Of a DNA stretch of 32,340 nt, positions 1 to 32,340 are shown piece by piece. Source of the DNA: Clostridia bacterium (GTDB taxonomy: Bacteria; Bacillota; Clostridia; Oscillospirales; CAG-272); contig JAFXHA010000068.1 in assembly GCA_017536635.1 (NCBI GenBank), positions 1-32,340 of the forward strand, in the 5' to 3' direction. The notes under the pieces were generated by a model that saw only the letters and a program-made list of their open reading frames with translations, had not been told where the DNA came from and did not search any database. Both the position numbers and the translations under genes were made by a program. The stretch's first letter is position 1. Every line of letters starts with the position of its first letter.

Positions 1-1
1 A

Positions 2-2722
2 CCCGAAATAGTTATCAGAAACGAGAAGAGAATGCTTCAGGAAGCAGTCGACTCGCTTATTGATAACGGACGCCGTGGAAAGCCCGTAACAGGACCTTCC
101 AACCGTCCTCTCAAGTCGCTTTCCGAGCTTCTGCGCGGTAAGCAGGGACGCTTCCGTCAGAACCTTCTCGGTAAGCATGTTGACTACTCGGGACGTTCGG
201 TTATCGTCGTAGGACCTTCGCTTAAGATCTATCAGTGCGGACTTCCTAAGGAGATGGCACTTGAGCTCTTCAAGCCCTTCGTTGTAAAGAGACTTGAGGA
301 GATGCAGAGAGTTGGCGTTAAGGACGCTCTCAAGAAGATCGAAAAGGCACACGAGAATCCTTGCGTTTGGGATGCACTTGAAAACGTTATTAAGGAACAC
401 CCCGTTCTGCTTAACCGTGCACCTACGCTTCACCGTCTTTCTATTCAGGCGTTTGAGCCCGTGCTCGTAGAGGGAAGAGCTATTAAGCTCCACCCGCTCG
501 TATGTACCGCGTTCAACGCAGACTTCGACGGAGACCAGATGCCTGTTCACGTACCGCTTTCCGCAGAGGCGCAGGCAGAGGCAAGATTCCTTATGCTTTC
601 CGCAAATAACCTGCTCAAGCCTATGGACGGACGCGCAGTTGCAGTTCCTTCACAGGATATGATCCTCGGAGCTTACTATCTCACGATGGATAAGGCAGGC
701 GAGCCCGGCGAGGGAAGAGCATTCCGTGATTTCAACGAGGCAATGATGGCTTACACCAACGGCGTTCTCGGACTTCACGCACCTATCCGTATAAGAGTTA
801 CCAAGGAAATAAACGGAGAGAAGGTTACTAAGCTCGTTAACGCAACCCTTGGAAGACTTATATTCAACCAGCCCATTCCTCAGGACCTTGGATTTATTGA
901 GAGAGAGACAGAGGATAGTCTCTTTGAGCTTGAGATCCAGAAGGTCGTTAAGAAGAAGGAGCTTGGTCAGATCATTGACAGATGTATCAAGAAGCACGAT
1001 TTCGCAACCTGTGCGGAAATGCTTGATAATATTAAGGAGCTTGGATACAAGTATTCCACCAAGGCTTCCTTCTCTATCTCGGTTTACGATATGACTATCC
1101 CGAAGGAGAAGAGCGGATATATCGCAGAGGCGCAGAAAAAGGTCGATATGATCAACGACTGCTACGATGAAGGCTTGCTCACTAACGACGAGAGATACAA
1201 CAACGTCATCAAGGTTTGGGAAAAGACCACCGACGACGTTACCGCAGCTCTCCAGGCAGGCTTTGACGATTACAACCCGATCAAGATCATGTCTGATTCG
1301 GGAGCCCGTGGATCTGTCGCACAGATGCGTCAGCTTGCAGGTATGCGTGGACTTATGTTCGCTACCAACGGTAAGACGATCGAGCTTCCTATTAAATCAA
1401 ACTTCCGCGAGGGACTTAATATCCTTGAGTACTTTATGGGTGCAAAGGGATCTCGTAAGTCGCTTTCGGATACGGCTCTTCGTACGGCTGACTCGGGATA
1501 CCTTACCAGACGTCTGGTTGACGTATCTCAGGAGGTTATTATCCGCGAAGAGAAGTGTGATACCACCAAGGGCGCTTGGGTCAACACCATTTACGATGAT
1601 AAGAACAACAACGTTCTTGAGCCTCTTTCTGATAGAATCGTCGGCAGATATACCATCGGCGACGTTGTTGACGCTAACGGTAACGTTATCGTTGGCGACG
1701 ACGAGATGATCACCGAGGAGCAGGCAAAGGCAATCGAGAAGGCAGGTATCGAGAGAGTTTATATCAGAACCGTTATTCAGTGTCATGCTAAGCACGGTAT
1801 CTGTGCTCACTGCTACGGTGCAGACCTTGCGTCCGGCAGCAGAGTTAAGGTCGGGGAGGCAGTTGGTATCATCGCGGCACAGTCCATCGGTGAACCTGGT
1901 ACTCAGCTTACGATGCGTACATTCCACTCCGGTGGTGTCGCAGGATCCGATATTACGCAGGGTCTTCCCAGAGTTGAAGAGCTCTTTGAGGCAAGAACCC
2001 CCAAGAAGCCTGCCGTTATGACCGAAAAGAAGGGTGTCGTTCACGTTTATATGGGCGAGACCGAAAATACCAACGAGGTAAGCATTACCAACGAGGAGAC
2101 GGGCGAGATCACACGTTATCCGATTCCTTTCGGTATGCGTCTGTGCGTAGCATCGGGTGATACCGTTGAGGTCGGCGACGCTCTTACCGAGGGTAACAAG
2201 GCTCCCAGCGATATTATGAGAATACTCGGACTTGATGCAGTTTACGAGTACGTTATCAAGGAAATTCAGAAGGTTTACCGTTCTCAGTCCTGTAACGTAA
2301 ACGATAAGCACATCGAGATCATCGCGCGTCAGATGACGAGAAAGAAGCGTATCACCGAAAGCGGAGATACCGATATGCTCGTTGGCTCGCTCGTTGATAT
2401 GACCGAATTTGAGGAAGAATACAACAAGGTTCTTGAAAGAATCAACGCAGGTGAGGAGCTCACGCTTCCCGAAGGCTCACCCGAGCTTCTCGGAATCACC
2501 AAGGCGTCTCTCCAGACCGAGTCCTTCCTCTCCGCAGCATCCTTCCAGGAGACCACGAGAGTGCTCACCGAGGCTGCTATCAAGGGTAAGGTCGACCATC
2601 TGCTCGGACTTAAGGAAAACGTTATTATCGGTAAGCTCATTCCCGCAGGAACGGGTATGGAGTGCTATCACCAGGTTGACGTTGTTAAGACCGAAGAGTC
2701 TGAAAGCAACGAGATCGCGTAA
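2..2722 (+). CDS. rpoC: DNA-directed RNA polymerase subunit beta', 5'-truncated by window edge
   Basis: This is the C-terminal 906 codons of the largest catalytic subunit of RNA polymerase. The frame is already open at base 2, so the gene starts upstream; roughly 280-300 N-terminal residues (first zinc site and clamp) are missing compared with usual Firmicute lengths near 1,200. Visible signatures are the active-site loop NADFDGDQM, whose three aspartates hold the catalytic magnesium (about bases 512-543), the rudder/switch segment [19 protein letters not shown], and the second zinc site: one Cys in EEKC near base 1557, then the cluster [12 protein letters not shown] near 1780-1816. The G-loop/trigger-loop segment with [11 protein letters not shown] lies around 1912-1940. 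It is followed directly by a strong terminator rather than by rpsL/rpsG/fusA, so the str ribosomal operon is not joined to it here. Identification is secure. Confidence 0.99.
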
Positions 2723-2733
2723 AATTAAAATAA

Positions 2734-2760
2734 ACACCGCAGAAGCTTCTGCGGTGTTTT
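2734..2760 (+). terminator. rho-independent terminator of the rpoC operon
   Basis: A perfect 24-nt palindrome (ACACCGCAGAAG with its complement, 2734-2757) is followed by a short T run, 11 nt after the rpoC stop. The minus-strand exit is also T-rich, so it may help stop transcription from both sides. Confidence 0.93.
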
Positions 2761-2767
2761 GTATTAA

Positions 2768-2800
2768 AAAAGCCGCATAGCTTTTAGCTATGCGGCTTTT
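2768..2800 (-). terminator. rho-independent terminator of the gal operon
   Basis: A 14-bp stem (AAAAGCCGCATAGC, 2768-2781, with 2787-2800) has a 5-nt loop and, read on the minus strand, a T tract. It begins 4 nt past the galM stop. Together with the preceding hairpin it separates the convergent rpoC and gal transcripts. Confidence 0.9.
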
Positions 2801-2804
2801 ATGA

Positions 2805-3866
2805 TTATTTCACCGAAAAACGATATTCGGTCGTCGATTCGTATACTTCATTCGGCGAGAGCGTTACGTCGGTAAAATGCGGAACGTTTATGCTGTTCGG
2901 ATAATGCTGTGTTTCAAGGCAGACGAACGTCCTCTTTGCCTGCTTGTAGCCACCCTTGAATGCGGGCTCATCTGGATTCAGAAAATTTCCTGCATAGATC
3001 TGGACCGCCGGCTGATCGGTGTAAAGATCCATTGAACGACCGGTCTCGGCACAGTAAAGATTGCCGCGCCATACAGGCTCGCTCTTTTTGCCGCCGACAA
3101 AGCAGAAGCAGTGGTCATAACCGCCTGCGTTCTTGAGGTCGGCATCATCAGCTTCGCTATCCTTGGCAAGCGTCTTTGCCACTCTGAAATCAAAGGGCGT
3201 TCCTTCCACCGAGCGTATCTCGCCCGTGGGAATAACCTTTTCGTTGATAGGCAGATAAGCATCTGCATCAAGCGTGAGCTCGTGTCCGAGAACGCTGCCC
3301 GAAGCATAGCCGCCAAGGTTGAAATAAGCGTGGTTCGTAAGATTTACAATAGTGCGTTTGTCGGTGGTAGCCTTGTAATTAAGACGTATCGCGCTGTTTG
3401 CGGTGAGCGTGTAGGTAACCGTTACCTTGAGGGTTCCGGGATATCCTTCCTCTCCGTCGGGAGACGTAAGAGAGAGCACGAGCTTCGGCTCGTCATCACT
3501 GTCCTGCTCCTCGACTGCCCATATCTTCTTATCAAAGCCGACATTGCCGCCGTGAAGATGGTTTACACCGTTGTCGTTGCGAGCAATAATATATTCCTTA
3601 CCGTCAAGCGTAAAGGAGCCGTCAGCTATTCTGTTTCCAAATCTGCCTATGACCGCACCCTGATAGCTTGTCGCCTGTCTGTAAGATTCAATAGAATCAA
3701 ATCCGCCGATAATATCACTTATCTCGCCGTTTCTGTCGGGAACAAGGAGCTTTGTGATAGTCGCGCCGTAGTTCATTACGGTAAGCGCGACACCGGTCTT
3801 GTTTTCAAGAGTGTAAGTATATACCTTTTCGCCGTTATGCTCTCCGAAAAGTCTTTTTGTTATCAT
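2805..3866 (-). CDS. galM: galactose mutarotase (aldose 1-epimerase)
   Basis: Interconverts the alpha and beta anomers of galactose/glucose, the entry step of the Leloir pathway; cytoplasmic. The 353-residue protein matches the usual family length. Seen in order: GRFGNRIADGSF (residues 74-85), NHLHGG (102-107), NLTNHAYFNLGG (175-186), containing the general-acid His179, and LETQHYPNS (317-325), containing the general-base Glu318. There is no signal peptide, in contrast to secreted mutarotases. It is the last gene of a three-gene minus-strand operon after the nucleotidyltransferase and galE, with only 14 nt between the galE stop and its start. galK and galT are not in the window. Confidence 0.96.
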   Translation of the reverse strand: MITKRLFGEHNGEKVYTYTLENKTGVALTVMNYGATITKLLVPDRNGEISDIIGGFDSIESYRQATSYQGAVIGRFGNRIADGSFTLDGKEYIIARNDNGVNHLHGGNVGFDKKIWAVEEQDSDDEPKLVLSLTSPDGEEGYPGTLKVTVTYTLTANSAIRLNYKATTDKRTIVNLTNHAYFNLGGYASGSVLGHELTLDADAYLPINEKVIPTGEIRSVEGTPFDFRVAKTLAKDSEADDADLKNAGGYDHCFCFVGGKKSEPVWRGNLYCAETGRSMDLYTDQPAVQIYAGNFLNPDEPAFKGGYKQAKRTFVCLETQHYPNSINVPHFTDVTLSPNEVYESTTEYRFSVK

Positions 3867-3880
3867 CTGAAACCTCTGAT

Positions 3881-4894
3881 TTAGGAATCGTATCCGTTAG
3901 GATTCTTGAGCTGCCAGTTGTAAGCGTCGCGACACATATCCTTGATGTTGTTTTCAGCCTTCCAGCCGAGAAGCTCGTAAGCCTTGGTAGGATTAGCGTA
4001 GCACTCGTCGATATCACCGGGGCGTCTTGCAACTATCTTGTAGTTTATCTTAATGCCCGTAGCTTCCTCATAAGCCTTTACGATATCAAGAACAGAGTAT
4101 CCGGTACCCGTTCCAACGTTGAAATGCTCAACGCCTGTGCGGGTCTCTGCACGCTCAATAGCCTTGAGGTGAGCTTTTGCGAGGTCAACAACGTGAATGT
4201 AATCACGAACGCCTGTTCCGTCGGGAGTATTGTAGTCGTTACCGAAAATTGAGAGACACTCTCTCTTGCCCGATGCAACCTGAGTTATGTAGGGAAGAAG
4301 GTTGTTCGGAATACCCTGGGGGTCCTCACCGATAAGTCCGCTCTTGTGAGCTCCGATGGGGTTGAAGTAACGGAGAATGGAGACGCTCCACTCGTTGTCA
4401 GCTGCGTGAAGATCCTTGAGGATTCTCTCTATCATAAGCTTGGTCTCACCGTAAGGGTTGGTTGTGGAAAGAGGGAAGTCCTCAGTTATCGGAACGCTCG
4501 CGGGCTTACCGTAAACGGTAGCAGAGGAGCTGAACACGATGCGCTTTGCGCCGTGCTTCTGCATGATATCGCAGAGGTTGAAGGTTCCGGTAAGGTTGTT
4601 GTGATAGTAAAGAAGGGGCTTTTCGCAGGATTCGCCAACTGCCTTAAGACCTGCGAAATGGATACAGCTGTCGATGTCGTTCTCGCAGAATACCTTATCG
4701 AGAGCATCGTAATCAAGAAGGTCTACCTCGTAGAATTTGAAGTCCTTGCCCGTAATTTCCTTTACTCTCTTGAGAGATTCGGGCTTGCTGTTTATAAAGT
4801 TGTCAACAACAACGAGCTCGCGGCCTGCGTTGAGAAGCTCAACCATAGTATGAGAGCCGATATAACCTGCTCCGCCTGTGATCAAAATTGCCAT
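3881..4894 (-). CDS. galE: UDP-glucose 4-epimerase
   Basis: NAD-dependent extended short-chain dehydrogenase that interconverts UDP-galactose and UDP-glucose. The Rossmann motif [10 protein letters not shown] lies at residues 6-15. The catalytic triad region is SSSATVYG (122-129, with Ser124) and NPYGETK (146-152, Tyr148 and Lys152). Length of 337 residues is standard. The start ATG has a TGAGGA ribosome binding site. It sits 37 nt downstream of the nucleotidyltransferase gene and just upstream of galM, so the three probably share one transcript. The mutarotase neighbour favours a galactose role, but the enzyme also supplies UDP-galactose for envelope polysaccharides. Confidence 0.97.
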
Positions 4895-4931
4895 TTTAAT
4901 TCCTCACTTATAAAATATTTTTGTGGTCAAA

Positions 4932-5828
4932 TTAAAGCTTTTCAGGGTAAACACCGTCGCTGATAAGCTTTGCGATGCTTGCCTTAACGGGTTCCTTATC
5001 TTCCTTGTAGGTAACGCCGTACCAGGAATCCTCGGTGCTGTAAACTGTAACAGTACATTTACCTGCATCCATAGCTTCCTTTACTGCGAAGGGGAGATAG
5101 TACTCGCGCTTCATAGGATTATCCGTGGGCTGTGCAAGGAAGGTCTTAAATCCTTCTTCGATGCTGTCAAAGATCGCGGGAGTAAAGCCCCAGCAGTTCA
5201 TAGATACAACGGTATCCATAGCGAGCTCGGTGGATGCTCCGTCCTCTTCGAAGAACGCCTTTTCGCCGTCCTTGTATATCTTTGTGCGCTCAACTACGTC
5301 GACAAGTCTGCGACATCTGTTGACCTTGCAAACACCTCTGGAAACGGTACCGTTTTCGGTGAGAGTATTGCGGAGTCTGTATCCAACCATACAGAAAGAA
5401 GGACGCTTTGCGTCAGCAGCTCCCGAGAGATGCTCAGCAAGGAGCTTATATGCGCCTCTGCCGTAGAAATCGTCAGCGTTGATAACTGCGAACGGATCGG
5501 TTACCTTGCTACGAGCAGCGAGGAGCGCGTGAGCAGTACCCCAGGGCTTTGTTCTGCCCTCGGGAAGAGAAAAGCCTTCGGGAAGGTCGTTAAGATCCTG
5601 GAAAGCGTATTCAACACGAACCTTGTCCTCGAAACGCTTACCGATGGTTTCGCGGAAGATCTCGAGATTTTCCTCGTTGATTACAAAAACTACCTTGTCG
5701 AATCCGCAAAGAATGGCATCATATACCGAAAAGTCGATAATAAAGCTGCCCGATTCAGTGATCGGATCGATCTGCTTGAGTCCGCCGTATCTTGATCCCA
5801 TACCGGCGGCAAGAATTACTAAAGTCAT
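4932..5828 (-). CDS. sugar-phosphate nucleotidyltransferase-like protein
   Basis: A 298-residue member of the NTP-transferase (GT-A fold) superfamily, expected to join an NTP to a sugar 1-phosphate. The N-terminal signature LAAGMGSRYGGLKQ (residues 6-19) is the nucleotide-binding loop; GTAH (97-100) and NADDFYG (117-123) fit the base- and metal-binding positions. It is the first gene of the operon with galE and galM, with a GGAGG site just before the ATG. The context suggests formation of UDP-glucose or UDP-galactose from the hexose 1-phosphate, which could bypass a classical GalT; this is inference. The sequence is not a close match to GalU or GlmU, and the exact sugar cannot be told. Confidence 0.85.
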   Translation of the reverse strand: MTLVILAAGMGSRYGGLKQIDPITESGSFIIDFSVYDAILCGFDKVVFVINEENLEIFRETIGKRFEDKVRVEYAFQDLNDLPEGFSLPEGRTKPWGTAHALLAARSKVTDPFAVINADDFYGRGAYKLLAEHLSGAADAKRPSFCMVGYRLRNTLTENGTVSRGVCKVNRCRRLVDVVERTKIYKDGEKAFFEEDGASTELAMDTVVSMNCWGFTPAIFDSIEEGFKTFLAQPTDNPMKREYYLPFAVKEAMDAGKCTVTVYSTEDSWYGVTYKEDKEPVKASIAKLISDGVYPEKL

Positions 5829-5866
5829 AGTAAACCTCCAAAATAAATATAATATTTTGAATCCTT

Positions 5867-5895
5867 ATTATAGCATTATTAAAAAAGAATTTCAA
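5867..5895 (-). promoter_or_regulatory. sigma-A promoter of the gal operon
   Basis: On the minus strand: -35 TTGAAA (5890-5895), a 17-nt spacer and -10 TATAAT (5867-5872) preceded by an extended TGC. It lies about 40 nt upstream of the nucleotidyltransferase start. Confidence 0.85.
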
Positions 5896-5994
5896 TATAA
5901 ACCGTATTTTTTTTACATAATGTTTACACATTTTGCATCGAAAAGCAGAAAATTTGTAGGCTTTATAAAAAATAAAAAAATTATTTATATGTTG

Positions 5995-6023
5995 TTGACA
6001 AAGATAGGAATGTATGATATAAT
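5995..6023 (+). promoter_or_regulatory. sigma-A promoter of the Crp/Fnr regulator and ABC operon
   Basis: Full-consensus TTGACA (5995-6000), 17-nt spacer, TATAAT (6018-6023) with an extended TGA in front. The predicted start at about 6030 falls inside the palindrome 6029-6044. Confidence 0.9.
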
Positions 6024-6028
6024 CAAAC

Positions 6029-6044
6029 TGTCTCAAATGAGACA
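6029..6044 (+). promoter_or_regulatory. candidate Crp/Fnr-family operator at the transcription start
   Basis: A perfect inverted repeat, TGTCTCAAATGAGACA, begins 6 nt after the -10 box. Read as TGTCT-N6-AGACA it has the half-site geometry of the Crp/Fnr family (TGTGA-N6-TCACA for Crp). Its place over the start site predicts autorepression by the regulator encoded 16 nt downstream. The match to family geometry is seen; binding is inferred. Confidence 0.7.
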
Positions 6045-6059
6045 ATTTTGAGGTGAAAG

Positions 6060-6725
6060 ATGAATATTTACGAAATATATCCGCAAATAACTCAAAACCC
6101 AATATTCAAGGACGCCGACCAAGATACTGTAAACCGATATCTTAACGGTGATACGATGACTCTGAGACGCTTTGAAGCAGACGAGCTCGTATATTCCCCC
6201 GATTCCGATAAAAAGAGCGTAGGTCTTATTCTTCGCGGCTCTGCCGCTGTAACTTCGCTTTCCGGTAAGGAAAAGGTAGTGCTCAAAACGCACAAGGCGG
6301 GAAATATGTTCGGCGTGGCAAATCTTTATGCGGACGAGCCACCCCCAAGCATAATCAGCGCCACCGAGCCCTGTGAGGTTATTTTTATAGACGGCAGCGC
6401 TTTTCGCTCGGTAATAGAAAACGATATGAGCGCTATGCGCGCATATCTTGCCTTTTTGAGCAAAAAAATAATATATCTCAATAAAGAGATATCTACCTTT
6501 ACGGCGGGAAGCGCCGAGAAAAAGCTCGCGTTTTTCCTTTGCGAAAATCAGCGAAACGGCATATTTGAGCCAAGCTTTTCAATGTCTCACCTTGCCGAGA
6601 TGCTCGGTGTCGGCAGAGCATCGCTATATCGCGCGCTGGATTCACTGGAGTCCGAGGGGCTTATACAGCGTGTCGAAAAAGCTATTTTAATTCCGGATAA
6701 ATATAAGCTGTCAAAAATAATATAA
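6060..6725 (+). CDS. Crp/Fnr family transcriptional regulator
   Basis: A 221-residue regulator with an N-terminal cyclic-nucleotide-binding-like beta-roll (about residues 15-115), a dimerisation helix (about 115-145) and a C-terminal winged helix (HTH about 174-200, with MSHLAEMLGVGRASLYRAL). The start has a GAGGTG site 5 nt upstream. It has only two cysteines (105 and 161), so it lacks the four-Cys iron-sulfur set of Fnr; the effector is unknown. It is first in an apparent operon with the importer genes (42-nt gap, no terminator), so it probably controls transporter synthesis. A palindrome of Crp/Fnr geometry lies over its own start site. Confidence 0.93.
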   Translation: MNIYEIYPQITQNPIFKDADQDTVNRYLNGDTMTLRRFEADELVYSPDSDKKSVGLILRGSAAVTSLSGKEKVVLKTHKAGNMFGVANLYADEPPPSIISATEPCEVIFIDGSAFRSVIENDMSAMRAYLAFLSKKIIYLNKEISTFTAGSAEKKLAFFLCENQRNGIFEPSFSMSHLAEMLGVGRASLYRALDSLESEGLIQRVEKAILIPDKYKLSKII

Positions 6726-6767
6726 CAGCCGAATTTATAAATCATTATCAATAAAGAGGTACAAAAA

Positions 6768-7760
6768 ATGAAAAAAACAATTACGAAGATACTCGCGGCA
6801 ATGCTTGCGGTACTGATGATGGCGAGCCTCGTTGCTTGCGCTAAAAAGCCTGATGAGGAGCTTGAGATAAACGTATATCTGCTTAACGGAACTACCGCGC
6901 TCGGTGCATCCAAGATGATCGCCGACGCAAAGGCTGATTCCGATTCTATGAATTATAATTTCCAGACCTTTGCGGCAGCAGACGCTATTACAGGCGCTAT
7001 CGTTTCGGGTGAGGCTGATATCGCAGCTCTGCCTACCAACGTTGCGGCAAAGCTTTATAAGAACAGCGAAGGAAAGCTTCAGCTTCTCGCACTCAACACG
7101 CTCGGCGTGCTTCATTTGCTTCAGAACGGCGGCGACGAGATAGACGAGCTTGCAGATCTCAAGGGAAGAACGATATACCTTCCCGGCGCAGGCTCTAATC
7201 CTGAGTTCATTACCGCGGCGCTTCTTGAGTCGGCAGGTCTGAAGGTGGGCGATGACGTTATTCTTGATACCACCTCGTTTAACTCTCCCGATGCCCTTGC
7301 AACTGCAATTGCAAGCGGCGTGGCAGACCTTGCAGTGCTTCCTGAGCCTAAGGTTACGGTTACTATGATGAACAATGCCAACATCACAAAGGCGATCGAT
7401 TTCAGCGCAGAGTGGGAAAAGCTTAACGGAGAGAACACACTCGTTCAGGGCTGTCTCGTGGTAAATACCGCATTTGCAGAGGAGCATCCCGCAGAGGTAA
7501 AGAAGTTCCTTGAGGATTATACTGCATCTGTTGAATATATCAAAGAGGGAAGCGACGACGCAATTCAGATGATAGTTGACGCAGGTATTCTGCCCAAGGC
7601 GCCCATCGCAAAGAAAGCGCTTCCGTCCTGCAACCTTTGTAGCATTACGGGTGCGGATATGGAGCCTCTTATGAAGGTGTTCTACGAGAAGCTTTACGCT
7701 TATAATCCTGCATCTGTCGGAGCAGTTCCGGATGCTGATTTCTATTACGTTGCAAAGTAA
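6768..7760 (+). CDS. ABC transporter substrate-binding lipoprotein, nitrate/sulfonate/taurine type
   Basis: Extracytoplasmic solute receptor anchored by a lipid. The signal peptide ends in lipobox LVAC with the modified Cys24. The mature part resembles the NMT1/SsuA/ThiY type II binding-protein fold: the segment GEADIAALPTNVA (about residues 83-95), LKGRTIYLPGAGSNPEF (about 129-145) and a second ADLAVLPEPKV segment are typical of its two lobes. Length of 330 residues is normal. It has its own ribosome binding site (AAAGAGGT) and is followed by a matching permease and ATPase. The substrate cannot be read from the sequence: sulfonates, nitrate-like anions, pyrimidine thiamin precursors and others use this family. 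Confidence 0.92.
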   Translation: MKKTITKILAAMLAVLMMASLVACAKKPDEELEINVYLLNGTTALGASKMIADAKADSDSMNYNFQTFAAADAITGAIVSGEADIAALPTNVAAKLYKNSEGKLQLLALNTLGVLHLLQNGGDEIDELADLKGRTIYLPGAGSNPEFITAALLESAGLKVGDDVILDTTSFNSPDALATAIASGVADLAVLPEPKVTVTMMNNANITKAIDFSAEWEKLNGENTLVQGCLVVNTAFAEEHPAEVKKFLEDYTASVEYIKEGSDDAIQMIVDAGILPKAPIAKKALPSCNLCSITGADMEPLMKVFYEKLYAYNPASVGAVPDADFYYVAK

Positions 7761-7798
7761 TATAAATTGCAAATGACAGTTTACGAAAGGAGAGCAAA

Positions 7799-8572
7799 AT
7801 GAACGCAAGGACTAAAAAAATAGCTTCCCGTATCTTGAGCGTGCTCGGTGTGATCGCTTTTTGGATCGCAGTGTGGTTTTTGCTCTCCTGGTCGGTAAAC
7901 AGCAAATTTCTGTTGCCCTCGCCAAAGGATACGCTGATAGCGCTCGGTGAGCTTATTTCCGACGGAGAATTCTTTCTTATCGCGGCAATAACACTCGGAA
8001 GGATAGTGCTCGGCGTGCTGATATCCTTTATCTTGGGAATTGCACTCGCGGTGCTGACTGAAGCATCAAAAGCAGCAAAAGCCTTGCTCTCACCCGCGCT
8101 CACAGTCATAAAATCCACGCCCGTAGCATCCTTTATAATTCTTGCGCTGCTTTGGATAGACAGAGATCTTCTGCCGCTCTTTATAACCTCGCTTATCGTT
8201 GTGCCTATAGTATGGTCAAACGTCGCCGAGGGAATACGATCGGTTGATAAAGGCCTGCTTCAGATGGCAAAGGTCTACCGCTTTTCAAGACTAAAAAGAA
8301 TAACCGCGCTTTATATTCCTACCGTAGCACCGTATTTTCTTGCGGCTTGTAAATCTACGCTTGGACTTGCGTGGAAGGCGGGTATTTCTGCCGAAATCCT
8401 TTGTACGCCCGAGCGTGCGATCGGAACAGAGTTGTACTTCTCAAAGACTTATCTTGAAACCCCTGCACTTTTTGCGTGGACCTTCGTGATAATCCTTTTG
8501 AGTATAGCGATAGAGAAGCTGTTCGTATTCGGTATCGGCAAGCTTGGAAGCAAGCTTCGCGTGATCAGATAG
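7799..8572 (+). CDS. ABC transporter permease, nitrate/sulfonate/taurine type
   Basis: Inner-membrane channel subunit of about six helices (for example residues 12-32, 60-85, 105-125 and 225-245). The cytoplasmic coupling (EAA-like) loop is visible as EGIRSVDKGLLQMAKVYRF, about residues 144-162. The 257-residue length fits SsuC/TauC-like proteins. The start is supported by AAAGGAG at 7786-7792. It is 38 nt after the binding protein and 12 nt before the likely ATPase start, so the three form one importer. Confidence 0.93.
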   Translation: MNARTKKIASRILSVLGVIAFWIAVWFLLSWSVNSKFLLPSPKDTLIALGELISDGEFFLIAAITLGRIVLGVLISFILGIALAVLTEASKAAKALLSPALTVIKSTPVASFIILALLWIDRDLLPLFITSLIVVPIVWSNVAEGIRSVDKGLLQMAKVYRFSRLKRITALYIPTVAPYFLAACKSTLGLAWKAGISAEILCTPERAIGTELYFSKTYLETPALFAWTFVIILLSIAIEKLFVFGIGKLGSKLRVIR

Positions 8573-8584
8573 GGGGTGCGCGAT

Positions 8585-9187
8585 ATGTTGAAATTTGAAA
8601 AGGTTTCTCTTACCTTTAAGACCGAGGGCAGAGAACAGCATGTCCTTAAAGATCTTTCGTATACCTTTGAGACGGGAAGGATAACTGCTATCACCGGCGT
8701 ATCGGGAATCGGCAAGACAACCATCCTGAATCTTGCGGCAGGCTTGCTTGAAACGAGCGAGGGAAGCGTGATAAACACCTTTGCCAAAACCGCTTACGTT
8801 TTTCAGGAGCCGAGACTTCTTCCTTGGAAGACTGCGCTTGAAAACGTTACCTGCGTTTGTGGCGACGAGAAAAAAGCAAAATTCTATCTCGATATACTTT
8901 TGCCCGAAGGAAGCGACAAATATCCCGATGAGCTTTCGGGAGGAATGCAGCAGAGAGTGTCTATCGCACGAGCGATGGCTTATGACGCGGAGCTCGTACT
9001 GCTTGACGAGGCACTGAAAGGCCTCGATATGCAGACAAAGGATGCCGTCGTAAAGACTCTGAGGGAGCATCTTAAAGGCCGCACAGCCATTATGATAACG
9101 CATGATAAAAGCGAGCTTGAGTTCTGCGACACGGTTCTTGAGATAAGCGATGCGCCGATCTCCGAGTTAAAGCATGTCAATCGGTAA
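8585..9187 (+). CDS. ABC transporter ATP-binding protein
   Basis: ATPase that powers the adjacent permease. From the ATG at 8585 (200 residues): Walker A GVSGIGKTT (38-46), Q-loop VFQEPRLLPW (72-81), signature LSGGMQQR (117-124), Walker B LVLLDE (137-142) and switch His173. I chose this ATG because GGGGGTG at 8572-8578 gives a well-spaced ribosome site; an in-frame GTG at 8576 overlaps that site. It is shorter than typical SsuB/TauB proteins (about 250), lacking most of the C-terminal tail, and has DEALKGLD where most relatives carry DEPFGALD. A terminator follows. Confidence 0.93.
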   Translation: MLKFEKVSLTFKTEGREQHVLKDLSYTFETGRITAITGVSGIGKTTILNLAAGLLETSEGSVINTFAKTAYVFQEPRLLPWKTALENVTCVCGDEKKAKFYLDILLPEGSDKYPDELSGGMQQRVSIARAMAYDAELVLLDEALKGLDMQTKDAVVKTLREHLKGRTAIMITHDKSELEFCDTVLEISDAPISELKHVNR

Positions 9188-9231
9188 AAAGTGGCAGAGC
9201 TTGTGCTGAATAATTAAATAGTCAAACAGTC

Positions 9232-9269
9232 AATACTCCCGATAGAAATATATGATCGGGAGTATTTTT
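9232..9269 (+). terminator. terminator of the ABC operon, overlapping the sigG ribosome binding site
   Basis: A 12-bp perfect stem (AATACTCCCGAT 9232-9243 with 9255-9266) has an 11-nt loop and a run of five T. The 3' arm carries GGGAG (9258-9262), the only good ribosome binding site for the sigG ATG at 9270. Read-through RNA would therefore bury that site in the stem. Confidence 0.88.
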
Positions 9270-10043
9270 ATGTATTATAATAAAGTTGAAATATGCGGGG
9301 TAAATACTTCACAGCTAAAGGTTTTAAACGACGATGAAAAAAGGGAACTGCTGATAAAGACAAAACAGGGCGATATGAGCGCAAGGCAGGATCTCATTTA
9401 TGGGAACTTGCGCCTTGTTCTCAGCGTGATCCAGCGATTTACAAATCGAAAGGAGAACCTTGACGATCTTTTTCAGGTCGGGTGTATTGGGCTTGTAAAG
9501 GCAGTAGACAATTTCAATATCGAGCTTGACGTTAAATTTTCGACCTATGCCGTTCCAATGATCATCGGCGAGATAAGACGGTATCTTAGGGATAACAATT
9601 CTATCCGCATCAGCCGTTCGGTACGCGATCTTGCGTACAGAGCTCTGCAGGCGAGAGAGGAGCTTATCAGAGCAAACGAGACCGAGCCTACCGCCGAGCA
9701 GATAGCAGCTCATCTGGGCGAGAAAAAAGAGGCGGTAGTGCGCGCCATGGAAGCAATAGTCGAGCCGATATCGCTTTACGAGCCCGTGTATAATGAGAAC
9801 GGAGATTCGATATACGTTATGGATCAGCTCAGCGACACAAATAGCTCGGATGAAATATGGCTTGAAAGCATTGCCTTGCGAGAAGCTATGAAAAGCCTTG
9901 ACGAGCGCGAGAGAAAAATAATCAATCTTAGATATTATAAAAACAAGACTCAAATGGAGATAGCAGAGGAGATAGGAATATCTCAAGCGCAGGTGTCAAG
10001 ACTTGAAAAGGGCGCAATAGAGCAAATGAGAAAACAGATCTAA
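9270..10043 (+). CDS. sigG: RNA polymerase sporulation sigma factor SigG
   Basis: Late forespore-specific sigma factor that directs genes for spore protection and germination. The 257 residues match SigG closely: the N-terminal KVEICGVNTSQLKVL, unusually conserved in this protein, region 2 with DDLFQVGCIGLVKAVDNF and KFSTYAVPMIIGEIRRYLRD, region 3, and region 4 HTH with MEIAEEIGISQAQVSRLEKGA. ATG 9270 is preferred over the in-frame ATG at 9252, because GGGAG sits 7 nt before it and the earlier one lies in the terminator loop. In most Clostridia sigG follows spoIIGA-sigE; here it is alone behind a transporter operon. No sigma-A promoter is seen upstream, as expected for a sporulation gene. Confidence 0.96.
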   Translation: MYYNKVEICGVNTSQLKVLNDDEKRELLIKTKQGDMSARQDLIYGNLRLVLSVIQRFTNRKENLDDLFQVGCIGLVKAVDNFNIELDVKFSTYAVPMIIGEIRRYLRDNNSIRISRSVRDLAYRALQAREELIRANETEPTAEQIAAHLGEKKEAVVRAMEAIVEPISLYEPVYNENGDSIYVMDQLSDTNSSDEIWLESIALREAMKSLDERERKIINLRYYKNKTQMEIAEEIGISQAQVSRLEKGAIEQMRKQI

Positions 10044-10047
10044 AACG

Positions 10048-10076
10048 ATCCCGTCGGCTGATGCCGACGGGATTTT
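10048..10076 (+). terminator. terminator of sigG
   Basis: An 11-bp stem (ATCCCGTCGGC 10048-10058 with 10063-10073) and TGAT loop are followed by T residues, just after the sigG stop. Confidence 0.93.
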
Positions 10077-10099
10077 GACGTATGCCTCTTGTATTATTA

Positions 10100-10128
10100 T
10101 TGACATTGCGTTTTTCTTGTGATATAAT
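10100..10128 (+). promoter_or_regulatory. sigma-A promoter of the DUF2179 to GH28 operon
   Basis: TTGACA (10100-10105), 17-nt spacer, TATAAT (10123-10128) with extended TGA. An AAGGAG ribosome site at 10145-10150 and the ATG at 10159 follow. Confidence 0.92.
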
Positions 10129-10158
10129 TTTCTTGATATCAAAAAAGGAGAAAAACAA

Positions 10159-10701
10159 ATGTCAGAATTTTTAGCTTCAATCCCGCCTGTTGCCGTGTGC
10201 TTTATAGTATGCGCCGCAAAAATAATAGAAATAAGTATTTCGTCGCTCAAGACCTGTATGATGGTCAAGGGACAGCGCCTTAAAGCCGCAGGTCTTGGAT
10301 TTGTTGAGTGTACTATATGGGGACTTGTTATATCGACTATTATCGGCACGCTTGGAGATAACATATTCCTGCTTCTGTTTTATTGTGTAGGATATGCCAC
10401 GGGACTTTTCCTCGGATCGACTATCGAGAACAAGATCGCGCTCGGCACATCAAACCTTGAGCTTATAGCAAGCGACGAAAGCACAGAGAAGATAACCGCG
10501 CTCCTTCGTGAAAAGGGTAAGGGATATACGGTTTTTGAGGGCCACGGCTCTACCGATAAGATGAATATGATATTCATCGTTCTTCCTCGTAAGGAAACGC
10601 CCAAAATGCTCAAAGAAATACGCAAGGTCTGCGATAATAAGGTCTTTGTAGTAGCTTCCGAGGTCAGCAAATATGCGGGCGGATACGGAATGGTAAAATA
10701 A
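10159..10701 (+). CDS. DUF2179/UPF0316-type membrane protein
   Basis: A 180-residue protein of the YebE-like (UPF0316) family: three predicted membrane segments in the first half (about residues 7-28, 43-64 and 66-88) and a soluble C-terminal DUF2179 domain (about 105-178) with the pattern GYTVFEGHGSTDKMNMIFIVLPRKE. The family has no firmly assigned activity; the cytoplasmic domain resembles small ligand-binding regulatory folds, so a sensory or transport-regulating role is a guess. It is the first gene behind a strong promoter and is followed after 2 nt by the DUF4186 gene. Confidence 0.88.
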   Translation: MSEFLASIPPVAVCFIVCAAKIIEISISSLKTCMMVKGQRLKAAGLGFVECTIWGLVISTIIGTLGDNIFLLLFYCVGYATGLFLGSTIENKIALGTSNLELIASDESTEKITALLREKGKGYTVFEGHGSTDKMNMIFIVLPRKETPKMLKEIRKVCDNKVFVVASEVSKYAGGYGMVK

Positions 10702-10703
10702 AA

Positions 10704-11063
10704 ATGTCGCAGAGCGTATCAGAGGCGCTTTTGCGCTTGCAGAGCTCTGATTTCCGAGCAAAATTTCATCTGTCCGTAAAGGATAAGGAATATGTGCGCG
10801 AAAAGGGAATGGATGCTATTCGAGAGCATTGTGAGAGCTTTGTGAGAGAGCGGCTTGCACCTGCCGAAATAGCCAATGACGGAAGACAAACGCCTATGCG
10901 AGGTCATCCCGTTTTTGTGGCACAGCACGCCTGCGCTTGCTGCTGTCGGGGCTGCCTGAATAAATGGTATAACGTACGAAAGGGCGTAGAGCTCACCGAG
11001 CTTCAACAGCAAAAAATAGTCGTGCTGCTTATGGCGTGGATCAATCGGGAGATGAGAGAATAA
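10704..11063 (+). CDS. DUF4186 family protein
   Basis: A 119-residue soluble protein with the family hallmark RGHPVFVAQHACACCCRGCLNKWY (second half), rich in Cys and His in a way that suggests metal or redox chemistry. Homologues are about this size and are found across bacteria; no function is established that I know of. The start lies 2 nt after the DUF2179 stop with a weak ribosome site, suggesting coupling, and its stop TAA overlaps the ATG of the next gene (TAATG). Confidence 0.85.
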   Translation: MSQSVSEALLRLQSSDFRAKFHLSVKDKEYVREKGMDAIREHCESFVRERLAPAEIANDGRQTPMRGHPVFVAQHACACCCRGCLNKWYNVRKGVELTELQQQKIVVLLMAWINREMRE

Positions 11064-11980
11064 TGGCAACGAGTAAGGAAAATAAAATGACAGCCAAAAC
11101 TCTTGTCGGCAAAAAAATAGCTATCACGGGATCAACGGGTGGTCTGGGCAAAGAGCTTTGTGCATATCTTGCCGAGCTTGGTGCAGCACTTATCCTCGTT
11201 GACCGTAACGCCGAGCGCTCCGAGGCACACAAAAACGATCTTGAAGCTCGCTTTGGAGTCGACATTGAGTGCATTACACTTGATCTTGAGGATATCGAGT
11301 CAGCCAACAGAGCCGTTGACAGACTCATAGCGCGGGAAATAGATATATTTATTCATAATGCAGGCGCGTACAGTATTCCAAGACGTAAATGCTCCAGCGG
11401 ATACGACAACGTATTCCAGATAAACTTTGTTACACCGTACTATATGATACGTAAAATGATGCCAATGCTGCGTGAGCGCGGTGGAAAAGCTGTGGCAGTC
11501 GGCAGTATCGCGCATAACTATTCGAAAATCGACATCTGCGACGTGGATTTCAGTACACGCCGCGCGGCTTCAAAGGTTTACGGAAATGCAAAGAGATATC
11601 TGATGTTCTCGCTTTTCTCCCTTTTTCGAGGCGAGAGAGATGCACGTCTCGCAATCGTGCATCCGGGCATTACGCTTACGAATATAACCTCGCATTATCC
11701 GAAAGCGATATTCGCTATTATAAAATATCCTATGAAGTTGATCTTTATGAGCCCGCGAAAAGCGGCATGTTCGATACTTAAAGGTATCTTTGAGGATACA
11801 GGCTACTGTGAGTGGATAGGTCCGAGAATATTTGACGTATGGGGAAAACCAAAAAAGAAAACACTTCGTACCTGCAAGTCGGACGAGATAACCAAGATCG
11901 CAAGGATAGCAGACGAGGTATATAATAAATGTTTGAAAATTGGAGATATCGATGTTCAGAGAGCTCACGAGAAAAAATAA
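11063..11980 (+). CDS. short-chain dehydrogenase/reductase
   Basis: NAD(P)-dependent oxidoreductase of the SDR superfamily, 305 residues from the ATG at 11063. The cofactor-binding motif TGSTGGLG is at residues 22-29, a DLED-type acidic motif follows the third strand, HNAGAY marks the NAG position, and Ser in VGSIAHN with the pair Tyr/Lys in VYGNAK completes the active site. I chose ATG 11063, overlapping the previous stop and preceded by GGGAG, over an upstream in-frame ATG at 11036 inside the DUF4186 gene. The C-terminal basic region (about residues 260-275) resembles retinol-dehydrogenase/WW-oxidoreductase-like members, but the substrate is unknown. Confidence 0.9.
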   Translation: MATSKENKMTAKTLVGKKIAITGSTGGLGKELCAYLAELGAALILVDRNAERSEAHKNDLEARFGVDIECITLDLEDIESANRAVDRLIAREIDIFIHNAGAYSIPRRKCSSGYDNVFQINFVTPYYMIRKMMPMLRERGGKAVAVGSIAHNYSKIDICDVDFSTRRAASKVYGNAKRYLMFSLFSLFRGERDARLAIVHPGITLTNITSHYPKAIFAIIKYPMKLIFMSPRKAACSILKGIFEDTGYCEWIGPRIFDVWGKPKKKTLRTCKSDEITKIARIADEVYNKCLKIGDIDVQRAHEKK

Positions 11981-12428
11981 GCAAATATCAAATGAAGAAT
12001 GTATAGAAATACTTAAAAGGGAAACTCGCGGAATTCTGTCTGTAAACGGCGACGACGGCTATCCTTACGGCACCCCGATGAATCACTTTTACAGAGCAGA
12101 GGACGGTTGTATATATTTTCATTGCGGTAAGTTCGGTCATAGACTTGATGCTATAAATCGCTCGGACAAGGTGTCCTTCTGCGTGTACGAGCAGGGATAC
12201 AGAAATGATGGCGAATGGGCGCTCAACGTGCGCAGCGTCGTGGTGTTCGGTCGTATTGAGGTTATCGACGATATAAACGAGATATCCGCGATCGCCGCCG
12301 AGCTCTGTCGCAAATTCACGCAAGACGAGGAATATATCAGGCGCGAGATAGATCAGCACGCACGGGCAACGCTGCTTTTGAAGCTGACACCGGAGCATAT
12401 GTGCGGCAAAAGAGTTAAAGAAGAATAA
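11952..12428 (+). CDS. pyridoxamine 5'-phosphate oxidase-like flavoprotein (NimA-like)
   Basis: A 158-residue split-barrel FMN-binding protein of the PNPOx/NimA superfamily. Seen: the N-terminal helix with ECIEILKRETRGILSVNG, the strand pair DGYPYGTPMNHFYR (about residues 37-50), and IYFHCGKFGHRLDAI (about 57-71), which supplies the phosphate-binding face. NimA relatives can reduce 5-nitroimidazoles, but most such proteins in Clostridia are uncharacterised, so resistance should not be assumed. The ATG at 11952 has GGAG 7 nt upstream, and the gene overlaps the dehydrogenase end by 29 nt, implying translational coupling. Confidence 0.88.
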   Translation: MFRELTRKNKQISNEECIEILKRETRGILSVNGDDGYPYGTPMNHFYRAEDGCIYFHCGKFGHRLDAINRSDKVSFCVYEQGYRNDGEWALNVRSVVVFGRIEVIDDINEISAIAAELCRKFTQDEEYIRREIDQHARATLLLKLTPEHMCGKRVKEE

Positions 12429-12445
12429 GATCAAAGGAGACAGAT

Positions 12446-13699
12446 ATGGTTTTTAATATTAAAGATTTCGGAGCTGTCGCTGACGGAAAAACGCTGAACA
12501 CCGCGGCGATTCAAAAAGCGATCGATGCTTGCTTTGCAAACGGCGGCGGACAGGTGCTCGTTGAGGGTGGAGTGTATATGTTCGGAACCATTGTGCTTCA
12601 CTCGAATATTGAATTGCATATAGACGCAACCGCAACGCTTCTCGGCTCGCCTCGATGCGAGGATTATCCCGAGAGGGATAACGTAAGGCACGTTGATACG
12701 AAAAAGCTTCCGAGATGGCGAAACGCTTGCTATATTTACGCCGAGGAAAGCGAAAACGTATCCATTACGGGAATGGGAAAGATCGACTGTAACGGCAAAT
12801 CCTTTGTTGAACCCAGAGAGAATCCGACACATTGGCTTTTCAAGCGTATAGATGCTCCCACACCCCCGAGAGTAGTGTTTTTTGCAGGCTGTAAAAACGT
12901 CAGGATCGAGGATATAACTATGGAGAATCTTCCGTCGGGTTGGGGATTTTGGATACACGACTGCGATTACGTTTCCTTTGATAAGGTAAAGATATTCGCA
13001 GAGGTAGAATATGAAAACAATGACGGAATACATATAAACAGCTCAAGAAACGTAACCGTTTCCAACTGTGATATTACCTGTGGAGACGATTGTCTCGTCA
13101 TTCGCGCGAATAACGCATCCTTGCCCGAGAACAAGGTGTGCGAAAAGGTTACTGTTACAAACTGTAATCTTACAAGCTATTCGGGCGGAATAAGAGTAGG
13201 CTGGAGACAGTGCGGAACTATAAGGAATTGTAGCTTCTCCAATATCGTTATGACCGATACTACGGTCGGGGTTGATATAAACATTCCGCATTTTACCTTC
13301 GATCCCACGAAGATGTATACCATTGATTGCGGCAGAGAGGCAACTCTTATCGAGAATATTTCCTTTAACAATATTATTATGGATAACGTTTACGCAGAGC
13401 CTGTAAAGATAATCGTAAACGATAACCCCGAGACCAAGGTCGAGGCGGTGAGAAATCTTTATTTCTCGAATATTCACGCCAAAGGACCGCGAGGAATACG
13501 CCTCAAGGGCAGAGCCGAAAACCATCTTGATAATATAAGATTTTCTAACTGTACCTTTGAGGTTACCGATTATTCGGCGTTTGTACGTGAGGAATTCCAC
13601 GGCGCGCAGATAAAATCGCAAAGCCACGGCGGATATCCCAAGATCGAGTATTGCGATAAGATAACCTTTGATAACGTAGAATTTAACGTGAAAAACTAA
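12446..13699 (+). CDS. glycoside hydrolase family 28-like (polygalacturonase-type) protein
   Basis: A right-handed parallel beta-helix protein of 417 residues. It opens with DFGAVADG (7-14), the usual start of GH28 and related helices, and keeps the two aspartate motifs NDGIHI (192-197) and GDDCL (213-217). At the place of the GHG motif it has SGGIRVGW (246-253) with no His, and no clear RIK motif follows. There is no signal peptide, so it would act inside the cell, presumably on short imported oligosaccharides such as oligogalacturonides. Substrate and even catalysis are uncertain because of the changed motifs. It is last in its operon, with AAAGGAG before the ATG and a strong terminator after. 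Confidence 0.87.
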   Translation: MVFNIKDFGAVADGKTLNTAAIQKAIDACFANGGGQVLVEGGVYMFGTIVLHSNIELHIDATATLLGSPRCEDYPERDNVRHVDTKKLPRWRNACYIYAEESENVSITGMGKIDCNGKSFVEPRENPTHWLFKRIDAPTPPRVVFFAGCKNVRIEDITMENLPSGWGFWIHDCDYVSFDKVKIFAEVEYENNDGIHINSSRNVTVSNCDITCGDDCLVIRANNASLPENKVCEKVTVTNCNLTSYSGGIRVGWRQCGTIRNCSFSNIVMTDTTVGVDINIPHFTFDPTKMYTIDCGREATLIENISFNNIIMDNVYAEPVKIIVNDNPETKVEAVRNLYFSNIHAKGPRGIRLKGRAENHLDNIRFSNCTFEVTDYSAFVREEFHGAQIKSQSHGGYPKIEYCDKITFDNVEFNVKN

Positions 13700-13700
13700 A

Positions 13701-13734
13701 ATAAAACGGCAGGATCTTGATCCTGCCGTTTTAT
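13701..13734. terminator. bidirectional terminator between convergent operons
   Basis: A 16-bp perfect stem (ATAAAACGGCAGGATC with its complement, 13701-13716 and 13719-13734) has A and T runs on both sides. It closes the GH28 gene on the plus strand and the aminotransferase on the minus strand, whose stop codon it abuts. Confidence 0.93.
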
Positions 13735-14931
13735 TTAGCCTAAATATTCCTTTGCAAGAGCCTCAAACGCCGGGAGTGCGCCGACGACCTTTGCTTTGTC
13801 GGTGCAGTAAGCAATTCTTACGTAACCCTTGACGCCGAAATCGTCGCAGGGAACAACGAGTATCTCGTGAGCCTTTGCACGCTCAAAGAACTTGTATGCA
13901 TCCTCTTCAAGAGCCTTTACAAACAGATAAAACGCGCCGTCAGGCTTAACGCATTCGTAGCCGTAGGACGTGAGATTGTCGTAAAGAAGGTCTCTGTTTT
14001 CCTTGTAGGCTTCAACGTTGACCTTAGCGTCTATACAACGCGCGATAACCTGCTGAAAGAGGCTGGGCGCGCAAACGTATCCGAGAGATCTTCCCGCGCC
14101 GCAAACGGTGAGATATATGTTCGTGCATTCTTCCATCTTGGGAGATACGGCTATGTAACCGATTCTCTCACCGGGAAGTGAGAGCGACTTTGAATATGAA
14201 TAACAAACGAGCGTGTTGTCGTAATAATTCATAAGATAGGGAACCTCAACGTCCGCGTAAACGAGCTCTCTGTAAGGCTCGTCTGCGATAAGATAGATCA
14301 CTCTGCCGTACTCTGCGGATTTTCTCCTGAGCACCTCGCAAAGAGCCTTGATCGTCTCCTCTGAGTAAACTACGCCGCTGGGGTTGTTGGGAGAGTTTAC
14401 GATGACCGCCTTCGTCGCAGGTGTTATCCTGCTCTCAAAATCGGCAACGTCTATTTGGAAGGTCTTTTCCTTGGGGTTGCTTACGATTATCTTGCCACCT
14501 GCATTTTCTATAAATACTCTGTATTCGGTAAAGAAGGGAGCAAACACGATGCATTCGTCGCCCGCACCCTCTTCCATTACCGCCTTGAGACAGATAGAAA
14601 GAGAAGCCGCAGCTCCGCAGGTCATATAAATAAGATTCGGAGAAATGCCAACGCCGAATTTTTCATTTATTCTGTCAGCAATGACCTTGCGCACGTTCGC
14701 ATCGCCCTGTGCTGAGGTGTAGCCGTGAAGAAGCACCGAGTTCTCGGTAGCAAGAAGCTCACGAATGGTATCGTTTACCTCTGCGGGAGCAGGAACACTC
14801 GGATTACCGAGACTGAAGTCATAAACGTTTTCGGCGCCGATCTCGGTAGCACGAGTCTTGCTGTATTCAAATATTTCTCTTATGATCGAGCGCTTGCTTC
14901 CAAGTCCGAACATTTTTTGATTGTATCCCAT
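13735..14931 (-). CDS. class I/II pyridoxal-phosphate aminotransferase
   Basis: A fold-type I aminotransferase of the aspartate/aromatic aminotransferase group, 398 residues from the ATG at 14931. Seen: the N-terminal FSLGNPSVPAP, SPNNPSGVVY (about 180-189), ADEPYRELVY (about 216-225) and the PLP lysine in SYSKSLSLPGERIGY (Lys248). ATG 14931 has AGGTGAT just upstream; an in-frame GTG at 14940 directly follows the previous stop and overlaps that site. As last gene of the aryl-acid operon it most likely interconverts aryl pyruvates and aromatic amino acids; that role is inferred from neighbours, since sequence alone cannot fix the substrate. Confidence 0.92.
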   Translation of the reverse strand: MGYNQKMFGLGSKRSIIREIFEYSKTRATEIGAENVYDFSLGNPSVPAPAEVNDTIRELLATENSVLLHGYTSAQGDANVRKVIADRINEKFGVGISPNLIYMTCGAAASLSICLKAVMEEGAGDECIVFAPFFTEYRVFIENAGGKIIVSNPKEKTFQIDVADFESRITPATKAVIVNSPNNPSGVVYSEETIKALCEVLRRKSAEYGRVIYLIADEPYRELVYADVEVPYLMNYYDNTLVCYSYSKSLSLPGERIGYIAVSPKMEECTNIYLTVCGAGRSLGYVCAPSLFQQVIARCIDAKVNVEAYKENRDLLYDNLTSYGYECVKPDGAFYLFVKALEEDAYKFFERAKAHEILVVPCDDFGVKGYVRIAYCTDKAKVVGALPAFEALAKEYLG

Positions 14932-14940
14932 ATTGATCAC

Positions 14941-15750
14941 CTATATTCCAAGAAGTTTTTTTGCATTTTCGCAGAATATCTTTTCTTCGATATCCTTACC
15001 AAGCGAGAATGATCTGATTATTTCCACGTCGCTCCCTATATCGCTCCACGGAGAATCGGTAGCAAACAGTATTCTATCGGCACCGTGCCTTGCAAGCATC
15101 TGCTTAAAGGTAGCTTCATCGGTAAATCGCAAAACGTAAGCCGTGTCAAAATAAACGTCCTCGCCGCAAAGCGTGTCGAGTACTTGCATCGGCATCTCGT
15201 TTGCTCCAAGGTGCGCAAGCACGAGCTTTGAGTGCGGAACACGCCTTATAAGAGATATCGCTCTTTCCGGAGTGCAGCGCACTGGACAGCCGAGATACGC
15301 TCCGTCAACACCTGCGTGTGTAACGACGATAAGATCGTATTCCTTTGCGTACTGCAATATTTCGACGTATTTCTCATCATCGATAAAAGTACCCTGATAA
15401 TCGGGGTGAAGCTTTATACCGAGAAATCCGCTTTCCTTGATGAATTTCATCTTTTCGCCGATATCCTCGCATTCGGGGTGTATGCCCGCAAAGGATATAA
15501 GTCGACGCTCTTTATCGGCAAAGGTCTTGTTGACCTCGGCGGCAAAGCGGTTTACACTGTCAAACTGTGCGGGGCTTGTCAGAACGGGAAGCGTTACCGA
15601 AACGTCGGTACCCGCCTCTTCCATTTTTGAAATAAGCCCGTTCATAGAGCCGTCCGAGAAGGGCGGAATGCCGCCCTTCTCGGAAAGAAGTTCAATTGTT
15701 TTTTTTGCTATTTTATCGGGGAAAATGTGCGTGTGGAAATCAATTATCAT
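14941..15750 (-). CDS. metal-dependent amidohydrolase (amidohydrolase-2 family)
   Basis: A TIM-barrel enzyme of 269 residues. Metal ligands visible are His6 and His8 in DFHTH, His145 in THAG, His180 in AHLG and Asp232 in FATDSPW, all in the expected places. The family holds both hydrolases and non-oxidative decarboxylases (ACMSD and resorcylate decarboxylase types), so the reaction is open. It lies between the ACT protein and the aminotransferase genes with almost no spacing, so it probably belongs to aryl-acid metabolism, yet it is not needed for any known step of that pathway. Confidence 0.88.
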   Translation of the reverse strand: MIIDFHTHIFPDKIAKKTIELLSEKGGIPPFSDGSMNGLISKMEEAGTDVSVTLPVLTSPAQFDSVNRFAAEVNKTFADKERRLISFAGIHPECEDIGEKMKFIKESGFLGIKLHPDYQGTFIDDEKYVEILQYAKEYDLIVVTHAGVDGAYLGCPVRCTPERAISLIRRVPHSKLVLAHLGANEMPMQVLDTLCGEDVYFDTAYVLRFTDEATFKQMLARHGADRILFATDSPWSDIGSDVEIIRSFSLGKDIEEKIFCENAKKLLGI

Positions 15751-15769
15751 TTGTGGTTAGCCTTTGCTA

Positions 15770-16198
15770 TTATAAACTTGCGAGATCGTCGCAGGAAATG
15801 GTCTTTATACCGTTATCGGTAAGTATTTCGTCCACCTTTGCGATGTCAGACGCTTTAAGTACAACGTATGCTTCCTCGGATTCTATGGAAAGACCGTACA
15901 TATATTCTATGTTGATACCGTTGTCGTCTATGACCTTGAGAAGCTCCTGAAGACTACCGACCTTGTGGGGTATCTGGATAATGGAAACGTTGGAAAGAAG
16001 GGAAGAGAATCCGCTTTCCGTGAGTTTTTCCTTTCCAAGAGCTGCATTGTCTACGATAAGACGGAGAAGACCGAACTCGGTCGTATCCGCGAGAGAAAGC
16101 GAAAGAATATTGACGTTATTCTGCTTGAGTACGCCGAGCACCTCGGAGAGTCTGCCCGATCTGTTTTCAATAAATACTGTTAACTGCTTAGCAAACAT
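15770..16198 (-). CDS. tandem ACT-domain protein
   Basis: A 142-residue protein made of two ACT domains (about residues 1-70 and 71-142), the first with LTVFIENRSGRLSEVLGVLKQ and the second with IPHKVGSLQELLKVIDDNG. ACT domains bind amino acids and regulate metabolism. The ATG at 16198 has GGAGG 8 nt upstream; an upstream TTG in frame overlaps that site and was rejected. Stand-alone tandem-ACT genes commonly sit beside phenylacetate-CoA ligase and indolepyruvate oxidoreductase genes, as here, which points to feedback sensing of an aromatic or branched-chain amino acid. The partner protein is not known. Confidence 0.9.
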   Translation of the reverse strand: MFAKQLTVFIENRSGRLSEVLGVLKQNNVNILSLSLADTTEFGLLRLIVDNAALGKEKLTESGFSSLLSNVSIIQIPHKVGSLQELLKVIDDNGINIEYMYGLSIESEEAYVVLKASDIAKVDEILTDNGIKTISCDDLASL

Positions 16199-16216
16199 TA
16201 TAAAATCCTCCAAAAA

Positions 16217-17515
16217 TCAATATAATTTACGTTTATCAATGACGTGTACTGCCTTGCCCTCGCTACGAACGAGCGTCTGAGGCTCAACGATCTTGACCTT
16301 TGCGCTCAGTCCCAAAGCCTGCTGAATGACGTGGGCGATCTTCTTTGTGAGAGACTCGATAACTCTTATCTCGTCGGTGTAGTACCTGGGATCCATTTCC
16401 ACCTGAACCTCAAGCGTGTCGAGATTGTTGACTCTGTCAACTATCATCATATAGTGAGGAGTTACCATATCTACCTCAACAAGTGCCGCTTCTACCTGGC
16501 TCGGGAATACGTTGACTCCGCGGATGATGAGCATATCGTCAACTCTGCCCTTGAATCTGGAGATGCGCGCACTTGTTCTGCCGCACTCGCAGGTCGAGTG
16601 GTCGATGCTTGTAAGGTCCTTGGTTCTGTAACGGATAAGCGGAATACCTTCCTTGGTGAGCGTTGTGAATGCAAGCTCACCGGTCTCGCCGTCAGCAAGA
16701 GGAGTTAGCGTCTTTGTGTCAAGTACCTCGGGATAGAAATGATCCTCGCAAACGTGAAGTCCGCGATGGAACTCACAGTCGCAGGCAACACCGGGTCCCA
16801 TTATCTCACTAAGACCGTATATGTCAAATGCCTTTATATTAAGCTTTGTCTCAATTTCACGGTGCATCTTCTCGGTCCAGGGCTCTGCTCCGCAAATAGC
16901 CGACTTGAGCTTGATCTGGTCAAGCAAGCCCTCGCTCTCAAGCACCTCGGAGATATGGAGAAGGTAGGAGGGAGTACACGCGATAGCCGTTGCTCCGAAG
17001 TCTACCATCATAGTGGTCAGCTTCTTGGAATTTCCCGTGCTCATCGGAACAACGGTAGCGCCTATCTTTTCGGCACCGCCGTGCGCTCCAAGACCGCCCG
17101 TGAAAAGTCCGTAGCCGTAAGCTATCTGAATTATGTCGTCCTTGCCAACGCCCGCCATAGTCATACATCTCGCAACGCACTCAGCCCATATATCAAGGTC
17201 ATATCTTGTATATCCTACAACGGTAGCCTTGCCGGTGGTTCCGCTGGATGCGTGGATTCTTACTATTTCTGAGTTGGGAACTGCGAATAAACCGAAGGGG
17301 TAGTTATCTCTGAGGTCGTCCTTTGTGGTAAAGGGAAGCTTTACGATATCCTCAATGGATTTTATATCACCGGGCATCAGGTCTATCGCCTGCATCTTCT
17401 TGCGATAGAATTCAACGTTGTGATATACGTAATCGACAAGCTTTACAAGTCTTGCACTTTGAAGAGCAGTCATCTGATCTCTGCTCATACATTCCTTTGT
17501 TTCATTCCAGATCAT
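16217..17515 (-). CDS. paaK: phenylacetate-CoA ligase, second copy
   Basis: AMP-forming acyl-CoA ligase expected to activate an arylacetate (phenyl-, 4-hydroxyphenyl- or indole-3-acetate) to its CoA thioester. Seen: DNYPFGLFAV (70-79), the P-loop SSGTTGK (90-96), IYGLSEIMGPG (adenylate-binding), YRTKD, and the C-terminal hinge GRVDDMLIIRGVNVFPS. The 432-residue length is standard. It sits directly after iorB and before the ACT gene. It is clearly paralogous to the first gene of the same operon but differs along its length, which suggests a different aryl substrate. Confidence 0.94.
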   Translation of the reverse strand: MIWNETKECMSRDQMTALQSARLVKLVDYVYHNVEFYRKKMQAIDLMPGDIKSIEDIVKLPFTTKDDLRDNYPFGLFAVPNSEIVRIHASSGTTGKATVVGYTRYDLDIWAECVARCMTMAGVGKDDIIQIAYGYGLFTGGLGAHGGAEKIGATVVPMSTGNSKKLTTMMVDFGATAIACTPSYLLHISEVLESEGLLDQIKLKSAICGAEPWTEKMHREIETKLNIKAFDIYGLSEIMGPGVACDCEFHRGLHVCEDHFYPEVLDTKTLTPLADGETGELAFTTLTKEGIPLIRYRTKDLTSIDHSTCECGRTSARISRFKGRVDDMLIIRGVNVFPSQVEAALVEVDMVTPHYMMIVDRVNNLDTLEVQVEMDPRYYTDEIRVIESLTKKIAHVIQQALGLSAKVKIVEPQTLVRSEGKAVHVIDKRKLY

Positions 17516-17529
17516 AATTATATTCTCCC

Positions 17530-18102
17530 TTAATTTATGGCATTATATCCGCGCTCAAATGCTTCTTTGTTAATTTCTATGGTTTTCGGGGGAACTGTGG
17601 TCTCGACCGTGCCGAGCCATACGTTCTTGTCAAATCCGATAAACTTAGCGGCGAATCCGAGTACCACCGAGTTCAGCACCTTGCTGTTTCCAAGCTCGAG
17701 CGCAACCGACTGAGCGTCGATCGTGTATACCGCGTGATCCTTTTTGAGCTCCTCGATGATATTTTCGGGATACTTTTTAGCACCGATAACAACTGTCATC
17801 GGGTCGATCCTGCAATCGTTTATAACGAGTACACCGTCCTTCTTGAGAAAATGCGAATATCTAAGTGCCTCAAGTCTTTCAAAGGCGATGATAACGTCAG
17901 CCTGACCTTCCTCAACAACGGGCTCGTTTACCTTGTCTCCAAAGCGTACGAAGGTAACCACACTGCCGCCTCTCTGTGCCATTCCGTGCACTTCGGAAAT
18001 TTTTACGTCACAGCCCTCGGCGAGAGCAGCTTTTCCGATAATTCGGCTGGTAAGGAGAGTTCCTTGTCCGCCGACTCCTACGATCATTATGTTCTTTGTC
18101 AT
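17530..18102 (-). CDS. iorB: indolepyruvate:ferredoxin oxidoreductase, beta subunit
   Basis: The gamma-domain subunit of the 2-oxoacid:ferredoxin oxidoreductase family, 190 residues, starting with the glycine-rich IVGVGGQGTLLTSRIIG and followed by SEVHGMAQRGGSV, both typical of IorB. With IorA it catalyses reversible oxidative decarboxylation of aryl pyruvates to aryl acetyl-CoA with ferredoxin as electron acceptor. It starts 2 nt after the iorA stop with a GGAGAG site, so the two are translationally coupled. Confidence 0.96.
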   Translation of the reverse strand: MTKNIMIVGVGGQGTLLTSRIIGKAALAEGCDVKISEVHGMAQRGGSVVTFVRFGDKVNEPVVEEGQADVIIAFERLEALRYSHFLKKDGVLVINDCRIDPMTVVIGAKKYPENIIEELKKDHAVYTIDAQSVALELGNSKVLNSVVLGFAAKFIGFDKNVWLGTVETTVPPKTIEINKEAFERGYNAIN

Positions 18103-18104
18103 CT

Positions 18105-19844
18105 TTATCTCTCCACCGTTTCAATAGCATTGAATTTACAGTAATTTTTGCAAAGACCGCAGCCGTTACACATAGTAGCGTCGATCTTTACCTTTCCATC
18201 CTCGCCGCGAGTCATAGCAGGGCAGCCTATCTTCATACAAGCACCGCACTTTCTGCACTTATCAGGATCAACTACGCACTTGTTCGGGAATTTCTGTCCC
18301 TTGAGAAGCACGCAGGGAGCCTTTGCGATAATTACCGTCAGCTCGTCGCCGTTAACGCTTTCGCGAATAACTTCCTCAAGTCCCTTAACGTCAAAGGAGC
18401 TTATTTCAATAACTCGCTTTACACCTATCGCGCGGCAGAGCTCAGCGAGATCTATCGCATAGGTCTCCTCGCCCTTGAGCGTCTTACCGGTAGCGGCGTG
18501 CTCCTGATGTCCTGTCATACCGGTCGTGCGGTTGTCGAGTATCATAACCGTGCCGGTAGACTTATTATATACCATATTTATCAACGAGTTTACACCCGTA
18601 TGTAAGAACGTGGAATCACCGATAACTGCAACCCAATTTTTTATGAATTCCTTGCCGCGAGCCTTTTCCATTCCGTGAAGCGCGGAAATGCTTGCGCCCA
18701 TACAGATGGTCGTGTCGATAACGCTAAGCGGTGCGACGGCTCCGAGAGTGTAGCATCCGATGTCGCCCGATGCGTGAATTTTAAGCTTGTTCAAGACAGA
18801 GAATACGCTTCTGTGAGGACATCCGGGGCAGAGAATAGGCGGACGGTTCGGAGCCTCCTGCTTATCAAATACCGCTTCGTCAGCTCCGAAGAGCACACGG
18901 CGAAGAAGATTTGCGCTGTATTCGCCCTGTTTTGTAAAGAGCTCCTTGCCTCGAACGTCAAAGCCCCAGGCTCTGATCTGCTCCTCGATGACCGGCTCAA
19001 GCTCTTCAAACACGTAAACAGTCTCGACCTTGCTTACAAATTCCTCAACGAGCTTTTTGGATATGGGGTTTACAAGTCCGAATTTGAGTACGCTCGCCTC
19101 GGGACATACCTCTTTTACGTACTGATATGCGATGCCGCAGGTTATAAATCCGATCTTGGTGTCGTTTATCTCCATTTTGTTGACGGGGAGATCTGCCGCA
19201 TCGTCAGCCAGGCGCTTTTCTCTTGCTTCAACCACAAGATGTCTGCCGATAGCCGACGCGGGCATCATAACGTACTTGGTAAGGTCTCTTGCGTATTCCT
19301 TGTCCTCAACCTCGATTCTGTCGCAAAGCTCAACCGTGCTCTGAGAGTGAGCAAGCTTTGTAGTGGTGCGGAGAATTACAGGCGTGTCGTACTCCTCGCT
19401 GAGCTGGTAGCCGTATTTAACGAAATCCTTGGCTTCCTGGCTGTCTGCGGGCTCAAGCACGGGAACGTGCGCGGATCGTGCGATCATTCTTGTGTCCTGC
19501 TCATTCTGCGAGCTTGCAAGACCGGGATCATCGGCAACGACTATCACCGATCCGCCGTTAACGCCTGTGTACGCAAATGTGTAGAGCGGGTCGCTTGCTA
19601 CGTTAAGACCTACGTGCTTCATGCACGCAAGGCTTCTTACGCCCGAAATGGATGCACCAATTGCGACCTCGGTAGCAACCTTTTCATTAGGTGCCCATTC
19701 GGTATATACTTCGTCATATTTTGCAAGATATTCGCTTATCTCGGTGCTCGGTGTTCCGGGATATGCGCTCGAGAGCTTTACTCCTGCTTCAAACGCGCCT
19801 CTTGCGATTGCTTCGTTTCCGAGCATAATAGTCTTTTTAGCCAC
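18105..19844 (-). CDS. iorA: indolepyruvate:ferredoxin oxidoreductase, alpha subunit
   Basis: A 579-residue fusion of pyrimidine-binding, thiamin-diphosphate-binding and ferredoxin domains. The N-terminal part shows GNEAIARGAFEAGVKLSSAYPGTPSTEI; the TPP part has CPGCPHRS and GDIGCYTLG, followed by GDSTFLHTG; the C-terminus holds two [4Fe-4S] motifs with cysteines at 530, 533, 536, 541 and 559, 562, 565, 569. The first cluster has the four-residue gap before its last Cys that is common in IorA. Translation starts at GTG 19844, with AGAGG inside the end of the preceding ligase gene and a 1-nt gap. Confidence 0.97.
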   Translation of the reverse strand: MAKKTIMLGNEAIARGAFEAGVKLSSAYPGTPSTEISEYLAKYDEVYTEWAPNEKVATEVAIGASISGVRSLACMKHVGLNVASDPLYTFAYTGVNGGSVIVVADDPGLASSQNEQDTRMIARSAHVPVLEPADSQEAKDFVKYGYQLSEEYDTPVILRTTTKLAHSQSTVELCDRIEVEDKEYARDLTKYVMMPASAIGRHLVVEAREKRLADDAADLPVNKMEINDTKIGFITCGIAYQYVKEVCPEASVLKFGLVNPISKKLVEEFVSKVETVYVFEELEPVIEEQIRAWGFDVRGKELFTKQGEYSANLLRRVLFGADEAVFDKQEAPNRPPILCPGCPHRSVFSVLNKLKIHASGDIGCYTLGAVAPLSVIDTTICMGASISALHGMEKARGKEFIKNWVAVIGDSTFLHTGVNSLINMVYNKSTGTVMILDNRTTGMTGHQEHAATGKTLKGEETYAIDLAELCRAIGVKRVIEISSFDVKGLEEVIRESVNGDELTVIIAKAPCVLLKGQKFPNKCVVDPDKCRKCGACMKIGCPAMTRGEDGKVKIDATMCNGCGLCKNYCKFNAIETVER

Positions 19845-19845
19845 T

Positions 19846-21144
19846 TTAAATACCTCTTAAATCCTTTACTCGTTTTGCTTTTCCTTCAAATCTTTGGAGA
19901 GTGTTGGGGGATTCCAACAATACCTTTGCGTCAAGTCCGAGAATAATTTTCAGTTTGTTTTTTACCTCGGCGGTTATCTTTTCGAGCTCCGAGAATGAGT
20001 CGGTGCTGTGAGCAAGCTCGACCTTAACGGTCAGCTTGTCGAGATATCCCTCGCGCTCAAGAATGATCTCGTAATGAGGTCCAAGCTCCTCGACGCTGAG
20101 AATTACCTCTTCTATCTGGCTGGGGAATACGTTAACGCCTCTGATCTTCAGCATATCATCGCTTCTTCCCGAAAGATTTTCCATACGGCAGAGCGTTCTT
20201 CCGCACTTACAGGGCTCGTAAAAGAGACGCGTTATATCCTTGGTCCTATAACGGATAAGCGGCAGACCTTCCTTTTTGATACAGGTGATAACAAGCTCAC
20301 CCTGCTCGCCCGCGGGGAGAACCTCTTCTGTTACGGGATCGATTATCTCAGGGATAAAGTAGTCCTCGTTGATGTGCATGCCGCAGTGCTCAAGGCATTC
20401 GCCCGATACTCCGGGACCCATCAGCTCGCTCATTCCGTAGTTAGAGGTTATGAGCAGATCCTTGCCCCAATATTTGTGCATTTCCTCACGCATAGCATCG
20501 GTGAGAAGCTCGCTTCCAACGAGTGCGATCTTTACCTTGAGGTCCTTTTTGGGATCGATGCCCATCTCTCTTGCTACCTCTGCAAGACGCAATGCGTAAG
20601 AGGGAGTAGCAACAAGAAGCGAGGTCTCGAAATCCTGCATATACATTATCTGCTTTTGCGAGTTTCCTGTAGATGAGGGAACTATTGCCGCCCCGATATT
20701 TTCAAGGCCGTAATGAAGTCCGAGCGCGCCTGTGAACATTCCGTAGCCGAAGCATATCTGCGCTACGTCGTGCGAGCTTGCGCCGCCCATACAAGCGATA
20801 CGCGAAACGCACTCTGTCCAAGTCTCAAGATCGCCCTGCGTGTATCCTACGACGGTAGGCTTTCCAGTAGTGCCGCTCGATGCGTGAATACGCACAAGAC
20901 TGTCCTTGTCGACCGCAAAAAGTCCAAAGGGATAATTGTCTCTCATATCCTGCTTCGTTACGAACGGAAGCTTTGACAGATCCGAAAGACTCTTTATATC
21001 GTCGGGCTTTATACCCTTGTCGTCCATCTTCTTTGCATATGCGGGAACCTTCTCATATACTCTGTGTACTGTTTCCTGAAGTCGCTCAAGCTGGAGTTTT
21101 TCAAGCTCTTCTCTTGGGAGGGTTTCTTCTTTTGACCAAATCAT
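19846..21144 (-). CDS. paaK: phenylacetate-CoA ligase, first copy
   Basis: AMP-forming arylacetate-CoA ligase of 432 residues and first gene of the operon. Motifs: DNYPFGLFAV (69-78), SSGTTGK (89-95), NYGMSELMGPG, YRTKD and GRSDDMLKIRGVNVFPS. AGAGGATG precedes the ATG at a good distance. The pairing of two such ligases around iorAB implies either two aryl acids or two directions of use. Because the reaction spends two phosphate bonds, the sequence favours activation of aryl acids over energy recovery from aryl acetyl-CoA. Confidence 0.95.
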   Translation of the reverse strand: MIWSKEETLPREELEKLQLERLQETVHRVYEKVPAYAKKMDDKGIKPDDIKSLSDLSKLPFVTKQDMRDNYPFGLFAVDKDSLVRIHASSGTTGKPTVVGYTQGDLETWTECVSRIACMGGASSHDVAQICFGYGMFTGALGLHYGLENIGAAIVPSSTGNSQKQIMYMQDFETSLLVATPSYALRLAEVAREMGIDPKKDLKVKIALVGSELLTDAMREEMHKYWGKDLLITSNYGMSELMGPGVSGECLEHCGMHINEDYFIPEIIDPVTEEVLPAGEQGELVITCIKKEGLPLIRYRTKDITRLFYEPCKCGRTLCRMENLSGRSDDMLKIRGVNVFPSQIEEVILSVEELGPHYEIILEREGYLDKLTVKVELAHSTDSFSELEKITAEVKNKLKIILGLDAKVLLESPNTLQRFEGKAKRVKDLRGI

Positions 21145-21173
21145 TTTAACATCCTCTGTTTTTACTTAGTTTT

Positions 21174-21227
21174 TGCAAAATATTTGCATCTTTTTGAAAT
21201 TAAAAATTGTATCATAAAACATTTCAA
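21174..21227 (-). promoter_or_regulatory. inverted repeats in the paaK-ior leader
   Basis: The roughly 90-nt leader holds a 15-nt palindrome (TGCAAA-ATA-TTTGCA, 21174-21188) and a second inverted repeat (TTGAAAT 21194-21200 with ATTTCAA 21221-21227). Either could be an operator or an RNA hairpin. No T-box or known riboswitch core was recognised. AT-richness makes chance occurrence possible. Confidence 0.35.
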
Positions 21228-21237
21228 GATAAATTAC

Positions 21238-21266
21238 ATTATATCATATTAAATTATTACTGTCAA
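21238..21266 (-). promoter_or_regulatory. sigma-A promoter of the paaK-ior operon
   Basis: On the minus strand: TTGACA (21261-21266), 17-nt spacer and TATAAT (21238-21243) with an extended TGA. It is the only such promoter seen upstream of the seven-gene operon. Confidence 0.9.
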
Positions 21267-21327
21267 TATTTTCAATGCATTTTAAGGTCGAAAAAAGGGG
21301 ATTTTGTCTGCCTTTTTACAAAAAGCA

Positions 21328-21353
21328 AAGACCGCCGACGTTTCGGCGGTCTT
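21328..21353 (-). terminator. terminator of malQ
   Basis: An 11-bp stem (AAGACCGCCGA 21328-21338 with 21343-21353) is followed on the minus strand by a T-rich run. It lies 9 nt past the malQ stop and upstream of the ior promoter, insulating the two minus-strand units. Confidence 0.9.
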
Positions 21354-21362
21354 GAAGCGAAA

Positions 21363-22871
21363 TTATTTCGTAGCGCGTTTTGTACGCACGGTAAGATCGG
21401 TTATCTTTTTTGTAAGAGTTTCGGTTCTGTATCTCGGGCTGAGGCGGTAATTCCAATTCCCCTGAGCGACAGAGGGAGTGTTCATTCTGCCTTGCTCGTT
21501 AGTAAGCTCAAGATAGTCCTGTATTGGAACGACAGCGAGATTAGCACAGCTCGACATAGCCAGCTCGATAAGGTCATAAGCGCGGCTTTGTCCCTTTCTG
21601 TGAGGACATTCCTTGTTAAAGCGTGCACGTGCCTCGCCTTGTAGCTCGCGGCACCAGCTTCTAACGCAGTCTGCATCGTGTGAGCCGGGATAGACCACGC
21701 AGTTTGACGTAGTGTAAGTGCGGGGAAGATATTCGCTGTCATCGTCAAAGAAAGCAAATTGAAGCATCTTCATTCCGGGAAATCCCGAGTCCTCAAGCAG
21801 CTCGCGAACGTCGTCTGTGATAAATCCGAGATCCTCTGCGATGATCTTTGCTTTGGGGAACTTTTCTTTGATAGTTCTGAAAAGCTTTATGCCGGGCGCG
21901 CTGTCCCATTTTCCACCTCTTGCGGTTGTGTCGCCAAAGGGAATATTATAATACCCCGCAAATCCGCGGAAATGGTCTATGCGCAGAATATCGTACAGCC
22001 TGAAGCTTGCGTTAACACGTCTGCACCACCACTCAAATCCGTCCTGCTCCATAAGCTTCCAATTATAGATGGGATTACCCCAGAGCTGACCGTCCGGAGA
22101 GAATCCGTCGGGCGGACAACCGGCGACCACCGTGGGATTGAATTTTTCGTCAAGCAAAAACTGTTCGGGCGCTTGCCATACGTCCATACTGTCGTGAGCC
22201 ACGTATATCGGCATATCGCCGATTATCAGTATACCCTTGGAGTGAGCGTATTTTACAAGCTTCTGCCATTGAGCGTCGAACTCAAACTGTATCCATTTCC
22301 AAAATCCGCACTCGTCTGCAAATTTGTCCTTGCAAAGACGCGCTTGATTTATATCCTTGTGCTCGTCGCTCCACTCGGTCCACGCGCGATAGCCGTAATG
22401 CTCCTTGAGCGCCATAAACAGCGCGTAATCCTCGATCCAATAGGCGTTCTTTTTAACAAATGAGGAGAAAGCCGATCTATCCGTGCCGTACTTGAGTGCC
22501 TTTGCATATGCGGCGCGAAGGGCTATGTATCTTGTGCTGAAGAGTCTTCCGTAATCTACTCTGTCGGACTTTATTTTGTTGGCTTTCAGCTCTTCCTTTG
22601 TAAGCAGCTTTTTGTCGGCGAGTATATCAAGGTCAATAAAATAAGGATTTCCCGCAATTGCCGCAGGCGACTGATAGGGACTGTCTCCGTAAGACGTGGG
22701 ATTGAGAGGGAGTACCTGCCAGCATTTTGTTTTCGTTTGTGCGAGAAAATCCACGAAATCATAAGCACCCTTGCCGAAAGAGCCTATTCCGTATGCGCAG
22801 GGGAGAGCGCTTACAGGCATAAGGATGCCGCTTTTATGTGTGAATCCAAAGTTTTTAAGTGTTTTGCTCAT
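21363..22871 (-). CDS. malQ: 4-alpha-glucanotransferase (amylomaltase)
   Basis: GH77 enzyme that transfers alpha-1,4-glucan segments between maltodextrins or glycogen chains in the cytoplasm. The 502-residue length fits the short bacterial class. Catalytic residues are in place: nucleophile Asp299 in RIDHFRGF, acid/base Glu346 in IAEDLGFI and the stabilising Asp399 in PGSHDAD. The N-terminal SGILMPVSALPCAYGIGSFG and CWQVLPLNPTSYGDSPYQ segments are classic. It is a single-gene unit with its own promoter and terminator, divergent from the patB-like gene. Confidence 0.97.
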   Translation of the reverse strand: MSKTLKNFGFTHKSGILMPVSALPCAYGIGSFGKGAYDFVDFLAQTKTKCWQVLPLNPTSYGDSPYQSPAAIAGNPYFIDLDILADKKLLTKEELKANKIKSDRVDYGRLFSTRYIALRAAYAKALKYGTDRSAFSSFVKKNAYWIEDYALFMALKEHYGYRAWTEWSDEHKDINQARLCKDKFADECGFWKWIQFEFDAQWQKLVKYAHSKGILIIGDMPIYVAHDSMDVWQAPEQFLLDEKFNPTVVAGCPPDGFSPDGQLWGNPIYNWKLMEQDGFEWWCRRVNASFRLYDILRIDHFRGFAGYYNIPFGDTTARGGKWDSAPGIKLFRTIKEKFPKAKIIAEDLGFITDDVRELLEDSGFPGMKMLQFAFFDDDSEYLPRTYTTSNCVVYPGSHDADCVRSWCRELQGEARARFNKECPHRKGQSRAYDLIELAMSSCANLAVVPIQDYLELTNEQGRMNTPSVAQGNWNYRLSPRYRTETLTKKITDLTVRTKRATK

Positions 22872-22906
22872 TGATGTTTAGTCCGTTTCCTTAGCTTAAT
22901 GTATCA

Positions 22907-22935
22907 ATTATAGCACTATAAATTTTAAATGTCAA
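22907..22935 (-). promoter_or_regulatory. sigma-A promoter of malQ
   Basis: On the minus strand: TTGACA (22930-22935), 17-nt spacer and TATAAT (22907-22912) with an extended TGC. It lies about 36 nt from the malQ start. Confidence 0.9.
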
Positions 22936-23004
22936 TAACATCTTTTGCCTATTAGAATACAATAAATTATTTTGTGCGCGAGAAAGTGCGTATAGTCAAA
23001 ATCG

Positions 23005-23033
23005 TTGACACTGTGGGACAACTGTGATATAAT
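23005..23033 (+). promoter_or_regulatory. sigma-A promoter of the patB-like operon
   Basis: TTGACA (23005-23010), 17-nt spacer, TATAAT (23028-23033) with extended TGA. The spacer contains ACTGTG twice. It is divergent from the malQ promoter, 69 nt away. Confidence 0.9.
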
Positions 23034-23066
23034 TATAATATAATTTAAATTCTTTAAGAGGTTGAA

Positions 23067-24284
23067 ATGAAATACGACTTTGAATCTATCATTGACAGAC
23101 ACGGATATGACGCGCTTGCGGTCGATGCACTTGGTGATGGCTGGGCACCCGGGCTTCCCAAGGAGGGATTTGATATAATTCCTATGTGGGTGGCAGATAT
23201 GAATTTTCCGACGGCTCCGGGAATATGTGAGGCTATGCGTAAGCGCATAGATCATCCCGCATTCGGTTATTTTGATCCGCGTGATGAATATTTTGATTCG
23301 ATCATCAAATGGCAGGGCGAGCGTAACGGCGTACAGGGACTTCGCGCTGAGCATATAGGATATGAAAACGGTGTTCTCGGCGGTCTTCTTTCGGCTATCG
23401 GAACCTTTTGCTCTCGCGGGGATAACGTGCTCGTTCACGGGCCTGTTTATATGGGATTTTCAATGTCCTTGAAAAATAACGGATACAATATGGTGCTCAG
23501 TCCCCTTGTTCTTGACGGGGACGGTGTATGGCGAATGGATTTCGACGATATGGAAAAAAAGATCAGAGAAAACAATATACACGCAGCAATCTTCTGCTCG
23601 CCTCACAATCCGACGGGGCGAGTCTGGGAGCGTTGGGAGATAGAGCGCGCGATGGCGATCTTTTCAAAATATGACGTATCGGTAGTCTCTGACGAGATCT
23701 GGTCGGATATCATCCTTGACGGGCATAAGCATATACCTACACAGTCGGTAAGCGAGGATGCGCGAAATCGTACCGTTGCACTGTATGCCCCTTCAAAAAC
23801 CTTTAATTTAGCGGGGCTTATCGGTGCGTATCATATTATTTACAATAAGCATCTGCGTGACCGTGTAAACAAGGAATCCTCACTCAGTCATTATAATTCA
23901 ATGAATATGCTTTCAATGTACGCTCTTATGGGTGCATATACTCAGGAGGGCAGCGAATGGTTAGACGAGCTGTGTCAAACGTTAAGTAAAAACGTAAGCT
24001 ATGCCTGCGATTACATAAGCGAGCACTTTGACGGAGTTGAGGCCGCAAAGCCGCAGGGAACCTATATGGTGTTTATGGATTGCCGCGAGTGGCTTGACAG
24101 ACATTCTATGACACTTGACGAGCTTCTTTTAGCAGGCTGGGACGTTGGTGTTGCGTGGCAGGACGGCAGACAGCACGGCGGAACCGATCACATACGTCTG
24201 AACCTGGCGCACCCGATGTCTCGTGTTCGGGAGGCGTTTGCGCGAATGGACAAATATGTTTTTAATAAGGAGAAGCAGATATGA
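23067..24284 (+). CDS. PatB/MalY-type PLP-dependent C-S lyase (putative cystathionine beta-lyase)
   Basis: A fold-type I PLP enzyme of the MalY/PatB branch, 405 residues. It shows the branch-specific PMWVADMNFPTAPGI (39-53), SPHNPTGRVW (178-187), SDEIWSDI (208-215) and the PLP lysine in APSKTFNLAGL (Lys244). These enzymes usually cleave C-S bonds of cystathionine or cysteine conjugates, releasing a thiol, pyruvate and ammonia; some act as aminotransferases. It leads an operon with two flavoenzymes, overlapping the nitroreductase start by ATGA. The name is by family only. Confidence 0.92.
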   Translation: MKYDFESIIDRHGYDALAVDALGDGWAPGLPKEGFDIIPMWVADMNFPTAPGICEAMRKRIDHPAFGYFDPRDEYFDSIIKWQGERNGVQGLRAEHIGYENGVLGGLLSAIGTFCSRGDNVLVHGPVYMGFSMSLKNNGYNMVLSPLVLDGDGVWRMDFDDMEKKIRENNIHAAIFCSPHNPTGRVWERWEIERAMAIFSKYDVSVVSDEIWSDIILDGHKHIPTQSVSEDARNRTVALYAPSKTFNLAGLIGAYHIIYNKHLRDRVNKESSLSHYNSMNMLSMYALMGAYTQEGSEWLDELCQTLSKNVSYACDYISEHFDGVEAAKPQGTYMVFMDCREWLDRHSMTLDELLLAGWDVGVAWQDGRQHGGTDHIRLNLAHPMSRVREAFARMDKYVFNKEKQI

Positions 24285-24811
24285 ATTTTACCGAGATCGC
24301 AGAAAACCGTCAATCCTGCCGCAGCTATGATGCAGGCAGGGAAATAGAGCAGCAGAAGCTCGATCGGATACTCAGCTCCGCTCGCCTTGCTCCATCTGCC
24401 TGCAACGGTCAGCCTTATCATATAACTGTGTGTAAGGGAGACGCGGCAAAAAAGGTCGCAAAGGCAACGCAGGGAATGGGAATGAATAAATTTGCATCTG
24501 ACGCTCCCGTGCTTCTCGTTATATCCGAAAAGCCGTACGTCGCGAGCGCCGCTCTTGGTGCTAAGGCAAAGGGAATAGATTATCGCTCGATAGATATAGG
24601 TATACTTGCGGCGTATATTACGGCAGAGGCGGCGGCACAAGGACTTGGTAGCTGTATTCTCGGATGGCTCAGTGATAGCGATATACGTAAGATATGCGGA
24701 TTTGACGGCGCCGTTAAACTTGTTATCACTCTTGGATATGCTAAAGAGGACGATAAGCTGCGTCCAAAAAAGAGAAAGGATATCGATACGCTTGTAAGCG
24801 TTGTCGAATGA
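24281..24811 (+). CDS. nitroreductase family protein
   Basis: An FMN-dependent oxidoreductase of 176 residues, close to the short subfamily size. Visible features: NRQSCRSYDAGREI near the N-terminus (FMN phosphate-binding arginines), SARLAPSACNGQPYHI (about 33-48), and DIGILAAYITAEAAAQGLGSCILGWL (about 106-131), the dimer/FMN helix. It uses NAD(P)H to reduce quinones, nitro groups or other acceptors; the natural substrate is unknown. It is translationally coupled to the C-S lyase gene by a 4-nt overlap. Confidence 0.93.
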   Translation: MNFTEIAENRQSCRSYDAGREIEQQKLDRILSSARLAPSACNGQPYHITVCKGDAAKKVAKATQGMGMNKFASDAPVLLVISEKPYVASAALGAKAKGIDYRSIDIGILAAYITAEAAAQGLGSCILGWLSDSDIRKICGFDGAVKLVITLGYAKEDDKLRPKKRKDIDTLVSVVE

Positions 24812-24829
24812 GTAAAAAGGAGAAAAGTT

Positions 24830-25387
24830 ATGCGTAAAAATTTTGGAGCAAAAAGTTGGCTTTACCCTATGCCCGTGCTGATTATCGGCACCTATGACGA
24901 AAACGGAACGCCCAACGCGATGAACGCAGCTTGGGGCGGCATTTACGATACCAATCAGGTCATGGTCTGCCTTGCGGACGACCACAAGACTACCGAGAAT
25001 ATCAAGGCGACGGAGGCGTTTACCGTCAGCTTTGCCACGGCGAAGACCGTCGCGGCTTGCGACTATGTCGGTATCGTTTCGGCAAACGACGTGCCCGACA
25101 AGTTCGCAAAGGCGGGCTTCCATGCCACAAAAAGCGAGTACGTCAACGCCCCCATCATTGAGGAGCTTCCCATGACGGTGGAGTGCAAGCTCATCAAATT
25201 TAATGAGGACGGCATTTGTATCGGTGAGATTGTCAATGTCTCCGCTGACGAAAGCGTTCTTGACGAGAACGGCAAGGTCGATGCGAAAAAGCTCGATCCT
25301 ATCATCTACGATAGCGTTACACATGTTTATTGGAACTTTGGCGAGAAGGTCGGAAAGGCATTCTCGGACGGAAAGAAAATAAAGTAA
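24830..25387 (+). CDS. flavin reductase family protein (flavoredoxin-like)
   Basis: A split-barrel FMN-binding protein of 185 residues related to flavoredoxin and flavin reductases. Seen: the N-terminal LYPMPVLIIGTYDENGTPNAM, the substrate-side AAWGGIYD, and KTTENIKATEAFTVSF followed by VGIVSANDVPDKF. It could carry electrons with the neighbouring nitroreductase, but no partner is proven. Its codon use differs from the flanking genes: glycine is mostly GGC rather than GGA, and GC at third positions looks higher, which hints at recent acquisition. A GGAG-type site precedes the start, and its stop overlaps the next ATG (TAATG). Confidence 0.92.
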   Translation: MRKNFGAKSWLYPMPVLIIGTYDENGTPNAMNAAWGGIYDTNQVMVCLADDHKTTENIKATEAFTVSFATAKTVAACDYVGIVSANDVPDKFAKAGFHATKSEYVNAPIIEELPMTVECKLIKFNEDGICIGEIVNVSADESVLDENGKVDAKKLDPIIYDSVTHVYWNFGEKVGKAFSDGKKIK

Positions 25388-25878
25388 TGAAAAAAGTCAT
25401 TGTCATCGGCTGCCCCGGAAGCGGAAAAAGTACGTTCGCAAGGGAATTACACGGTAAAACAGGAATTTCGTTGTATTATCTCGATATGATGTATTGGAAC
25501 GCTGACAAGACCACGGTAGAAAAGAGTATGTTCCTTGAGCGTTTGTCTGCCGTTCTCGAAAAAGATGAGTGGATCATTGACGGCAATTACGGTTCTACAA
25601 TGGAGCTGCGAATGGCGGCGTGCGATACGGTGATTTTTCTTGATTATCCGCTTGACGTTTGCCTTGACGGCATCAAAGAGCGGCGCGGAAAGCCACGCAG
25701 TGATATGCCGTGGATCGAAACCGAGGAAGATGCGGAATTCATCGAGTTTATCAAAAGCTACAACGAGCAGCAAAAGCCTAAAGTACTTGAATTACTCGAA
25801 AAATACAGTTGTAAAAATATTATCATTTTCAAGAGCAGAGAAGAAGCATCTGCGTTCTTAAATGGAGAAAAACTATGA
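25387..25878 (+). CDS. small P-loop kinase, adenylate kinase/FlaR-like
   Basis: A 163-residue NTPase with Walker [10 protein letters not shown] at residues 8-16, a DMMYWN segment after the second strand, [12 protein letters not shown] (about 58-69), and a lid-like region with ERRGKPR. This layout is that of the topology-modulation/FlaR-like kinases, small relatives of adenylate and shikimate kinases whose substrates are mostly unknown. I start it at the ATG 25387, overlapping the previous stop, rather than at an in-frame ATG at 25330 inside the flavin reductase gene. Its stop overlaps the next ATG (ATGA). Confidence 0.87.
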
Positions 25879-26426
25879 TTTTACAAACAAAACGACTCAT
25901 TCTGCGTCCGTGGTACGAGGATGACGCGGAAGATCTATATAAATATGCGAGTGATCCCGATGTCGGCCCGCCTGCTGGTTGGATGCCACACACGAGCGTA
26001 GAGAACAGTCGTGAAATTATTCGCGACGTGCTTTCAGCGCCCGAAACCTACGCCGTTTGTCTTAAAGAAAACGGAAAGCCTATCGGTAGTATCGGATTTC
26101 ACCGCAAGGATCTTGCCGAGAAAGATGATGAATACGAGCTCGGCTATTGGATCGGTAAGCCATATTGGGGGCAGGGACTCATTCCCGAGGCCGCGCGCGA
26201 GATGCTTCGATATGCATTTGAGAAGCTCGGTATGAATCGCATCTGGTGCGGATATTACGACGGAAACGTCAAGAGCCGTCGCGTTCAGGAAAAGCTCGGA
26301 TTCGTCTATCATAATACCACCGAGGGAATCGAGGTAAGCCTTGTTAACGAGATACGCACGGGCCATGTGATGCTTATGACAAGAGAAACGTGGGATAGGA
26401 TAATACGTACAGATAAAAACTGTTAA
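25875..26426 (+). CDS. GNAT family N-acetyltransferase (RimJ/RimL type)
   Basis: Acetyl-CoA-dependent transferase of 183 residues. The N-terminal [22 protein letters not shown] is typical of the RimJ/RimL branch, which modifies alpha-amino groups of ribosomal proteins or small molecules. The acetyl-CoA loop is the segment [16 protein letters not shown] (about 95-110), and the [13 protein letters not shown] segment (about 133-145) is the usual C-terminal motif. It is last in the operon, before a strong hairpin. The substrate is unknown. Confidence 0.93.
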
Positions 26427-26481
26427 AATAATTATATTTTTTAAAAAAGCTAAAAATGTTGAATAGATGAATAGATGTAAA

Positions 26482-26520
26482 AGCCGATGAGGTATCCTTC
26501 GAGACCTCATCGGCTGATTT
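26482..26520. terminator. terminator between the GNAT operon and the GTPase-NYN gene
   Basis: A 12-bp perfect stem (AGCCGATGAGGT 26482-26493 with 26504-26515) is followed by GATTTTAT on the plus strand and TTTTAC on the minus strand. It lies 55 nt after the GNAT stop and close to the end of the convergent gene, so it probably serves both. Confidence 0.9.
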
Positions 26521-26533
26521 TATTCAAAAAATA

Positions 26534-29119
26534 TTAGTTCTTGCTTTCCGAGAGCTTTCTCACAAAGTCGGTTATTTCGTTGCCGATCCGTGTCAATTCT
26601 TCTAAAAATTCCTTGGTGGTCATACGCGATATGCCCGAATGAACGGCAGAGAATTGCAAAAGCTTGTCATCGGTTACCATTCGTATGCTGTAATCGGGAC
26701 CAAGCTCGTGCATCATTTTTTCAATATACGCGTCAGCAGTCTGATTAGCCTTGGTATATACGACCTTGTATCCGTCATTTATGAACTCGGAGCCTTCACC
26801 GTCCTTGACAAGATAGGCATCGAAAACAAGGATAAGCTCGGTCTTGGTATAGGAAACGTAGTTGCTGAGCAGATCCATAAGATCTTCGCGAGCCTTTTCA
26901 AGACTGAACAGAGCGGTTTTCTGTAAGTCATCGTCAGCGTATATAAGATTGTATCCGTCAACGATTACCATGTTTTTCTGTGAGCGTATAGCTTTTGATC
27001 TGATCGGTTTTTCTTTTTTGCCTTGCGACATTAACTTTGGCTCGCTGTATTGCTTCCGTTTGATAGGTCCGAATAATCGGAGCATTATTGTCTCAAGCTC
27101 ATCGTCGCTTATATTGTACTTGCGCGCCAGCGTGGAAGCTTTGGGTATTATTTTCTCGCCTGTAGGCGTGTCTTTTATATCAATTTCAAGATGCTTGTAG
27201 CTGTCGACCTCGCTCCAATGTACAGTAAATCCCGCGCCGTGTGCGCAAAAAACAGAGTGAGGAGGATTTTTAAGATCGCTCTCGGGATCATATCCTGTTT
27301 GCGTAACGATATCATCTTGATTGTGGCAAGGCTCGTATCCGTCCGACGTGCAAAACAGTCTGCCTTCACCTCGTGTATAGGCTATTACCTCTTTTGTATA
27401 ATCAAAAAGAGTAGATACCGGCGCTCTTCCGCATATTGAGGTGCGCTCTGTATCTGAGCTTTCAAGCTCAAAATCCGCAAAGCGCGCTTGTAGGTCGGAC
27501 ATAGCTCTACCTACGTAAGACGTCGGTATTTCAAGCCTGAATTTATAGTATGGTTCAAGAAGCGTACATCCCGATTTCATAAGACCGTGTCTGACTGCAC
27601 GGTAGGTTGCCTCGCGGAAGTCTCCGCCCTCGGTGTGCTTAAGATGCGCCTTTCCGGCTACAAGAGTGATCTTGGTGTCTGTTAGCAGAGCACCCGTGAG
27701 CGTGCCGCGGTGGTCTTTTTCATAAAGATGAGTCAGCACAAGCCTCTGCCAATTAATATCAAGCGTGTTCTCTGGCAGACAGGTGTCAAATATTAATCCC
27801 GTGCCTTTGGGCTGAGGCTCTATAAGCAGCTGAACCTCGGCATAGTGACGAAGCGGCTCGAAGTGACCGACGCCGATAGCCTTTTGAGAGGCTTTTTCTT
27901 TATACAATATTTTGCCGGGGCCAAGAGTGCAATCAATAGAAAATCGGTCGCTGATAAGTCGTTTGATAAGCTCGGTCTGTACATCACCCATAAATCTCGC
28001 TTCTATTTGAGAAAGCTCCTCGTTCCACACGAGGTGTAAAGACGGTTCTTCCTCTTCAAGCTCTTTAAGCTTTGGAAAATATAAGCGTGTATCACAATCG
28101 GCAGGGAGTTGAATAGCATATGACAAAACAGGCTCAAGCAAAGGCTGTTGAGTATCCGGCTCAAGACCCAGGCCTTGTCCGACGTAGGAGGATGAGAGCC
28201 CGATAACCGCGCATATCTCTCCGGCGGTAACGGTGTCTGCCTGTTCGAATTTGTCCCCGGAGTAAAGCCTTATCTGACTGACTTTTTCGACCACGCGAAG
28301 ACCGTCTGCAGAAACGTAGCTTATCTCATCGCGTGCCGATAACGTTCCGCTCGTTATTTTCATATAGGTCAGACGCAAGGTGCCGACGCGTGATATTTTA
28401 TAGACTCGCGCGCCAAAGGTATTTTGGTCATAGATAGGATTTAAAGTATATTTGTCCAACGTATCAAGCAGATAATCTATACCCTGCAGTTTCAAAGCCG
28501 AGCCGAAAAGGCAAGGGAAGAGCTTGCGATTGCTTATCAGATAAGATATGTCTATATCGTCAATGCCTTCACCGGATATGAATCTTTCCATAAAATCTTC
28601 GTGAACGAACGCTAATTTTTCTTCAAGCTCTTTGCGTTGCTGCGATTCTAAAAATCCAACGCATAACGGAGACAGAACACCGGAAATTTCTTTTTCGATA
28701 TCTTCTTTCAGCTTGATTGCAAGATCGCATTTGTTTACAAAGATAAAAGTAGGAACGCCGTAATGGTCGAGCAATTGCCAAAGTGTGCGGGTGTGGTTCT
28801 GTATGCCTTCGGATGCGCTGATCACAAGTATCGCATAGTCAAGAAGAGCAAGTGTGCGCTCGGCCTCGGCAGAAAAATCCACATGCCCGGGAGTATCAAG
28901 GAGAATAAAATCGCAATTGACACTTGAAAATCTTGCCTGCTTTGAAAAAATGGTGATCCCGCGTTCACGCTCAATAACGTTGGAGTCAAGATATGTGTTT
29001 TGGTGATCTACTCGTCCTAAAGTTCGAATTCTTCCGGATATATAGAGTAACGCCTCGCTAAGCGTGGTTTTTCCGGCGTCAACGTGGGCAAGTATACCTA
29101 TGGTAATTTTCTTTTTCAC
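26534..29119 (-). CDS. TetM-like ribosomal GTPase fused to a YacP/Rae1-type NYN ribonuclease domain
   Basis: An 861-residue protein. The first ~650 residues form a TetM/EF-G-like translational GTPase: G1 AHVDAGKTT (11-19), G2 RERGITI (51-57), G3 DTPGHVDF (75-82), G4 NKCD (129-132), then barrel and domain III-V segments, including VGHFEPLRHYAEVQLLIEP. After a basic linker (KKEKPIRSKAIRSQKN), residues 717-849 are a NYN_YacP domain: IVDGYNLIYA (Asp721), LVFDAY (Asp767), TKANQTADAYIEK (Asp796) and VTDDK (Asp817-818), the PIN-like acidic set. GTG at 29119 is preferred because GGGGGAG sits 5 nt upstream; a TTG at 29137 is less likely. TetM proteins are about 640 residues, so the nuclease is an addition. 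Bacillus Rae1 (YacP) cuts mRNA in the ribosomal A site. A joint ribosome-rescue or mRNA-cleavage role is inferred. Tetracycline resistance is not implied. Confidence 0.93.
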   Translation of the reverse strand: MKKKITIGILAHVDAGKTTLSEALLYISGRIRTLGRVDHQNTYLDSNVIERERGITIFSKQARFSSVNCDFILLDTPGHVDFSAEAERTLALLDYAILVISASEGIQNHTRTLWQLLDHYGVPTFIFVNKCDLAIKLKEDIEKEISGVLSPLCVGFLESQQRKELEEKLAFVHEDFMERFISGEGIDDIDISYLISNRKLFPCLFGSALKLQGIDYLLDTLDKYTLNPIYDQNTFGARVYKISRVGTLRLTYMKITSGTLSARDEISYVSADGLRVVEKVSQIRLYSGDKFEQADTVTAGEICAVIGLSSSYVGQGLGLEPDTQQPLLEPVLSYAIQLPADCDTRLYFPKLKELEEEEPSLHLVWNEELSQIEARFMGDVQTELIKRLISDRFSIDCTLGPGKILYKEKASQKAIGVGHFEPLRHYAEVQLLIEPQPKGTGLIFDTCLPENTLDINWQRLVLTHLYEKDHRGTLTGALLTDTKITLVAGKAHLKHTEGGDFREATYRAVRHGLMKSGCTLLEPYYKFRLEIPTSYVGRAMSDLQARFADFELESSDTERTSICGRAPVSTLFDYTKEVIAYTRGEGRLFCTSDGYEPCHNQDDIVTQTGYDPESDLKNPPHSVFCAHGAGFTVHWSEVDSYKHLEIDIKDTPTGEKIIPKASTLARKYNISDDELETIMLRLFGPIKRKQYSEPKLMSQGKKEKPIRSKAIRSQKNMVIVDGYNLIYADDDLQKTALFSLEKAREDLMDLLSNYVSYTKTELILVFDAYLVKDGEGSEFINDGYKVVYTKANQTADAYIEKMMHELGPDYSIRMVTDDKLLQFSAVHSGISRMTTKEFLEELTRIGNEITDFVRKLSESKN

Positions 29120-29156
29120 GATCGCTCCCCCTTTCAATGAATTTTTTATTGATTAT

Positions 29157-29185
29157 ATTATATCATATCTTAGCTGCTTTTTCAA
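29157..29185 (-). promoter_or_regulatory. sigma-A promoter of the GTPase-NYN gene
   Basis: On the minus strand: TTGAAA (29180-29185), 17-nt spacer and TATAAT (29157-29162) with extended TGA, about 38 nt upstream of the GTG start. Confidence 0.85.
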
Positions 29186-29231
29186 GATGGCAAGGTTTTT
29201 CCGAAAATGGAATAAAATCTTCGAAAAAATA

Positions 29232-29260
29232 TTGACAAACCATCACAAAAATGCTATAAT
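29232..29260 (+). promoter_or_regulatory. sigma-A promoter ahead of a decayed winged-helix gene
   Basis: TTGACA (29232-29237), 17-nt spacer, TATAAT (29255-29260) with extended TGC. It now reads into a frameshifted gene, then toward the hairpin at 29770. Confidence 0.88.
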
Positions 29261-29309
29261 GGAACAACAATTCCGGAAACAAAAAATAGAGGTGCTTTTT
29301 ATAAAAGTT

Positions 29310-29515
29310 ATGGACGAGAAAAAACTGCAAGAAATTACGGAGTTCATCAAGCAGTATGCAAGAGAGAACAATGGCGATGCTCCCGACTTGCAGATATCAT
29401 GGATTACATAAGTATGGTGAAAACAACAGGATACCGTTACATGCTTGAACTTAAAAAGCACGGCATCGTCTCTTACAACGGAAAAAACTTTGTTCACGTT
29501 GCAAAACTACCGTAG
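29310..29515 (+). pseudogene. frameshifted small LexA-like winged-helix protein
   Basis: From ATG 29310 the frame reads MDEKKLQEITEFIKQYAREN and on to DAP before running into a stop at about 29409. A different frame continues the same protein: RLADIMDYISMVKTTGYRYM, then LELKKHGIVSYNGKNFVHVAKLP, to the stop at 29513. Joined, the two halves give a ~67-residue winged helix like the LexA N-terminal domain (recognition helix around KTTGYRYMLELKK). One base seems lost near 29377-29386. A sequencing or assembly error is possible, but the decayed sequence downstream favours a true pseudogene. Confidence 0.72.
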
Positions 29516-29769
29516 CTATCATTGAAAAGCCGAAGGCGGCGCGCGGATATGTCGCGATAAAATCCGTTGCCAAAAGTGTGGCGCAGCTGGTCAATAGTTG
29601 AACTTACGGATTCTACTACCCCAAGAGCAAGGGTTAGGTTTTTCTAAAGCTACTTGAGGATATTTGGTACTTTCCTGTAGGGAATACCATCCATTTTTGT
29701 GATACCGTGTACCGCTAAATCCACGTAGTCCGGTTCTATAAGTGGTCAAACATGTGGTCAAAATTTATT
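29516..29769 (+). other. stretch without an intact gene, apparently decayed coding sequence
   Basis: Short open stretches such as AIIEKPKAARGYVAIKSVAK and VFLKLLEDIWYFPVGNTIHF are separated by stops and read like remnants of one or two genes. I recognise no family. The only repeat is the GTGGTCAAA pair near its end. Confidence 0.5.
29742..29762 (+). repeat. 9-bp direct repeat GTGGTCAAA, two copies
   Basis: GTGGTCAAA occurs at 29742-29750 and again at 29754-29762, a 12-bp period, just upstream of the hairpin and the truncated dehydrogenase. It could mark an old recombination junction or an operator; nothing else supports either. Confidence 0.4.
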
Positions 29770-29810
29770 AGCCTTTGGCGGGGATAAATTATCCCTCTCC
29801 AAAGGCTTTT
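29770..29810 (+). terminator. rho-independent terminator-like hairpin
   Basis: A 9-bp outer stem AGCCTTTGG (29770-29778) pairs with 29799-29807, with an inner GGGAT/ATCCC helix, and is followed by TTTT. It ends 6 nt before the truncated dehydrogenase frame begins, so it belongs to a previous or foreign unit rather than to that gene. Confidence 0.75.
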
Positions 29811-29815
29811 CTTCT

Positions 29816-30508
29816 GCATTCGTAACCGGCGGCGCGCGCGGTATAGGAAAGTGTATCTCGGAAAAATTCCATGAGGCAGGAGCGGATGTTTGTGTGATCG
29901 ACCTTCTTCCGAACAATTATTTCGAGGGCGATCTTGCCAATAAGGAAACGCTTGAGCGTTTCGCAGAAAAGGTTATTGCCGACTTTGGTCACGTGGACTA
30001 TCTTATCAACAACGCGGCTCCTCTGTTTCGTGGAATCACGGAAGCCACATACGAGGACTTCGAATACGCGCAGAGAGTCGGTGTTACCGCACCGTTTTAC
30101 CTCTCAAAGCTATTTTTACCGCATTTTGCGAAGGGGGCGAGTATTGTCAATATTTCATCCTCCCGTGACCGAATGAGTCAGCCTGAGTCAGAAAGCTATA
30201 CTTCAGCCAAGGGCGGAATTTCGGCTTTGACACACGCACTTGCGGTGAGTCTTGCCGGAAAAGTCCGAGTGAACTCCATATCTCCCGGATGGATAGACAA
30301 CAACTATACCGTTTACGAAGGCCCCGATGCCACTCAACAGCCTGCGGGCAGAGTTGGAAATCCCCCGGATATTGCAAATATGGTATTGTATCTGTGCTCC
30401 GATATGGCGGGCTTTATCACAGGCGAGAACATCTGCATCGACGGTGGTATGACAAAGCAGATGATCTATCATGGTGACCACGGCTGGTCGCTTGATGCAA
30501 AGAAATGA
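29816..30508 (+). pseudogene. short-chain dehydrogenase lacking a start codon
   Basis: The frame from about 29816 reads AFVTGGARGIGKCISEKF, the complete Rossmann motif, then NNAAPLF, NISSSRDRM with the catalytic Ser, and YTSAK with the Tyr/Lys pair, finishing with the usual CIDGGMTKQM. The body of the enzyme (about 230 residues) is intact. Upstream, the frame is open back to a stop at 29726 but holds no ATG, GTG or TTG and no ribosome site; the first GTG, at 29894, would remove the cofactor site. The original first few codons were therefore probably lost at a junction near 29810. It overlaps the radical SAM gene by ATGA, so it was once first or middle in that operon. A rare start codon cannot be excluded. 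Confidence 0.8.
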
Positions 30509-31257
30509 TGAACCAATATCTTAAAAATCTGAACAAGATTGAATTCGTCGTGACATACGCCTGTACGGGACGGTGTAAGCATTGTTCCGAGGGAGATCAT
30601 ATGTCTTGCGGCGAGCGGATCGATCCCGGGATTGCCGCAGATGCGGTGCGAAAGATCGCGGCAGAGTACGATATCAAAACCGTGATGACATTCGGTGGTG
30701 AGCCGCTTTTGTACACGGACGCGGTCTATGCGATCATGACGGTCGCCAAGGAACTGAATATCCAAAAGCGCCAAGTCATCACCAACGGCTATTTTTCAAA
30801 GAATGCCGACAAAATTCGTGAGGTCGCGGAGCGACTAGCCGCGTGCGGCGTGAACGATCTGCTTTTGTCGGTGGATGCATTTCATCAGGAAACGATACCG
30901 CTTGACGTTGTGAAGCAGTTTGCCGCAGAAGCAAAGGCGTTCGGCATACCGATCCGCCTTCAGCCTGCGTGGCTGGTGAGCGCAACGAATGACAATCCCT
31001 ACAACAGAAAAACGAGGGAGATTCTCAACAGCTTTGCGGATATGGAAATCTCCGTTAACCAAGGGAATGTTATTTTCCCCGAAGGAAACGCGCTAAGATA
31101 TCTGGCGGAGTATTTCACGAACGAGCTTCCCGAAAATCCGTATGTTGAAGATGCTCGCGACGTGCGGTGTGTGTCATTCGAGCCAAATGGCGACGTTCTC
31201 GGCGGAAATGCGTACGAGCGCGATATTATGGAAATTATAAAGAATTATACTCCGTAA
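30505..31257 (+). CDS. radical SAM protein
   Basis: A 250-residue S-adenosylmethionine radical enzyme. The cluster motif ACTGRCKHC (Cys20, Cys24, Cys27, the CxxxCxxC pattern) is near the N-terminus, with the GGEP SAM-binding motif in MTFGGEPLLY (about 72-81) and a LLLSVDAFHQ strand later. There is no Cys-rich SPASM domain, only a short C-terminal part with VSFEPNGDVLGGN, so it is a minimal member. The substrate is unknown. It follows the dehydrogenase by a 4-nt overlap and precedes a GNAT gene by 12 nt; joint action on a small molecule or peptide is possible. Confidence 0.9.
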   Translation: MMNQYLKNLNKIEFVVTYACTGRCKHCSEGDHMSCGERIDPGIAADAVRKIAAEYDIKTVMTFGGEPLLYTDAVYAIMTVAKELNIQKRQVITNGYFSKNADKIREVAERLAACGVNDLLLSVDAFHQETIPLDVVKQFAAEAKAFGIPIRLQPAWLVSATNDNPYNRKTREILNSFADMEISVNQGNVIFPEGNALRYLAEYFTNELPENPYVEDARDVRCVSFEPNGDVLGGNAYERDIMEIIKNYTP

Positions 31258-31269
31258 AGGAGAAAAATT

Positions 31270-32040
31270 ATGACCAACCAAGAAATTTTGAAGATTGCTA
31301 TGGCACAATCTGCCGTTGACCTTTGCGCCGAGCCTCTTGACTTTGAAAAGAGCGAGAACGTCATCGTCACATCTCGTGAGAACGATGGCGCAAGACGTTA
31401 TTTAAGTCTTCCGTTTTCCTGTCAGCTTGTGTCATACGGAAACAATGTTGTGGCATCGGTGTCTCCTGAATTTCGAGAGATCACAGAAAGTTACATAAAC
31501 AAATATCCTGTCGAGCATCTGTTTGAAACGCCGAATCTGCATGTTCTGAATGATGAGCTGATGAAAAAAGGACAAAAGATCTGCTTTATGGCGGAGTATT
31601 TTTTACCCGATGTGAACGCTCTGCGTGCTCTGGATTGCCCGTATGAATTGCGGATCTTGACGCAGACCGACTTTGCCGACCTATACCTTCCCGAATGGTC
31701 GAATGCCTTATGCGAGAAGCGAAAGCACCTCGACGTGCTGGGCGTGGGGGCGTATGACGGCGATAAGCTGGTCGGTCTTGCGGGTTGCTCTGCTGATTGT
31801 GAGCAGATGTGGCAGATCGGCATTGATGTGCTTCACGAATATCGCAGGCAGGGAATTGCCTCGGCGCTCACCAGTCGTCTTGCAATCGATATTTTAAATC
31901 GAGGAAAAGTGCCGTTTTACTGCGCTGCTTGGTGTAATGTGAAGTCTGTCCGCAATGCAATCAGAAGCGGATTCCGTCCTGCGTGGGTGGAAATGACGGC
32001 AAAGTCTTGCGAGACGGTGGATGGGATGAATAAGAATTAA
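31270..32040 (+). CDS. GNAT family N-acetyltransferase with N-terminal extension
   Basis: A 256-residue protein. The C-terminal half is a GNAT domain with LDVLGVGAYDGDKLVGLAGC, the acetyl-CoA loop in IDVLHEYRRQGIASAL and the later NVKSVRNAIRSGFRPAW. The first ~130 residues (with RYLSLPFSCQLVSYGNNVVASVSPEF) form an extra domain found in a group of uncharacterised GNAT proteins. AAGGAG precedes the ATG. The substrate is unknown. It is probably cotranscribed with the radical SAM gene. Confidence 0.88.
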   Translation: MTNQEILKIAMAQSAVDLCAEPLDFEKSENVIVTSRENDGARRYLSLPFSCQLVSYGNNVVASVSPEFREITESYINKYPVEHLFETPNLHVLNDELMKKGQKICFMAEYFLPDVNALRALDCPYELRILTQTDFADLYLPEWSNALCEKRKHLDVLGVGAYDGDKLVGLAGCSADCEQMWQIGIDVLHEYRRQGIASALTSRLAIDILNRGKVPFYCAAWCNVKSVRNAIRSGFRPAWVEMTAKSCETVDGMNKN

Positions 32041-32053
32041 GCGAGGTGAGAAT

Positions 32054-32340
32054 ATGGCAATGTGGAATCCGTGGAGAGGTTGCAAAAAGTGCAGCGACGG
32101 CTGTCTCTATTGCTATATTCACAAGGGCGACGCAAAGCGCGGAGTTGACACAAGTATTATCGAAAAGACAAAGGACTTCGCAAAGCCTATAGAACGCCTG
32201 AAAAACGGCAATTACAAAATGAAATCAGGCATTGTATACACCTGCTTTTCCACCGATTTTCTTATTGAAGAAGCAGATGCGTGGCGTCGTGAGTGCTGGC
32301 AGATGATAAAGGAGCGTGAGGATTGTACCTTTCTCTTTCT
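32054..32340 (+). CDS. DUF5131 (phage Gp37/Gp68-like) protein, truncated by window edge
   Basis: The first 95 codons of a gene that runs past the window. It begins MAMWNPWRGCKKCSDGCLYC, a Cys-rich N-terminus typical of DUF5131 proteins, which are found in phages and mobile regions and resemble radical SAM folds. GAGGTGAG at 32043-32050 supports the ATG. The gap from the GNAT gene is 13 nt. No function is established that I know of. Confidence 0.85.
   Translation, partial: MAMWNPWRGCKKCSDGCLYCYIHKGDAKRGVDTSIIEKTKDFAKPIERLKNGNYKMKSGIVYTCFSTDFLIEEADAWRRECWQMIKEREDCTFLF

Follow-up and report, generated by a model that had tools for sequence, protein, structure and literature searches.

A translational GTPase fused to a Rae1/YacP-type nuclease domain in gut Clostridia, a probable replacement for stand-alone Rae1

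Why would a translational GTPase carry a nuclease domain in the same polypeptide? The question is raised by the minus strand of the window (the whole stretch of DNA analysed, 32,340 nucleotides from a Clostridia bacterium), where positions 26534-29137 form a single uninterrupted ORF of 867 aa counted from a TTG codon. A sequence-only reading had described a TetM-like GTPase joined to a Rae1/YacP-type nuclease, and had proposed one protein that binds a stalled or drug-bound ribosome, cuts the mRNA there and leaves by GTP hydrolysis. The features of the gene are collected in Table 1. The GTG at 29119 is the likelier start; GAAAGGGGG stands upstream of it, and the alternative TTG at 29137 overlaps the ribosome-binding site. 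The 5' leader is short. An RNA element or attenuator was rejected because nothing reached the Rfam gathering score anywhere in the window and the two Rfam-type matches near the gene were both at chance level. An upstream regulator was rejected as well: the candidate was a small, interrupted HTH-like ORF whose pieces were not found in the relatives examined.

Table 1. Features of the fusion gene in the window. Pfam spans are counted from the TTG start; nuclease residues in the text (D721 etc.) are counted from the GTG start.
Feature	Positions	Strand	Details
Fusion protein gene	26534..29119	-	861 aa from GTG 29119; ORF call, sequence, Pfam, relatives
Predicted promoter	29157..29185	-	TTGAAA-17-TATAAT, 11/12; likely serves the fusion gene
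G domain (GTP_EFTU)	28445..29113	-	Pfam 9-231, E 2e-49
Domain II (EF-G_D2)	28190..28375	-	Pfam, under curated cut-off
Domain III (EFG_III)	27920..28135	-	Pfam, under curated cut-off
Domain IV (EFG_IV)	27572..27910	-	Pfam 410-522, E 2e-10
Domain V (EFG_C)	27317..27562	-	Pfam 526-607, E 7e-19
Post-domain-V extension	27191..27340	-	GYxPCHN...SVFCxHGAGF.V.W..V..H; alignment of relatives
Linker	26969..27190	-	77 residues in window protein, net charge +7
NYN_YacP (Rae1-type) nuclease domain	26546..26968	-	Pfam 724-864, 120 bits, cut-off 24.6, E 1e-34

Both Pfam domains lie in one intact ORF, as had been claimed, and the same GTPase plus NYN architecture recurs at 60 more loci in other genomes, so that neither accidental joining nor misassembly accounts for it. 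A single frame of more than 840 aa was found in 74 of 80 named loci, which were chosen for likeness to the fused query and which include four with part of the gene only (L176, L181, L194 and L201) and two with broken frames (L239 and L247). The nearest named locus is from Clostridia bacterium RGIG5350 (87% over 248 aa); most fusions share 43-51% identity with the window protein. The fusion is widespread in gut Clostridia, many of which carry it, and its distribution is patchy, with 1 of 4 genomes of the window's genus and 45 of 142 of its family. A gene so patchy and dispensable does not encode a universal housekeeping factor. A sequence-pattern check failed to pick up 7 of 159 fusions and 1 of 21 others, a group with broken or contig-cut members in it; with a strict G-motif pattern, 28 and 4 were missed, respectively.

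The full set of GTPase motifs attributed to the protein is there: G1 (AHVDAGKTT), RGIT, DTPGH and NKxD are intact, and residues A11-D14, G16-T19, G54-T56, D75-H79, K130 and D132 were invariant in 59 aligned fusions. The tip of domain IV has the loops GHFEPLRHYAEV and AHLKHTEGGDFR, which are characteristic of this GTPase subfamily by loop comparison and invariant columns; the tip is nearly invariant in the fusions and also common to unfused relatives. The extension after domain V also ends all four unfused proteins inspected. Its cysteines are kept in 60 of 61 and 61 of 61 fusions, compared with 44 and 43 of 61 for its histidines, so that a zinc site here is at best possible. The linker had a median length of 82 residues (range 65-159, 148 fusion rows) and is poorly conserved in sequence.

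The only convincing PDB match to the NYN part was YacP (5mq8 and 5mq9, which we take to be Bacillus subtilis Rae1; E 9e-19). The acidic positions proved to be retained as described, and loss across homologues was not found. Residues D721, N724, D767, D796 and D818, which we take to be at the catalytic positions of Rae1/YacP, were the same in all 151 distinct fusion NYN sequences and all 28 distinct stand-alone ones (from 156 and 36 rows, respectively; not counted were L172, L175 and L247 among the stand-alone loci, incomplete fusions on short loci, and any protein of 220-800 aa). The C-terminal tail of Rae1 is missing from the NYN domain in the window's family. The arginine near B. subtilis R166, present in 27 of 28 distinct stand-alone sequences, is kept in 19 of 151 distinct fusions and in none of 21 family fusions, window included; its loss in most fusions counts against the explanation that we favour below. 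According to those parts of the Rae1 literature available to us, an R166P change appears to inactivate B. subtilis Rae1.

Is the GTPase half a TetM? Against the PDB, its best match was TetM, followed by TetO and EF-G, and public annotation labels several relatives as TetM/TetW/TetO/TetS family. The window protein shares with TetM, TetO and TetB(P) the EF-G-like translational GTPase architecture but is only about 29-32% identical to them. It scored 389 bits against the curated resistance-family cut-off of 775 (NF012153), compared to 819-883 bits for the true resistance proteins found in 6 of 59 class genomes and 939 bits for TetB(P). In the part of PMC8161019 available, Pro-509 in the domain-IV loop of TetM is reported to contact C1054. 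At this position the window protein has lysine, as do all aligned fusions (35 of 35 and 59 of 59); the 17 unfused members all have K, V or E, and proline occurs in 4 of 5 resistance-type rows. In a quick tree of 68 rows the fusion subfamily was a group apart from the TetM/TetB(P)-type proteins (support 99), whose six resistance-type rows include one (L294, 561 bits) under the 775 cut-off. Fusions and true resistance proteins occur together in three genomes (G157, G350 and G367). On score, tip loop, tree and coexistence, a true TetM was rejected. With another sequence in place of the drug-contacting loop, and with a position outside the resistance group, the protein gives no support to the part of the sequence-only reading that calls it TetM-like, if this is meant in the functional sense. 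For some gut commensals, the TetM-family resistance label probably marks no true resistance gene, judging from sequence. The genome of the window, which is 88% complete, yielded no protein above the tetracycline-protection cut-off and no other YacP, the two checks that the earlier reading had called for.

Unfused members of the same subfamily are found in Ligilactobacillus salivarius (pMP118), Paenibacillus cellulosilyticus and several Clostridia, some under the NCBI names TetM/TetW/TetO/TetS family or translation factor GTPase family protein. Both domain-IV loops, GHFE-PLRHYAEV and HTxGGDFR, recur in them in slightly altered form, but they lack the NYN domain, with frames of 635-729 aa. An unfused GTPase was accompanied by a separate YacP in 4 of 8 unfused-form genomes of the class sample and in 2 of 2 in the phylum sample. 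Genomes with no NYN match also carried it, namely 4 of 8 in the class sample and, within the family, G003, G015 and G071; some function of the GTPase must therefore be independent of the nuclease. In a quick tree of full GTPase spans, made without bootstrap, 47 fusions and one unfused plasmid member formed one clade (SH-aLRT 98.9); a quick NYN tree, likewise without bootstrap, took in 10 stand-alone rows only. A single origin of the fusion fits these trees. The NYN domain was lost at least once inside the fusion clade (G015/L327), and L. salivarius L319 is possibly a further loss. At least 80% of a linker-plus-NYN query was matched by only 2 of 72,556 plasmid records. In another plasmid search, by contrast, most of the 987 records are probably true resistance genes, to judge from organism counts and 40 inspected rows.

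The fusion and the stand-alone nuclease are rarely found together. In a phylum sample of 249 genomes, another NYN_YacP was present in 0 of 16 fusion genomes compared to 119 of 233 non-fusion genomes, the 119 including 7 weak matches of 61-73 bits (Fisher p 2e-5, ignoring relatedness of the genomes). In the class sample (147 genomes), 53 of 54 long-form genomes had exactly one NYN_YacP match, its placement in the fusion being deduced from the long frame for some of the 53. Stand-alone Rae1 is a protein of about 170 aa whose gene lies between rlmB and sigH; the fusion is neither free-standing nor encoded there, and was near the rlmB block in 1 of 139 loci only (L150, a few kb away). In 14 of 21 fusion genomes examined at rlmB, rlmB still adjoins sigH, and the yacP slot between them was empty in 12 (with one 25-bit, 19-residue match set aside at L304), held a decayed fragment in 1 (G349) and an intact yacP in 1 (G612). 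In the controls, rlmB, yacP and sigH were adjacent in 8 of 10 stand-alone genomes, G612 being counted among the 10. Since the fusion nearly always occurs without a separate Rae1 gene, it probably took over the job of Rae1, and the fusion protein has probably replaced stand-alone Rae1/YacP in its host Clostridia. The patchy distribution, the unfused GTPases in genomes with no NYN match, the presence of both genes in G612 and a second NYN match in G446, G504 and G538 count against this explanation.

The explanation towards which we lean, with modest confidence and from sequence comparison, is that the fusion is a ribosome-directed mRNA endonuclease with its own translational GTPase that has replaced Rae1. 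The GTPase body, shaped like EF-G and steered by a domain-IV tip that resembles neither that of TetM nor that of EF-G, would dock at the factor site of stalled or slow ribosomes whose A site is free. The NYN domain of Rae1 type, tethered to it, would cut the mRNA at or beside the A site, and GTP hydrolysis would free the protein from the ribosome; in these Clostridia the whole would stand in for the separate Rae1/YacP. Ribosome binding, mRNA as the substrate, cleavage in the A site and coupling to GTP hydrolysis are steps that we infer. Should Rae1 work from within the A site, as has been proposed, that site has no room for domain IV and the NYN domain in one state, and an exchange or another placement would be needed. 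In the available text of PMC6613710, PMC10100781 and PMC12320835, Rae1 is described or proposed as an endonuclease that works in the A site of the ribosome, and later work on B. subtilis Rae1, in the parts available, reports translation-dependent mRNA cleavage. The fusion resembles B. subtilis Rae1 in its NYN_YacP domain and identical acidic residues and differs from it in carrying a GTPase, in the location of its gene away from the rlmB-sigH block, in the tail missing in the window's family and in the conserved arginine lost from most fusions. For the one-protein ribosome nuclease proposed earlier, the intact halves conserved together, the near-exclusion of Rae1 and the empty or decayed yacP slots speak in its favor; the TetM-like part is not supported.

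Other readings fit parts of these data. The fusion could be a resistance protein for tetracycline or another ribosome-directed drug in which the nuclease adds a new resistance mechanism, as Atkinson 2015 proposed and as the nearest solved structures (TetM and TetO), the TetM/TetW/TetO/TetS annotations and the placement of the fusions under Tet, in the available text of that paper, would suggest. We consider this improbable given the low score, the lysine in place of Pro-509, the separate tree group, the three genomes with true resistance proteins and the near absence of fusions from plasmid records that true resistance genes probably populate; a tet(M)-type leader peptide, which works by attenuation, would also not fit into the short 5' leader. 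A rescue, splitting or back-translocation factor whose NYN domain trims mRNA after ribosome remodelling, by co-delivery and not by direct A-site cutting, would account for the unfused GTPases that persist in genomes with no NYN match, and a linker of 65-159 residues permits a separate site of action, which would avoid the clash of domain IV with Rae1 in the A site. The scarcity of genomes with both the fusion and stand-alone Rae1, together with trees that allow one origin, suggests instead that the NYN domain does the Rae1 job, and we regard this reading as unlikely.

We consider it improbable that the NYN domain acts on rRNA or tRNA, for instance in maturation or damage, and that the GTPase serves to dock it on the 50S or 30S subunit. 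The yacP neighbors rlmB and mrnC, which form a block with it, act on rRNA. A role of NYN/YacP in rRNA and tRNA maturation has been proposed (reference 11 as cited in the available text of PMC4342817). Against it, B. subtilis Rae1 is reported, in the sources as far as available, to cleave mRNA in a translation-dependent manner, the fusion gene is near the rlmB block at L150 alone and many relatives lack it. Finally, two unrelated activities joined by accident, or an NYN domain that is now non-catalytic, would agree with the poorly conserved linker and with the loss of NYN in G015/L327 and possibly L319; with the catalytic residues kept throughout fusions this divergent, and with replacement of yacP by the fusion arguing for a kept function, we think this very improbable.

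The architecture itself is not new, contrary to what had been supposed. In the text of Atkinson 2015 available to us (PMC4342817), the same fusion of Tet and YacP-like NYN was described in ten Clostridiales, filed under Tet and suggested to provide RNase-linked resistance. Those fusions and ours, likened by architecture and not by accession, share an EF2-family GTPase, an extra YacP-like NYN domain and a clostridial host; here they form a subfamily outside TetM/TetB(P) that has no Pro-509 loop, is found in many more genomes and seldom occurs alongside a stand-alone yacP. What is new is that the GTPase is not TetM, the exclusion of a separate Rae1, the fit to one origin and the tail loss. The statement that such a protein had not been described experimentally agrees with our searches, in which the papers listed from an open full-text library included no experiment on such a fusion.

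If the favored explanation is correct, a single GTPase that both targets the ribosome and cuts mRNA would be a kind of ribosome quality-control factor. RelE-type interferases would share the proposed end result, an mRNA cut on the ribosome. These, and SmrB, a further cutter of mRNA on the ribosome, have folds unrelated to the fusion and no GTPase. RelE-type A-site mRNA interferases are named in the available text of PMC12320835, where the catalogue of endonucleases cleaving mRNA on the ribosome is called incomplete. A wider proposal, of which we are slightly more doubtful than confident, is that a GTPase with a built-in endonuclease was fused once in Clostridia, spread widely and displaced Rae1 in a large part of the gut Clostridia, providing GTP-controlled cleavage on stalled ribosomes with targeting, cutting and release in one polypeptide, often mislabelled as tetracycline resistance. 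The favored explanation, if correct, would also put right a probable TetM-family mislabel in some gut commensals, of a kind that would inflate resistome counts.

Known anti-phage defence was rejected for lack of a PADLOC match, and an operon partner or island was rejected because no neighbor family (at least 70 aa) was common to more than 19 of 139 fusion loci, the largest shared one being an ABC-ATPase-like cluster. Of 2 loci found in IMG/VR, the one inspected (L333) was unfused. A phage gene was rejected, as the two phage-labelled scaffolds with fusions have host-type genes around them, encoding FeoB, a tRNA synthetase, a sugar kinase and DAP epimerase.

As shown in the Table, the fusion gene is a single open frame. 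Ahead of its GTG start at 29119 (861 aa) lie a TTGAAA-17-TATAAT promoter and a good ribosome-binding site; residue numbers count from this start and Pfam coordinates from the TTG at 29137 (867 aa). Pfam recognized GTP_EFTU and EF-G domains IV and V, with domains II and III weak, and NYN_YacP at 724-864 (120 bits). The GTPase part matched the structures of TetM (3j25 and 3j9y), TetO and then EF-G, while the NYN part matched the YacP structures 5mq8 and 5mq9 (E 9e-19). Open frame, Pfam domains and structure matches thus bear out the two-domain protein, a GTPase with a YacP-type NYN domain, described in the sequence-only reading. The linker between the two parts is 77 residues (median 82 in 148 rows), which should be long enough to let either domain move. 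The cysteine-bearing extension after domain V could possibly be a metal or disulphide site. Pieces of the interrupted HTH-like frame divergent from the fusion gene were not found among the relatives compared.

Coordinates of the fusion gene and of features in related loci
Locus	Position	Strand	Feature
Window	26534-29137	-	Fusion gene, 867 codons
Window	27191-27340	-	Extension after domain V; two nearly invariant cysteines (60/61 and 61/61), histidines less constant
Window	29232-29512	+	Small HTH-like ORF with interrupted reading frame, behind a perfect TTGACA-17-TATAAT promoter that points away from the fusion gene
L309 (G349)	about 5727-6090		Decayed yacP fragment (52 bits, two pieces) in the rlmB-sigH slot
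L166 (G539)	4790-5308		Stand-alone NYN; no rlmB or sigH nearby
L172 (G105)	4584-7289		GTPase frame then NYN frame, adjacent, in one phase, stop between
L319 (Ligilactobacillus salivarius UCC118 pMP118)	3983-5917		Unfused GTPase, annotated as TetM/TetW/TetO/TetS resistance

The phylum sample comprised 249 genomes. None of the 16 with the fusion had a second NYN_YacP, whereas 119 of the 233 without it had a NYN_YacP above the cut-off (Fisher p 2e-5, kinship of the genomes not corrected for); 7 of these 119 matches were weak, at 61-73 bits. The long form was found in 54 of 147 genomes of the class sample, and 53 of these had a single NYN_YacP match. Among eight genomes of the class sample with the unfused GTPase, a separate YacP (172-176 aa) was encoded in four (G387, G432, G454 and G474) and no NYN match was found in the other four; both such genomes of the phylum sample (G825 and G848) had a separate YacP. 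The exceptions, with two NYN matches each, were G446, G504, G538 and G612. G446, G504 and G538 (class sample) belong to one genus; the fusion was read in G446 and G504, where the old yacP slot is empty, and a long frame in G538.

The usual position of the stand-alone gene, between rlmB and sigH, was occupied by yacP in 8 of 10 stand-alone controls; in the exceptions yacP was elsewhere (L166) or rlmB further off (L167), and one control (L170) is G612, which carries the fusion as well. Among 21 fusion genomes whose rlmB neighbourhood was inspected (G522 within L150), rlmB was still beside sigH in 14. No yacP lay between them in 12 of these 14, with gaps of 48-595 bp (tblastn edges; one read directly), G349 retained a decayed fragment, and G612 alone had an intact yacP, its second NYN match. 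The remaining seven, among them the window's genome, showed no sigH next to rlmB, nor any yacP within the 8-11 kb read. Such empty or decayed slots would be expected if the fusion had replaced yacP. The NYN of L166 grouped beside the fusion NYN domains (support 84, NYN tree) and has possibly become detached from a fusion.

Residues D721, N724, D767, D796 and D818 were identical in all 151 distinct fusions and all 28 distinct stand-alone proteins; the loss of acidic NYN residues, named in advance as speaking against a nuclease, was thus not seen. A C-terminal segment with arginine at 165-168 (Rae1 counting) was present in 27 of 28 distinct stand-alone proteins, but the arginine was kept in only 19 of 151 distinct fusions, and the segment was absent from all 21 fusions of the window's family. 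PMC6613710 describes the isolation of R166P in B. subtilis Rae1 as an apparent loss-of-function change. Either the task of the Rae1 tail, e.g. ribosome contact, is now done by the GTPase, or the fused enzyme is no true equivalent of Rae1.

The GTPase proved to be separate from TetM. The window protein scored 389 bits against an NCBIfam cut-off of 775, whereas TetB(P) scores 939 on the same profile; in 59 genomes of the class, true resistance proteins scored 819-883 bits (6 genomes) and fusions at most 447. Fusion and true resistance protein occur together in G157, G350 and G367. A tree built from 68 GTPase parts placed the six resistance-type proteins, including L294, which is below the cut-off, in one group (support 94) and 60 proteins of the present subfamily in another (support 99). 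Score, coexistence and tree argue against a TetM identity.

In TetM and EF-G, the tip of domain IV reaches into the decoding centre. GHFEPLRHYAEV and HxKHTxGGDFR are common to fused and unfused members with few changes, while TetM has YYSPVSTPADFR at this tip. TetM Pro-509, reported in PMC8161019 to touch C1054 of the drug site, aligns with lysine in the fusion protein. This column held lysine in 35 of 35 fusions and in all 59 fusions of a second alignment; 17 unfused members had K (15), V (1) or E (1), and five resistance-type rows had P (4) or V (1). In the functional sense, the description "TetM-like" is therefore not supported by score, tree position and this residue. Because the tip is near-constant yet altered, it appears to be strongly constrained, but for a ligand other than that of TetM.

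In the most economical model, the GTPase body would deliver the Rae1-type domain to ribosomes, mRNA would be cut at the A site or next to it, and GTP hydrolysis would release the protein. Since domain IV and NYN would be rivals for the A site, NYN would have to act once domain IV has shifted, or from beside the path by which mRNA enters. On balance we lean towards the general model, ribosome-directed mRNA cutting with replacement of Rae1; any detailed order of steps is less secure. According to Atkinson 2015 (PMC4342817), a YacP-like NYN RNase domain was acquired by Tet proteins in ten species of Clostridiales; RNase-based resistance is the function suggested there. As a prediction, the architecture is thus already published. 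The sequence-only reading was right in its observation and partly right in its interpretation. Searches of an open full-text library listed no experimental study of a GTPase-NYN fusion, and further prior mention is possible. The present analysis adds the separate subfamily, the changed domain-IV tip, the tail loss in the window's family and, above all, yacP replacement.

In the 68-row tree, 47 fusions and the unfused L. salivarius plasmid protein formed one clade (98.9), with 12 unfused proteins as sister group (91). The picture was the same in a second tree (59 rows), which included four further unfused proteins of the family; three of the four fell in the unfused clade and G015 was nested beside a fusion (99). 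A fusions-only clade is compatible with the 68-row tree (AU p 0.68), as is a fused-NYN clade with the NYN tree (p 0.38; 47 fused vs 10 stand-alone rows). The simplest account of these trees would be one fusion event, after which the NYN was lost at least once (G015) and perhaps a second time in L. salivarius, whose position is unsure. Two genes away from the L. salivarius gene are rpsN (S14) and a gene with a putative role in metal homeostasis. Members of the window's family were scattered over several parts of the trees; this, patchy presence and the lack of shared neighbours suggest that the fusion spread by lateral transfer or was lost repeatedly.

NYN_YacP was found in 47 of 146 genomes of the window's family, and the GTPase part matched in 49 of 142, 45 of them NYN_YacP genomes; no NYN_YacP apart from this GTPase was seen in the 47 rows. 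The remaining four GTPase genomes, G003, G015, G071 and G118, had unfused frames of 635-656 aa, and six of the 47 NYN rows were in frames <750 aa. The two frames of G105 are either a natural split or an assembly error. Three further genomes of the window's genus were sampled and matched neither part. Matches in the order came from 71 of 197 genomes; frames were 833-1334 aa long in 67 of 72 rows, four were shorter and ended at a contig edge, and the last was a fragment of 43 aa. For the class (220 of 342 genomes matching), frames among the matches listed were mostly of two sizes, ~170-220 and ~850-1000 aa. A scan of named genomes gave at least 596 confirmed stretches. The proposed search for proteins with both domains found them in one frame >840 aa in 74 of 80 named loci retained for likeness to the query, with titles mostly of Lachnospiraceae, Oscillospiraceae and other Clostridia. 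Two loci, L333 and L334, are IMG/VR contigs; L333 has an unfused subfamily member at the contig start and an endolysin-like ORF, and probably represents host DNA bordering a prophage.
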